In this document: positions 1 to 64,000 of the stretch, one piece after another
How the letters are laid out: each line of letters starts with the position of its first letter
Position numbering within the stretch: the first letter of the stretch is position 1
Source of the DNA: Polynucleobacter sp. MWH-UH24A
GTDB taxonomy: Bacteria > Pseudomonadota > Gammaproteobacteria > Burkholderiales > Burkholderiaceae
Assembly: GCF_018687475.1 (NCBI RefSeq)
Contig: NZ_CP061292.1
Span: 1,851,273 to 1,915,272, forward strand
DNA: 64,000 nucleotides
Direction of reading: 5' to 3'
Made by a program: the position numbers and the translations under genes
Notes under the pieces: model-generated
Databases searched by the model: none
Seen by the model: the letters and a program-made list of their open reading frames with translations, nothing else
Told to the model about the DNA's origin: nothing

Positions 1-1379
1 CTCCAAGCAATAATTTGTGGCTCTAATGCCAATACGGCATGGATTGCTTGCGGCAAATGGCGCAAATCTTCAAGAACTTTTTTCTCAGCAGGTAGTGATA
101 AGTGTTTTGAGCGTTTTGCAATCGTATTAGCCAATAAGTACAAAGCAACCAATTGAGTGGTAAACGCTTTGGTAGACGCTACTCCAACTTCAGTGCCGGC
201 GTGTGTCAAAAAGTGCCATTTAGTTTCTCGTACCATGGCACTCGAAGCCACATTGCAAATCGATAAGCTTAAGGGGTGACCGAGCTGTTTAGCATGGCGC
301 AAGGCTGCCAGAGTATCAGCCGTTTCTCCCGATTGAGAGACAACAACAATTAAAGATCGAGGGTTTGGAATCGATTGTCGATACCGATATTCGCTAGCAA
401 TTTCAACCTGGGTTGGAATCTTTGCAATGTCTTCAAACCAATACTTGGCTACACATGCAGAGTAGTAACTTGTTCCGCAAGCAAGGATCAATACCTGATC
501 AAACTCCTGCCACTCCACAGAATCTGCAGCAAATAATGCGGGACTAAGTTCGTCAATGTTTGCAATCGTGTCTGAGACCGCACGCGCTTGCTCGAATATC
601 TCTTTTTGCATGAAATGTTGATAGGGCCCTAACTCCACTGCTTGGGCCTGAACAGGCATCGGCTTAACTTCTCGCTCAATGGCCTGACCGACCGGGTCCC
701 AAACCGTAAAGCCATTGACAGTTAATGTGACAAGATCGCCTTCCTCAAGATAAACCATTGTTTTGGCTTTACCAGCTAAAGCAAGTGCATCTGAGGATAA
801 GTAATGACCATCATCGCCGATTGCAATAATAAGTGGCGAACCCGCTCGTGCTCCCACCATGAGATGGGGCTCTGCTTGAGCAATGACAGCAATCGCATAA
901 GCACCTTTTAGTTGCTTGGTGGCTTGTGTCACAGCAATTTTTAGATCTGGCTTATCGAGCTTAATGAACTCCTGATGAACTAAATGGGCAATGACCTCGG
1001 TATCGGTCTCCGACTCAAACACATATCCGGAAATTTTTAACTGATTACGTAATGCCTCATAGTTTTCAATAATGCCGTTATGAACAACAGCAATTTGGCC
1101 ATTGGAAATGTGTGGGTGAGCATTATGCGTATCTGGCCTGCCATGCGTCGCCCAACGCGTATGTGCAATCCCGACCTGTCCGCAAAAGTCTTGCGCCTGC
1201 TTCGCTAAATCAGCTACACGATCAGTGGTTCGAGCGCGCCTAATGGGATGAGATCCTTGCTGACTATCAATGACAGCAAAGCCACAGGAGTCATAACCCC
1301 GATACTCCAAGCGTCGTAATCCTTCAATTAAGGTATCGACGATATTCGTTTTGGCAACTGCTCCAACGATTCCACACAT
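1..1379 (-). CDS. glmS: Glutamine--fructose-6-phosphate aminotransferase (partial, cut by left edge)
   Basis: This is the N-terminal 459 codons of GlmS, which makes glucosamine-6-phosphate from fructose-6-phosphate and glutamine, the entry step to UDP-GlcNAc for peptidoglycan and lipopolysaccharide. The protein opens MCGIVGA, placing the nucleophilic cysteine at residue 2 as in class II glutamine amidotransferases, followed by the family motif LEYRGYDS. Further on, the sugar-isomerase (SIS) domain contains ACGTSYYSA. The family is about 610 residues, so roughly 150 C-terminal residues lie outside the window. The start is 9 bases after the glmU stop on the same strand, so the two genes of one pathway are very likely co-transcribed. 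Confidence 0.97.
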
Positions 1380-1388
1380 AAAAGGGAT

Positions 1389-2804
1389 TTACTTTCGAGA
1401 GGTCTTTTTTGTCTTTGGCGATCCGCTTTTTGCTTTTGTGGGTCGCTGCCAATCAATGGAAATTTGTTTTGCTCTCGATACGGTTAATTTGCCTGATGGC
1501 GCATCTTTGGTCAGCGTCGTTCCTGCCCCTAGCGTTGCACCTTTACCTACTTTTACGGGAGCAACTAACTGCGTATCCGATCCTATAAACACATCATCTT
1601 CAATTATGGTTTGATGCTTATTAACGCCATCATAATTACAAGTAATTGTTCCCGCGCCGATATTGACTCGTGATCCGACAATTGAATCTCCCACATACGC
1701 GAGATGATTGGCTTTGGTCTGTGCAGCAATTCGGCTATTCTTTACTTCCACAAAATTTCCAATGTGAACTTCGCTTCCTAATTCAGCACCCGGTCGGATC
1801 CGCGCATAAGGACCAATGCGATTGGCTGGGCCGATCTTAGCCCCATCTATATGGCTAAATGCTTCGATCGCTGCACCCTCTCCAATCTGTGTATCTTTAA
1901 TGACACAATAGGGTCCGATGCGAACCTTATCGGCCAAAGTCACGACTCCTTCAAAAATGCATCCAACGTCAATCCAAACATCTTTTCCACAATTGAGCTC
2001 ACCACGTACATCAATTCGATGAGGATCAAAAAGTGTGACGCCATTCTCTAAAAGCGCATGCGCAATCTGATGCTGTAGAACACGCTCTAACTGCGCCAAT
2101 TGCGAACGACTGTTAACCCCTAGAATTTCATAATCATGAGCCGCTTGAGCAGAGCGTACGGGAACCCCCGCTTTAACAGCCATTGCTATCACATCCGTTA
2201 AATAGTATTCGCCTTGGGCATTTTTAGTTTTGATGCCTTTTAGCCATTTGCCTAACTCTTCGGTAGGCAAAACCATGATGCCGGTATTAATTTCTTGAAT
2301 CGAGCGAATGGCCAGATTGGCATCTTTTTCCTCAACAATTGCATCAATATTGCCATCGATATCGCGAACGATTCGTCCATACCCATGCGGATTTTGCATA
2401 CGATGGGTCAGTAAGCCAACGGCCCCATCACTCAAGCGTACAAGCTTTTTCAAAGTTTCTTTAGAACACAGCGGTACATCGCCATACAAAACAAGTGTGG
2501 GTAATAAACGATTTAGCTTTGGTAAAGCCTGTAAGAGCGCGTGACCTGTACCTTTTTGCTCTTTTTGTAAGACCGTTTTTACATTTCTAAAGCGCACTTC
2601 TAAGCTGGCCAAATGAACTAAAAATGATTGAACCTGCTCCGCCCCATGTCCAATGACAACAATCGGCTCGGCCTTGGGCGCAAGTGCTAATGCTGTTTCA
2701 AGCACATGCTGAAGTAACGGCTTTCCCGCTAAGGGCTGCAAGACCTTTGGTAAGGCCGATTTCATGCGCTTGCCTTGCCCAGCAGCCAAGATGACGATAT
2801 TCAT
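1389..2804 (-). CDS. glmU: Bifunctional UDP-GlcNAc pyrophosphorylase / glucosamine-1-phosphate acetyltransferase
   Basis: GlmU acetylates glucosamine-1-phosphate and then uridylylates it to UDP-GlcNAc in the cytoplasm. The N-terminal nucleotidyltransferase domain begins with LAAGQGKRM (residues 5-13). The C-terminal half is a left-handed beta-helix of hexapeptide repeats, with [11 protein letters not shown] and [13 protein letters not shown] typical of the acetyltransferase site. I chose the ATG at 2804 because MNIVILAAG is the family N-terminus; a TTG/GTG-type start further upstream would only add nine unconserved residues. The protein is 471 residues, near the usual 455, and the excess is a Lys/Ser-rich tail. 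It is the upstream partner of glmS. Confidence 0.96.
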
Positions 2805-2856
2805 ATGACTAATTATAGAGCTTAGAACCATCTAGATTTATTTGAATAGGAACTAA

Positions 2857-3768
2857 TTAATCTTTGTTAATCCATGTCAGCGAAGACCACGAAGGTTCAA
2901 TTGATTCACAGGCATCAATACCTTCGTCGATAGCGCGGTCGCCCTCGTACGATTTACTTAAATGAGCTAAATCAGAATGAATGGTTAGATTCTGAAAATC
3001 AAAGGCATCCTGATCTAATAAATGGGAAGGAACAATGTGGTGTAAGGAACGAAATAGATTTTCAATTCGTCCAGGAAAATCCCTCTCCCAATCACGTAAC
3101 AATTTTTTCATCGCAGATCGTTGTAAGTTGGGCTGACTTCCACATAAGTCACACGGAATAATTGGAAATTCCATCGATTGTGCATAGCGTTCAATCAACT
3201 TTTCTGGAACATAGGCTAATGGCCGAATCACTAAATGGCGGCCATCATCTGAACGCAACTTCGGAGGCATTGCCTTGAGCTTGCCGCCATAAAACATGTT
3301 TAGTAATAATGTTTCTAAGATGTCCTCGCGATGGTGACCTAAAGCAATCTTCGTTGCGCCAAGCTCATCCGCTACTCGATACAAAATCCCACGGCGTAAA
3401 CGGGAACATAAACCACAAGTTGTTTTCCCCTCAGGAATCACGCGCTTCACAATGCTATAGGTATCCTGCTCTTCAATATGAAATGGGATATTGAGTTGAC
3501 GCAAGTAATTAGGTAGGGTATCGCTTGGAAAGTTGGGCTGTTTTTGATCTAAGTTGACAGCAACCAAATCAAATGAAATGGGAGCTCGCTCACGTAACTT
3601 CAGCAAAATATCTAGTAGGGTGTAGCTGTCTTTACCGCCAGATAAACACACCATCACTTTATCCCCATCGGCAATCATGCCAAAATCACCGATGGCCTGA
3701 CCAACCAGACGACATAGTTTTTTATCTAGCTTATTCTCTTCAAATGCTTGCTTGCGAGGGTCTACCAT
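2857..3768 (-). CDS. ttcA: tRNA 2-thiocytidine synthetase TtcA
   Basis: TtcA thiolates C32 of several tRNAs, using ATP and an iron-sulfur cluster. The PP-loop motif SGGKDS is at residues 43-48. The two cysteine pairs that bind the cluster are C118/C121 (CGLC) and C206/C209 (CDLC). The length, 303 residues, matches the family. The start ATG lies 18 bases beyond the folB stop on the same strand, so it probably shares a transcript with folB and the SDR gene upstream. The C-terminal 50 residues after the second CxxC region are acidic and poorly conserved, as is normal here. Confidence 0.95.
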
Positions 3769-3786
3769 CTGCGGCTCCCATTAGCC

Positions 3787-4182
3787 TTATGGTTGCTTCA
3801 TCTTAAAGACTTCGACGCCAACTGCCTCACAATCCGGATAGACATCGGGCTTTGCAGTACTAACTCGAACTGCCATCACATTTGGATGCTCAAGAATTGC
3901 CGCAACAATTTCATCGCAGAGTGTCTCTTGTAAATGGATGTGCCCACGTTTGACGCGCTCAACAATTGTTTTACGAATGAAATCATAATCAAGCACCTCC
4001 TCTAAGCGATCCTGCTTCGGAGTATTTAGTTCCAAAGGAACATAAATCTCGACATTGAATATCACCCTCTGTTCAGCGCGCTTTTCAAAATCATGAACAC
4101 CAATATTGATATAAACCTCGTAATCTTTTAAAAAAAGACGTCGACAATTTATCAGGCTTGGATGGGAAAGTAATGAGTGCAT
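3787..4182 (-). CDS. folB: Dihydroneopterin aldolase
   Basis: FolB cleaves dihydroneopterin to 6-hydroxymethyl-dihydropterin and glycolaldehyde in folate synthesis. The 131-residue product has the small tunnelling-fold layout: LKDYEVYINIGVHDFEK near the N-terminus, an alternating beta core, and a C-terminal segment ending in CEAVGVEVFKMKQP. Length fits the family (about 115-130). It sits 8 bases downstream of a pteridine-reductase-like SDR on the same strand, which supports the folate assignment for both. Paralogues include FolX, so the exact substrate stereoisomer is not settled by sequence. Confidence 0.85.
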   Translation of the reverse strand: MHSLLSHPSLINCRRLFLKDYEVYINIGVHDFEKRAEQRVIFNVEIYVPLELNTPKQDRLEEVLDYDFIRKTIVERVKRGHIHLQETLCDEIVAAILEHPNVMAVRVSTAKPDVYPDCEAVGVEVFKMKQP

Positions 4183-4190
4183 AGAACCTA

Positions 4191-4985
4191 TTATTTAATT
4201 TTGAACATCACATCACGGTCGGATGCCAATAAATGTTGCCCGCCATCAACATACAGTGTAGTGCCAGTAATGGACTTGGCGTTGGCCAAGAAAAATGCGG
4301 CGCTAGCTATGTCATGGGCGCTTGAAGAAAATCCCATCGGAGTTACTTGGTGGGCTTTCTCAAACTCGGACTGACTTTGATCGCCCGATGGTAAGGTAAT
4401 TCCTGGGGCTAAACCAACCGAGCGCATATACGGCGCAAAATCACGAGCTATCATTTCAGTAGCAGTTAGCAATGCACTCTTAGAGAGCGTATAAGAAAAA
4501 TAATCGGGATTTAAATTAATTAGTTTTTGATCTAATAGCTGAATCGTTGCAGGAACAAAATCTTTGTTAATTGGCTGAGTCTTGAGGTGACGAAACATTG
4601 CTTGAGCCAAAATAATTGGTGCCGCTAGATTAATTTGTGTATGCCGCTCAATGAGATCGGCGCTTACGGGATGATCAGTTTGGCTAGGACGATCGTATTC
4701 AAAAATCGCAGCGCTATTGATTAAACAATCAATTCTTGAGAAATGATCAATACTTTTTAAGATCAGCGACTCTGCTTCTTTTTGATAGGCTAAATTTGCC
4801 TGTACGGCAATCGCCTTAACTCCCGATGCCCGAATCTCATCAAGTACAGATTCAGCCTCTTGGGCGGATTGGCCATAATGAATAATGACATTCCAGCCCT
4901 GGTTGGCAAAATGCAAGGCGATTTCCCGACCAAGACGCTTGGCTGCGCCGGTGACCAAAACTGTCCGATCTACCATTGTTTTCAT
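4191..4985 (-). CDS. Short-chain dehydrogenase, pteridine-reductase-like
   Basis: This is a classical SDR of 264 residues with an N-terminal NADP-binding segment TGAAKRLGREIA (residues 12-23). That is the TGxxxRxG form seen in PTR1/FolM pteridine reductases rather than the common TGxxxGxG. The catalytic pair is Y165 and K169 (YTLSK), and YVDGG near the C-terminus is typical of the family. Its position directly upstream of folB suggests reduction of a dihydropterin or dihydrofolate, as in FolM. The function is inferred from motif and neighbour; a 3-oxoacyl reductase role cannot be excluded. An alternative ATG three codons in is possible. Confidence 0.75.
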   Translation of the reverse strand: MKTMVDRTVLVTGAAKRLGREIALHFANQGWNVIIHYGQSAQEAESVLDEIRASGVKAIAVQANLAYQKEAESLILKSIDHFSRIDCLINSAAIFEYDRPSQTDHPVSADLIERHTQINLAAPIILAQAMFRHLKTQPINKDFVPATIQLLDQKLINLNPDYFSYTLSKSALLTATEMIARDFAPYMRSVGLAPGITLPSGDQSQSEFEKAHQVTPMGFSSSAHDIASAAFFLANAKSITGTTLYVDGGQHLLASDRDVMFKIK

Positions 4986-5019
4986 ATGCTGTAGAAAAAC
5001 TCACTTAGACTAGCGAGCT

Positions 5020-6198
5020 ATGGATATTAACCTGACCAATGCCGAAGCGGAGCATTTAAAAGCTGTACTGACCAAAATTTCCCAAGAAATTGAGGAAAAA
5101 GGTGGCTGGATTCCTTTTTCACGCTACATGGAAATTGCTTTGTATCAGCCAAATCTTGGTTATTACACAAGCGCCCTTGAGAAATTTGGGCGCTTTGGTG
5201 ATTTCGTAACAGCTCCAGAAATTAGTCCATTTTTTGGTCAAACCATCGTCAATACAATTCTGCCAGTCCTCGATAAATTAAGAATCCATGGGCACCCGAC
5301 CCGGGTGATCGAAATCGGTGCCGGTACTGGGCAACTTGCCAAAACGATCCTATTAGACCTGCATCGACGTGGCTTTACCTTAGATGAATATCACATCATT
5401 GACGTGTCACCCAACTTAATTAAGCGTCAACACGAATTATTATTTGATGCATGTGAAAGTCACGGGATTCAAACTCGTTGCCAGTGGCATTCAGAGTTTT
5501 TACCAAGCTTTCATGGTGTCATTCTGGCCAATGAAGTGCTCGACGCGATTCCATGTGAACGCATTGTCTACCAAGATCATGCTTGGTACTACGCTGGAGT
5601 TGGACTCGGATCTAAGCCGGATCAACCCCTTACATCGGCACCTGGAGCACAACTAGAGAGCCAGCCATCAATTGACAACGTTGCTGATGGATATATAACC
5701 GAAATCCATCCTCAGGCGGAGGCATGGTTTAAACAGCTGATCAATCGATTTGAACAAGGTCTCTTATTGATGATTGACTATGGCTTTCATCATCATGAGT
5801 ATTATCACCCCCAACGAAATACTGGAACGCTGATGGTGCATTACCGTCATCAAGCACTAACTAATGTTCTTACTCTTCCAGGAATATCGGATATCACCTG
5901 CCATATTAATTTTTCAAGCCTTTTGCATTTAATTGAAGATGCAGAAAATAGTCAGTCATTTTTTTCTAGCCAAGCAACTTATTTATTAGATGCTGGCATT
6001 ACCGATCTGGTATTGCAGCAATCTGACCCGAATGATCCTCAGCAAATGATCGCAATATCCAACGGGATTCAGAAACTAATCTCAGAGGCAGAAATGGGCG
6101 AACTATTCAAAGTATTGGCTTTTGGGAAAAACTTGGGCAGTCTTGATTTAGACCTCCATGCACTCCCTGGCTTTAGAGGTCGTAATCGCGTTTATTGA
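5020..6198 (+). CDS. MidA/NDUFAF7-family SAM-dependent methyltransferase
   Basis: The 392-residue product belongs to the COG1565/DUF185 family, whose mitochondrial member NDUFAF7 (MidA) dimethylates an arginine of a complex I subunit. Visible marks are [14 protein letters not shown] (residues 60-73), the SAM-binding loop EIGAGTG (98-104), ANEVLDAIP, and LLMIDYGF. The bacterial substrate is not known to me. The gene is divergent from the folB cluster (34-base gap) and convergent with cca, overlapping its 3' end by 7 bases. An NDUFA9-like SDR lies just beyond cca, so two complex-I-associated families are close together. Confidence 0.85.
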
Positions 6199-7322
6199 GA
6201 TAAGGTCTCTTGAATCAGTAAGAGGCGCGCCTTCTCAAGCTCCGCATGAATTGCTTTACCTAAGTCATTCGCATTAGAACGTTGGCTCACAGACGCAGCA
6301 ATTTGTCCGGCATCAATACCCATCAATTGATTGACAAGCGTTACCCAAATAGCAGTATCAATTCCTAGCGCCTCATAAAGAGCCAGTAATTCGCTAATGC
6401 GGTTTGGCTTACGCCACAAATCCGCTCGATTAAAAAATGCCAGCATATCCTTGGCGATTAATTTGGCATGCACGACCTCAAAATCAGCAACAATCTGGCA
6501 ATAATCGGTAATCTCATTAGGCCACTTTGAGCCCTTGGCCCATTCCTGGATCTCTGTTGATGAAATGAATCTTAATAAACATGCCATACGTTGATTTAGT
6601 CGTGGGCTTACTCGGTCGATTAATTGCATTGCTTGCCGAATACGCTCTTGAGCTGCCTCTTGATGCCACTGTTTCTCAAAGCTGGCTGGCAAAACATCGG
6701 ATAGGGCATTGCAGTGATTGAGTGTTTCGATAAAGCGGAGCGGCTCTGTTTCTTCCATGGCGCGCGATAACTCTTGCCAGATACGCTCCCTGGATAAGGT
6801 TTCTAGCTCTAGCGCCTCAACCATTCGCCTCATGTGAAGAAGTGTCTCGGGGGCGATATGAAAATCTGCAAAACGTGCTGCAAAGCGAGCGACGCGCAAT
6901 ACCCTTAAAGGGTCCTCCAAAAAGGCCTTCGAGACGTGTCGCAATACGCCGGCCTTTAGATCAGCCTGACCACCGTAGGGATCGACGATCTCACCAACTG
7001 GCTCACCAATCTCATTTACTTCTTGGGCCATGGCATTCATTGTCAAATCACGGCGCTGCAGATCCTCTTCTAAGGTCACAGCAGGATCTGCATGGAATAT
7101 AAAGCCTTGGTGACCTGGCGCTGTTTTGCGCTCCGTCCTAGCTAGGGCATATTCATGATTCGTGACGGGATGCAAAAACACTGGGAAATGACTTCCTACT
7201 GGCCGAAATCCCTTTTCTATCATTTGATCGGCTGTACTGCCAACCACCACATAATCAATATCATGAACCGCTTTTCCAAGCAAACGGTCCCGCACCGCAC
7301 CGCCAACTTGATAAACCTTCAA
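6192..7322 (-). CDS. cca: CCA tRNA nucleotidyltransferase
   Basis: The enzyme adds or repairs the 3' CCA end of tRNAs. The N-terminus [12 protein letters not shown] matches class II CCA enzymes; the metal-binding pair is D21/D23 and the RRD motif is at residues 90-92. The protein is 376 residues, shorter than the roughly 410 of E. coli Cca. I do not see the HPEID-type HD phosphohydrolase motif in the C-terminal half, so it probably has nucleotidyltransferase activity without the multifunctional HD activities. The start is a TTG that overlaps the preceding gene by 4 bases (TTGA); homology of the first ten residues fixes it. Confidence 0.93.
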
Positions 7323-8230
7323 GTCAGCAAACTCTCAATGCGCTGTTTGGTGATCTTAAAATCTTCGACCAAAGCATCTTTTCCACCCACAGCCAATACA
7401 TTAGGGATACTCATGGAGGCAATATTGTCACGTGACATTAGTGTTGGGCCTGGACTAAGCTCAAATGCCAGCGCTTGCAAGTATCCAACCCAATTCGGCA
7501 ATGAAATAACTAGACGGTCTTTACCTGCTTTACGAGCCGCAAATTCAACCAACTGTTTCATCGTAAAGACCTGAGGACCAACCAAATCATAGGACTGATG
7601 AATGGTATGCGGATGCGTTAGTGCCATTACAAATGCACTGGCAACATCGTTGACGCTCACCGGCTGGAATTGAGCACTTGAATATGCCAATGGAATGATT
7701 GGGAATATTCTCGCTAAGCTAGCAAAGGTATTAATGAATTGATCTTGCTCTCCAAAAATGACCGATGGCCTAAAAATGGTCCAATCTAAATCGCTAGCTC
7801 GAACACGATTTTCACCGTCACCTTTACTACGTTGGTACATTGAGGGGCCATTTGAATCCGCGCCCAGCGCGCTCATATGCAAATAGCGCTTGAGTTGCTT
7901 GCCTTTCATGGCCGCAATGATTGCTTGGGGCAAGTCCACATGGGCTCTCTTAAAACCCGGACCATATGGTTTTGCTTCGTGATCTTGCAAAATACCGACT
8001 AAATTAATGACTGCCCCTTGTGGTTTCACATCTTCACACAGGCGCTCAATCACTTCTGGCTGATTTACATCCGCCTCAACCAATGTCACACTAGGCAATA
8101 ATCGAAGGTCTCGCATTGCGCTATATCGACGCGATGGGATCAAGACGGAGTAGCCTTTACTTTGAAGTTTCTGGCTAATGGCTTTACCAACAAAGCCGCT
8201 GCCACCAATTAATAAAATGTCATGTTTCAT
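7319..8230 (-). CDS. NDUFA9-like atypical SDR (NAD(P)-binding)
   Basis: This 303-residue protein is an extended/atypical SDR like the bacterial NDUFA9 (complex I 39 kDa subunit) relatives. It has an N-terminal dinucleotide-binding motif [10 protein letters not shown] (residues 9-18), [13 protein letters not shown] residues mid-way, and an [15 protein letters not shown] segment characteristic of the subgroup. The YxxxK pair appears as YQRSK. The reaction is unknown; the eukaryotic relative binds NADPH structurally. It overlaps the slt stop by 4 bases and the cca start by 4 bases, so slt, this gene and cca are translationally coupled. Confidence 0.82.
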
Positions 8231-10188
8231 GGTAACTCACTCAATACAGCAGTTTTAGGTGCAATCACTCCAAGCCTCTGTTTCATGGGGGTCGTTTGAC
8301 CATCCATCAAAATCGAATAGTAGCTCGCATTTGCAAGCACATTCTTAACGTACGTCCGAGTCTCATTAAAGGGGATGGATTCCACAAAAATTGCCCCCTC
8401 AGTGGTTTGATTTAACTTTTCTCGCCATGATTTGGGACGAGAAGGTCCAGCGTTGTATGCGGCGGATGCCAGGACCCAAGAATCATCGAGATCTTTTAGA
8501 ACCATATTTAAATAATGACTGCCCAAGGTTAAATTAACTTGCGTTTCTTTAAGACGCTCATTGGTATACGAGCTCATACCAATTTTCTTAGCAACATACT
8601 TAGCGGTATTGGGCATCACCTGCATCAACCCCGAAGCACCCACTGACGATGATGCATTGGTAATAAACCGAGACTCTTGACGAATCAGGCCATAAGCCCA
8701 GGCTAAATTCAAATCAATGGTTTTAGCAATCGGACTAAGTTGATCCTTAAAAGGGGTTGGATAACGAAGAGCAAAATCATGCTCCCCTTTTGTGCGATCA
8801 GCCGTATTAACCGTTCGATCGTATAAATGGATTCGTTTAGCATATTCAGCGGCGGCTAATAATTGGCGATCGCTCATACCGCGCAACTCCCAGTTCCATT
8901 CACGATTGCCTTCAAAGCGGAGATTCATGGCATAAAAACGTTCAGCCCGATTAAATCCTGGGCGTTTACCCATCTCCTTAATTTCAGCATCACTAACTCT
9001 CACTTTTGGTGGGATAACGATTGGTTTAGCTAATTCCTCCCGTGCCAACTGACCATAAAAATTAAACTGGTCTTCCAGTAAATGAAACTGGGCATTGGCT
9101 TTTTCAGAATCTCCCAATTCTTTGAATGATCTTCCGTACCAATAGGTCCATGCAGGATCGCGTTGACGAACCACCGGATTCATCGATTCAATCGAGTCAC
9201 GCACTAACTGCCAATCATGAGCACGTAAAGCGGTGCGTACTTTCCATTCCTGTGTTTCTGCGGATAGCAAGGGATTAAAACCAAGTTGCTGTTGACGTCG
9301 ATACGCATCGTATGCATTTCGATCTAAGCGTTTTGCTAAAAATTGACCAATCACACCCCATGCCATCGCTTGATCTTCTTTGTTATAGCGTAGGTTGGTT
9401 TGTGAAAAGTCGCGGTATGTTTTACTGGGATCTGCCCTTGCGCTACGCACAATACTAGCGATCGGATCATCACCGCCAATGCGACGCCCTGCTGTTTCAA
9501 AATTCATTTCGGCAGCCGCTCGTCCAAGCGCTCTAGCCTGAGCACTCGTTAGGCCATTTGCTTGCACTAATGCGGGTACGAGCTCCTGACAGGCTGATCC
9601 AAAATGACGTGGATCAATCATCACTTTTAATGCATCCTGTCCAACAAGCTTTGCATCCTCCTGCTTCATAAGTCGCGATTGAAGTGCATAACACTTCACA
9701 TTGGTGTCATCATCCAAGACAAATTTTGGATATTCCCGATCAAATTGAGACCAATCTTTTCGTTTACCAAGAACCAACAACCAATCGTTGCGCATCCGAT
9801 CACCAATTGCGGTTCCCTCATAGGTTTTTAAGAATGCACCAACTTCCTCATCGACCGAGGAATCAGCGCGCGCCTCATTCCCCTTATCGAACATTTGGGG
9901 CTTAATCCGAAAATACCGCACATAATCCGTATCTGGATAGCTGTTTAATTGTGCGGAGAGCTGTTGGGTTTTTGGTACATCATTACGCCGCGCAGCATCC
10001 CGCAGCTCAATAAATAATTTATCAGCCTCTGTGAGCTCATAGGCAGCGGGCTGGCTCGCAGATGATTTGCTCACGTTTGGTTTTTTTGCAAAACCACTGT
10101 TCCAAGCGCCCAAGCAAAGCACCAGAATCGCCGATAAAAGAAAGGGTGCGTTCGGGCGTTTTGGCTTAAAAGTAAAGTTTTGGATCAT
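8227..10188 (-). CDS. slt: Soluble lytic murein transglycosylase
   Basis: This is a 653-residue periplasmic lytic transglycosylase of the Slt70 type, which cleaves glycan strands to 1,6-anhydroMurNAc products. The N-terminus has a basic stretch, a hydrophobic core and a Gly/Ala exit, consistent with a signal peptide of about 34 residues. A long alpha-helical superhelical region follows. The catalytic SLT domain contains IRQESRF with the acid/base glutamate at residue 505, then GASGLMQVMP and AAYNAGPSR. Products could be re-imported by the AmpG-like permease encoded at 18763-20088. It is the first gene of a coupled slt / NDUFA9-like / cca group. Confidence 0.93.
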   Translation of the reverse strand: MIQNFTFKPKRPNAPFLLSAILVLCLGAWNSGFAKKPNVSKSSASQPAAYELTEADKLFIELRDAARRNDVPKTQQLSAQLNSYPDTDYVRYFRIKPQMFDKGNEARADSSVDEEVGAFLKTYEGTAIGDRMRNDWLLVLGKRKDWSQFDREYPKFVLDDDTNVKCYALQSRLMKQEDAKLVGQDALKVMIDPRHFGSACQELVPALVQANGLTSAQARALGRAAAEMNFETAGRRIGGDDPIASIVRSARADPSKTYRDFSQTNLRYNKEDQAMAWGVIGQFLAKRLDRNAYDAYRRQQQLGFNPLLSAETQEWKVRTALRAHDWQLVRDSIESMNPVVRQRDPAWTYWYGRSFKELGDSEKANAQFHLLEDQFNFYGQLAREELAKPIVIPPKVRVSDAEIKEMGKRPGFNRAERFYAMNLRFEGNREWNWELRGMSDRQLLAAAEYAKRIHLYDRTVNTADRTKGEHDFALRYPTPFKDQLSPIAKTIDLNLAWAYGLIRQESRFITNASSSVGASGLMQVMPNTAKYVAKKIGMSSYTNERLKETQVNLTLGSHYLNMVLKDLDDSWVLASAAYNAGPSRPKSWREKLNQTTEGAIFVESIPFNETRTYVKNVLANASYYSILMDGQTTPMKQRLGVIAPKTAVLSELP

Positions 10189-10217
10189 CGTGCTATTTTC
10201 ACCCGATAATAAGTACC

Positions 10218-10835
10218 ATGCATACCCCTATTCAGCAAATTCGACAGGATCTCTTAAACCAGCGCTCGTCATTTGCCCAGTCATCCGAATTTGATTCCAC
10301 ATATGCTCTTTTTTTATCCCAATTTCGTCAATTTCTTCTCCAAGAAGGAGAGGGATACCGGTCACTTGCATTTTGCTGGCCTTACCGCGACGAGCTTGAT
10401 CTGCGGGAACCTCTGTGCGCATGGCGAGAATCTAGATCGAATCGATACCTCTTGTTGCCTAAAGTTGAGGCCAATCGGCAATTGATTTTTTACACCTGGT
10501 CAGACCCAGACTCCTTAATTTTAAATACCTACGGAATTGCCGAACCCAACCCAAAAGCTAAAGGGGTGGAGCCTATGAACCCCGACTGTATCCTAATCCC
10601 TTGCCTTGGCTGGCTGAACTATCAAAACCAGTTTTGGCGACTCGGATATGGCGGGGGATATTTTGATCGAACTATAGCTTCCTTAAAGCTTACAGGGCAT
10701 CGATTTATAACGGCTGGTATCGCTTTTGACTGGCAAGCGCTGGATCACCATCGCTGGACCCCTCAGGTCCATGACCAAGCCCTTGATCTTATGATTACCA
10801 ACTCCGGGATCCACCAAAATACGTCTAGGGCTTAG
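10218..10835 (+). CDS. 5-formyltetrahydrofolate cyclo-ligase
   Basis: The enzyme converts 5-formyl-THF to 5,10-methenyl-THF with ATP. The 205-residue protein ends with the family signature GYGGGYFDRTIA and has the N-terminal helix QIRQDLLNQR that precedes the ATP site. CLGW replaces the more common P-G-L/V-A-F in the middle motif, which is a tolerated variation in betaproteobacteria. It is divergent from slt (29-base gap). Its last 11 bases overlap the convergent metF stop, so the one-carbon genes are tail to tail. Often called fau/ygfA. Confidence 0.88.
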   Translation: MHTPIQQIRQDLLNQRSSFAQSSEFDSTYALFLSQFRQFLLQEGEGYRSLAFCWPYRDELDLREPLCAWRESRSNRYLLLPKVEANRQLIFYTWSDPDSLILNTYGIAEPNPKAKGVEPMNPDCILIPCLGWLNYQNQFWRLGYGGGYFDRTIASLKLTGHRFITAGIAFDWQALDHHRWTPQVHDQALDLMITNSGIHQNTSRA

Positions 10836-11667
10836 CGGCGTTGTCCAATTGTAAATTTTGTACGATACGAATTACGGGATCTGCTTGATTAAGTGAGTAA
10901 AAATGCAGACCAGGTACTCCAGCAACGATGAGTTGTTCGCATAGTGCACTGACTACGTCCTCACCAAATGCCTTAATTGAAGCGCTGTCATCGCCATAAG
11001 CCAAAAGACGCAAACGAATCCAACGCGGAATTTCTGCGCCGCATGCATCTGAAAACCGGAGTAATTGGGTACTGCTTGTAATTGGCATAATGCCGGCAAC
11101 CACAGGCACATCAACACCCAATTGATAAGCGTCGTCCACAAACCGAAAATAGGCATCGCTATTAAAAAAGTATTGGGTAATTGCTGAGTTGGCACCGGCC
11201 TTAATTTTTTGAGCAAAGTATGCAATATCTTTGCTTGGGGATTGTGCTTGAGGATGCGTCTCTGGATAAGCTGCTACCTCGATATGAAACCAATCACCGG
11301 TCTGTTGGCGAATGAATTCAACGAGTTGGTTGGCATGCTGTAACTCACCGTACTGACCCATGCCAGATGGCAAATCACCGCGTAACGCCACAATCCGTTT
11401 GATGCCCAATGCCTTGTATTGCGAGAGAAGCTGCGTAATCAATTCTTTGGAACTGCCGACACACGATAAATGGGGCGCAACGAGCTCTCCGGCCCGATGA
11501 ATAGCCTCAACCGTCTGCAAGGTTCCTGATTGAGTCGATCCGCCCGCACCAAAGGTTACTGAGTAAAAGGCGGGCTTTAATGCCGCTGAAATTCGCTCCC
11601 GCGTTTGTAGCAAACGCGCTTCCCCCTCCGGGGTTTTGGGAGGGAAGAACTCGACGCTTAACTCCAT
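10825..11667 (-). CDS. metF: 5,10-methylenetetrahydrofolate reductase
   Basis: MetF reduces methylene-THF to 5-methyl-THF, the methyl donor for homocysteine methylation. The 280-residue protein has the TIM-barrel marks SVEFFPPKT at the N-terminus (FAD/NADH side), SVTFGAGGST, and LRGDLP around residue 100. The substrate-binding segment ITQYFF and PVVAGIMPI follow. The AAGGG-type ribosome site upstream of the ATG is well placed. It lies 18 bases downstream of ahcY and is probably co-transcribed with it, so the ahcY leader switch may also affect metF message level if it acts on stability or termination. Confidence 0.95.
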   Translation of the reverse strand: MELSVEFFPPKTPEGEARLLQTRERISAALKPAFYSVTFGAGGSTQSGTLQTVEAIHRAGELVAPHLSCVGSSKELITQLLSQYKALGIKRIVALRGDLPSGMGQYGELQHANQLVEFIRQQTGDWFHIEVAAYPETHPQAQSPSKDIAYFAQKIKAGANSAITQYFFNSDAYFRFVDDAYQLGVDVPVVAGIMPITSSTQLLRFSDACGAEIPRWIRLRLLAYGDDSASIKAFGEDVVSALCEQLIVAGVPGLHFYSLNQADPVIRIVQNLQLDNAAKP

Positions 11668-11685
11668 AGCAGACCCTTTAAGCTT

Positions 11686-13125
11686 TTAATAACGATAGGT
11701 TTCAGGCTTAAAGGGGCCTTCCTTCTGAACCCCAATATAGGCGGCCTGCTGATCTGATAGCTCAGTGAGCTGCGCATTCAATTTCTTAAGCTGCAAACGG
11801 GCAACTTTTTCGTCTAAGTGCTTAGGCAAGGTATAGACCCCTACAGGGTATTTATTGGTTCCTGCCGCTCCCCAGAGTTCGATCTGCGCAATCACTTGAT
11901 TCGCAAACGAAGAGCTCATGACATACGAGGGATGCCCTGTGCCGCAACCTAAATTGACTAATCGGCCCTTGGCCAAAATAATAAGGCGCTTTTCAGGAAG
12001 CCCATTTGCCGCTGGGAAAATGACATGATCAACTTGAGGCTTAATTTCTTCCCATTGGTATTTTTCAATACTGGCAATATCAATTTCATTATCAAAATGG
12101 CCAATATTGCAAACAATCGCCTGGTCTTTCATTTTCTTCATGTGATCATGCGTTATGACGTGATAGTTACCTGTCGCTGTAACAAAGATATCGGCTTTAT
12201 CAGCGGCGTACTCCATTGTCACCACACGATACCCTTCCATCGCGGCCTGTAATGCACAGATCGGGTCAACTTCGGTCACCCATACTTGAGCGGAGAGTGC
12301 ACGTAATGCTTGGGCTGAACCTTTACCTACATCACCATAACCAGCCACAACGGCTACCTTACCGGCAATCATGACATCGGTCGCACGCTTAATCGCATCC
12401 ACTAAAGATTCGCGGCAGCCATATAAGTTATCAAATTTACTCTTGGTTACGGAGTCGTTGACGTTAATGGCCGGGAAATGCAGCTCGCCCTTTGCATGCA
12501 TTTGATAGAGACGATGCACACCCGTCGTTGTCTCTTCAGTAACGCCGTTAACTTTGGCTAATCGCGTTGAATACCATGTTGGATCAATCGCCAATTTACT
12601 CTTAATTGCCGCAAAAAGAATCCGTTCCTCTTCGCTGGTTGGATGATTGAGAACGGCTAGATCTTTTTCAGCCTTAGTACCTAAATGCAGCAATAAGGTT
12701 GCGTCGCCACCATCATCCAAGATCATATTGCTATAACCACCGTCTGCCCATTCAAAGATCTTGTGGGTGAAATCCCAATACTGCTCAAGAGTCTCGCCTT
12801 TGATCGCAAATACGGGGGTGCCATTCGCAGCGATTGCGGCGGCGGCATGATCTTGTGTTGAATATATATTGCACGACGCCCAACGGACTTCGGCACCTAA
12901 GGCTTCAAGGGTCTCAATGAGAACGGCGGTCTGAATTGTCATGTGTAACGATCCGGTAATGCGTGCGCCCCGTAAGGGTTGCTTGGCGGCAAACTCTTCG
13001 CGGATAGCCATCAAACCGGGCATCTCGGTTTCAGCAATTTTGATTTCTTTACGACCAAAATCGGCCAAACCAATATCGGCAATTGCAAAATCGCCATTTA
13101 GCTTCAAATCAGCAACAGTATTCAT
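11686..13125 (-). CDS. ahcY: S-adenosylhomocysteine hydrolase
   Basis: AhcY splits S-adenosylhomocysteine into adenosine and homocysteine and so relieves product inhibition of methyltransferases. The 479-residue protein has the NAD-binding loop [13 protein letters not shown], the catalytic region [18 protein letters not shown] with the lysine that contacts the ribose, and the C-terminal KPETYRY ending that reaches the neighbouring subunit. A GGAG ribosome site lies six bases before the ATG and is part of a riboswitch expression platform described separately. The gene stands between metK and metF, making a compact methionine-cycle block. Confidence 0.97.
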
Positions 13126-13130
13126 GAATA

Positions 13131-13197
13131 GCTCCAGCTAAAGAATGCTAGTGGAGCCAGTATTGACTCGCTAACCGCTAGCATTCGGGTTAGCGAG
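13131..13197 (-). promoter_or_regulatory. Expression platform of the ahcY riboswitch (ribosome-site sequestering)
   Basis: Three perfect pairings compete. (A) CTCGCTAACC (13197-13188) with GGTTAGCGAG (13176-13167). (B) GAATGCTAG (13186-13178) with CTAGCATTC (13151-13143). (C) GCTCCA (13157-13152) with TGGAGC (13136-13131), which contains the ahcY ribosome site. Arm A shares CTCGC with the 3' side of the aptamer's closing stem, and its loop holds the 5' arm of B. B encloses GCTCCA in its loop and would block C. The inferred logic: SAH bound gives P1 + B with the ribosome site free; SAH absent gives A + C with the site hidden. Confidence 0.75.
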
Positions 13198-13282
13198 CGC
13201 AGTTGCAATGAAGTTACTAAGTAACTCCCCTCCAAGCCTGGGGGGCGAAAATACGCCCCTTGCAACGCTCCTTGAAGGAATT
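13192..13282 (-). promoter_or_regulatory. SAH riboswitch aptamer upstream of ahcY
   Basis: Read on the minus strand, the leader has AAGGAGCGTTGCAA at 13276-13263, a GGGGCG/CGCCCC hairpin with an AU-rich loop, CCAGGCTTGGA, and TTGCAACTGCGCTCGC closing at 13192. The GAGCG and CGCTC ends can form stem P1. This order of blocks matches the known SAH-element consensus found upstream of ahcY in beta- and gammaproteobacteria, including the CCAGGCU core. It is immediately upstream of the gene that degrades SAH. A TACAAT sequence at 13294-13289 could be a -10 box, but no clear -35 is seen, so transcription may also come through from metK. Confidence 0.88.
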
Positions 13283-13306
13283 GCCTAAATTGTAATCAAT
13301 TTCGGG

Positions 13307-14473
13307 CTAGAGGCCTGCCGCACCCTTCAAAGCAGCCGCTTTATCCTTGCGTTCCCAAGTGAACTCAGGCTCCTCACGGCCAAAATGGCCATATGCAGCG
13401 GTCTTTTTGTAAATGGGTCGCAAAAGATCAAGCATTTTCACAATACCTTTCGGGCGAAGATCAAAATGCTCCGATACGAGTTTTGCAATCTGCTCGTCGG
13501 CAATCTTGCCCGTACCAAAGGTGCTAACCATGACCGATGTGGGACGGGCGACACCAATCGCATACGAAATTTGGATGAGGCATTTGCTTGCCAAACCAGC
13601 AGCAACCACGTTCTTCGCTACATAGCGGCCAGCATAGGCAGCGGATCGATCAACCTTCGATGGATCTTTTCCAGAAAATGCACCGCCGCCATGAGGAGCG
13701 GCACCGCCATAGGTATCCACAATAATTTTGCGACCTGTAAGACCACAATCGCCTTGCGGACCTCCAATTACAAAGCGACCGGTTGGATTCACTAAATATT
13801 TAATATCCCCTTTAATTAAATGCTTTGGTAAAACTGGTTTGATAATTTCTTCAATCACTGCTTCACGCAATTTCTCCAAAGGAATATCAGCAGCATGCTG
13901 AGTCGATAGCACCACGGTATCGATCGAGTCTGGTTTTCCATCTACATAACGTAAGGTCACTTGGGATTTTGCATCGGGGCGCAACCAATTTAGGCGTCCA
14001 TCACGACGCAATTGAGATTGACGCTCCACCAGGCGGTGCGACAAATAAATTGGTAAAGGCATTAGCTCAGGAGTCTCATCACAGGCATAACCAAACATTA
14101 ATCCCTGATCACCAGCGCCTTGATCCAAACCATCATCGTGTGCCTTATCAACGCCCTGAGCAATGTCTGGACTCTGTTTGTCATAGGCTACCAAAACTGC
14201 GCACCCTTTGTAATCGATGCCATATTCTGTGTTGTCATACCCGATCTCGCGCAAAGTATTGCGTGCGACTTGAATGTAATCAACATTGGCGTTAGTTGTG
14301 ATTTCGCCGGCAAGAACCACTAAGCCAGTGTTGCAAAGGGTCTCGGCAGCAACACGTGCCTTCGGGTCCTGCGCCAAAATGGCATCTAGGATTGAATCCG
14401 AGATTTGGTCTGCAACTTTATCGGGATGTCCTTCAGAAACAGATTCTGAGGTAAAGAAATAATCGTTAGCCAT
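13307..14473 (-). CDS. metK: S-adenosylmethionine synthetase
   Basis: MetK forms SAM from methionine and ATP. The 388-residue product starts [19 protein letters not shown], with the substrate histidine in [17 protein letters not shown] (the adenine/Met loop) and the phosphate-binding [19 protein letters not shown] follow. I use the ATG at 14473 because it opens at the family N-terminus and has GGAG seven bases upstream; a start further upstream would add twelve unrelated residues. It lies upstream of ahcY on the same strand, with the SAH riboswitch in the gap between them, and is divergent from an acyltransferase gene. Confidence 0.96.
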
Positions 14474-14651
14474 TCTATTCTCCATTTGTTTAAGCACTGA
14501 CAACGCCACGTGCCGGGGAATACAACGGCGACGCTTTAGCAGATTTTTTTAATTCGCCCCGCAAGTTGTCTTTAACTCGGCGAATAATAGGATTCTATCT
14601 TATTTAACGACTGGTCGCTAAACCCCATTTTGAATTGAATATCATTAGCAC

Positions 14652-15512
14652 ATGTCACATTGGGCGTTGCATTTCATTCTAAAAAGTGTCGCCAGTCTCC
14701 CTTTGGGTTTGGCCCAAATTCTGGGTGGCTTCGGCGGGATTGTGGCCTTCACTTTTTTTCCTCATTTTCGGAGCTTATTTCAAGAAAATTACCACCACGC
14801 TATGCAACTGCATGGCAAGAAAACCCATTCGTTGAAAGCAGCAGCAGCCTCGGGAATGCTATTTATCGACAGTCTTTGGATCTGGCATAACCCCCAAAAG
14901 GCCCTTGAACGGGCTGACGTTCAAGACTGGAGCCCAGTCGACCAAGCGGTTCAAGAGGGCAAGGGCTTAGTGATGCTCACACCCCACCTAGGGGGCTTTG
15001 AAATCATCCCTCGGATACTGGCTACTCATTTCCCGGCAACCATTTTGTATCGACCGGCTCGTCAAGAATGGTTAAATAACCTCATTGAGGAGCAGCGCGC
15101 CTATCCGAACATGCATTTTGTGCCTACAAACCTCCAGGGAGTTCGCAAAATGGTTAAAGCCCTTCAGGAGGGCGAGGCAATTGGCATTCTTCCAGATCAA
15201 GTTCCCAGTGGTGGCGATGGGGTGTGGGTGAAGTTTTTTAATCGATACGCCTACACCACACCCCTGCCGGCTCGCCTGGCCAATCGTAACCAAACCCCGG
15301 TCATTCTGTTCTCAGCAATTCGTAAATCACTCGGCCAGGGCTGGACGATTAAAGCCCATCGCTTGGCATCCTTTTCTGATGATGCGCATCATGCGGCAAC
15401 GCAAATGAACCAAGCCATCGAGGCGGTCATTCTTGAGGCTCCAGAACAATTCATTTGGTCATACAACCGCTATAAACACCCGGAGGGTGCAGAACTTCCA
15501 CCCCAAGAGTAA
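14652..15512 (+). CDS. LpxL/LpxM-family lipid A acyltransferase (first copy)
   Basis: This 286-residue inner-membrane-associated protein belongs to the lysophospholipid/late lipid A acyltransferase family (LpxL/HtrB, LpxM). The HX4E catalytic motif is HLGGFE at residues 112-117. A hydrophobic N-terminal helix (about residues 8-35) anchors it. ILPDQVPSGGDGVWVKFF and the C-terminal WSYNRYKHPEG box (RYKxRP-like) are also typical. It would transfer a secondary acyl chain to Kdo-lipid A. A second copy follows after 8 bases, so the pair probably adds the two secondary acyl chains. Which copy is LpxL and which LpxM cannot be told from the sequence alone. Confidence 0.85.
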   Translation: MSHWALHFILKSVASLPLGLAQILGGFGGIVAFTFFPHFRSLFQENYHHAMQLHGKKTHSLKAAAASGMLFIDSLWIWHNPQKALERADVQDWSPVDQAVQEGKGLVMLTPHLGGFEIIPRILATHFPATILYRPARQEWLNNLIEEQRAYPNMHFVPTNLQGVRKMVKALQEGEAIGILPDQVPSGGDGVWVKFFNRYAYTTPLPARLANRNQTPVILFSAIRKSLGQGWTIKAHRLASFSDDAHHAATQMNQAIEAVILEAPEQFIWSYNRYKHPEGAELPPQE

Positions 15513-15520
15513 ATGATTTG

Positions 15521-16420
15521 ATGAGCTGGCTGCATACCTTCTTGAATTACATTGGCCTAAGTATTCTGAGGCTTTTTGCTTTCTTGCCCTACGCCTGGAC
15601 GGTTCAAACCGGATATGCCCTCGGATATTTATTTGGACGACTTCCCCATCAACGCAAATATGTGGTGCTTCGAAATTTACAACTCTGTTTTCCAAATCTT
15701 ACCTCCCATCAAATACAAAGATTGGCTAACGAACATTGGCGACTCTTAGGGCGCGCCGTAATCGAACGAAGCCGTGTTTGGCTTGGTAGTGCAAAACAAA
15801 TTTTTTCCTTGGTTGATATTGAAAGTGAAATTCCTCTGGGCGATAACAAGCCCAGAATTTTGGTGATTCCCCACTTTGTCGGTTTTGAATGCGGATTTAT
15901 GGCACTTTCTGCCCTTGGGGAAAAGAATGGCTGGCAGCGCGGCGCCGGACTTTATCAAAACATGAAAAATCCATTTTTCAATCAAAAAATCATCGAATGG
16001 CGCAACCGCTTTGGTGCTAAATCGATTAATCGTCAGAATCGGCTCTTTGATTTAATTCGGGAGATTCGGAAGGGTAATTTTGTCGTGATTGCACCTGATA
16101 TCGATTTAGGACCGAAAGACTCGGCGTTTGTACCCTTTTTTGGAATTCAAACCAATACGATTACTGCCATTTCACGTCTAGCTAAAGCATGTGGTGCAGA
16201 AGTGTGTTTAATGATCACAACACTCAATCCGGATAAAAGTAAGTACATTTGCAAAATCCACAAAGCATTGCCTAATTTTCCAAGCGATGATCCAGTAGCT
16301 GATACCGCTCGACTAAATCAATGCTTTGAAGAAGAAATTCGTCAACGCCCTGCTGAGTATTATTGGGTTCATAAGCGCTTCAAATATCGACCTCCGGGCG
16401 AAGCAAGCTTGTATGATTAG
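15521..16420 (+). CDS. LpxL/LpxM-family lipid A acyltransferase (second copy)
   Basis: The 299-residue protein is the second late lipid A acyltransferase. It carries HFVGFE (residues 118-123) as the HX4E catalytic motif and APDIDLGPKDSAFVPFFG as the second conserved block. It ends in WVHKRFKYRPPGE, the classic C-terminal RFKxRPxG signature, which the first copy has in weaker form. I chose the ATG at 15521; a TTG one codon earlier is the alternative. It lies 8 bases after the first copy's stop and 24 bases before dapF, so the three genes are likely one operon of envelope functions. Confidence 0.86.
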   Translation: MSWLHTFLNYIGLSILRLFAFLPYAWTVQTGYALGYLFGRLPHQRKYVVLRNLQLCFPNLTSHQIQRLANEHWRLLGRAVIERSRVWLGSAKQIFSLVDIESEIPLGDNKPRILVIPHFVGFECGFMALSALGEKNGWQRGAGLYQNMKNPFFNQKIIEWRNRFGAKSINRQNRLFDLIREIRKGNFVVIAPDIDLGPKDSAFVPFFGIQTNTITAISRLAKACGAEVCLMITTLNPDKSKYICKIHKALPNFPSDDPVADTARLNQCFEEEIRQRPAEYYWVHKRFKYRPPGEASLYD

Positions 16421-16444
16421 GCTCACACAGACCAACTGCATGTT

Positions 16445-17332
16445 ATGACCCGATTACGCTTTACCAAAATGCATGGCGCCGGCAATGATTTTATTGTCAT
16501 TGATGGAACACGCCAAGATATTCGATCAATTACTCCAGCGATATGGCGCAAGCTAGCACATCGTCAACTTGGTGTCGGAGCCGATCAAATTTTGATCGTT
16601 GAACCAAGTAACCTGCCTAATGTCGACTTCAAATACCGCATATTTAATGCCGATGGTGGTGAGGTGGAGCAATGCGGAAATGGCTCGAGATGCTTTGTGC
16701 GTTTTGTGCATGAAGAGGGCTTAAGCACTAAAAATGAAGTTCGAGTTGAAGTCAGCAACGGCCTTCTAACTCTTAAACGCCTAGCCAATGGCTCTGTAGA
16801 GGTTGATATGGGTAGGCCGATTTTTAACCCTCCTGAAATACCTTTCAATCCATCAGGCCTCACAAGTAAACAAGAATTACACGAAACTCTTTATGCGCTC
16901 CCTCTCAGTCGCAATAGCGGCGCGCATGCCGATTGGGTTTCAGCCTTATCGATGGGGAACCCCCATGCCGTTCAAGTCGTTGAAGATCTTGATAGTGCGC
17001 CAGTGTTGATCGATGGGCCTTTAATTGAGTCGCATCCTGCCTTCCCAAATCGAGTCAATGCCGGTTTTATGCAGATTCTTAATCGCCATTCCATTCGATT
17101 GCGAGTCTATGAGCGCGGTGCGGGTGAGACCCTATCGTGCGGTACCGGTGCATGCGCTGCAGCTGTATCGGGGATCCGCCGGGGACTACTAGACTCACCA
17201 GTCAATGTAAGCACCCGCGGCGGAGAACTTGAGATTATGTGGGATGGTTTTAAGAATCCCAACGCGGTAGTGTTAATGCGTGGACCTACGCAAACGGTGT
17301 ACCGTGGCGAAATCGATTTAGATACGCTTTAA
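16445..17332 (+). CDS. dapF: Diaminopimelate epimerase
   Basis: DapF interconverts LL- and meso-diaminopimelate for lysine and peptidoglycan. It is 295 residues with MHGAGNDF at residues 9-16. The two catalytic cysteines are C77 (QCGNGSR) and C232 (SCGTGA). An insert of about ten residues near 150 is longer than in E. coli (274 residues). The last 4 bases overlap the convergent pyrE stop. In E. coli dapF is linked to a DUF484 gene and xerC; here those two lie about 9 kb away and on the other strand, so that linkage is broken. Confidence 0.95.
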
Positions 17333-18000
17333 ATTCCGTATCGATTTCGGTAATCTTGAACTGCTGGAAGAAACGTTTGCAATTGCTGGTCATGCGATTG
17401 CTGTAAATAATGCATTAAACCCTCTAGGTTAGCGATTGCAATCACCGGCAATCCAAATTCTTGTCCGACACTTTGCACCGCAGAGTATTGACCAACCTTG
17501 AGCGCATCTCCTGACTTTTCCATTCGATCGAGTGCAATTAATACTGCACAAGGCTTAGCACCAGCTCGAACAATTAAATCAACCGACTCACGCACCGAGG
17601 TGCCCGCTGAAATCACATCATCAATAATGACAACTCGGCCTTTAACGGGAGCACCAATTAAGGTTCCGCCTTCACCATGATCTTTCGCCTCTTTGCGGTT
17701 ATAGGCAAAAGGGGTATTGCGTCCAGAGCGTGCTAGTGCAATTGCCGTACTCGCTGCCAAAGTAATCCCTTTGTATGCGGGCCCAAAGAGCATATCAAAA
17801 TCAATGTTTGATCCAAGCAGTGCGTGCGCGTAAAACTCACCAAGCTTTCCCAGTTGTGCGCCATTATTAAAGAGCCCGGCATTAAAAAAATAGGGGGACA
17901 ATCGCCCGGCCTTCGTTTTAAACTCGCCAAAGGACAATACTTTTGCTTCAAGCGCGAATTGAATAAAGTCCGACTGATTTTTTTCTGGATTTACACTCAT
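17329..18000 (-). CDS. pyrE: Orotate phosphoribosyltransferase
   Basis: PyrE makes orotidine 5'-phosphate from orotate and PRPP in pyrimidine synthesis. The PRPP-binding motif is [14 protein letters not shown] near residue 125, with the flexible catalytic loop [13 protein letters not shown] before it. The N-terminal [22 protein letters not shown] is typical. Length, 223 residues, is near the family's 213. Its start codon is only 8 bases from the divergent exonuclease III start, so its promoter must lie inside that neighbouring gene. I see no attenuator-like hairpin in the short leader. Confidence 0.94.
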
Positions 18001-18008
18001 AGGTCTGT

Positions 18009-18791
18009 ATGTTACGCATCATTTCTGCCAATCTCAATGGCATTCGCTCCGCAGCCAAAAAAGGCTTTATGGAGTGGATGCACGATCAACATGCTGATTT
18101 TATCTGCGTACAAGAACTCAAAGCGCAAGAGTCTGACCTAGAGCCAGCAATTCGCTCTCCCAACGAACTAAATTCGTATTTTCATTACGCTGAGAAAAAA
18201 GGGTATAGCGGTGCGGGAATCTACACCCCCCACCCCATTGATGATCTGCAAATTGGATTTGGTAATCCCGAATTCGATGCCGAGGGGCGTTATGTTGAAA
18301 TTTCGATCGGTTCCCTTTCAGTGGTCTCAGTTTATATGCCATCCGGCTCAAGCTCACCTGAACGCCAAGAGGCTAAATTTCGCTTTCTAGATGCCTTTTT
18401 ACCCCATCTCATCAAACTCAAACAAAAAGGTCGGCAGGTTGTTTTGTGCGGTGACGTCAATATTGCACATCAAGAAATTGATTTGAAGAACTGGAAAGGG
18501 AATCTAAAGAATTCTGGGTTCTTACCCGAAGAGCGCGCTTGGTTAACCAGGCTTTTTACGAAGGAGGGTTATATGGATGTTTATCGACATCTCGAGCCTC
18601 ACGCAAGCGATAGCTGCTATACCTGGTGGAGTCAACGAGGCCAAGCGTATGCCAAGAATGTAGGGTGGCGTATTGATTATCAAATCGCCACACCAGAGTT
18701 TGGCAAGTCCGCTAAAAAGGCTGGTGTTTATAAAAAGCAGCGCTTCTCAGACCATGCGCCGCTTATGATTGAGTACGACTGGGCACTTTAA
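18009..18791 (+). CDS. xth: Exodeoxyribonuclease III (AP endonuclease family)
   Basis: This 260-residue Mg-dependent nuclease of the ExoIII/APE family cleaves at abasic sites and trims 3' ends in base-excision repair. It has the N-terminal RIISANLNGIRSA, the metal ligand glutamate in VQELKA, the catalytic GDVNIAHQEIDLKN and WRIDYQIA, and the terminal SDHAPLMI histidine block. The gene starts 8 bases from divergent pyrE. Its last 29 bases overlap the 3' end of the convergent AmpG-like gene. Confidence 0.92.
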   Translation: MLRIISANLNGIRSAAKKGFMEWMHDQHADFICVQELKAQESDLEPAIRSPNELNSYFHYAEKKGYSGAGIYTPHPIDDLQIGFGNPEFDAEGRYVEISIGSLSVVSVYMPSGSSSPERQEAKFRFLDAFLPHLIKLKQKGRQVVLCGDVNIAHQEIDLKNWKGNLKNSGFLPEERAWLTRLFTKEGYMDVYRHLEPHASDSCYTWWSQRGQAYAKNVGWRIDYQIATPEFGKSAKKAGVYKKQRFSDHAPLMIEYDWAL

Positions 18792-20088
18792 CCTGCATCC
18801 GGATTGCAATCCCAATCAAGATAAGCACCGGGATACCAATGAGTGCGGTCGAGATAAAAAAGCTCTCGTAGCCAAAGCGGTCAACATATACTCCAGAAAA
18901 TCCGGCCATCCATTTTGGTAGCAATACCATCATTGAACTAAATAATGCATATTGCGTTGCTGAGTACTGCACATTAGTTAATGAAGATAGATAAGCAATA
19001 AAAGCAGCCGAGGCGATACCAGAGCTCAGATTATCCGCTGAGATCACCCAAATTAAACCCGTCAAATCATGACCGCGTGTACTAAGCCAAGCAAAAAGAA
19101 GATTACTGGCTGCTGAGAGAATGGCTCCCAAAAATAAAATACGCATGACACCAAAACGCAATGCCAGAATCCCACCAATAAATGCACCCAATAAGGTCAT
19201 GATGACCCCGAATACTTTTGTGACTGCCGCTACCTCATCCTTGGTATAGCCCATATCGACATAAAACGGGTTCGCCATAATCCCCATAACAACATCACTA
19301 ATGCGGTAGACAGCTATGAGCGCCAGGATTAAAAAAGCATGCCAACGGTACCGACCGATAAAATCTGCAAAGGGCTGAATAAGAGTTTGCAAAAGCCATT
19401 CGCCTGCAGAACGTGCTTTGGGTAATTGGATAATTTGGGGTTCCGGGCTGAGTAACGTTGTTATTACCCCAACGCTCATCGATAACGCCATCACCAAATA
19501 GGCAAATTGCCAGGCGTTCGTAAAGTACAAGCTGGTGCTTTCTTCAGCACGAGCAGCAAGCCACAATGCCCCCGCTCCCGCCCAAATCATCGCCAAGCGA
19601 TACCCTGTTTGATAGCTGGCTGCCAATGCGGCTTGGTACTCGGCTTTGGCCGACTCAATCCGAAAAGCATCAAGCGCAATATCTTGGGTGGCTGAAGCAA
19701 AGGCGACTAATAATGCAAACCAAATAATGACTTGTAAGTCTTGTTTGGGATCGCTCATCGCCATGCCGACTAAGCCGACCATAATGAGCGCTTGAGCAAG
19801 CAACAGCCAACTACGCCGACGCCCAAGACGTTTTGTGATTCCGGGAATTGGTACTCGATCTACCAACGGCGCCCAAAGCCACTTCCCGGCATAAAACAGG
19901 CCAACCCATGATAAATAGCCAATGGTGCTGCGATCAATACCGAGCTCTCTGAGACGAAAACTTAAGGTACCTAATACCAAAAGAAGCGGAAGTCCGGCTG
20001 AGAATCCTAAAAAGAAAATACGAATACTGGGCCATTCAAAATAGACCCGTAAATCATTGAACCAAGAGCGAATGCTATTTAGCTCCAC
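18763..20088 (-). CDS. ampG: AmpG-like muropeptide permease (MFS)
   Basis: This 441-residue major-facilitator protein has about twelve hydrophobic segments. AmpG imports GlcNAc-1,6-anhydroMurNAc peptides released by lytic transglycosylases. The segments FFLGFSAGLPLLLVLGTLSF and IGYLSWVGLFYAGKWLWAPLVDR match the AmpG subgroup, as does ATQDIALDAFRI. The start is GTG at 20088, overlapping the metW stop by 14 bases, so translation is likely coupled to metW although the functions are unrelated. With slt in the same window it fits peptidoglycan recycling. The substrate is inferred from family membership. Confidence 0.85.
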   Translation of the reverse strand: MELNSIRSWFNDLRVYFEWPSIRIFFLGFSAGLPLLLVLGTLSFRLRELGIDRSTIGYLSWVGLFYAGKWLWAPLVDRVPIPGITKRLGRRRSWLLLAQALIMVGLVGMAMSDPKQDLQVIIWFALLVAFASATQDIALDAFRIESAKAEYQAALAASYQTGYRLAMIWAGAGALWLAARAEESTSLYFTNAWQFAYLVMALSMSVGVITTLLSPEPQIIQLPKARSAGEWLLQTLIQPFADFIGRYRWHAFLILALIAVYRISDVVMGIMANPFYVDMGYTKDEVAAVTKVFGVIMTLLGAFIGGILALRFGVMRILFLGAILSAASNLLFAWLSTRGHDLTGLIWVISADNLSSGIASAAFIAYLSSLTNVQYSATQYALFSSMMVLLPKWMAGFSGVYVDRFGYESFFISTALIGIPVLILIGIAIRMQVKVPSRTQS

Positions 20089-20662
20089 ACACGCGATAGA
20101 TTGCTAAGCTGCCAAATAAATTAGGTAGCAAGTGGACTGTCTTGCCGTGATGCAAAACAACCCGTCCCAAAATTTCAATTCCTAATTTGTGTGCCAAGGC
20201 TTCAAAATCAGCAATGGTCAGAACTCGGACATTGGGCGTATTAAACCACTCGTATGGTAATGATTTCGAAACGGGCATGCGACCCAGAGCAACCGCATAA
20301 CGGTGCGACCAGTGTCCAAAATTTGGAAACGAGACAACGCATTGTTTTCCGACACGTACAACTTCTCGCAAAATACGCTCCGTTTGATGAATCGTCTGCA
20401 AGGTCTGCGATAACACGACGGTATCAAAACTTTGATCCTTGAAAAGCGCTAAACCGCCTTCCAAATCCTGCTGGATTACATTTAGGCCCTTTTCCACACA
20501 AGCCAATACAGCAGTATCGGTAATTTCAACACCATAAGTGATTGCCTTGCGCTTTGCACGAATGAACTCGAGGAACGAGCCGTCACCACAACCTAAATCC
20601 AGCAAGGAGCTGTTCGTTTCAACCCAATTCGCGATCGCATCAAAATCGGATCTTAATTGCAT
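20075..20662 (-). CDS. metW: MetW methyltransferase-fold protein
   Basis: MetW is a 195-residue Rossmann methyltransferase-fold protein that is nearly always paired with MetX. In Pseudomonas and related bacteria MetW is needed for full MetX activity. The SAM-type motif is [14 protein letters not shown] (residues 20-33), followed by YGVEI and the FPNFGHW and [17 protein letters not shown] blocks specific to MetW. Its start overlaps the metX stop by 10 bases, in keeping with a paired complex. No methyl acceptor is known. Confidence 0.93.
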
Positions 20663-21795
20663 TTTGCCTCCGCCATCGTCGCAAAATAGGCCCGCACTAA
20701 CCGGTGATAGCGTTCATCATCCAGTAAAAATGCATCGTGTCCATGCGGTGCATCAATTTCGGCATAACTTACATCGGTTTTATTGTTGAGCAAGGCTTGC
20801 ACAATTTCACGACTGCGATCGGGCGAAAATCGCCAATCCGTTGAAAAGCTAATGACCAAAAATTTAGCACGGACATTCGCTAGCGCTTGACTCAAGTCAC
20901 CATGGTAGCGCTTTGCTGGATCAAAATAGTCCAAGGCCCGCGTAATCAATAGATAGGTATTGGCATCAAAATAGCCGGAGAACTTATCGCCTTGATGCCG
21001 TAAATAGCTCTCGACGGCAAATTCCACATCAAAACTAAATCGATACTCGTCTGGCGCACCAGCTAAGCGCTGTAAATCACGTCCAAACTTTTCAGCCATA
21101 TCATCATCCGATAGATACGTGATATGGCCCACCATCCGCGCTAAGCGCAAACCACGTTTTGGGACGACGCCATGTTTGTAGTAATCGCCGCCATAAAAAT
21201 CAGGGTCTGACAAAATTGCATTACGGGCAACCTCATTAAAGGCAATATTCTGAGCGCTGAGCTTTGGCGTCGAGGCAATCACCACACAATGGGCGACGCG
21301 CTCTGGATATTGAGTGGCCCACGACATCGCCTGCATACCACCTAAACTTCCGCCCATCACTGCCGCAAATTTTCTAATGCCCATTTGATCAGCTAAGCGC
21401 GCTTGAGCATTGACCCAATCCTCAACGGTGAGCACTGGAAAGCGAGCTCCATAAGGCTCATTGGTTTGCGGGTTAATGCTCATGGGTCCTGTTGAGCCAA
21501 AACACGAACCTAGATTATTCACCCCAATCACAAAAAAATGATTGGTATCGACTGGCTTACCAGGCCCAACCATGTTGTCCCACCAACCCAACTCATTTGA
21601 ATTATCAGGATCAATGCCCGCTACATGATGCGATGCATTCAGCGCGTGGCAAATCAGAACCGCATTGCTCGCATTTGCATTGAGCTGTCCGTAGGTTTCG
21701 ACAACTAAATTGTATTGATCAATGCTAGCGCCACTTTGAAGCCTCAGGGGCGCATCAAAATGATAAGTTTTCTTTGAAAGATGCAGCTCATTCAT
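20653..21795 (-). CDS. metX: Homoserine O-acyltransferase (MetX)
   Basis: MetX, an alpha/beta hydrolase-fold enzyme, activates homoserine with an acyl group (acetyl or succinyl) for methionine synthesis. The nucleophile elbow is [19 protein letters not shown] near residue 55 and the catalytic D/H in the C-terminal [11 protein letters not shown] are present. The 380-residue length fits. In proteobacteria with MetW, many MetX enzymes are succinyltransferases, so the acyl donor is not certain. It overlaps the slmA stop by 4 bases (ATGA) and metW by 10 bases, forming a coupled slmA-metX-metW series. Confidence 0.93.
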
Positions 21796-22445
21796 GCAGT
21801 AAGCAGAATTCGTAGGCTTGGTTCAATTCCTTCGCTAGGCAACTTTCTAAAGCCACTTCGAGCAAAGCGATGCCAACGACCAACCACATAACTCATCAAA
21901 AGTGCAGACTGTAAACCGGCTGTATCCGAAGCTGCACCATCCTGATGTTGACTTTGCGCAATACGTAATGATTGCTTAAGGGATGTTTCCACACGATCTA
22001 AAACTTGATTAATACGTTCCTGAAGGCGCTCATCCTCCTGCAACAATGCGTCGCCCAGTAAAACACGCACCATGCCAGGATTTTTCTCAGCAAAGACTAA
22101 TAGCATTTGCACCATCCCCTTCACTTGTGCGATGCCTAGTTCTTCTTTTTGATTAATCTGATTAATGAGTCCAAAAATCGTTTGCTCGATGAATGCGATT
22201 AAGCCCTCAAACATTTGTGCTTTACTTGCAAAATGCCGATAGAGAGCAGCCTCTGAAACACCGATCTTGGCAGCTAGAGCGGCCGTTGTGACGCGATCGC
22301 CACTTGGGTTTTGTAGCATCTCGGCCAAAATCTGCAGAATCTGTAAGCGACGCTCACCTGGGCGTGGGCGCTTGCGAGTCTTAGTCTCGCCCCCGCTAAT
22401 CTCAGAAGCTGATTCTTGATGAAGAGGGCTACCGCTGCTGTTCAT
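21792..22445 (-). CDS. slmA: Nucleoid occlusion factor SlmA (TetR family)
   Basis: SlmA is a TetR-fold DNA-binding protein that blocks FtsZ assembly over the nucleoid. The 217-residue product has the [24 protein letters not shown] (about residues 52-72), where [12 protein letters not shown] is the SlmA-specific recognition helix. It also has [11 protein letters not shown] before the HTH and [12 protein letters not shown] in the dimer domain. The N-terminal 25 residues are charged and variable. It sits 10 bases downstream of argB and overlaps metX, so it is embedded in a biosynthetic operon. Confidence 0.9.
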
Positions 22446-22455
22446 GATTATTTTT

Positions 22456-23361
22456 TTATCTAGAACGTATCATGGTACCAAAAGCTTGTTCCGTCAGTAT
22501 TTCTAAGAGTAGGGAGTGCTCAATTCGGCCATCAATAATGTGCACCGAGTTCACCCCACTCTTGGCAGCATCTAAGGCAGATGAAATTTTGGGGAGCATC
22601 CCGCCAGAAATCGTTCCGTCTGCAAATAACGCATCAATCTCGCGCGCACTTAAATCCGTCAAGAGTTTGCCTGCCTTATCCATGACGCCCGGTATATTGG
22701 TCATCATCACTAATTTTTCGGCCTTCAAGATTTCAGCCATTTTGCCGGCAACTAAATCAGCGTTGATGTTGTAGGCTTGGCCTTCTTCACTAAAGCCAAT
22801 CGGTGAAATTACTGGAATAAACGCATCGTCTTGCAAAGCTTTCACTACGGCTGGATTGATTGATTCAATTTCACCCACAAAACCGAGATCAATCGGTGCG
22901 CCTGATGGAATTTGTTCATTAGGAACCATCATTTTCTTAGCATGGATTAAGCCACCATCTTTGCCGGTTAAGCCAACTGCCTGACCGCCAAAATGATTGA
23001 TTAGCATCACGATGTCTTGCTGAACCTCGCCACCCAATACCCACTCAACCACTTCCATCGTCTCTTCATCGGTAACCCGCATTCCCTGAATAAAAGTGCC
23101 GGTCTTACCAATTTTCTTAAGGGCCTCATCAATTTGTGGGCCGCCACCATGAACAACAACAGGGTTCATGCCAACAAGCTTTAGCAAAATAACATCACGC
23201 GCAAAGCTCTCTTTAAGGCGCTCCTCAACCATGGCATTGCCGCCATACTTAATCACAATGGTTTTGCCATGGTATTGTCGAATATAGGGCAAAGCCTCGG
23301 CCAGAATCTCGGCCTTCAATAATGGTGGGATGTCAGCGAGTGTTGGTACTGCTTTAGTCAT
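22456..23361 (-). CDS. argB: Acetylglutamate kinase
   Basis: ArgB phosphorylates N-acetylglutamate, the second step of arginine synthesis. The 301-residue protein has the amino-acid-kinase motifs VIKYGGNAM (lysine for phosphate), VVHGGGPQI and the C-terminal [19 protein letters not shown]. The N-terminal helix [19 protein letters not shown] is the one used for hexamerisation in arginine-sensitive enzymes, so arginine feedback is likely. The gene follows dksA by 14 bases and is followed by slmA after 10 bases. Confidence 0.96.
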
Positions 23362-23375
23362 GATGAATAGAAATC

Positions 23376-23861
23376 CTATTCACCAAATAACTTCTGACGC
23401 AGCTCACGGCGCTCTTGTGCCTCGAGCGAAAGATTAGCGGTTGGACGGGCGATCAGGCGGGACAAGCCAATCGGCTCACCGGTTTCTTCGCACCAACCAT
23501 AATCACCCGAGTCAATTCTGGACAAAGCTTGCTCAACCTTTTTTAAGAGCTTTCGCTCGCGATCTCGGGTTCGGAGCTCTAACGCGTGCTCCTCTTCAAT
23601 CGTCGCCCGATCCGCGGGATCAGGTACCAGTATGTTTTCACGCAGATGCTCGGTCGTTTCACTGGCGTGCTTCAAGATATCCTCTTTGAGCGTCTGCAAT
23701 TTGGTGCGGAAGAACTCTAACTGAGCAGCGTTCATATAGTCTTTTTCAGACATCTTCAGCAATTCAGCCTCAGTGAGTGGGGCGCCTTTAGCGGACGACC
23801 CAGAAGCTTTCTTACTGGACTCAGCAGATTTAGCTTTCGTACTAGCTTCTTTTGTCGTCAT
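23376..23861 (-). CDS. dksA: RNA polymerase-binding factor DksA (cysteine-poor zinc-finger type)
   Basis: DksA binds the RNA polymerase secondary channel and works with ppGpp. The 161-residue protein has a Ser/Lys/Ala-rich lead (1-30), the coiled coil with tip DPADRA (residues 81-86, including the two key aspartates), and the C-terminal globular domain. The zinc-finger positions read C124, T127, S145 and A148 instead of four cysteines, so zinc binding is doubtful. This resembles cysteine-poor DksA proteins such as DksA2 of Pseudomonas aeruginosa. The ATG at 23861 has GAAGGA upstream. A His-rich COG0523 GTPase lies just upstream on the same strand. Confidence 0.92.
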
Positions 23862-23961
23862 CGTTTTTCCTTCGTTCCAAATAGTCAACACCTTAAACCC
23901 TAGGGCAAAATCGCCAATCAGGGTTACTACTAAAAGTCGCTTAATTGCACTTTCAAGGGAG

Positions 23962-23990
23962 CATTATTACGCTTTCTATAAAAGTTTCAA
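23962..23990 (-). promoter_or_regulatory. Candidate sigma-70 promoter for dksA
   Basis: In the 184-base gap between the CobW gene and dksA, the minus strand has TTGAAA at 23990-23985. An AT-rich -10-like TAATAA lies at 23969-23964 (spacer 15; sliding the -10 by one or two gives spacers of 16-17). It lies about 100 bases before the dksA ATG. The match is only visual, and another AT-rich tract nearer the CobW stop could serve instead. I see no Zur-like palindrome here. Confidence 0.35.
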
Positions 23991-24045
23991 TGGCTATTTA
24001 ATTGCAACCGTGGCGGCGCATTGTACAGTAATTCAATTAATTCAA

Positions 24046-25098
24046 TTAGTTAGCTAAGCAGCCTTCTAATCCAGCCAGCAAAGTATCTTTTGGCAAGTCA
24101 ATCCCAATGAACACCATACGAGTTTGTTTGGGCTCCGCCCCCCATGGACCCGCCAAATCACTACCCATCATTTCATGAACGCCTTGGAGGACCACCTTGC
24201 GAGCCGAGCCCTTCACGTACAGAACGCCTTTGTAGCGCAACATCTTCTCCCCGAATACAGATAAAACGCCACCTAAAAAATCCTCTAGTTTGCGGTGATC
24301 AAAGGGTTTATCGCTCTTAAATACAAATGACTGAATTCGATCGGTGTGTCCATGGTGGTTGTGATGGTTGTGGCCATGGTCATGGTGATGCTCATGATCG
24401 TGGTGGTGATCATGACCGCACTCACTGTGGTCGTGATCATCCTCCTCCAAAAAATGGGGGTCAATATCAAGCTTCGCGTTTAAATTAAATCCCCGTAAAT
24501 CCAAGACAGAATCGAGAGACACTACGCCCTTTGTAATCGTTTGGATGGGTGCTCTTGGGTTCATATGCATCAACCGATTCTTTAAGGTCGCAATTTCTTC
24601 TGGGCTTACAAGATCTGTTTTGGTAATAAAGATGCGATCGGCAAAACCAACTTGGCGCTGAACCTCCTCGTGCTCATTCAGTTGCTTTTGTCCATGCTTC
24701 GCGTCCACAAGGGTAACAACGGCGTCTAACACGTAATGATTTGCTATGTCGTCATCTATAAAAAACGTTTGCGCAACTGGACCAGGATTTGCCACACCGG
24801 TTGTTTCAATGACCACGTGATCAAACTGAATTTTTTTATTTTTGCGCTGCTCCCACAGTTGATTTAACGCCTCAACCAAATCGCCGCGAATCGAGCAACA
24901 GACGCAGCCATTACTCATTTGCACAATTTGCTCTTGGGTATCTTGAATCAAGATATCGTTATCGATATTCTCTTCACCAAATTCGTTTTCAATTACAGCA
25001 ATTTTTTTACCGTGCTCACCAGTCAAAATATGTTTTAACAAAGTGGTCTTGCCGCTGCCCAAAAATCCCGTGAGAATCGTTACTGGTATTAATGCCAT
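24046..25098 (-). CDS. CobW/COG0523-family GTPase with histidine-rich loop
   Basis: This 350-residue G3E-type P-loop GTPase has Walker A GFLGSGKTTLL (11-21), the metal-binding CxCC motif C65/C67/C68 (GCVCCS), VIETTGVANPGP, and the TKTD guanine motif. Between residues 222 and 251 there are 17 histidines interspersed with Asp, Gly and Asn, forming a metal-storage or delivery loop. COG0523 proteins serve as metallochaperones, for zinc in several studied cases, and the C-terminal CobW_C domain follows the loop. It is the gene immediately upstream of a cysteine-poor dksA. The exact metal and client are not known. Confidence 0.87.
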   Translation of the reverse strand: MALIPVTILTGFLGSGKTTLLKHILTGEHGKKIAVIENEFGEENIDNDILIQDTQEQIVQMSNGCVCCSIRGDLVEALNQLWEQRKNKKIQFDHVVIETTGVANPGPVAQTFFIDDDIANHYVLDAVVTLVDAKHGQKQLNEHEEVQRQVGFADRIFITKTDLVSPEEIATLKNRLMHMNPRAPIQTITKGVVSLDSVLDLRGFNLNAKLDIDPHFLEEDDHDHSECGHDHHHDHEHHHDHGHNHHNHHGHTDRIQSFVFKSDKPFDHRKLEDFLGGVLSVFGEKMLRYKGVLYVKGSARKVVLQGVHEMMGSDLAGPWGAEPKQTRMVFIGIDLPKDTLLAGLEGCLAN

Positions 25099-25149
25099 CG
25101 TGGTGTGATTTCTTAAAAAGAGTGAATAAAGAAAGTATCTTACCGATTA

Positions 25150-26355
25150 TTAAGTACGCTGGAGTAACAAACCTTTGAGGTACTCCCCTTCCGGAAAACT
25201 CGCCAAAACTGGGTGGTCTAACCCTGCCGCCAAACGCTGCATAACGCGATAATTCGTTGCCTCGTCTTGCATGTGTCCCAAGGCCTCGCTAACGGATGAG
25301 GCAATCATTTGCTCAAAATGCTGGGGGCTTACAGCGCCCGAACAGGAGAATGTAAATAATAGACCGCCTGGATTAAGTAATTGCAATGCGGCACGGTTAA
25401 TCTCTTTATAAGCCTTTAGGGCACGCTCAAGATGTTGGGCTGAAGGCGCAAACTTTGGTGGATCTAAAACGATTAAATCAAACTTTTCTTGGGCGCCCCT
25501 TAGCTCTCTCAGCGTTGAAAATGCATCGGCATCATGCCAGGTCGCCAATTCTGGAGAATATCCATTCATAATCATTTGACGCTGTGCTAATACCAACGCA
25601 TCGCCAGATGAATCAACCGACATGACGCTCTTTGCCCCTCCTTGCAAAGCCGCCAAAGAGAATCCGCCGGTGTAGCAAAACATATTGAGTACCCGGCGAT
25701 CTCTTGAGAGCTCAGATACCATGCGGCGATTATCCCGCTGATCAATATAAAAACCGGTCTTATGACCCCCGAGCACATCGATTCCATACTGAACCCCATG
25801 CTCATTGACCGAAATGAGCTCGCCATCATGCTCGCCAAACAAAATACCACTCTGCTCCGCCAATCCCTCGCGAGCTCGCACAGCAGCATCGGAGCGTTCA
25901 ACCATTAAAGTGCACCGGGTTTGCTCTAGCAAAGCACCAATGATGGCATCACGCCAATACTCCACGCCCGCGCTCAGAAATTGGCAAACAATCACACGGT
26001 CATACTGGTCAACGATTAGGCCGGGCAATCCATCGGCCTCCCCAGCGATTAATCGAATCGCATTTGTACCCCTAACCCATTGCTGTCGGTGCTGTATTGC
26101 TGTACTAATTTTGCGCTTAAAGAAGGCGTGGTCGATGGCTTCGCTTTCGCTCCATGACCAAACGCGAACGCGGATTTTAGATAAAGGGCTATAGGCTCCT
26201 TTGGCAATCCAGCGACCATCCTGACTCAGGATCTGAACCGTTGCACCTGCTTTAGGCTGTCCATCAACTCGCTTGATCGCAGTCGCATACACCCAGGGGT
26301 GCCTCCGCACAATGGGGCGCTCTTTACTTGCCTCAAGAGTAATGCTGCAATTCAC
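25150..26355 (-). CDS. RlmI-like 23S rRNA cytosine-5 methyltransferase
   Basis: The 401-residue protein has an N-terminal PUA-type RNA-binding region (RHPWVYATAIKR, then AYSPLSKIRVRVW) and a class I SAM methyltransferase domain with LNMFCYTGGFSLAALQGGA. The catalytic-type LDPPKFAPS and FSCSG motifs follow. This arrangement is that of RlmI (m5C1962 of 23S rRNA) and its relatives. The start is GTG at 26355, overlapping the xerC stop by 4 bases. The site specificity is inferred from the family. Confidence 0.85.
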   Translation of the reverse strand: MNCSITLEASKERPIVRRHPWVYATAIKRVDGQPKAGATVQILSQDGRWIAKGAYSPLSKIRVRVWSWSESEAIDHAFFKRKISTAIQHRQQWVRGTNAIRLIAGEADGLPGLIVDQYDRVIVCQFLSAGVEYWRDAIIGALLEQTRCTLMVERSDAAVRAREGLAEQSGILFGEHDGELISVNEHGVQYGIDVLGGHKTGFYIDQRDNRRMVSELSRDRRVLNMFCYTGGFSLAALQGGAKSVMSVDSSGDALVLAQRQMIMNGYSPELATWHDADAFSTLRELRGAQEKFDLIVLDPPKFAPSAQHLERALKAYKEINRAALQLLNPGGLLFTFSCSGAVSPQHFEQMIASSVSEALGHMQDEATNYRVMQRLAAGLDHPVLASFPEGEYLKGLLLQRT

Positions 26356-27308
26356 GATTTATTACCCTTTACTTTTGCACGCGGGTGAGCGCTGTCATAG
26401 GCTTTTGCTAGATGCTGAAAATCCAATGCGGTATAAATTTGTGTACTTGCAATGCTCGCGTGACCCAACATCTCTTGCACCGCTCGTAAATCATGAGACG
26501 ATTGCAAAACATGGCTCGCGAAACTGTGCCGCATCATGTGTGGATGCACATGGGTGGGTAAACCGGCGCGGATGGCCATCGATCGCAAACGGGCCTGAAC
26601 AGTTCGTGGCCCAAGACGTTTACCCTGAATGGACACAAACAATGCGTGCTGATCCTTTAGTGGCAATAAAGCGCGCTGTGTTTTCCAGTGCTGTAATGCC
26701 AGCATGGCGGGCTTACCAACTGGAATAGTTCTGCGCTTATTACCCTTGCCAAGAACTGATACCTCGCTTTCATTCCAATCAATCCAACCTAAAGAATCTC
26801 GACTTGGCTCACTATCTAACCCCAACAATTCCGATAAGCGCAAACCCGATGAATACAAAAGTTCGATCAAGGCATGGTCCCGATTCAGCTCCCATTCATC
26901 TTTTTCAGTCGCCTCCTTAGCGGCGAACTCAATTAACGCTAACGCCTGCTCAACCGATAACGCCTTTGGTAACAACTTACTTCGCTTGGGTGCTTTGATA
27001 TCGGTGACAGGGTTTGATCCTAGACCGAGCTGATCTTTACTTTCTAATAAGAGCCAATCATAAAAACCGCGCCACGCAGATAAAACTCGAGCAATCGATC
27101 GCGCAGACAGTCCCTTAGCGTGCAGCGTTGCAGTCCAACGGCGAATGTGTACATGGTTTATTTGATCAATCGCACACTTTTCAGCTTGCGCATTCTCACT
27201 CAGTATTTTTAAATCGGCGCGATACGCTTTAATCGTATGGGCTGACAATTGCCGCACAATATGCAAGTTATTGAGGTAGGCCTCGATCTTTGCCGAGAGA
27301 GTATCCAC
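26352..27308 (-). CDS. xerC: Tyrosine recombinase XerC
   Basis: XerC with XerD resolves chromosome dimers at dif near the terminus. The 318-residue protein has an N-terminal SAM-like domain (NLHIVRQLSAHTIKAYRADL) and the catalytic domain with SSGLRLSEL (first arginine), HPHMMRHSFASHVL (His/Arg) and LGHASIASTQIYTAL (His and nucleophilic tyrosine). The start is a GTG at 27308. The DUF484 gene lies 18 bases upstream, the same linkage as in enterobacteria, which supports XerC over XerD or an integrase. No att-like repeats or phage genes are nearby. Confidence 0.92.
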   Translation of the reverse strand: MDTLSAKIEAYLNNLHIVRQLSAHTIKAYRADLKILSENAQAEKCAIDQINHVHIRRWTATLHAKGLSARSIARVLSAWRGFYDWLLLESKDQLGLGSNPVTDIKAPKRSKLLPKALSVEQALALIEFAAKEATEKDEWELNRDHALIELLYSSGLRLSELLGLDSEPSRDSLGWIDWNESEVSVLGKGNKRRTIPVGKPAMLALQHWKTQRALLPLKDQHALFVSIQGKRLGPRTVQARLRSMAIRAGLPTHVHPHMMRHSFASHVLQSSHDLRAVQEMLGHASIASTQIYTALDFQHLAKAYDSAHPRAKVKGNKS

Positions 27309-27326
27309 AATCGTTCTGGGATGGGC

Positions 27327-27965
27327 TTAGCTAGCAACTCGCCGCAACGCTGCTGCAGCCAAACCAGCAATTTGTCTTAAATAGAACACGCCCATATCCT
27401 CTGTAAAGCGCTCCCTATCTTTACTAAGAAGGACTAGGCCGGCAAAGCGACTCTGATCCAATGGGATTGCCAATATGGCCAAGCTTTCCCATTCATTATT
27501 CGTTTGCAAATGCCCTAGCTTCTCTTTAAATAAATCAGGGCAGTTTGCAAAAGCTTGGCAAATCGGACGATCTAATAATTTTTCAAATATGGGGTCGTTT
27601 GGCAAAACCTTACAAACCTCAACCTCAAAGACAGAGGAGAGACCACTTTCAAGCGCGCTGTTTACTTCATTGATATCTTTTGCTTCAATGAGTTTTTGTA
27701 ACCAAGCAACCATCGCCACTTGGGTCTTGTCATTACGACTACCAAAACGCAGCATCTCGTTTAAACGTAAATTGAGTTCTTGATTTTGTGAGCGCAACAG
27801 GTGCATTTGTCGCTCTTGCAAAGAAATGGCTCGATCACTATTGGGGTCTTTTAGGCGAACTTCTTGCAATACTTCTGCGTGACGCTCAAAAAATCCTGGG
27901 CACGCTTTCAGCCATTGGACTACCAAGGCTTCTTGCTCATCCTGACTAAGCTCTGGGGCGCTCAT
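27327..27965 (-). CDS. DUF484 family protein
   Basis: This 212-residue protein has a GAF-like C-terminal half and a coiled-coil segment around residues 45-75 (SLQERQMHLLRSQNQELNLRL, given here only in part as key residues Q, R, L heptads). Family members are routinely encoded next to xerC. The opening VVQWLKACPGFFERHAEVL is the diagnostic start of the family. No enzymatic residues are apparent and the function is unknown. It lies 8 bases downstream of gatB, joining the gat genes to xerC. Confidence 0.85.
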   Translation of the reverse strand: MSAPELSQDEQEALVVQWLKACPGFFERHAEVLQEVRLKDPNSDRAISLQERQMHLLRSQNQELNLRLNEMLRFGSRNDKTQVAMVAWLQKLIEAKDINEVNSALESGLSSVFEVEVCKVLPNDPIFEKLLDRPICQAFANCPDLFKEKLGHLQTNNEWESLAILAIPLDQSRFAGLVLLSKDRERFTEDMGVFYLRQIAGLAAAALRRVAS

Positions 27966-27973
27966 CTCATTTC

Positions 27974-29449
27974 CTATCCACTTTGTAATTTCTTGCGCAG
28001 TAACTCATTGAGCTGCTGAGGATTTGCCTTGCCTTGCGAGGCTTTCATCACCTGCCCAATCAAGGCATTAAAGGCCTTCTCTTTACCAGACTTAAACTCC
28101 TCAACGGATTTTGCATTAGCCTGTAAAACCCCATCAACAAGGGCTTCTAGGGCGCCGATATCGGTAATTTGCTTTAATCCGCGTTGCTCAATAATCTCAT
28201 CAATTGGTATAGTCGGCTTATTGGCCAGCGCGTCCTCCCAAATCAAAATGAATATCTCTTTTGCAATCTTGTTGGAAATCGTTCCGTCTATAGAACGATT
28301 AAGTAGTGCCTCAATCTGGGTAATATCAATTGGTAATTCATGGGCGGATAAATTCGAGCGATTTAAAGACGAGGCTAAATCGCCGGCAATAAAGTTCGCA
28401 ACGGTCTTGGCGTATTTTGCGCCTAAACGGCGGACCAGCTCCATGAATAGATCAGCTGTCGCACGATCTTGGCTGAGGATCTGAGTATCGTAAGGGCTAA
28501 GTCCGTATTCAGATTGCCACCGCGCGCGTAGCGTCGCTGGTAAAGCAGGCATAGCACTACGAATTTCTTCAATCCAATCCGAATGAATGACTAGCGGTAA
28601 TAAATCAGGATCTGGAAAATACCGATAATCCTGTGCATCTTCTTTACTGCGCATGCTGCGCGTTTCTTGAAGATCAGGATCGTATAGGCGCGTTTCCTGA
28701 ACGACCGTACCGCCATCTTCAATCAATTCAATTTGGCGACGCACTTCATACTGAATAGCCTCTTCTAAGAATCGAAATGAATTTAGATTCTTAATCTCGC
28801 AGCGTGTCCCGAATTCAGTCTGCCCCATGGGTCGTACTGATACATTCGCATCGCAGCGAAAAGAGCCCTCTTGCATATTGCCATCGCATACCCCTAGCCA
28901 CACCACAAGACTATGAAGGGCTTTGGCATAAGCAACTGCCTCCGCAGCACTGTGCATTACCGGCTCAGTGACAATCTCTAAAAGAGGAGTCCCGGCTCGA
29001 TTTAAATCAATTCCGCTTGCCGGTTCGCCATGGGGGCCAGTAAAATTTTCATGAACGGATTTGCCAGCATCTTCTTCTAAGTGGGCCCGCGTTAGCTCTA
29101 CAACCTTTGTCTGTCCATCGACAACGATTTCAATTTGCCCCCCAACCACCACTGGTATCTCGTATTGACTAATTTGGTAGCCTTTGGGCAAATCAGGATA
29201 AAAATAATTTTTACGGGCAAAAATACTGCGCGGAGAAATCTGAGCTCCAATCGCCAAACCAAAACGGATTGCGTGCTCAACCGCTTGACGATTTAGAACT
29301 GGTAACACGCCTGGCAAAGCCAAATCGACTGCGCATGCCTGGGTATTTGGCTGGGCGCCAAATTGCGTACTCGCCCCACTGAATATTTTGGACTGTGTTA
29401 ACAATTGCGTATGCGTCTCAAGTCCGATGACAACTTCCCACTTCATCAT
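27974..29449 (-). CDS. gatB: Asp-tRNA(Asn)/Glu-tRNA(Gln) amidotransferase subunit B
   Basis: GatB is the kinase subunit that activates mischarged Glu-tRNA(Gln) or Asp-tRNA(Asn). At 491 residues it has the N-terminal [27 protein letters not shown], and [18 protein letters not shown], followed by the helical and YqeY-like tail domains (residues about 300-491). Two adjacent ATG codons (29449 and 29446) are both possible. The start overlaps the gatA stop by 4 bases, as in a coupled gatC-gatA-gatB operon. The presence of GatCAB suggests that Asn-tRNA and/or Gln-tRNA formation uses transamidation. Confidence 0.96.
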
Positions 29450-30957
29450 GCCACCCCTTCGGGTCTGCGCAGATGCCAGTCGCTGACTTGCTGATACTGG
29501 TGTGCAACTTGTAACAGGCGGGCCTCAGAAAAGTAATTTCCGATCAACTGCATGCCAATCGGCAATCCATCACCCGAAAATCCGCAGGGAGCGCTCATTG
29601 CTGGCAGGCCTGCTAAATTCGCTGATAAGGTATAGATATCTTCTAAGTACATCTGCAATGGATCTTTGGTCTTATCTCCCAGCCCCCACGCAACATCCGG
29701 GGCCACTGGTCCTAAAATCACATCGCACTGAGTGAAAGCTTGGGCAAAATCTGCAGCAATAATGCGACGAATTTTCTGGGCTTGCAGATAATAAGCATCG
29801 TAGTAGCCATGCGATAAAACATAGCTGCCAATCAAAATCCGTCGTTTAACTTCGGCACCAAAGCCCTCGCTACGAGAACGTTGATACATCTCCATCAAAT
29901 CAGAATAATTACTCGCACGATGCCCATAGCGAACTCCATCGTAACGACTCAAATTGCTCGATGCTTCCGCCGGAGCCAAGACGTAATACACCGGGATCGA
30001 TAGCTGGGTTTTGGGGAGGCTCACTTCGGTAATGAATGCTCCCAAGGCCTGAAGTTGCTCTTTAGCGGCCAATACTGCTTGGGCAACATCATGTGCGAGG
30101 CCTTCGGCAAAGAATTCCTTTGGCAAACCGATGCGTAAGCCCGCCAATGGTTTTTTTACATCTGCTTCTGACCACGGCTGATTCAAAAAACGTCCATAGT
30201 CCTCGCCGCTATCAGCAAGCGATGTTGAGTCACGCGGGTCATGAATCGACATTGCACTTAGTAAGAGAGCGCAATCCTCGGCCGTTTTACCAATTGGGCC
30301 CGCCTGATCCAATGAGGAGGCGTAAGCAATCATGCCGTATCGAGAGACCCGTCCATAGGTCGGCTTAATCCCAGTTAGCCCACAAAACGCTGCTGGTTGC
30401 CGAATCGATCCGCCAGTATCGGTCCCCGTAGCAATCGGTGCTAAACCAGCTGCAACGGCGACGGCTGACCCTCCTGAGGAGCCTCCCGAGACCCGCCGGA
30501 TATCCCATGGGTTAAGAGCAGGCCCAAAAGCCGAGTTTTCATTGGACGAGCCCATTGCAAACTCATCCATGTTGGTTTTGCCCAGGCACACCATGCCCGC
30601 AGCCTGCGGCTGATCGTCGTCTGGGATTCCTAAAGCCGCCACCACAGTCGCATTAAAAGGGCTTTTATAGCCAGCCAGCATTTTGGAGGCAGCGGTCGTC
30701 ACCCACTCTTTGGTTACAAAAACGTCTTTATGAGCAATCGGAATCCCTGTTAAGGGGCCAGCAAGCCCTTGGGATCTCAGGTGATCAGCCCGTCTAGCCT
30801 GCTCTCGGGTCTGGTCTGGCAAAACATCTAGATAGGCATTTAAATGCTGGTGCCTTGTCATTCTCTCCAAAAAGAATTCACACAATTCTAAACTAGATAT
30901 TTCTTTATTAATCAATAAGTTAGACAGATTACGCAAGGTTTGATGCTGCCAATTCAT
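29446..30957 (-). CDS. gatA: Asp-tRNA(Asn)/Glu-tRNA(Gln) amidotransferase subunit A
   Basis: GatA is the amidase subunit that releases ammonia from glutamine. At 503 residues, it shows the Ser-cis-Ser-Lys triad: lysine in IPIAHKDVF, serine in the [14 protein letters not shown] loop, and the nucleophilic serine in [12 protein letters not shown] use the ATG at 30957 ([11 protein letters not shown]), because it overlaps the gatC stop by 4 bases and starts at the family's first helix; upstream in-frame sequence lies inside gatC. It is coupled on both sides to gatC and gatB. Confidence 0.96.
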
Positions 30958-31247
30958 TCGATCACCCTCGGCACCAAAAAATAACCCTCGGCTTGGGCGG
31001 GCGCATTGGCCATATTCTGTTCGCGCGCATTGCTCTCCGTGCATGCGTCGACCCGCAAAGGTTCTGCCAAATCCTCAATAAACAAAATGGGGTGGGACAA
31101 AGGCTCAATCTGATCGGTGTTGACTGCTTGCATTTGTTCAACCAATGCAAAAACAGCCTCTAATTGTGGCAGTACCGCGACGGCCTCGGAGGCACTTAAT
31201 TCCAAGCGAGAGAGCTTCGCTATACGGTGAACTTCATTTATATCCAT
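30954..31247 (-). CDS. gatC: Asp-tRNA(Asn)/Glu-tRNA(Gln) amidotransferase subunit C
   Basis: GatC is the small belt subunit that holds GatA and GatB together. The 97-residue protein has the family opening [16 protein letters not shown] and the middle segment DQIEPLSHP. Length fits the family of 95-100. It is the first gene of the gatCAB operon and is divergent from mreB across a 62-base AT-rich gap that must hold both promoters. Confidence 0.94.
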
Positions 31248-31285
31248 GAGGTGCTAGAGTATCATTTCACTTTTGTATTTAATAA

Positions 31286-32353
<1,068 letters not shown>

Positions 32354-32376
32354 ACGGTTAGGCGACAGAGCGGGCT

Positions 32377-33294
32377 ATGCAACATAGTGCCCCACCCCTA
32401 TTTAAGCAAGGCATACCGGCTCTTGCTAAATTAATTGTTTGTCTCGTAGTAAGTTTGGCGCTGATGGTCATTGACTTTAAATTTAAGTCATTAGACTTCA
32501 TCAGAAATCAAGTTATTACTATCTTGCGGCCACTTGAGCAATTAATGCTGCTCCCCACTACCGTAGTTGCTGATAGCACAGACTATTTCACCTCACGCTC
32601 CACTCTTGAGCGCGAAAATGGGGTACTAAAACTACGACAAGCTGAGCTCTCTTTGCTAGCCAATCAGTCATCTTTGCTAGCAGTTGAAAATCAACATCTT
32701 AGAAACCTTCTTGAGTTACAAAAAAATGTAGGGTTCAAAACCGTTCCAGTTGAAATTCTTTTTAATCCTCCAAATCCCCTCTCACAACGTGTCGTAGTGA
32801 ATCAGGGCCAAAACCAAGGCCTTAAATTAGGGTCGCCAATAGCCAATGAAATGGGTATCTTGGGGCAAGTGGTACGCCTATACGACAACTCGGCAGAGGT
32901 TTCTTTATTAGAGGATCGTGATTTTGCTGTACCAGTATTGGTCGCCCGCAATGGACTACGTGCTGCAGTTGTCGGAAGCGGTAGAAACCAATTACTTCAG
33001 CTGCGCTATTTACCCGTCGCAAGCGATCTCGAGGTGGGCGACATTCTTCTTACATCTGGGGTTGATGGAGTTTATCCGCCCGGGTTTGCAGTAGCAGTTA
33101 TTACAAAGATTGAACGAAACCTTGACCAAAACTCCTCGAATGTATTTTGCAACCCAATTGCTGAAATCAATCGACATTTACAGGCCTTAGCTCTAATTTA
33201 CGATCCTGAAATTGATGCCAAACCTGCTTCTGCGTTGAACGCACCTGCGCAAACTAGCGGTCGCCGTCAAACACGTCCCAAAGGGCAGCCATGA
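32377..33294 (+). CDS. mreC: Cell shape protein MreC
   Basis: MreC is a periplasmic scaffold of the elongasome that activates PBP2. It is 305 residues, with one transmembrane helix (about residues 15-35), a coiled coil (about 65-110), and two beta domains ending near YDPEID. The C-terminal tail is rich in Ala, Gln and Arg (NAPAQTSGRRQ). It follows mreB by 23 bases and overlaps the mreD start by 4 bases (ATGA). Confidence 0.94.
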   Translation: MQHSAPPLFKQGIPALAKLIVCLVVSLALMVIDFKFKSLDFIRNQVITILRPLEQLMLLPTTVVADSTDYFTSRSTLERENGVLKLRQAELSLLANQSSLLAVENQHLRNLLELQKNVGFKTVPVEILFNPPNPLSQRVVVNQGQNQGLKLGSPIANEMGILGQVVRLYDNSAEVSLLEDRDFAVPVLVARNGLRAAVVGSGRNQLLQLRYLPVASDLEVGDILLTSGVDGVYPPGFAVAVITKIERNLDQNSSNVFCNPIAEINRHLQALALIYDPEIDAKPASALNAPAQTSGRRQTRPKGQP

Positions 33295-33815
33295 TTGATT
33301 ATCAAAGTGGCTACATCCTGCGCCCGGTTAATCCCAGCTTCATCTATATTAGTCTCGCGATTGCGCTGTTGCTTAATTTCTTACCATGGGGTAACCATGC
33401 CTGGGTTCCTGATTGGCTTATCGTGTGCATTATCTTTTGGAATATTCACCAACATCGCTATGTAGGCGTTATCACCGCCTTTGTTTTTGGAATTCTCATG
33501 GACATTCATAGTGGCTCACTCTTGGGAATGCATGCGTTTAGTTATTCACTAGTCTCCTACATCGCAATTGCTTGGCATAACCGCGTAACAGCATTACGTG
33601 TTTCGTCTCAAATCCTTAATGTATTTCCAATATTTGCTTTAGTTTCATTATTCCCTGTATTCATGCTGTGGGTCTTAAATGAACAAATTCATTGGCGCGG
33701 ATTTTCTAGTTTGATTCAGGCGATTATTGAGGCATTGCTATGGCCGTTAGCCAATTACTTATTACTCTTGCCACAGCGAAGACCAATTGATGTTGATCCC
33801 AATCGACCTCTTTAA
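33291..33815 (+). CDS. mreD: Rod shape-determining protein MreD
   Basis: MreD is an inner-membrane partner of MreC. The 174-residue protein has about five hydrophobic helices, beginning with FIYISLAIALLLNFLPWG, and the conserved FGILMDIHSGSLLGMHAFSY segment. It is coupled to mreC by a 4-base overlap and lies 5 bases before mrdA. Assignment rests on hydropathy, the motif just named and the position between mreC and mrdA. Confidence 0.92.
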   Translation: MIDYQSGYILRPVNPSFIYISLAIALLLNFLPWGNHAWVPDWLIVCIIFWNIHQHRYVGVITAFVFGILMDIHSGSLLGMHAFSYSLVSYIAIAWHNRVTALRVSSQILNVFPIFALVSLFPVFMLWVLNEQIHWRGFSSLIQAIIEALLWPLANYLLLLPQRRPIDVDPNRPL

Positions 33816-33820
33816 ACGAT

Positions 33821-35731
33821 ATGTCTTCAATAAAAAAACCTGATCTCTATTCATTTCAAGAACGGGCACGAGTTGCAATAATTTTTGTTGGCGTATGTTT
33901 TGGCTTATTGGCTATACGCTTGTTTTGGTTACAAATCATTAGCCATCAACAATATTCGACACTTGCAGATAGCAATCGCATTGCAATCGTACCGGTGCCC
34001 GCCAATCGAGGCTTGCTGATTGACCGCAACGGGATTGTGATTGGGCGTAATTACTCAGCACTAACTTTGGAAGTAGATGCCTCACAAATTAATGGCAACG
34101 TAGACGATCTCATCAATGAGCTTTCGGAGATTATTCAAATTAGCCCTAGAGATCGCCGAAACTTTAAACGTGCCCTCGAAGATTCTCGAAACATGGGTAC
34201 ATTTCCTTTGCGTTCCATGCTGACCGAAGCCGAGATGGCTCGCTTTCTAGCCAATCGATATCGCTTTCCGGGTGTTGATGTCAGCGCACGTAACTTTCGT
34301 GAATACCCCTATAACGAATTAGCATCCCATTTAATCGGTTATATCGGACGAGTTTCACAAAAAGATAAAGAAAGGATGCAAAACGAGCTTCTGGAAACGA
34401 GAGGCAGTCAAGACCCTTATGCGCTTCAGGGCGCATTTTTACCCGGCATTCAATATGTTGGCAAAATTGGTATCGAACAAACGTATGAAAGAATTTTGCG
34501 TGGCGTTCCAGGCTATGATGAAGTAGAAATTACGGCTGGTGGTAAGCCCGTTCGTACTCTTTCAAGCACGCCATCCATCCCTGGCAAAAATGTCATTCTC
34601 TCAATTGACATTAAATTTCAAGCGCTAGTTGAGCAACTGTATGGCAAGCATCGCGGGGCCTTTGTGGCCATTGAGCCCGAAACCGGCGATATTCTAGCCT
34701 TCGTTTCAAAGCCCAATTTCAATCCCAATGACTTTGTCGAAGGAATTGATCCTGTCACTTGGAAAGAACTGAATGAGTCAAAGGAAAAACCCCTTTATAA
34801 CCGGCCCCTAAAGGGTATTTATCCGCCGGCATCCACCTACAAACCTTTCATGGCACTTGCTGCGCTTGAACTTAATAAACGCAAAGCCGAAGATGCGATT
34901 GCAGATCCGGGATTTTTTACGTTTGGTAATCACACCTTTCGTGACGATAAAGTAGGCGGCCATGGAATGGTCAATATGGAAAAATCCATTGTGGAATCGT
35001 GTGATACCTACTACTACCTCTTAGCACGCGACATGGGTGTCAACATGATGCATGATTTTATGAAACCATTGGGCTTTGGTCAGATTACTGGGATTGATTT
35101 AGAGGGTGAGGCAAAAGGTGTCTTGCCATCCACAGAGTGGAAGAAAACAGCCTTCAAAAAGCCGGAGCAGCAAAAGTGGTTTGAGGGTGAGACCATCTCA
35201 CTAGGCATTGGACAAGGCTATAACGCATTCACCATTTTGCAATTAGCACATGGCCTTGCAAATGTTCTCAATTATGGTGTGGTCATGAAACCTCATATTG
35301 CCAAAGCCATTGAGGATCCATTCACACGACAAAAGGAACTCACCACCCCCAAGGAAAGCTATCGCATTGATCTCAAGCCAGAAAATATTGAACTCATCAA
35401 AAAAGCGATGGTTGAGGTGAATAAATCAGGAACATCTGCATCGTCATTTCGTAATGCCACCTACAGTGCGGGAGGCAAAACAGGTACTGCTCAGGTATTT
35501 AGCTTGAACTCTAAAACGTATCACCACGGCTCAACCCCTGAGTTTCTTCGCGATCATGCTTTATTTGTGACCTACGCACCCAATGACAAACCAAAAATTG
35601 CCATTGCGATGATTGTTGAAAATGCTGGTTTTGGTGCCCAGCATGCTGCGCCGATTGCGCGCAAAGCGCTTGACTATTACATTGATGGTAAATGGCCTAA
35701 GGAGATTCCGGAATGGAAAAGAGTGCCTTAG
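33821..35731 (+). CDS. mrdA: Penicillin-binding protein 2 (elongation transpeptidase)
   Basis: PBP2 cross-links peptidoglycan in the elongasome with RodA. The 636-residue protein has one N-terminal transmembrane helix (about 20-40), a PBP dimerisation (pedestal) domain with RGLLIDRNGIVI, and the transpeptidase domain. Its active-site serine is S338 in STYK; the second motif reads SCD in VESCDTYYY, and KTG starts at K553. The last 19 bases overlap rodA, in line with translational coupling of the two partners. Confidence 0.97.
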   Translation: MSSIKKPDLYSFQERARVAIIFVGVCFGLLAIRLFWLQIISHQQYSTLADSNRIAIVPVPANRGLLIDRNGIVIGRNYSALTLEVDASQINGNVDDLINELSEIIQISPRDRRNFKRALEDSRNMGTFPLRSMLTEAEMARFLANRYRFPGVDVSARNFREYPYNELASHLIGYIGRVSQKDKERMQNELLETRGSQDPYALQGAFLPGIQYVGKIGIEQTYERILRGVPGYDEVEITAGGKPVRTLSSTPSIPGKNVILSIDIKFQALVEQLYGKHRGAFVAIEPETGDILAFVSKPNFNPNDFVEGIDPVTWKELNESKEKPLYNRPLKGIYPPASTYKPFMALAALELNKRKAEDAIADPGFFTFGNHTFRDDKVGGHGMVNMEKSIVESCDTYYYLLARDMGVNMMHDFMKPLGFGQITGIDLEGEAKGVLPSTEWKKTAFKKPEQQKWFEGETISLGIGQGYNAFTILQLAHGLANVLNYGVVMKPHIAKAIEDPFTRQKELTTPKESYRIDLKPENIELIKKAMVEVNKSGTSASSFRNATYSAGGKTGTAQVFSLNSKTYHHGSTPEFLRDHALFVTYAPNDKPKIAIAMIVENAGFGAQHAAPIARKALDYYIDGKWPKEIPEWKRVP

Positions 35732-36864
35732 TTCGGCTTAAATTAATCCTCCTTCACCTGTTTAATGGCTTTGATGCTCGCCTGGGCTTCATTTTCTTGG
35801 CCCTTGCATTTATTAGTTTTATTGTTTTTTTATCGGCCGGGCAGGGCACCCCCGTGGCTCTTGTTGACCAAATACGTAACTTGGTCATTGCCTTTGTCAT
35901 CATGTGGGCGGTTTCACAAATCCCGCCCAAGTGGCTTGAAACTGCTGCGGTTTGGATCTACGGCATTGGCATTGCGCTATTAATCGCCGTTGCTCTTTTT
36001 GGATTGATTAAAAAAGGGGCCAGACGCTGGGTCAATGTTGGTATTGTTATTCAGCCATCGGAAATTATGAAGATTGCGGTACCACTCATGCTCGCTTGGT
36101 ATTTTCAAAAACGTGAGGGTATTCGCTCAGCAGTTGATTATCTTGTAGCAGCAATATTGCTAGCTTTACCGGTATTTCTGATTGCTCGCCAACCCGATCT
36201 TGGGACTGCGCTATTGGTTTTCGCCTCGGGTCTCTATGTCATTATTTTGGCGGGCTTACCATGGCGTTGGATCATTCCCGTTGTGGCGATTGCAGTAGTT
36301 GCCATTTTATTTCTTGTTGTATTTAGCGGCAGCATATGTGCGCCCGACATCAATTGGCCACTAATTCGGGAATATCAAAAAAATAGGATTTGTACCTTAC
36401 TTGATCCATCAAGCGATCCGCTTGGAAAAGGTTTTCATACCATTCAAGCAGTTATTGCGGTTGGATCGGGCGGCTTTTTTGGCAAAGGTTGGCGTGAAGG
36501 TACTCAATCCCACTTAGAATTTATTCCTGAAAAACATACTGATTTTGTCTTTGCTGTCTTTGCTGAAGAGTTTGGATTTCTTGGCAATATTCTTTTGATC
36601 CTGCTCTTTTTTGCGCTTATTAAACGCGGCTTAGCAATCTCAGTCAATGCGCCTACTTTATTTACGCGCCTCCTAGGGGGTGCCATTAGTATGATTTTCT
36701 TCACCTATGCCTTTGTAAATATCGGCATGGTCACAGGACTTCTTCCAGTGGTTGGGGTTCCGCTTCCGCTCCTCAGTTATGGCGGAACCGCCCTTGTAAC
36801 GCTTGGGTTTGGGGCCGGCATATTGATGAGTATCCACCGCCATCGACGACTAGTTCAAAGCTAA
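35713..36864 (+). CDS. rodA: Peptidoglycan glycosyltransferase RodA
   Basis: RodA, a SEDS-family polymerase, makes glycan strands from lipid II with PBP2. The 383-residue protein has about ten transmembrane helices and the signatures GARRWVNVG, QPSEIMKIA, RQPDLGTALL and the FIPEKHTDFVFAVFAEEFGF region. VGVPLPLLSYGGTALV is the classic SEDS C-terminal motif. It is the last gene of the mre-mrd operon and is followed after 21 bases by a hairpin terminator shared with the convergent HU gene. Confidence 0.97.
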   Translation: MEKSALVRLKLILLHLFNGFDARLGFIFLALAFISFIVFLSAGQGTPVALVDQIRNLVIAFVIMWAVSQIPPKWLETAAVWIYGIGIALLIAVALFGLIKKGARRWVNVGIVIQPSEIMKIAVPLMLAWYFQKREGIRSAVDYLVAAILLALPVFLIARQPDLGTALLVFASGLYVIILAGLPWRWIIPVVAIAVVAILFLVVFSGSICAPDINWPLIREYQKNRICTLLDPSSDPLGKGFHTIQAVIAVGSGGFFGKGWREGTQSHLEFIPEKHTDFVFAVFAEEFGFLGNILLILLFFALIKRGLAISVNAPTLFTRLLGGAISMIFFTYAFVNIGMVTGLLPVVGVPLPLLSYGGTALVTLGFGAGILMSIHRHRRLVQS

Positions 36865-36885
36865 GTATTTAGAAGGGGTGGCAAC

Positions 36886-36910
36886 AAAAAACCCAGCCGA
36901 AGCTGGGTTT
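36886..36910. terminator. Bidirectional rho-independent terminator between rodA and HU gene
   Basis: AAACCCAGC (36889-36897), loop CGAA, and GCTGGGTTT (36902-36910) form a perfect nine-base stem. The A-tract on one side and T-tract on the other make it work in both directions. It sits between the convergent ends of rodA (stop at 36864) and the HU gene (stop at 36929). Confidence 0.88.
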
Positions 36911-36928
36911 GTCTGAGATTGTTCTCGA

Positions 36929-37213
36929 TTACTTTTTACGCTTATTTACAGCGTCTTTAAATGCCTTACCTGCAGAAAACTTGACTGTCTTGGAGGCGGC
37001 AATTTTGAGAGGCTCGCCCGTTTTTGGATTACGGCCCATACGAGCAGCACGTTTACCAGAAGCGAAGGTTCCAAAACCGATTAACTGTACTGAGTCACCC
37101 TTAGTTACTGCTTTAATGATGTGCTCAATGGCAGAATTCAAAGCGTACTCTGCTTTTGCTTTAGAAATCTCGGCATCGTCAGCAATTGCTGCGATTAAAT
37201 CTGCTTTATTCAA
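36929..37213 (-). CDS. hupB: DNA-binding protein HU
   Basis: HU is a small nucleoid protein that bends DNA non-specifically. The 94-residue product opens [19 protein letters not shown] and has the beta-arm core VQLIGFGTF and the arm [12 protein letters not shown]. The start is TTG: GGAG sits six bases upstream and the protein start matches the HU family exactly, with no ATG available. It ends in KKRKK-like basic residues. The upstream 123 bases contain no gene and several AT-rich -10-like stretches; I cannot single out one promoter. Confidence 0.94.
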
Positions 37214-37336
37214 GTGAAGCTCCTTGTTAATTGTTCATTGTGTTGCGCACATGCGCTGGTGCAATTGTAAACACAAAATGTTATAAAAATAAATAATCTT
37301 TAGAAAAAAATAGCCGTGAAGCCTTTTAGGGTATGG

Positions 37337-37699
37337 CTAATCTAGAACAACTAAGTCAACGATAAAATATTCAGTCTCAGCAAAGCAATTGGTTGGCAAA
37401 CCAACGTGTTGCTCATACTGCAATGAAACTTTACGCCCCATATTAGCGTTTATTTTGTTCGCCACGGCATCATCGCGCACCGAAAAGAAGAATTTTTCAG
37501 ACATGGTTCCAGGCATTGAGACCATCGCAAGCTCTCCCTCCCAGGTCTTGCAAAACCAGCCGCGCTTAGAGAACTTTTGAACATAGCCGGCTCGATCGCC
37601 TTCGGCATAACTCCAATTGAGCATTAAATATGTATAACCAGCGATTAAAACCGCGCTAATCAGAATTAAAATGAGAAATGATCGAAAAAAACGTGCCAT
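37337..37699 (-). CDS. Uncharacterised single-pass membrane protein
   Basis: This 120-residue protein has a basic N-terminus (MARFFRS), one strong transmembrane helix (about 8-28, LILILISAVLIAGYTYLML) and then a compact soluble domain. That domain has two cysteines, C50 (GWFCKTWEGEL) and C106 (LPTNCFAET), that could form a disulfide outside the membrane. The GWFCKTWEGELAM segment is conserved in related hypothetical proteins I have seen in Burkholderiaceae, but I know no function. It is divergent from the cytochrome c gene (59-base gap). Confidence 0.65.
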   Translation of the reverse strand: MARFFRSFLILILISAVLIAGYTYLMLNWSYAEGDRAGYVQKFSKRGWFCKTWEGELAMVSMPGTMSEKFFFSVRDDAVANKINANMGRKVSLQYEQHVGLPTNCFAETEYFIVDLVVLD

Positions 37700-37758
37700 A
37701 CGATTTATTTAATAAAAAGCTATCTTACTGGATTAAATTGACCGAAGAGGATGAGTTT

Positions 37759-38154
37759 ATGAAGCGCCCTAATTCAGCTTGTTATTTATTTAGCATTTGC
37801 TTCTTAATGGTGTTTTCTAGCCACTCATTTGCTAGCTCGGGCGAGTCAATATATAAGCAAGTTTGTGCAAACTGTCATACGCCTGGGGTTGCGGGGGCCC
37901 CAAAGCTAGGGGACAAAGCCAAGTGGGCCGTTCTAATTAAGGAAGGCCAAATCCAAATTACGGCTCATGGCTATGTTGGGATTCGTGGTATGCCCGCCAA
38001 AGGTGGAAAACCGGATTTAAGTGTGAGTGATTTTGCTGCGTCGGTTGTCTACATGGCCAATCAGTCTGGCGCAACCTGGAGCAATCCGGATGATGCCATG
38101 TTAAAAAGGATTGATGCTGAGATTTTGCGTCGTCAGGCACAGATTCGGAAGTAG
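37759..38154 (+). CDS. Small c-type cytochrome (cytochrome c5 type)
   Basis: This is a 131-residue secreted monohaem cytochrome. A signal peptide spans about residues 1-26 (LMVFSSHSFA then SSGES). The haem site is C36-A-N-C39-H40, and the distal methionine is probably in GIRGMPAKGG, the cytochrome c5 signature. I chose the ATG at 37759 because the signal peptide begins there and GAGG lies eight bases upstream; an earlier in-frame start would add 27 unrelated residues. It would carry electrons in the periplasm, with partner unknown. lpxO follows after 8 bases. Confidence 0.87.
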   Translation: MKRPNSACYLFSICFLMVFSSHSFASSGESIYKQVCANCHTPGVAGAPKLGDKAKWAVLIKEGQIQITAHGYVGIRGMPAKGGKPDLSVSDFAASVVYMANQSGATWSNPDDAMLKRIDAEILRRQAQIRK

Positions 38155-38162
38155 GTATCTAG

Positions 38163-39065
38163 ATGGAGCTTCGTCACGGGATTTTTCTCATCTTTTTAGG
38201 CTCAGCGCTATTTATTTACTATCGGGGTAAGGTGCGCTTTGGTTTGCTTCGCTCCCTCACTGATTATGTAGTATTGCTAGCACCCATCAATGCATTGATT
38301 TATTTATTCTCTAAAGTGGGTTGCAGTCCTTATCTACCCACCAATGAGTTTCCAGAACTACGGCCACTAAACGATCACTGGCAAATGATTCGAGATGAGG
38401 CTTTAGCGCTTCAAGACAGCGGACAAATTCGTCAAGCAACCGGCTACAACGATATCGGGTTTAATTCTTTCTTTCGCACTGGCTGGAAACGCTTTTATTT
38501 ATATTGGTACGGTAAAGATCTGCCATCGGCAGAAGGGTCCTGCCCCCAAACGGTTGCATTACTTAAATCGATTCCGAGTATCAAGGCCGCCATGTTTGCC
38601 TCACTACCACCTGGAGCAACTTTAGTTCGTCATCGCGATCCTTATGCTGGGTCATTGCGCTACCACCTAGGTCTTGTAACTCCGAATAGTCCGCATTGTT
38701 TTATTAATGTGGATGGTGAGTCCTACTTTTGGAAAGACGGCGAAGCAGTTATGTTTGACGAAACTTATATCCATTTCGCAGCCAACAACACCGAACATCA
38801 ACGCATTGTTTTATTCTGCGATATTGAGAGGCCGCTGCACACCAAGATAATGCAATGTTTTAATCGCTGGTTTGGTTTGCAAGTAATGAGTGCGGCCGCT
38901 TCTCAAAATGTCGAGGGTGAATCGCTTGGTTTTGTAAACGTTCTTTTCACTTATTTTTATCGACTACGGATGCAGACAAAAAAACTAAAGGCTTCCCATC
39001 GTCAGATTTATTACATCGGCAAATGGGTCTTAATTTTTGGCCTCATTTGGTTACTATTTTGGTAA
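38163..39065 (+). CDS. lpxO: LpxO-like lipid A hydroxylase (Fe/2-oxoglutarate, Asp/Asn beta-hydroxylase fold)
   Basis: The 300-residue protein belongs to the aspartyl/asparaginyl beta-hydroxylase family in its membrane-bound LpxO form, which 2-hydroxylates a secondary acyl chain of lipid A. There is a hydrophobic N-terminal helix (about 6-22) and a C-terminal one (about 283-298). The iron ligands would be H157 and D159 ([13 protein letters not shown]) and a second histidine around 204-212 ([12 protein letters not shown]), with R214 for 2-oxoglutarate. Together with the two acyltransferases at 14652-16420 it implies a modified lipid A. The substrate is inferred from family resemblance. The stop overlaps the next gene's ATG by one base. 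Confidence 0.78.
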
Positions 39066-39793
39066 TGGAAAAAATTCGGGTCTCTAAACTATTATCTGAA
39101 CGTGGTTTGTGTTCAAGGCGAGAAGCGGATGCCTATATTGAACAAGGTTTAGTGACTGTTGATGGCGAAGTCGTTCAAGAATTAGGTACTCGAGCCTTTC
39201 GGCATCAAACCATTGAATTGCATTCTGGCGCCAAGCGTCAGCAAGAACAACGCCTCACCATCTTATTAAATAAGCCGGTAGGCTATATTTCGCATTTAGA
39301 TGACGAAGAACAATACAAGCCAGCAGCATCACTCATCATTCCCGATAATCAATTTATGGGTGCATCCCATCAAACTGAACGCGCTCATTTTAGAGGTCTT
39401 GCTCCAGCGGGGCGCCTTGATATTGATTCATCTGGTTTGTTGGTGCTTACTCAAGATGGACGAATTGCTAAATTATTAATCGGGGAAGATAGTCCGATCG
39501 AAAAAGAATATCTAGTTCGTGTTAGTGGCAATTTATCTGATGCGGGCTTACGCTCTTTGCAGCATGGCCTATCGCTTGATGGTAAGGCACTAAAACCGGC
39601 AAAAGTAAGTTGGCAAAATGAGGATCAACTCCGTTTTGTTTTGCGAGAGGGGCGCAAACGGCAAATTCGGAGGATGTGTGAGCTCGTTGATCTCACTGTC
39701 ATTGGTCTAAAACGAATCCGTATTGGTCAAATAAGCCTAGGATCACTTCCAAGCGGTCAGTGGCGTATTTTGGGTAAACAAGAGCGCTTTTAG
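39065..39793 (+). CDS. rRNA/tRNA pseudouridine synthase, RsuA/RluB/E/F family
   Basis: The 242-residue protein has an N-terminal S4 RNA-binding domain ([25 protein letters not shown], key residues in the first 28) and a catalytic domain. The active aspartate is in the [17 protein letters not shown] motif. [14 protein letters not shown] and [12 protein letters not shown] are the RsuA-family closing motifs. RluF (U2604 of 23S rRNA) is the closest fit by layout, but RluB/RluE cannot be excluded. I place the start at 39065, where TAATG overlaps the stop of lpxO; an earlier start would lie entirely within lpxO. Confidence 0.85.
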
Positions 39794-40083
39794 GTCACAA
39801 CAGGGAAAAGCGTCAATTGCATGGCCCGTTCGCGAACGGGCAATAATGCGGAGTACTCTGGACTATTGGCCCAACGCTTCGCATCCTCTAAGCTTGGAAA
39901 GCTAAGCTCAACGAAGGTATCAAACGGTGCGGCATTTAACTGATTCCAAAGGGGGCTGTTACAAACTCCCCTGCGCACAACCCTGCCCTTATAGAGCTCA
40001 ATAGTTGCACCAACCTGTGCGCGATAGTCATCAAAATCTTTCGGGTTCTGGATTTTAAATATCCCAATTACATGAACGTTCAT
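39790..40083 (-). CDS. DUF1330 family small protein
   Basis: This is a 97-residue dimeric alpha/beta-barrel type (ferredoxin-like) protein. The family pattern is visible in [23 protein letters not shown] and in [27 protein letters not shown] (only key blocks given). No catalytic function is established for DUF1330. It lies 8 bases downstream of the carbonic anhydrase gene and is probably co-transcribed. Its 3' end overlaps the convergent pseudouridine synthase gene by 4 bases. Confidence 0.8.
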
Positions 40084-40091
40084 GACACTCC

Positions 40092-40748
40092 TTAGCTCGC
40101 CAACTGTGCGCGATACCGATCGTGCAGCTCTTGCGGATTTGAGATGCTAGTATGAAGGTCCTTAAGTAAGCCATCATGCAGCCGATAGATGCACCCATGA
40201 ATTGAAATGGTTTGTCCATTGGCCCAGGCATCTTGAACAATATTGGTTTGTCCAATATTAATGACCTGCTCTAATACGTTAAGCTCACACAATCGATCCA
40301 AGCGAGCATTCTCTTCCTCAATGGAACAAAGTTCGTGATAATGTTTATCGTGGACATCTTTAATGTGTCGGATCCAGTTGTCCGCAATTCCGATGCGGGT
40401 ATTGTTCATTGCAGCTGCAATTCCTGAACAACCATAATGCCCCACCACAATAATATGCTTAACTTTTAAACGATCAATCGCAAATTGGATCACCGATAGG
40501 GCATTGAAGTCAGTATGTACGACAATATTTGCAATATTGCGATGAACAAAGACTTCGCCTGGCTTGAGCCCCACAATTTGATTGGCTGGGACGCGTGAAT
40601 CTGAGCAACCAATCCAGAGGTACTCGGGGTTTTGTTGATCCACCAATCTTGAGAAATAATCTGGATCAGCGCTTGTTACAGACCGAATCCACTGTCGGTT
40701 TTGCTCAAATAGTCTCTCAAGATCGGGCTTTGAATTGTTATTACCCAT
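40092..40748 (-). CDS. can: Beta-class carbonic anhydrase
   Basis: This zinc enzyme interconverts CO2 and bicarbonate in the cytoplasm. The 218-residue protein has zinc ligands C48, H104 and C107, with the D50/R52 dyad in CSDSR and the VVGHYGCSGI motif. FVHRNIANIV is also present. Length and motifs match E. coli Can. It is divergent from an outer-membrane-type gene and upstream of the DUF1330 gene. Confidence 0.95.
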   Translation of the reverse strand: MGNNNSKPDLERLFEQNRQWIRSVTSADPDYFSRLVDQQNPEYLWIGCSDSRVPANQIVGLKPGEVFVHRNIANIVVHTDFNALSVIQFAIDRLKVKHIIVVGHYGCSGIAAAMNNTRIGIADNWIRHIKDVHDKHYHELCSIEEENARLDRLCELNVLEQVINIGQTNIVQDAWANGQTISIHGCIYRLHDGLLKDLHTSISNPQELHDRYRAQLAS

Positions 40749-40822
40749 TTATATACCTTTGTTTGCAATTAAGCCTAATATACAAGATCTCACTATCACG
40801 AACCGTATAAATCGTTGAAGTC

Positions 40823-41650
40823 ATGAAAATTATTCTATGCTTCCTATGTAGTTTTTTTGTCGTGCTGGCACATAACGGCTTGGCTCAAGAGGTTGCTACT
40901 GAAGCGCAGCAATATAGTTTTTGGGAGTTAAAAAACGATTCCTTTAATTACGGCGAACAATCGATTTTGGAATTATGGGCCTATCAAAATGGCTATGGAA
41001 ATAATGATCTAAGCGATATTTATAAATTGCGTTTCTATCAACCACTCTCCATTCATCAGTGGAAAGGAATGATGCGCATTGATACCGCAATCAGCTCTAC
41101 TTGGGGACCTAATGCTCCCGGACAAAATAGTGGTCAATTTAGTGCGGGCAATACGATGCTCACAATTTGGGGAATGCCCCCAGGATTTTTACCCGCCTGG
41201 AACCTTAATCTGGGGGGTCGCATCATTTTTCCATTTGGCAACAATGGTCAGTGGGCAGTAGGTCCCCAAGTGAGCGCGTCCTTTGTTCCTCAGTCCTCAA
41301 GTAAGTCCTTGCTATCTGACTTTTCACCTTTGGTTCGTTACATGTACGGATTTGATAGTAAAAATAATTCGTTTGCGGCCAATCCATCCCAGCCGCCGCT
41401 ATTACGCACGCTTCAACTGTATCCCACGATTGGATTACAACTTTCCCCTGGCACACAAATTCGATTCTGGGATGAAAATGGAATTCTCTACAACTCAGCG
41501 GGAGGTGGCTGGTTTGTTCCGCTTGATGCCATGGTGACGCATTCCATCAACAATCATCTTTTATTTGCAGTGGGTGCCAGCAAACCCGTAGTGCAAACCT
41601 TTCAGTCTTATGATTGGTCAATCTATGGAAAGATTTCCATACGGTTTTGA
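40823..41650 (+). CDS. Predicted outer-membrane beta-barrel protein of unknown function
   Basis: This 275-residue protein has a signal peptide (MKIILCFLCSFFVVLAHNGLA, cleavage likely before QE). The rest is amphipathic beta-strand pattern rich in aromatic residues: LRFYQPL, MRIDTAIS, LNLGGRIIFPFG, VGPQVSASFVP, LLFAVGAS. It ends in a C-terminal phenylalanine strand (IYGKISIRF), the usual beta-barrel assembly signal. I do not recognise a named family; it resembles generic transporter or MetA-pathway barrels. It is divergent from the carbonic anhydrase gene, and a bidirectional terminator follows. Confidence 0.7.
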   Translation: MKIILCFLCSFFVVLAHNGLAQEVATEAQQYSFWELKNDSFNYGEQSILELWAYQNGYGNNDLSDIYKLRFYQPLSIHQWKGMMRIDTAISSTWGPNAPGQNSGQFSAGNTMLTIWGMPPGFLPAWNLNLGGRIIFPFGNNGQWAVGPQVSASFVPQSSSKSLLSDFSPLVRYMYGFDSKNNSFAANPSQPPLLRTLQLYPTIGLQLSPGTQIRFWDENGILYNSAGGGWFVPLDAMVTHSINNHLLFAVGASKPVVQTFQSYDWSIYGKISIRF

Positions 41651-41677
41651 TGAATCCGTTTCGATAAGCTCAATAAC

Positions 41678-41701
41678 AAAAACCACCCGAAGGTGGTTTT
41701 T
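41678..41701. terminator. Bidirectional rho-independent terminator
   Basis: AAAAACCACC, loop CGAA and GGTGGTTTTT form a perfect ten-base stem flanked by its own A and T runs, so it can act on both strands. It lies between the convergent ends of the barrel gene (stop at 41650) and the 60-residue protein gene (stop at 41722). The CGAA tetraloop is the same as in the rodA/HU terminator. Confidence 0.9.
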
Positions 41702-41721
41702 ATTCATGGGCCGAAAATATC

Positions 41722-41904
41722 TTAAGCTGCAGCTTTACTGCCCGCACCTAAGAACTCTACGATTTTTTTAGCAGTTTCAATATAGCGCTCATTCATTTTG
41801 CGGTATTGAGCCAGTTCAGCCATCAGTGGGTTTTCAACCTGCTCAAACGATGCATCTTCATAACCCGGGTGGTAAGGCGCTTCATCAACAAGCTTGCTAT
41901 TCAT
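41722..41904 (-). CDS. Small acidic hypothetical protein, 60 residues
   Basis: The product begins MNSKLVDEAPYHPGYEDASF, has a predicted amphipathic helix (about residues 24-53, AELAQYRKMNERYIETAKKI) and ends in GAGSKAAA. I recognise no family. The evidence that it is real is a strong GGAGG ribosome site six bases before the ATG at 41904, a dedicated terminator at its 3' end, and its own 170-base upstream region without other genes. In-frame extension upstream lacks a comparable ribosome site. The 170 bases upstream (41905-42074) hold no gene I can support. Confidence 0.72.
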   Translation of the reverse strand: MNSKLVDEAPYHPGYEDASFEQVENPLMAELAQYRKMNERYIETAKKIVEFLGAGSKAAA

Positions 41905-42074
41905 GGATCCTCCAAAAGTTAAAAAATAATTTGATGAAACCAATTTAGCACAGGATATTGCAAAATAAATCGATATAAATCAGTTACTTATCCTACAGGA
42001 ATGCCTAGGAGGGATATTTTTTTGTGTCGCTGTTTCATTTTTCAGCAAACCATTTTGTATTACGAAATATCGGC

Positions 42075-43052
42075 TTATTGGCGTAAACCTCGTTGAATTG
42101 CTGCCAATCCATCAGCAACAGAGTATGGGGGGCTGTAACCAAACGAGTTTTTTGCCTTGCTAAACGAGATGGTCAATGGATAGCCCATGGTGCGCACAGC
42201 CTCGCGCACCAGAGGCGGCTGGCCTTTAAGCGGCAGGCAGTTCCAGCCATTTTCGGTAAATCGTGCCAAAGGCCAAGCCATTGCTCGTGGAATCGATAGG
42301 GTAGGCACCGCATAATTGCTGGCTTGTAATCGGGCACTCAAAAACTCGCGAAGATTCATTTCCTCCTTATCCCGAATAAAAAATGCTCCAGTAAGTAGGT
42401 TGGCTTTTAATGCTTGCACAATCGCTTCGCATAAATTTCCAATGTAACAAGTGGAATAGAGATACCGCCCATCACCAAACCAACCAAACAATCCACGATC
42501 TGCGGCAGGCCCTATTTGACGATCAACAATATCGCCATTACCCCAGACCAAAGCGGGTCGCAACGCGATGGTCTGCATACACGCCGACGCGTTCGCCAAT
42601 ACGAATTGTTCAGCGTGTGCTTTTGAATACGCGTATCGAAATGCCCTTTGATCACAGATTGGTCGGTCTTCGGTCGCATTTTCGATCGACACCCGATCAT
42701 TAAGAATCACATTTGCACAACTCATATAAATAAATTTTGTAACACCCTCTTGAATTGCAGCATCGTGAAGTCTCTTCGTTAATCCAATATTTAGATTTTC
42801 GTAAAGGGCTTTGGGGGCCCATAGCCCAACATGGGCTGCGCAATGTATCACCCAATCGTGGCCACGAACCAGCGCTTGTAAATCATTCGTTAGTAGAAGA
42901 TCAATCTGAGTAAGCTTGACTCCGCTCTGAATTAAAGATCTCGCCCCCTCTACAGACCTAGCGGTCACACTTAGCGAATGCCCTTCCTCCAATAAGCGAC
43001 CTACCAAATGTCTTCCAATAAACCCGGTGGCCCCGGTGATCAATATTCTCAT
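42075..43052 (-). CDS. NAD-dependent epimerase/dehydratase (3-beta-HSD-like extended SDR)
   Basis: The 325-residue protein opens MRILITGATGFIGRHLVGRL, a GxxGxxG dinucleotide site (7-13). The catalytic pair is the tyrosine and lysine of YSK in FRYAYSKAHAE, preceded by the serine in YMSCAN. The LRPALVWGNGD segment and C-terminal layout fit the 3-beta-hydroxysteroid dehydrogenase/hopanoid-associated sugar epimerase-like subgroup. The substrate is unknown. I chose the ATG at 43052 because the Rossmann motif starts there. It is divergent from the sugE gene with only 39 bases between starts. Confidence 0.78.
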   Translation of the reverse strand: MRILITGATGFIGRHLVGRLLEEGHSLSVTARSVEGARSLIQSGVKLTQIDLLLTNDLQALVRGHDWVIHCAAHVGLWAPKALYENLNIGLTKRLHDAAIQEGVTKFIYMSCANVILNDRVSIENATEDRPICDQRAFRYAYSKAHAEQFVLANASACMQTIALRPALVWGNGDIVDRQIGPAADRGLFGWFGDGRYLYSTCYIGNLCEAIVQALKANLLTGAFFIRDKEEMNLREFLSARLQASNYAVPTLSIPRAMAWPLARFTENGWNCLPLKGQPPLVREAVRTMGYPLTISFSKAKNSFGYSPPYSVADGLAAIQRGLRQ

Positions 43053-43091
43053 CTTTGCTATGCTAGCGTAGTTCATTTCTATGAAAGACAA

Positions 43092-43418
43092 ATGCCCATG
43101 AGCATTTACTGGATCTCACTTTTTCTAGCGGGCGCTTGTGAAATAGGCTGGCCTTTGGGGCTAAAACTTGCTGACCTCCCCAATATGAAGATCTGGGGCA
43201 TTGGTATTGCCGTTATCAGTATGGCACTAAGTGGCTTGTTACTTTGGTACTCTTTAAAAGAGATTCCGATTGGAACTGCCTATGCAGTTTGGACTTCGAT
43301 TGGTGCTGTGGGTACCTTCACCTTAGGGGTCTTAGTTTTTGGTGACCCCAACATTCCGATTCGCTGGATTGGCGTTGCATTCATTTTGCTGGGTGTGATC
43401 TTATTAAAAGTGGGCTAA
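43092..43418 (+). CDS. sugE: SMR-family transporter, SugE/Gdx type
   Basis: This small multidrug resistance-family protein of 108 residues has four transmembrane helices. The essential glutamate is in GACEIGWPLGLK. PIGTAYAVWTSIGAVGTF is the hallmark of the SugE/Gdx (guanidinium exporter) branch rather than EmrE. Two ATG codons, 43092 and 43098, are possible. The 39-base gap to the divergent SDR gene leaves no room for a guanidine riboswitch, the usual control of gdx. It works as an antiparallel dimer exchanging substrate for protons. Confidence 0.88.
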   Translation: MPMSIYWISLFLAGACEIGWPLGLKLADLPNMKIWGIGIAVISMALSGLLLWYSLKEIPIGTAYAVWTSIGAVGTFTLGVLVFGDPNIPIRWIGVAFILLGVILLKVG

Positions 43419-43431
43419 ACCGGACTGCGTT

Positions 43432-44457
43432 TTAGCCTTTGAGCTCGATTTGTAATGCGTTCATCAGTTCACATACTTTAAGTGCTCGCGCTTTATGAAA
43501 AGCAGCGCCCGCCCATAAGCTTTGATGCTCTGGATCATGCGAACGAGCGGCAACTTGGCGTAATGCGCCTGTTAAAGTGTTTTGCATTGGAAATGGCAGG
43601 GTTGGCTTACCTTCCATATGTCGTGTAAACGCATTCTCAACTCCTCGAGCCCATCGCCCTGAGAAACCTTTCGTAAAAACACTAGGCCGCGGCCTTTCGG
43701 CCATCAGTACAGCTTTATATTCAGAAGAAGCTCCGGATTCGGCGCAACATAAAAAGGCCGTGCCCATTTGAACGGCGCTTGCGCCGAAATCGATAGCCTT
43801 TTGAATATCACGGCCATCCATAATACCGCCGGCTGCAACGACTGGGACTGTGCAACGTCTAACCACTTGAGGCAACAGCTCAAATGTTGTCAACCTTGCA
43901 TCGGATACCTCGTTCGTAAATATGCCACGATGGCCGCCTGCCTCAATGCCCTGAGCAATAATGAAATTAGCGCCTGCTCGCTCGATCTGTAAGGCCTCCT
44001 CAAGACTGGTAGCGGTAATTCCAATGGCGATATCGAGCGCTCTGGCACGCTGGATGATCAAGTCTGATGGGATGCCAAAATGAAAACTTAGAACGGATGG
44101 CCGCAATTGCCAAACTGGCTCTAATTGCATTTCAAGGTCAGGATAAAAAGGCGATGCCGGAATAACGAAATCAATATCAGGAGCAATTTCACGAAGTGAA
44201 TCGATCGCTAGTTGTATCGTTTTTGAATCAGGTAGGGCTGTCTCTTGAAATAGAAAAAAGTTGGCATTGATTAGGCCTTGGGTTAGGGACTGCGCAAGTC
44301 TTAGGTCACGATCAATTATTTCGGGAGAGCTATACGCAAAGCCAAAACTACCTAAACCGCCAGCATTAGAAACTTCTGAGACGAATACTGGGGTTGTAAT
44401 ACCACCAGCCATTGGGGCTTGTATTACAGGGATTGAAAGATTTGTTAATGAAAACAT
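43432..44457 (-). CDS. Nitronate monooxygenase / 2-nitropropane dioxygenase-like FMN enzyme
   Basis: The 341-residue TIM-barrel flavoprotein has IPVIQAPMAGGIT at the N-terminus, IAQGIEAGGHRG (catalytic-histidine-type loop), VVAAGGIMDGRD and GASAVQMGTAFL, all standard in this family. It would oxidise nitronates such as propionate 3-nitronate; enoyl-ACP reductase FabK-like activity is a less likely alternative. The ATG at 44457 is preferred over an in-frame TTG three codons upstream. It lies 26 bases downstream of the methyltransferase-like lipoprotein gene on the same strand. Confidence 0.85.
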   Translation of the reverse strand: MFSLTNLSIPVIQAPMAGGITTPVFVSEVSNAGGLGSFGFAYSSPEIIDRDLRLAQSLTQGLINANFFLFQETALPDSKTIQLAIDSLREIAPDIDFVIPASPFYPDLEMQLEPVWQLRPSVLSFHFGIPSDLIIQRARALDIAIGITATSLEEALQIERAGANFIIAQGIEAGGHRGIFTNEVSDARLTTFELLPQVVRRCTVPVVAAGGIMDGRDIQKAIDFGASAVQMGTAFLCCAESGASSEYKAVLMAERPRPSVFTKGFSGRWARGVENAFTRHMEGKPTLPFPMQNTLTGALRQVAARSHDPEHQSLWAGAAFHKARALKVCELMNALQIELKG

Positions 44458-44483
44458 CTCTACCAATCCACCCCGTGCAGTCC

Positions 44484-45341
44484 TTATTTAAGACGTTTAC
44501 CAGCAACATTCAATTTAGGATCTCCATTAAGAATCCCGCTTATTTGAGTGCCGCTGATTTGTCCCCTAAACGAATATTTTTTTCCATTGGTCTCAAAATC
44601 AAACTGAATGGCTTCGCCCCGAATTTTTCCATCCTCAAATGAAATGGGTCGACTACCTAATTTAGCAATGGTTCCATCAAAGAACTGTTTTTTCTGGATA
44701 AAACGAACTGACGTCTTGTCTAAATTCGGTAAACCAGTAAATTCCCATGCACCATCGATATTGGCTGGCACGATCCATAAATATATGGTTTCATTCAGAG
44801 CGCCGATTGTGGATTCGCCTGATCTTATTGAAACCTCTTGATCCGGAATCCAGGAGTCCATGCGAAATGTATTTGAAACTACTCGGGTGCCGGGCTTCAT
44901 CCTCAAAATCGTTGGCATCAGTTTTAGATTTAGGCTTTCACCTAAAAATAAGGTCAAGACCGTTGCTGAGGAAAAGTCTTCAACAAAAATATCGCCCTGC
45001 TTAAAAGTCACTAAATTTTGGACATTCTCACGAATTGCATTGCGTTTTGATAATGCAACCAAATCTGGGTTGTATTCAATTCCAACGGCTCGAATGCCAT
45101 AGCGCTTTGCCGCCTGTATTGGAATTACGCCATCTCCCGAGCCAAGGTCATAAACAATGTCGCCGGATTTCACTTGCGCTAAGGCAAGCATCTGTGTTGC
45201 CGTATCGACCCTGGTGGGTACCCACATAATGTCTTTTCCATGGGCGGCCATCCTCAACTGAAACTGGTCATCCCCGTAGTTATGTAATGCGCACCCAGTT
45301 AACAATGAAATAAAGATTGGGGTGATGGCAAGAAAGCGCAT
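44484..45341 (-). CDS. Methyltransferase-fold protein with lipoprotein-like signal
   Basis: The 285-residue protein begins with a signal sequence whose core ISLLTGC gives a lipobox with C17. It is followed by a class I SAM-binding fold: VYDLGSGDGVIP (motif I, 63-74) and GIEYNPDLVAL (acidic residue E89). It resembles the FAM173/ATPSCKMT-like lysine methyltransferase family, whose bacterial members often have an N-terminal membrane segment. The last 90 residues (WEFTGLPNLD onward) look beta-rich and are not part of a minimal methyltransferase. If exported, SAM supply is a puzzle; if the N-terminus is an anchor instead, the domain would face the cytoplasm. Substrate unknown. Confidence 0.75.
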   Translation of the reverse strand: MRFLAITPIFISLLTGCALHNYGDDQFQLRMAAHGKDIMWVPTRVDTATQMLALAQVKSGDIVYDLGSGDGVIPIQAAKRYGIRAVGIEYNPDLVALSKRNAIRENVQNLVTFKQGDIFVEDFSSATVLTLFLGESLNLKLMPTILRMKPGTRVVSNTFRMDSWIPDQEVSIRSGESTIGALNETIYLWIVPANIDGAWEFTGLPNLDKTSVRFIQKKQFFDGTIAKLGSRPISFEDGKIRGEAIQFDFETNGKKYSFRGQISGTQISGILNGDPKLNVAGKRLK

Positions 45342-45457
45342 AAATTTTCCAAAGAAGTTTTAAAAGAAATTGTATGGGTAACCTGACCACAAACCCACAA
45401 TAACCCTCTAATCTCTAGGTTGAGCAAATTGCAAAGCAGCTGATTAGAACAATATAC

Positions 45458-45856
45458 CTAATGCATCAATTGATAAATAGTCCAACTTATATTCAAAACC
45501 ACGAGTGCTATTAGCGTATTGAAGGTAAATTTCATCCCCAATATGCGCAAACTAAAATCTGGCGGCGGCGTGTTAATGCCCTTGGCATGAATTAAGCGGC
45601 CAGTAATAAGGGTGATTCCTGGAACAAGAACCAGCCACCATGGGGCTCCATTAAGCTCCAAGCAGGCAAGTAATATGATCCCAATGGGAACATATTCGGA
45701 GAAGTTGGCTTGGGCTCGAATTGCTCGCTCTAAATCCTCATGCCCGCCACTTCCTAAGGAAACCTTATTCTTTCTACGCAAACCTATGACATTGAAAGAT
45801 AATTTAATAAAAATCAACGTTAGGGCAGCAGCAATGACCGAGGTTATAAGTAGCAT
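45458..45856 (-). CDS. MAPEG family membrane protein
   Basis: The 132-residue protein has about four transmembrane helices and the MAPEG family marks ERAIRAQANFSEYVPIGIILLACLE (key residues R45, N51, E54) and GRLIHAKGI. MAPEG proteins include membrane glutathione transferases and leukotriene-related enzymes; bacterial members are mostly uncharacterised. It is on the same strand as tRNA-Phe, 71 bases downstream of the tRNA's 3' end, with 116 bases of gene-free sequence between it and the next gene. Confidence 0.83.
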   Translation of the reverse strand: MLLITSVIAAALTLIFIKLSFNVIGLRRKNKVSLGSGGHEDLERAIRAQANFSEYVPIGIILLACLELNGAPWWLVLVPGITLITGRLIHAKGINTPPPDFSLRILGMKFTFNTLIALVVLNISWTIYQLMH

Positions 45857-45900
45857 ATTGATTCCTCACTGAACTACCGGAGATCAAGAGGTAGATAAGA

Positions 45901-45918
45901 ACTGCCAATAGGCGGTTT
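45901..45918 (-). terminator. Possible terminator of the tRNA-Phe transcript
   Basis: Just past the tRNA 3' end the minus strand reads AAACCGCC, loop TATT, GGCAGTTCTT. This gives a seven-base stem with one C-A mismatch followed by a short U-rich run. It is weaker than the two clear terminators in the window. Confidence 0.3.
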
Positions 45919-45927
45919 AATGAATCT

Positions 45928-46003
<76 letters not shown>

Positions 46004-46013
46004 AAGAGTTGAG

Positions 46014-46019
46014 ATTATA
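46014..46019 (-). promoter_or_regulatory. -10 box upstream of tRNA-Phe
   Basis: A perfect TATAAT on the minus strand lies ten bases before the mature tRNA 5' end, between it and the ntrX stop. The -35 region would fall inside the ntrX coding end, where no good match is seen. The tRNA could thus have its own start as well as read-through from the ntrYX message. Confidence 0.45.
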
Positions 46020-46028
46020 TAGGATCAG

Positions 46029-46676
46029 TTACTCTTGCTTTTTAGTGACATCGATACCGAGTGCCTTTAGCTTGCGATAGAGATGGGTTCGCTCAAGCCC
46101 AGTGAACTCTGAGATGCGGGTCATGCTGCCGCCCGTGACCACCATTTGATATTCAAAATAGGCTTTTTCGAAGAGGTCGCGAGATTCGCGCAAAGGTAGT
46201 CCGTAATAACTTTTTGCAATCCCGCTAATATATTCGTCTTGATTTGCATTTTTTGGTAAATCAATTGAACGTGGTTGAGCTTGAGGCTCCAGTTCATCTG
46301 GCTTTTTTAGGGGTGCACGCTCGAGGGCTTTGCCGACTGTTTTTAAGAGCTTCTGAAGTGCAATAGGCTTTTCCAGAAAATTAAGAGCGCCAATTCGGGT
46401 TGCTTCAACTGCCGTATCAATGGTTGCATGGCCGGACATCATGACCACTGGCATGGTTAGCAAGTTATCTCGAGCCCACTCTTTCAATAAAGTAATTCCG
46501 TCGGTATCTGGCATCCAGATATCGAGGAGCACCAAATCGGGCTCCATTTGCTCTCGTACAGCTCGAGCCTGGTTAGCACTCTCAGCTGGATAAACCGTGT
46601 GCCCCTCTTCAGTCAAAATTTCCTGTAAAAGCTCACGGATTCCCATCTCGTCGTCGACAACCAAAATACTTGCCAT
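46029..46676 (-). CDS. ntrX: NtrX-type response regulator without AAA+ domain
   Basis: The 215-residue protein has a receiver domain with VVDDE (6-10), phospho-acceptor D52 (LLDIWMPD) and the conserved lysine in NFLEKPI. A linker of about 40 residues follows, then a Fis-type helix-turn-helix at about 165-210 (SMTRISEFTGLERTHLYRKLKAL, key residues R, T, L, E, Y). NtrX elsewhere is about 450 residues with a central sigma-54 ATPase domain; here that domain is absent, so it cannot remodel sigma-54 polymerase itself. It is the partner of ntrY, whose stop is 2 bases upstream. Confidence 0.88.
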   Translation of the reverse strand: MASILVVDDEMGIRELLQEILTEEGHTVYPAESANQARAVREQMEPDLVLLDIWMPDTDGITLLKEWARDNLLTMPVVMMSGHATIDTAVEATRIGALNFLEKPIALQKLLKTVGKALERAPLKKPDELEPQAQPRSIDLPKNANQDEYISGIAKSYYGLPLRESRDLFEKAYFEYQMVVTGGSMTRISEFTGLERTHLYRKLKALGIDVTKKQE

Positions 46677-46678
46677 AG

Positions 46679-48958
46679 CTAGACCGCCCCTCTAGCAAGA
46701 TTTATAAACAGAATGGATACTTGGGCGCCCAAAAGCTCGTCTCCCTGTTTGCGATTGCGGATCTCGATTTTCGCACCATGATCATCAATAATTTTTTTCA
46801 CAACTGCCAATCCCAATCCGGTTCCCTTTGCCTTCGTGGTTATATATGGCTCAAATGCTCTTGCTAGTATCTTAGCCTGAAAACCAGGGCCGCTATCACT
46901 GATCGTCATACGCACTGCGGCTCTATTTTGATCGGCATCTTGAATTTCTACAAGCTCTGTCGAGATTTCGATGAGTTGCTTGGCATGATGACTCTCCAAA
47001 CTAGCATCCTGAGCATTTTGCAAGAGATTATGGATCACTTGCCGTAATTGAGTCGGGTCGCCCATGACCCTCGGACATCTAGAATCCAAGCGAACCTCAA
47101 TATTACTGCCCTCATACAAACCCATAACCTCTTGTATCAGGATATTCAAATCAAGGCTTCCCAAGGTTGGGCTTGGGGTCTTTGCGAAATCTCGAAACTC
47201 ATTGACCATTTGCTTCATTGCCTGCACCTGACCAATAATGGTGTTGGTACTACGCTCGAGCATCTCATCCTGGTCAGGGCTTAATTTGCCAACCAGTTTT
47301 TGCTGAAGGCGTTCTGCTGAAAGCTGAATGGGCGTCAGTGGGTTCTTGATCTCGTGTGCCAACCGCCTAGCAACCTCACTCCAGGCGATCGAGCGCTGTG
47401 CTGCAACAACGTCGCTAATATCATCGAACACAATCATTTTTAGGCTGGTGGAAAGTTGAGTCCCTCTAACAAATAATGTGGACCCTAGATCATTTTCATA
47501 TTCATTGACAGGATTTATTTGGATTTGCTTTTGCCAAACCGGCTCAAGTTTATTGACCTCGCCCGTTTTAGCCGAAGTAATTAAATTTTGAGTTGTAAAA
47601 CCCTCGCGAACTGCACCATCGAACTCAATGAGCTCGGGAATCGTGCGAAGCGGTTTACCTGTGATTGCCAGTAGGTCACGCCCCAATATTTTGGCAGCCC
47701 CAGGATTGCTTGATGCCAAATTAAAGTTATTGTCAAAAATACATACACCGGCGGTTAAATTACCCAACACGGTTTCCAGGAACGACTTCGATTCTTGGAG
47801 AGAGTCGCGCGCATCAGACAATTGCTTAGTCATCACATTAAATTGACGGGTTAACATACCCAATTCATCACCCGTATCAAGTTCGGGTTTGGGACTTAAG
47901 TCGCCCTGCGCAACCGCCTGGGTGCCGCGCAAGAGCATCAACAATGGCTGCGCCAATTGACGACCCAAAAGAAGTGCCAAAGTTACAGCAACAAACAAGG
48001 CAAAAAAGAGTGTCAAAGTAAGCGTGCCAATGTACATCTTGCGCAGTCCAACCCGCCCAAGGGCCTTCTCTTGGTATTCGCTATATGCAGATTCAACCGC
48101 ATAAATATTTTTAGCCAATGGCTCGGGAATAAATCGAACTAGCTGTAAAAAATACTTATCATCAACATAACGTGTTGAACCGGTTTTGGTTGGAACGGCT
48201 TTTTGACGAACAATCGGAACGATTGCCCGCACTCGATAACCAGGCTGACCCTTAGCAAGTTCAATTTCGTCAAGGAAGGTAATGCCATTTTTCTTAAACG
48301 CATCCTCTACGACCTCGGCGCTAGGCGCCGGGAAAAATTGCTTTGGTCTGGATTCTGTACTGAGAATCAGAATGCGTTGCATATTAAATAAGCTTACTTC
48401 CTGTATCCCAAACTGATTGCGTATTTTGACAATCATGCTTCCCACCTGCTCGGAGCTAGTACCGGGCGGCACCTGAATCACCTGCTCAGCGATAAATTTT
48501 CCCTCGGCCAAAATTTCTTCTTGGGCAATGCGTAAGGTCACCCTGCCCAACTCTAAACCAGAGTTCAGGGCAGACTCTACCTTAACGTCAAACCACGTTT
48601 CAATACTTTTTGAGACAAACTGCCAAGACACGCTGTACAAAATAACTCCTGGCACCACCCCAACTAACGCAAAAATCATGGCAAGCTTTGCAATTAAACG
48701 CGTGCCAAAACGCCCCTTCCGCCAACGAATACTAATCACTACTACCAAAATAATGATGGTGAGTAAGAGCAAAATACCCACCACTATATTGGCGGCATAC
48801 AACCATATAAAGTATTGATCAAAAAAATCGGTATTGGATGTGGCGGTTGATAAGAGGAGTAGCAAAATCAGAGCAATCAGCCCGCTTAATAATGTAACTA
48901 AGGGTAAAGCTCTGCGCTTAATAAAGTCTTTGCTATTTACACCGAACACGGAACTCAT
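46679..48958 (-). CDS. ntrY: NtrY-type sensor histidine kinase
   Basis: The 759-residue membrane kinase has about four transmembrane helices: three in the first 130 residues and one around 310-335. A periplasmic region lies between the third and fourth. A HAMP domain (RGTQAVAQGDLSPKPE), a PAS domain (about 400-500), HisKA with phospho-acceptor H535 (RRLAHEIKNPLTP), and the HATPase with TKAKGTGLGLAVVKKI follow. NtrYX is tied to nitrogen, redox or envelope responses in different proteobacteria; the signal here is unknown. It overlaps the DUF4390 stop by 4 bases. Confidence 0.92.
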   Translation of the reverse strand: MSSVFGVNSKDFIKRRALPLVTLLSGLIALILLLLLSTATSNTDFFDQYFIWLYAANIVVGILLLLTIIILVVVISIRWRKGRFGTRLIAKLAMIFALVGVVPGVILYSVSWQFVSKSIETWFDVKVESALNSGLELGRVTLRIAQEEILAEGKFIAEQVIQVPPGTSSEQVGSMIVKIRNQFGIQEVSLFNMQRILILSTESRPKQFFPAPSAEVVEDAFKKNGITFLDEIELAKGQPGYRVRAIVPIVRQKAVPTKTGSTRYVDDKYFLQLVRFIPEPLAKNIYAVESAYSEYQEKALGRVGLRKMYIGTLTLTLFFALFVAVTLALLLGRQLAQPLLMLLRGTQAVAQGDLSPKPELDTGDELGMLTRQFNVMTKQLSDARDSLQESKSFLETVLGNLTAGVCIFDNNFNLASSNPGAAKILGRDLLAITGKPLRTIPELIEFDGAVREGFTTQNLITSAKTGEVNKLEPVWQKQIQINPVNEYENDLGSTLFVRGTQLSTSLKMIVFDDISDVVAAQRSIAWSEVARRLAHEIKNPLTPIQLSAERLQQKLVGKLSPDQDEMLERSTNTIIGQVQAMKQMVNEFRDFAKTPSPTLGSLDLNILIQEVMGLYEGSNIEVRLDSRCPRVMGDPTQLRQVIHNLLQNAQDASLESHHAKQLIEISTELVEIQDADQNRAAVRMTISDSGPGFQAKILARAFEPYITTKAKGTGLGLAVVKKIIDDHGAKIEIRNRKQGDELLGAQVSILFINLARGAV

Positions 48959-49545
48959 AATTTGCGTCCCATCACAGTAGTCATGGAGGCATTAAACGGA
49001 AAACGTAACCATTCGCCGCTTAGAGACCAGTCTCGGCTATTCAGGGCATCAACCTGAAATGGTTTAGGTAGCTTGCCAAGATCTAGGGTCATTCGTAGTG
49101 CGGCCTCGTATTGTTTCTCCGCATCGATTGCAGCTGCCTCAATGACACTCCAGCCACCAATCGTGCCGGCAGTCCGTAACGCCTCAACCAACGAATTTGC
49201 ATTAAATGCCAACCCCCCAGCCGTAATTCGGTATTGATTGATGAGTGGTTGATGCGAAAGCCGGACTTGACGCTGGACATTAGCTGTTTTTTCATCAAAC
49301 CAATACCAACGATTCCGGGTCAGTTCAAACTGGACAACAAAGTGAAGTGTGACCCCCTTTTTCAGGGCGTTTTCTAAACCAGGTGGAAGTTCAATTCCGA
49401 AATTGGCATTTAATAACCAAGCGCCTTCAACCTTTTCTAACTCTGCCTGCTTCACTTTGATCACTTGTGCATGAGCGACACTTGTCATGCACACTGCGAT
49501 GAAGCAAGCTAGTGCCCATAAAGAATGTCGTAAAAAAGTGGTCAT
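48955..49545 (-). CDS. DUF4390 domain protein
   Basis: The 196-residue exported protein has a signal peptide (about 1-26, ending SVAHA before QVIKVKQ). The mature part is a beta-rich region, with GIELPPGLENALKKGVTLHF and RNRWYWFDEKTA as the family marks. DUF4390 genes are consistently found between rsmB and ntrY in betaproteobacteria; the function is unknown. It overlaps both neighbours by 4 bases (ATGA), so the four genes from rsmB to ntrX form one translation-coupled block. Confidence 0.85.
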   Translation of the reverse strand: MTTFLRHSLWALACFIAVCMTSVAHAQVIKVKQAELEKVEGAWLLNANFGIELPPGLENALKKGVTLHFVVQFELTRNRWYWFDEKTANVQRQVRLSHQPLINQYRITAGGLAFNANSLVEALRTAGTIGGWSVIEAAAIDAEKQYEAALRMTLDLGKLPKPFQVDALNSRDWSLSGEWLRFPFNASMTTVMGRKL

Positions 49546-50813
49546 GGTTGGTGCTTTTTTAACAAACCATAAAAAAATCCATCGTGATGCTCGCTTGGCA
49601 ATAGCTGGCCTGGAGCCTCTAATCGTAAAGCATTTGGATGGTCCCTCAAAAATCGGGTGATTTGCTCTTCGCCTTCCTCAGGAAAAATGGAGCAGGTTAA
49701 ATAAAGTAAAGTGCCGCCATTCTTTAACATCATCCAAACGTTTTCAAGAATAGCCCGTTGGGTCTCTACCAGGCGGACGATATCCTGTTGCTTCCTTAAA
49801 AAGACAATATCAGGATGACGCCGCACAATACCTGACGCAGAACAGGGAACGTCCAAAAGGATCTTGTCAAACAAATTACCATCCCACCAATCAGGCTGAC
49901 TGGCATCGCCTGTAATGACTTGGATGCGGCTATTTATTAGCTGCAGTCGGGTAAGCGTATTCACTATTTTCTTTGTGCGCTCTGTATCAATCTCAAGCGC
50001 TATCAATTCTCCTGGCTCAGAACGAATTGTCTCCAAAAGATGGGCGGTTTTTCCTCCTGGAGCGGCGCAGGCATCTAACAGTCGTTCGCCGTTTTGTAAG
50101 CACAACAGCCCAGGCGCAAGCTGAGCCCCGGCATCCTGAACCGATACTGCACCTTGCATAAACTCAGGTAGCTGCGAAACAGGCAAAGGCACATCAATCA
50201 TCAAAGCACTTCGTAACGGAATACCCGCAATCTCAGAAATTGTTTGATAAGCAATTCCTGCGCGTTCTAACTTTGCTTCATAGTCAGCGCGCGTATTCAT
50301 CATTTGATTGACCCGCAACGTTAGCGGAGGAGGCTCTTGTTGGCGACGACAAATACTCTCCCACTGATCTGAATATGCTGCTCGAATCCGCCTTAACCAC
50401 CAATCTGGAAACGGCAGGCCAAACTGACCGTCCATCTCCGCCTGACAAAGTGTCGTCGAAGCAACTTTACGTAATACCGCATTGGTTAGGCCTTGAGCAT
50501 GCTTTGTTTTAGGCGACATCGCAGCGGCCTTTACGGCCTCGTTCACAATCGTTGGAACAGCGTATTGGTTTTGATCGCGACCCCGATTGTGAATGAGCAT
50601 TGCCGCAACCTTCAAAAGCACATCAAGCTCTTTACTTGGCTTCTTACTTAAATGCTTATATAGGCGTATTTGGGCATGAGTCCAATCGCGCAATGTCGCA
50701 TAGGTTAGGCTTTGGATTGCGGGCCGCTCTACTTCATTAAATGCATCAAATAGCGCACTGAGGGAGCGCCCCTCGTGCACTACCTGCATCAAAACCTTTT
50801 TTGTCCCAAGCAT
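49542..50813 (-). CDS. rsmB: 16S rRNA cytosine-967 C5-methyltransferase
   Basis: RsmB methylates C967 of 16S rRNA. The 423-residue protein has the NusB-like RNA-binding N-terminal domain (about 1-140, with IHNRGRDQNQYAVPTIVNEAVKAA). The SAM-binding LLDACAAPGGKTAHLLE follows, then the catalytic cysteines in LLDVPCSASG and LTCSIFPEEGE. Its start is 52 bases downstream of htpX. It leads the rsmB-DUF4390-ntrY-ntrX block. Confidence 0.93.
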   Translation of the reverse strand: MLGTKKVLMQVVHEGRSLSALFDAFNEVERPAIQSLTYATLRDWTHAQIRLYKHLSKKPSKELDVLLKVAAMLIHNRGRDQNQYAVPTIVNEAVKAAAMSPKTKHAQGLTNAVLRKVASTTLCQAEMDGQFGLPFPDWWLRRIRAAYSDQWESICRRQQEPPPLTLRVNQMMNTRADYEAKLERAGIAYQTISEIAGIPLRSALMIDVPLPVSQLPEFMQGAVSVQDAGAQLAPGLLCLQNGERLLDACAAPGGKTAHLLETIRSEPGELIALEIDTERTKKIVNTLTRLQLINSRIQVITGDASQPDWWDGNLFDKILLDVPCSASGIVRRHPDIVFLRKQQDIVRLVETQRAILENVWMMLKNGGTLLYLTCSIFPEEGEEQITRFLRDHPNALRLEAPGQLLPSEHHDGFFYGLLKKHQP

Positions 50814-50865
50814 TAGTTGGGCTAAAGGGGCGCTACGTTTTACGGCCCCATCATGATTGGGGATC

Positions 50866-51726
50866 TTAGGCAGGATAACTTCCTGTTCGTGCCATTTCCA
50901 TTAAGCGAAACACGCGGTCTTCCGTTGCCGGGTGGGTTGAAAATAATTGCGAGATTCCAGAGGCGGTAAGCGGGTTCATGATCATCATTTGGGCAGTTTC
51001 CGGATGATGCTCTACCGCATTAAATGGAATGCCTTTTGCATAGCGATGAATTTTTTCCAAGGCGGATGCGAGTGCTTCTGGATCGTTGGCAATTTCAGCA
51101 CCGCCACGATCTGCTTCATACTCTCGGGCGCGCGAGATGCTCATTTGAATTAAGCCTGCGGCCATCGGAGCTAACAAAGCAATCAGCAAACCTGCAATCG
51201 GATTGCCAGGGCGACCGTCCGATTGCCGATTTCCAAACAAGAGCGCCATGTTCGCAATAGCTGAAATTGCACCAGCCATCGTTGCCGCAATGGTTGATAT
51301 CAAAATGTCTCGATGCTTCACATGTGCCAACTCATGGGCCATAACGCCAAGTAATTCGCGGTTAGACAAAATACGCATGATGCCAGTCGTGGCAGCAACT
51401 GCCGCATGCTCCGGGTTGCGGCCCGTCGCAAAGGCATTGGGGGAATCCTCGTGAATTAAATACACTTTAGGCATTGGCAGCTGAGCCTGCGCTGCCAACT
51501 CTTGAACCATCGCATAAAACTGGGGCGCTGAGTGCTCATCAACCTCTTGTGCATTGGTCATGCGTAATACCAATTGATCGGAATACCAATAACTAAAAAA
51601 ATTCATGCCCAAGGCGAATAGGAGGGCTATGATCACGCCTTCTTGCCCGCCAAGCATGCCACCAATCACAATAAATAAAGCAGTGATTGCAGCCATTAAG
51701 ATCGCTGTTTTGACTAAATTGAACAT
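50866..51726 (-). CDS. htpX: Membrane zinc protease HtpX
   Basis: HtpX degrades damaged membrane proteins. The 286-residue M48-family protein has two N-terminal transmembrane helices (4-24 and 28-48) and the HELAH zinc site H131/E132/H135. The third ligand is in EYEADRGG (glutamate), and another hydrophobic region lies around 145-190. Length and layout match the family. The gene is downstream of fmt after 55 bases. Confidence 0.95.
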
Positions 51727-51781
51727 TGCTCTAACTCCATCCTATTTAAACGATTCAGACTTCAAGTCCGCAGCAACCGCT

Positions 51782-52768
51782 TTATGAAAAACATAAGGTC
51801 TTATCTTTGGGTCTTCCCAAAAACCACTGATGGCCCGTAATTTTTTTGCCCCCTGCGTTCTGAAGCTCCAAAAGCTCAAGCGGGCGATCCCCACACTGAA
51901 CTAAAACGCCTTGCTCACCCTGTCCCAAAATAGTGCCTGACTTTACATCGCGCGCATTGCTTTCTGCCTTTGGCATTCGGGTAAGCCACACTTTCACAAG
52001 TTCTCCGTTCAGCTCTGTGCTTGCGCCGGGCGCTGGATTAAGGGACCGAACCTTTCGATCAATCTGCTCGGCAGTATTAGACCAATCCAGTTTTGCCTCC
52101 GCTTTCAATATCTTGTGTGCATACGTCACTCTTTTTGGATCTTGAGGGTGCAATATTAATTTTGGGTTATCGGCAATTAATTTCAAGGCTTTAACAATTA
52201 ACTCGCCTCCTAAATATGCCAAACGATCGTGCAGGCTTTGAGCGGTTTCATTGTTTGAAATCCATATTGCCTCGTCAATTAATACGGGGCCTGTATCAAG
52301 ACCGGGTTCCATTTCCATAATCGCCACCCCGGTCTTGGTATCGCCCGCTTCAATTGCCCGCTGAATTGGGGCCGCTCCACGCCAACGCGGCAATAGTGAA
52401 GCATGAATATTAAAACAACCTCGACGACCAGAACGCTTAGACAATTGCAACAATGCCTCGGGCAAAATAAGGCCATAGGCAACGACAACCATTACCTCAA
52501 AATCCATCCGATCCAAAGCGGCTAACGTGTGCTTGGCCTCCTCTAAACGATTCAAATCCTTACTCTGCAAATGGAGGCTTTGTGGCTGCAATACAGGAAT
52601 GTGATTCGCTCTCGCAAGGCGCTTAACTGGACTTTCTTGCAACTGCAAGCCCCGACCTGCCGGACGATCGGGTTGTGTTAAAACAGCGACCACTTCGTGG
52701 CCAGCAGCAATCACGGCAGCCAAGGCTGTGGCAGCAAACTCTGGGGTGCCAGCAAAAATAATTTTCAT
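51782..52768 (-). CDS. fmt: Methionyl-tRNA formyltransferase
   Basis: Fmt formylates initiator Met-tRNA with 10-formyl-THF. The 328-residue protein starts MKIIFAGTPEFA, has the catalytic NIHASLLPRWRGAAPI (asparagine and histidine) with DTKTGVAIMEMEPGLDTGP, and a C-terminal OB-fold tRNA-binding domain. The ATG at 52768 is preferred because the family begins there and it follows the def stop by ten bases; a longer form would overlap def. Together with def it forms the standard def-fmt pair. Confidence 0.96.
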   Translation of the reverse strand: MKIIFAGTPEFAATALAAVIAAGHEVVAVLTQPDRPAGRGLQLQESPVKRLARANHIPVLQPQSLHLQSKDLNRLEEAKHTLAALDRMDFEVMVVVAYGLILPEALLQLSKRSGRRGCFNIHASLLPRWRGAAPIQRAIEAGDTKTGVAIMEMEPGLDTGPVLIDEAIWISNNETAQSLHDRLAYLGGELIVKALKLIADNPKLILHPQDPKRVTYAHKILKAEAKLDWSNTAEQIDRKVRSLNPAPGASTELNGELVKVWLTRMPKAESNARDVKSGTILGQGEQGVLVQCGDRPLELLELQNAGGKKITGHQWFLGRPKDKTLCFS

Positions 52769-52778
52769 GATGTCTCGC

Positions 52779-53294
52779 TTAGCGAAGACCAACCATTTCT
52801 TTTGCTCGCTTTTTGAGTTTTGCTGAAATCCGACTCTGTTTTAAGGGTGACAGATACTCAACAAATACCTTGCCCTGCAAGTGGTCCATTTCATGTTGCA
52901 AACAAACAGCCAACAAGCCATCGGCTTCAAGCTCGAATGCTCTTCCATCATGATTTAAAGCCTTCACTCGAATTCGCTCGGGGCGCTCTACCTCATCAAA
53001 ATATTCCGGCACAGATAGGCACCCCTCGCGCCATGATTTCTTTTCAGGGCTCGACCACACAAGCTCTGGGTTAATAAATACCATTAGTTGATCACGCTCG
53101 TCTGAGGTATCAATCACAATAATGCGCTCGTGAATGTCAACCTGAGTGGCAGCAAGCCCAATTCCTGGTGCCTCATACATGGTTTGTGCCATATCCGCCA
53201 CGATTGCTTGAATTCGCTCATCCACGGCACTTACCGGCTTGGCAACCTTGTGCAGGCGAGGGTCGGGGTAATGAAGGATAGGTAGTACGGCCAT
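52779..53294 (-). CDS. def: Peptide deformylase
   Basis: Def removes the formyl group from nascent proteins. The 171-residue metalloenzyme has motif 1 GIGLAATQ (44-51), motif 2 EGCLS with metal ligand C92, and motif 3 HEMDH with H134/E135/H138. It is divergent from dprA (71-base gap) and upstream of fmt. Confidence 0.97.
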
Positions 53295-53365
53295 ATTTCA
53301 ATTATCTTACAAACAAATCCGCTTGGCCTTCTAGTCGGGCTTTCTTGCTTTCGCAACAATAGGGG

Positions 53366-54061
53366 ATGCATACGCCATTCTCGCTAACTGCCGACTTTCG
53401 AATTCAAGTTGTCACACTAGATTGTCCACAGTACCCAAAACGTTTACTGGATCTGAGCGACCCGCCGCAAAGACTCTTTTATGTGGGAGACATTGGGCTG
53501 CTTGCCCAACCCATGCTTGCAATCGTCGGGGCGCGCAAAGCATCTTTTGCTGGAATGCGATTGGCGCAGTACTTTTCAAGCACATTGGGCCTTGCCGGTT
53601 ATCACATTATTTCTGGGATGGCTTATGGAATTGATGGTGCCGCCCACCAGAGTATCTTGGACCTAAATGCCGCCCCTAAAACGATTGCGGTTTGCGGCAA
53701 TGGACTCGATCGAACATACCCGCCTGAGCACCGCGAGCTAGCGGCCCGCATTGCGATGAATGGTTTACTGCTGTCTGAATACCCCCCAGGAACAAGCCCA
53801 AAAGGCTTTCATTTTCCAAGGCGCAATCGAATCATTGCCGCCCTATCTTTAGGAGTCGTGGTCATAGAGGCTGCGCAAAAATCCGGCTCTCTCATAACCG
53901 CCTACCTAGCAAGCGCATTGGGGCGGGAAGTTTTCGTTTTGCCGGGGTCGATTTCATCGCCACTTTTTGAGGGTTCGCACCAACTAATTCAAGAGGGGGC
54001 GAAATTAGTAAGGCATGCTCAGGATGTGCTTGAAGAGTTACCAAACGCCTACCTCCATTAA
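53366..54061 (+). CDS. dprA: Minimal DprA/Smf-like DNA-processing protein
   Basis: DprA loads RecA on single-stranded DNA taken up in natural transformation. This copy has only the Rossmann-fold core: AIVGARKASFAGMRLA, SGMAYGIDGAAHQSIL, CGNGLDRTYPPEH and FPRRNRIIAALS. The conserved KSGSLITA and LPGSI blocks follow. It is 231 residues, whereas family members are about 290-380. It lacks the N-terminal SAM-like domain, and a stop codon two codons before the ATG rules out extension. It also lacks the C-terminal winged-helix domain. The core motifs are intact, so it may still act. Confidence 0.86.
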   Translation: MHTPFSLTADFRIQVVTLDCPQYPKRLLDLSDPPQRLFYVGDIGLLAQPMLAIVGARKASFAGMRLAQYFSSTLGLAGYHIISGMAYGIDGAAHQSILDLNAAPKTIAVCGNGLDRTYPPEHRELAARIAMNGLLLSEYPPGTSPKGFHFPRRNRIIAALSLGVVVIEAAQKSGSLITAYLASALGREVFVLPGSISSPLFEGSHQLIQEGAKLVRHAQDVLEELPNAYLH

Positions 54062-54132
54062 AGCTTATTTAACTAAGTCATTGAATTTAATAGATTTTAT
54101 TCCATTACGCTGATTCTGAGTTTGAGGCTCGT

Positions 54133-54162
54133 TTGACTTTATGCAAAGACCTGGGCTAATAA
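54133..54162 (+). promoter_or_regulatory. Candidate sigma-70 promoter for topB
   Basis: TTGACT at 54133-54138 and TAATAA at 54157-54162 with an 18-base spacer, in the 201-base gap between dprA and topB. The transcript would have a leader of about 95 bases before the topB GTG. The match to consensus is good by eye, but not tested. I see nothing else in this gap except A-rich runs. Confidence 0.45.
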
Positions 54163-54262
54163 TAAAAAAGGGGAAACTTAAAAACCGTTTAAATTAGTCT
54201 TCCTTTTGATCAACAAAAGAGTCCATAAAAAGACACGGCAACATATCTTAATTAGGCGTAGC

Positions 54263-56887
54263 GTGGCAACAAGTACAAAGTCGAGCAGCAAGAAAAATTT
54301 GGTCGCCGAACACCCAAAGGCGCTCATTATTGCCGAAAAACCGTCAGTGGCAAACGATATTGCTAAAGCCCTAGGTGGCTTTACCAAGCATGACGAATAT
54401 TTTGAGAATGAGGCGTTTTTAATCTCATCGGCCGTTGGCCATCTTCTTGAAATTGCTGCTCCTGAAGAATATGAGGTCAAACGAGGAAAGTGGTCATTTG
54501 CCAATTTACCTGTCATACCACCGCATTTCGACTTGCGGCCCATCGCCAAAACAGAATCGCGTCTCAAGGTTTTACAAAAGCTCATTAAACGCAAAGACGT
54601 CAATCGCATCATTAATGCCTGCGATGCTGGTCGCGAAGGCGAGCTAATCTTTCGCTTGATTACACAGCACGCAAAAGCCCAACAAAAAATTGAGCGCCTA
54701 TGGTTGCAATCGATGACGCCCGCGGCAATTCGGGAAGGTTTTAATAAACTGCGCTCGGACGATGAGTTAATTCCCCTTGCTGATGCAGCGCGCTGCCGAT
54801 CCGAGGCAGATTGGTTGGTGGGTATTAATGGCACTCGGGCAATGACTGCGTTTAACAGCAAGAGCGGAGGATTTTTTCTAACAACGGTTGGGCGCGTTCA
54901 AACACCAACCTTATCCATTGTTGTCCAGCGTGAGGAACAAATTCGTAAATTTGTATCCAAGGACTACTGGGAAGTTCGAGCGGAGTTTATTGCTGCCGCC
55001 GGAATTTATGAAGGCCGTTGGATCAACCCTGATTTTAAAAAAGATCCTGCGGATCCTGATGCGCGAGAAAACCGCCTCTGGAGCGAAGCGGCGGCTAAGA
55101 GCATTGTTGCAGCCTGCCGTGGGAAAAAGGGGTCTGTGTCCGAAGAATCAAAGCCGGCAACCCAGTTAGCGCCCCAACTTTTTGACCTCACCAGTTTGCA
55201 GCGCGAAGCAAATGCCCGATTCGGTTTCTCTGCCAAAAATACCTTGGGCCTTGCTCAAGCCTTATATGAGCGTCACAAGGTACTTACCTATCCAAGAACG
55301 GATGCGCGCGCCCTACCTGAGGATTACTTAGAAACGGTCCACAAAACCATTGAGCAGCTCGGTGAGCATGTGCCAGAGTATCGCCAATTTTCTACCGCAA
55401 TCCTTAAGGGTGATGGTAAAAAATCTTGGATCAAACCCAATAAACGAATTTTTGATAACAGCAAGATATCCGATCACTTTGCCATCATCCCCACACTCGA
55501 GGCGCCCAAGAACCTAAGCGAGCCCGAACAAAAACTTTATGACCTGGTAGTTCGTCGATTCTTGGCGGTTTTTTATCCTGCGGCCGAGTACCGAGTCACG
55601 ACTCGCATCACCGAAGTGTCTGGTCATCAATTTAAAACCGAGGGTCGGGTCTTAGTCGAGCCGGGGTGGCTGACGGTTTATGGAAAATCATCTCAAGCGG
55701 ATGATGAGCTGGTACCTGTCCAAAAAAATGAATCGGTCCAAAACGAAACCGTTGAGCTCGTCGCCCTTAAAACCAAACCGCCGGCCCGTTACAGCGAAGC
55801 AACCTTATTGTCGGCCATGGAAAGCGCGGGGAAATGGGTGGACGATGACGAAATGCGTGAAGCAATGGCTGAAAAAGGTCTTGGCACTCCCGCGACACGC
55901 GCTGCCATCATCGAAGGTTTATTGGCTGAAAAGTATATTGTTCGAGAAGCCCGCGAGTTAATTCCAACCGCAAAAGCGTTTCAACTAATGACCCTCTTGC
56001 GCGGTCTAGACGTGGCGGAACTCACCCAGCCCGACCTAACCGGGACTTGGGAGCACAAACTAGCGCTTATTGAAGAAGGTAAGCTTGATCGCAATACCTT
56101 CATGCAAGAAATTGCACAAATGACGCAAAAAATTGTAAAGCGTGCAAAGGAATTTAATAGCGACACAATTCCCGGCGACTATGCAACTTTAAAAACGCCG
56201 TGCCCTCATTGTGGTAAGTCCGTGAAAGAAAACTATCGGCGCTTTGCCTGCGACTCCTGCGGCTTCACAATTAGCAAAACCCCAGGCGGTCGAGCCTTTG
56301 AGTACGAAGAAGTTGAATCCTTGCTCAAGGAAAAAACCATTGGGCCCTTACAAGGCTTTCGTAGCAAAATGGGTAGGCCCTTTGCTGCAATTATTCGTCT
56401 TACTGAAATTCCGCTGGACGACGCTGACTACCCGAACGCGGGCTTTAAGCTAGAGTTTGACTTTGGCAACTCGGGTGGGGAGGATGAAGAGACAGTCGAC
56501 TTCACTGGCAGAGAAGCGCTTGGCGTGTGTCCAAAATGCTCTGGCGCCATTTACGAGGATGGCATGCGCTATGTTTGCGAACACAATACAGGCCCCGCTA
56601 AAACCTGTGACTTTAAAACTGGGAAGGTTGTCTTACAACAAGAGGTGTCGGCGGAACAAATTAAAAAGCTATTAAAAGAAGGCAAGACTGATCTCTTGAC
56701 CAACTTTAAGTCCAACCGAACGGGTCGCGGCTTTAAAGCTTATCTTGCCTTAGATCCGAAAGGAAAAATTGGCTTTGAATTTGAGGCTAAGGCGCCTGCC
56801 AAAAAACGCGCGGGCGATAAAAACGAAACTGATTCGGGATCTAAACCAAAGCGCGCAAGTCGCTCTAAAGCAAAATCCGAGGAGTGA
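54263..56887 (+). CDS. topB: DNA topoisomerase III (type IA)
   Basis: The type IA enzyme relaxes and decatenates DNA. The 874-residue protein has the Toprim opening ALIIAEKPSVANDI and acidic DAGREGE, and the catalytic tyrosine Y343 in LTYPRTD. Two cysteine clusters (CPHCGKS/CDSCGF and CPKCSG with CEHNTGPAKTCDF) lie in the C-terminal region, with a Lys-rich tail. I prefer the GTG at 54263 because only a TTG lies further upstream (54206) and neither has a strong ribosome site. The last 148 bases overlap antisense with the mnmC-like gene. Confidence 0.92.
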   Translation: MATSTKSSSKKNLVAEHPKALIIAEKPSVANDIAKALGGFTKHDEYFENEAFLISSAVGHLLEIAAPEEYEVKRGKWSFANLPVIPPHFDLRPIAKTESRLKVLQKLIKRKDVNRIINACDAGREGELIFRLITQHAKAQQKIERLWLQSMTPAAIREGFNKLRSDDELIPLADAARCRSEADWLVGINGTRAMTAFNSKSGGFFLTTVGRVQTPTLSIVVQREEQIRKFVSKDYWEVRAEFIAAAGIYEGRWINPDFKKDPADPDARENRLWSEAAAKSIVAACRGKKGSVSEESKPATQLAPQLFDLTSLQREANARFGFSAKNTLGLAQALYERHKVLTYPRTDARALPEDYLETVHKTIEQLGEHVPEYRQFSTAILKGDGKKSWIKPNKRIFDNSKISDHFAIIPTLEAPKNLSEPEQKLYDLVVRRFLAVFYPAAEYRVTTRITEVSGHQFKTEGRVLVEPGWLTVYGKSSQADDELVPVQKNESVQNETVELVALKTKPPARYSEATLLSAMESAGKWVDDDEMREAMAEKGLGTPATRAAIIEGLLAEKYIVREARELIPTAKAFQLMTLLRGLDVAELTQPDLTGTWEHKLALIEEGKLDRNTFMQEIAQMTQKIVKRAKEFNSDTIPGDYATLKTPCPHCGKSVKENYRRFACDSCGFTISKTPGGRAFEYEEVESLLKEKTIGPLQGFRSKMGRPFAAIIRLTEIPLDDADYPNAGFKLEFDFGNSGGEDEETVDFTGREALGVCPKCSGAIYEDGMRYVCEHNTGPAKTCDFKTGKVVLQQEVSAEQIKKLLKEGKTDLLTNFKSNRTGRGFKAYLALDPKGKIGFEFEAKAPAKKRAGDKNETDSGSKPKRASRSKAKSEE

Positions 56888-57954
56888 GAGAGGGCTGGAA
56901 TAACGATCGAGGCAAGCGTTGACCATAGCAGCCCTCGCGAGCCAAGTGCGGTAGCCACATATACATTTGGCATGCTCGGAACCCCTCCAATAATCGGGAG
57001 TCGGTCTTTACTAACGCAACGCACTCCCACAAAGCGGTCGACTACCGCTAGCTCTGCGGGGTCGATTGTCCGCGGTTTTAACAAGCCAACAGCCAACTGT
57101 TGATTGTGTAAATCGCTAGCGACGCGGGGCGCTAAGCAATCTTGATTCTCCTCATAGGTTGACCCCACCAACCACTGATGCAGCTGGGCCTTGGCATTCC
57201 ACACGGGTGGCGTGCAATACCCGTCCCCCGATAAATTAATTCCGGGGATATGCTCTAGCAAGCTTGATCGCTGTTTGATTCCAAATATGCTGAGCTGACC
57301 GCGCACCGGCTTAAGGTAAAGCTTTTGAGCAAATGGGGTTAAAAGATCTTGGGCGCCAAAAGCATTTGCAAGTATGATAGTTTGCGCTTTCGCGATGCAA
57401 TTTCCATTGTTGTCTAAGGCCCGCCAGAAATCATTTTGCGACTCCAGGCGAGCAACTTTAGTAGACCAAATGGTCTGCAGCCCCTTACACGACTGAAGGC
57501 GCTTTTTACATAACGCACCGAGATCTAGCGAGCCAGCGCCTGGAAACCAAACGCCAGCGCGCTCGATCCCAAAGCGCTCTCGAGCCAGCTCAACTGAAAG
57601 ATACTCCCCAATATCTGCCGTAATACCTAATTGAATGAGTTTGTTTTGTAATTCTCCCGCATCACAAGTAGCGCCTAATTTAGCAAGAGCAAAAACGCCG
57701 CGATGGGTCCATGTGTGAGCACAGTCAAGCTCGGCCATCCGATAAGCAGCCAAGGCTAAACGATGCAGCCTACTGGCTGTACGGCCAAGCGCTGGGTGCG
57801 TTATCGCACCATCGTGGGCTGATGTTATGAGACCAGGTCCGGAGGCACCATCGACAATGGACACCGAAAGACCAAGTTGATGATATTGATTTGCAATTGA
57901 GGTGCCGGCGATGCCAGCACCAATTACTAAAACATCAACTGGCCTAGAGAGCAA
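56740..57954 (-). CDS. mnmC: MnmC C-terminal-type FAD oxidoreductase (stand-alone)
   Basis: The 404-residue FAD protein matches only the oxidoreductase half of MnmC, which removes the carboxymethyl group of cmnm5U34 in tRNA. It has the N-terminal VIGAGIAGTS and the MnmC-specific GVRCVSKDRLPIIGGVP, TALGSRGLLWSTLA and FLSPARFLAGAL ending. E. coli MnmC is 668 residues with an N-terminal methyltransferase domain, absent here; a separate methyltransferase must exist elsewhere if mnm5U is made. The start is TTG at 57954, 11 bases after the pckG stop. mnmE, the upstream enzyme of the pathway, is encoded nearby at 59929-61311. Confidence 0.83.
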   Translation of the reverse strand: MLSRPVDVLVIGAGIAGTSIANQYHQLGLSVSIVDGASGPGLITSAHDGAITHPALGRTASRLHRLALAAYRMAELDCAHTWTHRGVFALAKLGATCDAGELQNKLIQLGITADIGEYLSVELARERFGIERAGVWFPGAGSLDLGALCKKRLQSCKGLQTIWSTKVARLESQNDFWRALDNNGNCIAKAQTIILANAFGAQDLLTPFAQKLYLKPVRGQLSIFGIKQRSSLLEHIPGINLSGDGYCTPPVWNAKAQLHQWLVGSTYEENQDCLAPRVASDLHNQQLAVGLLKPRTIDPAELAVVDRFVGVRCVSKDRLPIIGGVPSMPNVYVATALGSRGLLWSTLASIVIPALSHSSDFALERLARFGLDPESVSFLSPARFLAGALASNSKPIFPFGSKAR

Positions 57955-57965
57955 GCTGCTTGTGC

Positions 57966-59828
57966 TTAAAAGCGATTAGCAATCTTGGTTTTAATTTCTA
58001 AGAGTTCTTTTGGTAAGCGATTTGCTAATTTATCAAAAAGCTCTTGATGTAAATCTAGCTCCTGCTTCCAATCCTCTGCGCGTACTGCAGTTGATTGATT
58101 AAATTGCTCGGCTGACAAGGCTAAGCCATTCCAATTGAAGTCCGCATGAGTTGGCGATAGGCCAAGGGGGGTTTCGGTTGCTCCCGCTTTGTTTTCGGTA
58201 CGCCCCAAGATCCAAGCCAATACGCGCATATTCTCGCCAAAGCCTGGCCAAATAAATTTGCCATTTTGGTCTTTGCGAAACCAATTCACTAAATAAATTT
58301 TCGGCAAGATGGCACCTTCTGCCTCAAGCTTTTTACCCATATTGAGCCAATGCTGAAAGTAATCGCTCATGTTGTAACCCGCAAACGCAATCATGGCAAA
58401 TGGGTCACGCCGCACCACACCAACCTTACCAGTAATCGCAGCAGTGGTCTCTGAACCCATGGTTGCGGCCATATAAACCCCCTCGGTCCAGTTTCGAGCT
58501 TCACTAACCAAAGGAACTGTGTTTGAGCGGCGACCACCAAAAATAAACGCATCAAGCGGAACGCCCTCCGGGTTATCCCAGTTTGGATCAACGGCGGGAT
58601 TATTGGTCGCTGCAGTTGTAAAACGCGCATTTGGATGCGCTGCTAAGCGACCGGCCTTACCGTCCTCTGGCGTCCAATCCTTACCCTGCCAATCAATTAA
58701 ATGATTTGGCGGGGTCTCGGTTAAACCCTCCCACCATACATCGCCGTCATCGGTCAGGGCTACATTGGTAAAAATAACATCTTCGTTTAATGAATCGACG
58801 CAATTCGCATTGGTCTCTCGATTGGTACCGGGCGCTACACCGAAGTAGCCCGACTCTGGATTAATTGCGTAAAGACGCACTTGACCGGTTTTAGGATCTT
58901 TGCGTGGCTTTATCCAAGCAATGTCATCGCCAACCGTTGTTACTTTCCAACCCTCAAAACCACGCGGTGGAATCATCATTGAAAAATTGGTTTTACCGCA
59001 GGCCGATGGAAAAGCAGCTGCCACATGGTATTTTTTTCCTTCGGGGGAGGTGACTCCCAAAATCAACATATGTTCCGCAAGCCAACCCTGTTCGCGCCCC
59101 ATGGTTGAGGCGATTCGTAAAGCGAAACATTTTTTTCCTAAGAGGGCATTGCCGCCATAGCCCGAACCAAACGACCAAATCTCGCGTGTTTCAGGATAGT
59201 GAACAATGTATTTCGTTGGATTATTGGGCCAAACCACATCTTTTTCTCCTGGGGCCAACGGCTTACCAACCGAATGAACACAGTGAACAAATTCGCCATC
59301 GGTCCCCAAAAGCTCAAACACGGCTTTGCCCATGCGGGTCATGATGCGCATATTAATTGCTACATACGGGCTATCGGATAACTCAACACCAATATGGGCA
59401 ATTGGAGACCCAAGTGGTCCCATGGAAAATGGCACAACATACATCGTGCGTCCCCGCATGCATCCCTCAAACAGGGGTGTTAAGGTTGCACGCATTTCGT
59501 TTGGTTCCACCCAATTATTGGTTGGGCCTGCATCCTCTTGGTGGGCTGAACAAATAAAGGTTCTATCCTCGACACGCGCAACGTCCATTGGGTCCGAGAT
59601 CGCTAAAAATGAATTCTTCCGTTTTTGCGGGTTTAACTTCTTAAGGCTGCCGGCCTTAACTAACAGTTCGCACAGTGCGTCGTATTCAGACTGGGAACCA
59701 TCGCACCAATGAATCTGATCGGGCTGCGTTAATGAAGCAACCTCTTCAACCCATTGAATCAATTTTTTGTTTTTTACATACGCTGGCACATTTAAATTCA
59801 CTGTGGCAGGACTGGCTGGTTTATTCAT
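57966..59828 (-). CDS. pckG: Phosphoenolpyruvate carboxykinase (GTP)
   Basis: The enzyme interconverts oxaloacetate and phosphoenolpyruvate with GTP. The 620-residue protein is of the GTP type. [13 protein letters not shown] has the reactive cysteine and phosphate loop, GDDIAWIKP the metal site, and the RRSNTVPLV and VNWFRKD segments follow. GAGGG lies just before the ATG. The 100-base AT-rich gap upstream (59829-59928) holds no gene; it would carry the promoter, but no unequivocal -35/-10 pair stands out to me. The gene is followed by the mnmC-like gene on the same strand. Confidence 0.96.
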
Positions 59829-59928
59829 GAGACCCTCAAACGTAACCGTTTAATTTTTAACAAGATTTTTTTATACGAGAACAAAATTTATGATAATTTT
59901 AACATTTGTGTAACACTAAATTAAGCGC

Positions 59929-61311
59929 TTATTTGCCAATACAGAACTCACTAAATATCTTGCCCAACAGATCATCGGGCAATAATTTTCCAGTAATTTC
60001 GCCCAAATAATTTTGGGCGCAATGGAGCTCTTCAGCAAACAGCTCTAAAACGCGATTACCTCCAAAGCCATGTGTCATCGCTTTTTGCAAATGGTCTTTT
60101 GCAACCAAAATAGCTTGCAGGTGCCGAGTGCGCGCGGTGTAAATGCCACCCTCTGCATTTCCCTCCCATCCGGCAAAACGTAAGATGGTTTCCTTGAGTT
60201 GATCAATGCCCTCTCCTGTTTTTGCTGAAATATAAATTTGCTTCGTTATAGCAACATCGTTTATCTGACCTGTTTGCTGGCGCTCCAGCAAATCGAGTTT
60301 ATTCATCACAGTAAGAATATGGGCGCCCGAATGGGCGCAAGCCCTCACCTTTGTTTCTATGTCTTCAAAATTTACATCGGGCGCTTTTGTGACATCGTGC
60401 ATCAGCAAAATAATGTCAGCCTTAGTAATTTCATCCCAGGTTTGGGCCACACCAATCTGCTCCACAACGTCCTGAGAGTCACGAATACCCGCCGTATCAA
60501 TTAGATGCACGGGTATTCCGTCGATTGAAATATTTTCAATAATTCGATCACGCGTCGTACCTGCAATTGGGGTAACGATTGCCCGCTCTTCTCCAACCAA
60601 GGTATTTAATAATGAGCTCTTGCCCACATTTGGTGGGCCAACCAGCGCAAGGCGGATGCCATCGCGCAAAATTTTTCCTTGACTCGAAATTTTAATAATT
60701 TGATCTAAATCATTCATGATTTTTTCGAGGCGCTGCTTTGCATTCGCAGACTCTATAAACTCAATTTCCTCCTCAGGAAAATCAAGAGTTGACTCGACCA
60801 AAATCCGTAACTGAGTAATCTCATCGATCAGCCGATTAATTTGTTCAGAGAAGCGGCCCTGCAAGGATAGCGTTGCGCCCCGTAAAGACGCGTCGCTTTG
60901 TGCATTAATAAGGTCTGCAATGGCTTCCGCCTGAACCAAATCAATCTTGCCATTTAAAAATGCTCTTAATGAAAATTCGCCCGGTCCGGCAAGAACGACC
61001 CCATCTGAGGACCCAAGCTCCATGACTCGATTTAAAACCAATTGCGTAACGCGCGGTCCGCCGTGGCAATGAAGCTCAATGATATCCTCGCCAGTGAATG
61101 AGGCGGGCGACTTAAAGAACAACAACAATACTTGATCTATTTGCTCTTGGTATGCATCTTTTAAAACCAAGAAATGTGCGAACCGAGGCCTAGGTTCCGC
61201 GCCAAGAAGCGTCTTCGCAAGCCCAATAAGATCTGGTCCTGAAACACGAATAATCCCAACGCCTCCAGCGCCCCGAGGGGTTGCTATTGCAGCAATGGGA
61301 TTTTTATTCAT
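59929..61311 (-). CDS. mnmE: tRNA modification GTPase MnmE
   Basis: MnmE, with MnmG, puts the carboxymethylaminomethyl group on U34 of tRNAs. The 460-residue protein has an N-terminal folate-binding domain (AAIATPRGAGGVGIIRVSG), a helical domain, and the inserted G domain with GPPNVGKSSLLNTL and DTAGIRD. The conserved C-terminal FCIGK ends the protein with the active cysteine. It is 21 bases downstream of yidC, in the standard origin-proximal block. Confidence 0.97.
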   Translation of the reverse strand: MNKNPIAAIATPRGAGGVGIIRVSGPDLIGLAKTLLGAEPRPRFAHFLVLKDAYQEQIDQVLLLFFKSPASFTGEDIIELHCHGGPRVTQLVLNRVMELGSSDGVVLAGPGEFSLRAFLNGKIDLVQAEAIADLINAQSDASLRGATLSLQGRFSEQINRLIDEITQLRILVESTLDFPEEEIEFIESANAKQRLEKIMNDLDQIIKISSQGKILRDGIRLALVGPPNVGKSSLLNTLVGEERAIVTPIAGTTRDRIIENISIDGIPVHLIDTAGIRDSQDVVEQIGVAQTWDEITKADIILLMHDVTKAPDVNFEDIETKVRACAHSGAHILTVMNKLDLLERQQTGQINDVAITKQIYISAKTGEGIDQLKETILRFAGWEGNAEGGIYTARTRHLQAILVAKDHLQKAMTHGFGGNRVLELFAEELHCAQNYLGEITGKLLPDDLLGKIFSEFCIGK

Positions 61312-61332
61312 TCAACCCCGATCCTTCATCGC

Positions 61333-63054
61333 TTAATTGGGTGGTCGTTTTATGAACATTTGATTAATTTGCCATTGTTGGGCAATTGACAAAATGTTAT
61401 TAACTACCCAGTACAGCACCAGTCCCGCCGGGAAGAAAAAGAACATGACGGAAAAGATGATCGGCATCCACAGCATGATTTTTGCTTGAAGTGGGTCCGG
61501 CGGTGTTGGATTTAAGCGGGTTTGTACAAACATTGATACCGCCATAATGATTGGCAAAATAAAGTAAGGGTCTGGCACCGAAAGATCCTTAATCCAAAGA
61601 ATCCATGGTGCATTTCGCATTTCAACGGATGAAAGCAAGACCCAATACAGTGCAATAAAAACAGGGATCTGTACAACCACTGGCAAGCATCCACCCAGTG
61701 GATTAATTTTTTCTTGCTTGTAAAGGTCCATCATCGCGCGATTTAATTTCTGCGGATCACCTTTGAACTGCTCGCGGAGGTTCATTAATCGCGGTTGCAC
61801 TTCTTTCATGCGCGCCATCGACTTATAGCTTGCGGCTGAAAGCGGGAAGAAAATTAATTTAATGATGAATGTCAAAATTACAATTGCCCAACCCCAATTT
61901 GCGACGTAAGAGTGAATTTGTTCTAAGAGCCAAAAAATTGGTTTGGCAATTACTGTAAGGTAGCCGTAGTCTTTAATTAGATCAAAGCCGGGGGCAATTT
62001 TTTCTAAAAGAGTTTCCTCTTGTGGGCCAATAAATAGACGGGTGCTCTCAATATGACTCGATCCTGCTGGAATTGCAGCAACAGGAATTTGTAAACCAAT
62101 TCGAAACAGATTTTGTTCTACCTTGCCGACATAAACATCTCGGGCTGATTTGTCGCTTGGTATCCATGCGCTTGCAAAATAATGTTGCACCATCGCAACC
62201 CAGCCAGGCTCGCCCGCAGGTATTTGTTTAGGAATATCAACTTTGTTTTTTTCAATATCGGAAAAATTAATTTTGATGAATTTTTCTTTGTCGGTATATA
62301 AGGCCGGTCCTGTGAAAGTACTATAGAACTCACTATCACTCACTGCGGAACTATCGCGTACGATTTCGTTATAAAGAACTAAGCCGCCAGGGTTGGCCTG
62401 ACCGCTAAGCTGTGTAATGCGGTGTTCGACTTCAACCACATAGCTGCCATCAGTTAAGTAATAGGTTTTTTCCAAGCGGACGCCGCCGCGCTCATTCACA
62501 AACGTCACAAACGTTTTATTGTCGGTGCGCCCATTTTTGCCTATTGCAAACGAAACTGTGTGGTTGGGTAGCTCGGTGTTGCTCGCTGAAATCAGGCCTG
62601 ATCGGACAAAATATTGGTTTTGTGGGGTGATTTGCAACAACGCAATCGGTTTTTGATCGGGCGTTAATTGTTTTAACAGTTTTGCACTAATAACGCTTGC
62701 GCCCGTTGCATTAATCTCGAGTTCTAAGACATCGTTTTTAATGGTATGTTTTTCCCCAGAGGCCAAGTTGGATGCATTAAATGCTGAAGCTCGCTGGGGA
62801 GCGGGCAGACTCTCTGGCTTAGGAAGGTCGGTCGATTTTTGTGGCTGACCTGGGGTAGCTGATGGAGCCTGTGATGTGCTCGCTGGGGATGGTAAGGTTT
62901 CAGATGTTTTAGATGGGCTTGGAGTTTGGCTTGTAGGGGTTAGTGGCGTGGGCCCAAAGAGCGCTTGTCGACCATCATAGATTAACCAATTGTTATAGAG
63001 CATCAAGCCCGAAATCGTTAGTACCGCCCAAAGGAGTGTTCGCTTAATGTCCAT
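61333..63054 (-). CDS. yidC: Membrane protein insertase YidC
   Basis: YidC inserts membrane proteins with or without SecYEG. At 573 residues it has the Gram-negative plan. An N-terminal transmembrane helix (about 5-22) is followed by a long periplasmic region, of which residues about 35-85 are Pro/Ser/Thr-rich, and the five-helix core has GWAIVILTFIIKLIFFP, NPLGGCLPVVVQIPVF and LYWVVNNILSIAQQW as core marks. It lies 2 bases downstream of yidD. Confidence 0.97.
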   Translation of the reverse strand: MDIKRTLLWAVLTISGLMLYNNWLIYDGRQALFGPTPLTPTSQTPSPSKTSETLPSPASTSQAPSATPGQPQKSTDLPKPESLPAPQRASAFNASNLASGEKHTIKNDVLELEINATGASVISAKLLKQLTPDQKPIALLQITPQNQYFVRSGLISASNTELPNHTVSFAIGKNGRTDNKTFVTFVNERGGVRLEKTYYLTDGSYVVEVEHRITQLSGQANPGGLVLYNEIVRDSSAVSDSEFYSTFTGPALYTDKEKFIKINFSDIEKNKVDIPKQIPAGEPGWVAMVQHYFASAWIPSDKSARDVYVGKVEQNLFRIGLQIPVAAIPAGSSHIESTRLFIGPQEETLLEKIAPGFDLIKDYGYLTVIAKPIFWLLEQIHSYVANWGWAIVILTFIIKLIFFPLSAASYKSMARMKEVQPRLMNLREQFKGDPQKLNRAMMDLYKQEKINPLGGCLPVVVQIPVFIALYWVLLSSVEMRNAPWILWIKDLSVPDPYFILPIIMAVSMFVQTRLNPTPPDPLQAKIMLWMPIIFSVMFFFFPAGLVLYWVVNNILSIAQQWQINQMFIKRPPN

Positions 63055-63056
63055 AG

Positions 63057-63305
63057 TTAAAAATTTGTGTGGATTAATTTTTGTTTGTTTTGCTCTGGAT
63101 CAACCGGGTCGTAGCCACCGGCTGACCAGGGATTGCACCGCAAAATTCGCCAGCTGATTTTACCGATGCTTTTCAGAGTGGAGTGTTTCTTTAGGCATTC
63201 GCAGGCATAGTCTGAACAGCTCGGCAAGTATCGACACTGCCCGCCAACATATGGGGACAAAATGAGCTGATAGGCCCTTACCAAATAACTCAACAATCGG
63301 TTCAT
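63057..63305 (-). CDS. yidD: YidD membrane protein insertion efficiency factor
   Basis: This 82-residue protein has the YidD signature: YQLILSPYVGGQCRYLPSCSDYA, with cysteines C23 and C29 near residues 20-35, and the GGYDPVDPE C-terminal motif (residues about 63-71). It acts in membrane protein biogenesis beside YidC. The ATG overlaps the rnpA stop by 4 bases (ATGA), as is usual for this operon. Confidence 0.95.
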   Translation of the reverse strand: MNRLLSYLVRAYQLILSPYVGGQCRYLPSCSDYACECLKKHSTLKSIGKISWRILRCNPWSAGGYDPVDPEQNKQKLIHTNF

Positions 63306-63661
63306 GAAATCAGGCCCTGTAGTTGGGCTTTTAATTGTTGATATTCAAAATTTCGAAGTCTTCCGTGCGTAGATCGGCCCACAGGCTGTTTTAGTCGGAC
63401 GACAAGCTCTGAGAAATTACCGAGCGTTCCTTTACGGGCTAATTCACGTGCAGCGCGCTTAAGTCGATTTCGGTCAACGGCGCGCTTTGCAAGCTTTTTG
63501 GCGATCGCAAGTCCAAGGTCAAGATTGCCCCGCTCTTTTGAATCGGCATAAACAGCCCAGGCTTCACTGCTAATTGACCTGGTTCGCAAAAGGGCCTGAA
63601 TTCGTGCCGATTTCAATTCATTACACTGCGAGTCTTTTGCGACCTTTGGAGCGACGCGCAT
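63302..63661 (-). CDS. rnpA: Ribonuclease P protein component
   Basis: RnpA assists the RNase P RNA in trimming pre-tRNA 5' ends. The product has the RNR motif region [13 protein letters not shown] (key residues near 72-84) and the N-terminal [10 protein letters not shown] strand. The longest ATG start (63661) puts the first 41 bases inside rpmH in another frame and gives 119 residues. A TTG at 63616 would remove the overlap and give a 104-residue protein, so the start is uncertain. The downstream yidD overlaps by 4 bases. Confidence 0.9.
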
Positions 63662-63755
63662 TGAGCACCGCGCGGCCGCCTTTAGTTTTCATGCGAACCC
63701 GAAATCCATGGGTTCTTTTACGACGCGTTACAGATGGTTGATATGTTCTTTTCAT
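63621..63755 (-). CDS. rpmH: Ribosomal protein L34
   Basis: This 44-residue protein begins [19 protein letters not shown] and ends [11 protein letters not shown], matching bacterial L34 throughout. It is too short for routine gene-length cut-offs. AGGA lies six bases before the ATG. It is the first gene of the rpmH-rnpA-yidD-yidC-mnmE operon and reads away from the DnaA-box region. TTGACG at 63815-63810 could be a -35 box, but the -10 is weak. Confidence 0.97.
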
Positions 63756-63891
63756 GATTGTTCCTAAGAAAACCCTCTATTTTCTCTATTTGTTTGAATA
63801 GCGTCAACTTTATATCCGGGTTTTGCCTAATTATTTTTACCTACTATTACAAACGATTGATTTAAATAAAAAAGCGCCCTTTACGCACAAC

Positions 63892-63900
63892 TTATCCACA
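63892..63900 (+). promoter_or_regulatory. DnaA box, perfect match
   Basis: TTATCCACA on the plus strand is the consensus high-affinity DnaA site. It is the left member of an inverted pair 22 bases apart. Confidence 0.8.
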
Positions 63901-63922
63901 GCTTATCCCCTGTATTTTTACT

Positions 63923-63931
63923 TGTGGATAA
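63923..63931 (-). promoter_or_regulatory. DnaA box, perfect match, opposite orientation
   Basis: TGTGGATAA on the plus strand is the reverse complement of TTATCCACA. It lies 39 bases before the ATG of the plus-strand gene at 63970, so DnaA bound here could repress that gene. Confidence 0.8.
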
Positions 63932-63969
63932 CTTTTATCCCTCGCTACAATCAACTCCTGAATTTCATA

Positions 63970-64000
63970 TGAGTAAACTAGAAATCCCCCCACTCCTGAC
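63970..64000 (+). CDS. dnaA: Start of a plus-strand gene, probably dnaA (cut by right edge)
   Basis: Only ten codons are present: ATG followed by SKLEIPPLL. The residues are too few to recognise DnaA. The assignment rests on position: the gene divergent from rpmH across a DnaA-box region is dnaA in nearly all proteobacteria. No clear ribosome site precedes the ATG, so the true start may lie further downstream. Confidence 0.5.

Follow-up and report, generated by a model that had tools for sequence, protein, structure and literature searches.

A predicted relay between an SAH aptamer and the ribosome site in the ahcY leader of Polynucleobacter

SAH riboswitches have been reported from four beta- and three gamma-proteobacterial groups, always before ahcY, and metK is not controlled by them according to the available portion of the study (PMC4239095), in which the expression platform of the class is not discussed. 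In Burkholderia cenocepacia and Herbaspirillum such a riboswitch lies before the SAH hydrolase gene (PMC4603805, PMC7011215, excerpts), and other RNA motifs of Polynucleobacter have been described, the SAH riboswitch not being among them in the accessible part of the report (PMC8632094). Strand-exchange platforms use an aptamer strand that is common to an alternative hairpin, which decides on a terminator or a sequestor (PMC10907184, in part).

The ahcY leader analyzed here lies in the window, i.e. the whole 64,000-nucleotide stretch of DNA from Polynucleobacter sp. MWH-UH24A. It shares with the SAH riboswitches (RF01057) the aptamer class as judged by score, the position before ahcY and metF, and the ON sign expected from the role of the gene, but differs from them by a predicted relay of helices, leading from H1 through H2, H4 and H5 to H3. 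Neither this relay platform nor any SAH riboswitch of Polynucleobacter is described in the portions surveyed of the literature (including PMC4239095, PMC10907184, PMC4603805, PMC7011215, PMC8632094 and PMC2864571), which is weak evidence because the survey was made without the primary papers (Wang 2008, Weinberg 2007, Edwards 2010). From strand-exchange platforms in general, as far as the excerpt of PMC10907184 covers them, the leader differs in having one extra alternative hairpin, which would turn the sign to ON. The aptamer class is known; the new element is the predicted relay platform at the level of the genus, together with the connection between this platform and the absence of a terminator T-run.

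The SAH aptamer and the ahcY locus

Three genes, named after curated models, follow one another on the minus strand in the order metK-ahcY-metF. The gap between metK and ahcY measures 181 bases and holds a single Rfam match, RF01057, with 27 bases between the end of metK and the match and 62 bases from the match to the start of ahcY:

13307..14509, minus strand: metK, methionine adenosyltransferase (TIGR01034, E 7.1e-183), given as the longest open frame, the ATG at 14473 being the likelier start
13188..13279, minus strand: SAH riboswitch aptamer (RF01057, cmscan), with outer stem 13278-13272/13235-13229 and inner hairpin 13259-13254/13247-13242
13195..13270, minus strand: aptamer pseudoknot helix, 13270-13265 GAGCGU with 13200-13195 GCGCUC
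13132..13135, minus strand: Shine-Dalgarno GGAG of ahcY, read from the sequence, 6 bases 5' of the ATG at 13125
11686..13125, minus strand: ahcY, S-adenosylhomocysteine hydrolase, 479 aa (TIGR00936, E 3.5e-177)
10825..11667, minus strand: metF, methylenetetrahydrofolate reductase, 280 aa (TIGR00676, E 2e-92)

The reported absence of metK control fits the window, because metK lies upstream of the aptamer. A consensus scan of 13000-13700 found no sigma-70-like site, and the ahcY leader may be transcribed by read-through from metK. Among named relatives, the AhcY protein is nearest to that of a Burkholderiaceae MAG (99%), with 84-90% to Polynucleobacter records. Elsewhere in the window, a tRNA gene with the anticodon GAA, presumably a tRNA for Phe, is found at 45931-46003 on the minus strand.

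An SAH-type aptamer before ahcY had been claimed in an earlier note on this DNA, which proposed a covariance search with RF01057 as a check. This search bears the claim out, with a score of 60.3 bits against the gathering cut-off of 37 (E 1.3e-8) over the whole model (1-78 of 78). The pairing of a GAGCG strand with a CGCTC strand in a pseudoknot is a defining trait of the SAH riboswitch. Both strands were matched by pattern in 238 of 259 loci, which partly repeat one another, the remaining 21 being unmatched: GAGCG[TC] with [GA]CGCTC in 225, GGGCGC with GCGCCC in 7 and GGGCGC with GCGCTC (G-U) in 6. None of the pair-breaking combinations allowed by the pattern, which restricts the breaks that can be seen, occurs among the 238 matched loci. 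At the level of these sequences the pseudoknot helix is backed by covariation. Score, pseudoknot and the position before genes of SAH recycling (ahcY, then metF) place the aptamer in the SAH class, and by these sequence features the ahcY leader is a real, functional-looking SAH riboswitch of known class for which binding of SAH is predicted.

RF01057 was matched once in the window's own genome, in 143 of the 151 genus genomes and in 286 of 299 sampled genomes of the family, the genus counted in. Loss of the riboswitch as a general account of the eight genus genomes without a match was rejected, since these are mostly cases of contig edges, incomplete assemblies and a mis-join. In G092 and G112, ahcY lies near a contig edge with a partly readable leader (L260, L261), in G028 and G138 a partial ahcY lies at a contig edge, and in the incomplete assemblies G057 and G142 an ahcY match was not found. 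G128 (L262, G128:C432) contains ahcY and the platform from within H1 on, preceded by unrelated letters, a contaminated assembly probably having been mis-joined at this point. The sole good-quality genus genome without a match is G033, complete in one contig, which has neither an AhcY match nor an SAH riboswitch; given this joint loss, SAH recycling must run another way there. As an observation in its own right, the G015 contig that bears the ahcY copy carries another SAH riboswitch some 20 kb away (L112, G015:C86:21713-22216), and the frame behind the latter we take to be methionine synthase by its motif ILDGAMGTMLQRYKL. An SAH-controlled metH is known from Comamonadaceae, as stated in the portion available of PMC4239095.

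Leader helices and their conservation

Between the pseudoknot strand and the start codon of ahcY three helices can be drawn:

13167..13197, minus strand: H1, the competing hairpin, 10 pairs, 13197-13188 CTCGCTAACC with 13176-13167 GGTTAGCGAG, 10/10 paired
13143..13186, minus strand: H2, 9 pairs, 13186-13178 GAATGCTAG with 13151-13143 CTAGCATTC, 9/9 paired
13131..13157, minus strand: H3, the sequestor of the ribosome site, 6 pairs, 13157-13152 GCTCCA with 13136-13131 TGGAGC, 6/6 paired, from sequence and ensemble

The letters thus confirm the three perfect pairings of 10, 9 and 6 bases that had been claimed. No other Watson-Crick helix of at least six pairs was found in the 78 bases 13200-13123, and letter shuffles of this stretch (n=5000) gave a perfect helix of at least 10 pairs in 4 cases and of at least nine pairs in 26. 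H3 grows to 8 pairs with a G-U once 13159-13158/13130-13129 are included. That the six-base pairing hides the ahcY ribosome site also stands, in the sequence as in the folding ensemble, as H3 covers the GGAG (13135-13132).

It had further been proposed that H1 competes for the 3' arm of the aptamer stem P1. This is ruled out: H1 leaves the outer stem of the Rfam model untouched and overlaps the pseudoknot strand, with which it has three bases only in common (13197-13195). H1, H2 and H3 have no bases in common among themselves. The 5' arm of H2 lies within the loop of H1, with one unpaired base on each side, and its 3' arm within the loop of H3, with no unpaired base on the 5' side and six on the 3' side.

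For the comparison with relatives, 122 genus loci (of 146 matches) were joined by 17 named ones, which partly repeat them. The pattern could read 138 of these 139 loci and yielded 82 distinct sequences reaching from the pseudoknot strand as far as the start codon, or 81 distinct leaders, the window's own included, once the metH copy L112 was set aside. H1 is nearly unchanged, with five of its ten pairs invariant and pair 1 broken in one of the 81 leaders; pair 4 is never mixed in the 81, being G-C in 68 leaders and A-U in the other 13. At pair 8, 42/81 leaders have an A-C mismatch, and in these the upper stem can rearrange.

H2 occurs in the relatives as 30 distinct arm pairs of at least 7 bp, in a search which allowed an overlap of two or three bases with H1; these include GAATGCTAG/CTAGCATTC, ATGATTCAATG/CATTGGATCGT, ATTGTCAA/TTGACGAT, TGAAATG/CATTTCA and TTCTTGG/CCAAGAA. 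In a swap test, for which no alignment was fitted, the H1 loop was paired with the downstream stretch of its own or of other clusters (15 clusters of 70 distinct pairs). Own partners reached an average of -6.0 kcal/mol against -3.4 kcal/mol for swapped ones and 0/20000 permutations were as good, a figure which is not a strict probability because the clusters are related by descent. Measured against its own shuffles, H2 stood out at 0.05 or lower in 7/15 clusters and was no better in 6/15 (P>0.2: L009, L066, L010, L016, L074, L022). The comparison with related leaders, for which an alignment had been proposed as a check, upholds H1, and H2 and H3 in so far as they are mostly kept with quite different letters, H2 being indistinct in the six clusters named.

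Predicted folding and the relay to the ribosome site

The window leader was folded over 13200-13096 in a nested equilibrium model, which omits the 5' part of the aptamer and contains neither pseudoknot energies nor ligand, and SAH was mimicked by withholding the pseudoknot-strand bases 13200-13195 from pairing. In the ensemble of the free leader H1 and H3 each have a probability of 0.83 and H2 of 0.16, and with 13200-13195 blocked the values become 0.97 for H2 and 0.006 for H3. Blocking thereby flips the leader from H1 and H3 to one long imperfect hairpin composed of H5, H2 and H4, which adds two helices:

13155..13172, minus strand: H4, inside H2, 13172-13170 with 13157-13155 and 13168-13166 with 13161-13159, from the ensemble
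13137..13194, minus strand: H5, the base of the antisequestor, 13194-13190 GCUAA with 13141-13137 UUAGC, from the ensemble

H4 has a probability of 0.91-0.92 in the blocked and 0.15 in the free state and takes up part of the 3' arm of H1 and the anti-ribosome-site arm, while H5 (0.81 blocked versus 0.15 free) takes its bases from the 5' arm of H1. Exclusion by shared bases does exist, because H4 and H5 use bases of both arms of H1 and of the anti-ribosome-site arm. The mutual exclusion of H1, H2 and H3 that had been claimed therefore fails as far as their own base use is concerned, whereas in the ensemble it follows from topology together with H4 and H5. The same applies to the competition of the nine-base H2 with H1, which appears when the aptamer strand is withheld and is not direct. 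The order of switching put forward earlier was likewise reproduced in part: with the aptamer strand withheld, the aptamer helix excludes H1, H2 forms and H3 is lost in the ensemble, that helix being the pseudoknot and not P1. In the relatives, the swap test was weak for H4 (14 clusters, own -9.8, swapped -9.0, 244/20000 permutations as good), and in many CTCGC-type relatives, as judged by eye, the 3' letters of H5 recur.

In the window, the upstream leader holds a share of GGAG that drops from 0.96 in the free to 0.01 in the blocked state. Across the relatives this share drops by more than 0.3 in 64/81 distinct leaders versus 108/972 dinucleotide shuffles; the drop is absent in 17/81 leaders and, among those without a T-run, in 8/67 (e.g. 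L011, L012, L043). The plain chance of GGAG being unpaired moves from 0.04 to 0.52 upon blocking in the window, rises by more than 0.2 in 32/81 leaders (6.4% of 3240 shuffles) and falls by more than 0.05 in 12/81. It rises less because GGAG re-pairs with the start of the coding region, as read from the structures, and is a poorer measure than the held share. In transcripts of the window ending at 13143-13131, H2 is preferred even unblocked (0.83-1.0, ensemble), so that the SAH-free state would need H1 to form first and to persist, or a later refolding.

We regard it as fairly probable, from the modelled folding, that the leader is an SAH-sensing ON riboswitch of known class which controls ahcY, and probably metF too, at translation by means of a relay. 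Without SAH, H1 would occupy the three 3'-terminal bases of the pseudoknot strand, and with H1 folded the downstream leader would fold H3, in which the anti-ribosome-site stretch pairs with GGAG and keeps translation low. SAH would lock the pseudoknot and cut H1 to seven pairs, which would lose to the long hairpin of H5, H2 and H4. As this hairpin would consume bases of both H1 arms and the anti-ribosome-site stretch, H3 would be lost and the ribosome site would open. We infer from this that the strand is withheld by SAH binding, that control is exerted at translation and that the direction is ON, which fits ahcY since AhcY removes SAH.

The dependence of the predicted release on H2 was followed in silico with 200 variants per shuffle class, full release being a held GGAG share below 0.2. 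When the arms of H2 were shuffled but kept paired, full release was seen in 184/200; such re-paired arms loosen the free state, in which the held share exceeded 0.8 in 96/200 only. With the 5' arm shuffled alone full release fell to 0/200, a drop of more than 0.5 still being seen in 178/200, to 0.29 on average. The corresponding figures for the 3' arm alone were 50/200 and 78/200, and both arms shuffled apart gave full release in 44/200. Complementing four bases of the 5' arm or four of the 3' arm brought H2 to 0 in either case, with a held share in the blocked state of 0.22 and 0.03, respectively. Full release persisted in 107/200 when four bases of the 3' arm of H5 were randomised and in 135/200 when 13161-13158, a part of H4, were shuffled. 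In the model the switch is sharpened by H2, yet other routes of release exist.

The same pairings could also coexist, the loops of H1 and H3 kissing through H2 and keeping the site shut without SAH, until SAH trims H1 and H3 opens. The arms of H2 do sit in these two loops, many relatives preserve their complementarity and the ON sign would fit as well. However, the longest H2 intrudes into the 5' arm of H3 by 1 base in 40/81 leaders and by 3 bases in 4/81, for which a kiss has no need, and bases of H1 and H3 are taken up by H4 and H5. An 11-base loop would also be tight for nine pairs, and a kiss between loops lies outside what a nested folding model scores. Given H4 and H5 in the ensemble, we consider this arrangement, as a rival of the relay, unlikely.

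T-run leaders and two outputs in one genus

Both terminator and ribosome-site platforms have reportedly been discussed for the SAH class, by Wang et al. in 2008 (Mol Cell). In our set of leaders an unbroken run of at least five T follows H1 in 14/81 distinct leaders (21/137 loci), giving the shape of an intrinsic terminator. These leaders (L005, L013-L015, L017, L018, L020, L023, L024, L029, L034, L066, L083 and L195) have six to eight T and mostly a short H2; in L013, for example, H1 and the T-run read GCTCGCTAACC...GGTTGGCGAGCTTTTTT. From its sequence, H1 with a T-run is likely an intrinsic terminator. Leaders of this kind (L013, L014, L066 and L195, and L169 and L250 in the outgroup) share with the window the aptamer and an H1-like hairpin overlapping the pseudoknot strand, but differ from it by the six to eight T after H1, which place control probably at transcription, and by their short H2. 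Behind H1 the window reads TCAATACT, with no run of T, and thus lacks the shape of an intrinsic terminator.

As scored by our search, the median H2 has 5 pairs in leaders with a T-run versus 11 in those without. Once the aptamer strand is withheld, the ribosome site becomes free in 5/14 of the former versus 59/67 of the latter. In an ahcY tree built from 44 genus and five outgroup rows by a quick method, with 13/40 inner branches open, the T-run requires at least three changes, with none in the 22-row clade of the window. The sisters L015 (TTTTTTATTT, an unbroken T6) and L016 (TTCTTTACTT, the T-run broken by one C) behave differently when the strand is withheld: in L016, H1 falls from 1.00 to 0.00 and H3 is abolished, whereas in L015 H1 and H3 hardly change. 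The predicted relay is thus seen in L016 alone, in a contrast that comes from a single pair of sisters.

These findings suggest, at slightly less than an even chance in our estimate, that the same aptamer and H1 serve two outputs in one genus, the T-run ending transcription and, where it is missing, a long co-varying H2 with H4 and H5 passing the state of H1 on to the ribosome site. The translational platform of the window would be genus-specific and is probably related to a transcriptional one. If this holds true, the genus would offer a natural series in which one riboswitch shifts between control of transcription and control of translation, with L015 and L016 at one break point; such a change of platform is rarely visible inside one genus. 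With 81 distinct leaders bearing a T-run or a co-varying relay on the same aptamer, the conversion would be directly testable with reporters, and the ahcY operon of these freshwater bacteria would be given a concrete, testable control logic.

H1 might instead act chiefly on transcription throughout, by termination, Rho or pausing, and the downstream pairings of the window would then be a plain ribosome-site hairpin and relics. The T-run leaders of the genus and the similarly laid out outgroup leaders L169 and L250 speak for it. The window, however, has no T-run after H1, and H2 is longest where the T-run is missing; a consensus terminator scan was negative there, although H1 would have escaped it anyway because it admits loops of up to 8 only. 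As an explanation of the window's leader we hold this to be distinctly improbable. That only the aptamer, H1 and the ribosome-site hairpin matter and H2 arose by chance, as the clusters wanting a clear H2 and the release without H2 in silico might suggest, is very improbable in view of the rarity of such helices in the shuffles and of the swap test with its reservation on descent.

Outside the genus the leaders are mixed, as judged by eye, 45/138 loci having failed to match the pattern. An H1-like hairpin without a T-run (L123 type), terminators (L169, L250) and a direct anti-ribosome-site type (L152, L156, L161, L167) were seen. In the latter, CACGTCTT adjoining the pseudoknot strand is complementary (by eye) to GGAGGCGTG or GGAGGGCGTG over the ribosome site and the start. 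This type has the aptamer in common with the window, and a translational ON logic is possible for it, but it would work in one step and has no H1, H2 or H3. In the L123-L148 type, found in other genera of the family, a strongly kept GCGAGTCGAC stands directly after the H1-like hairpin, without a T-run.
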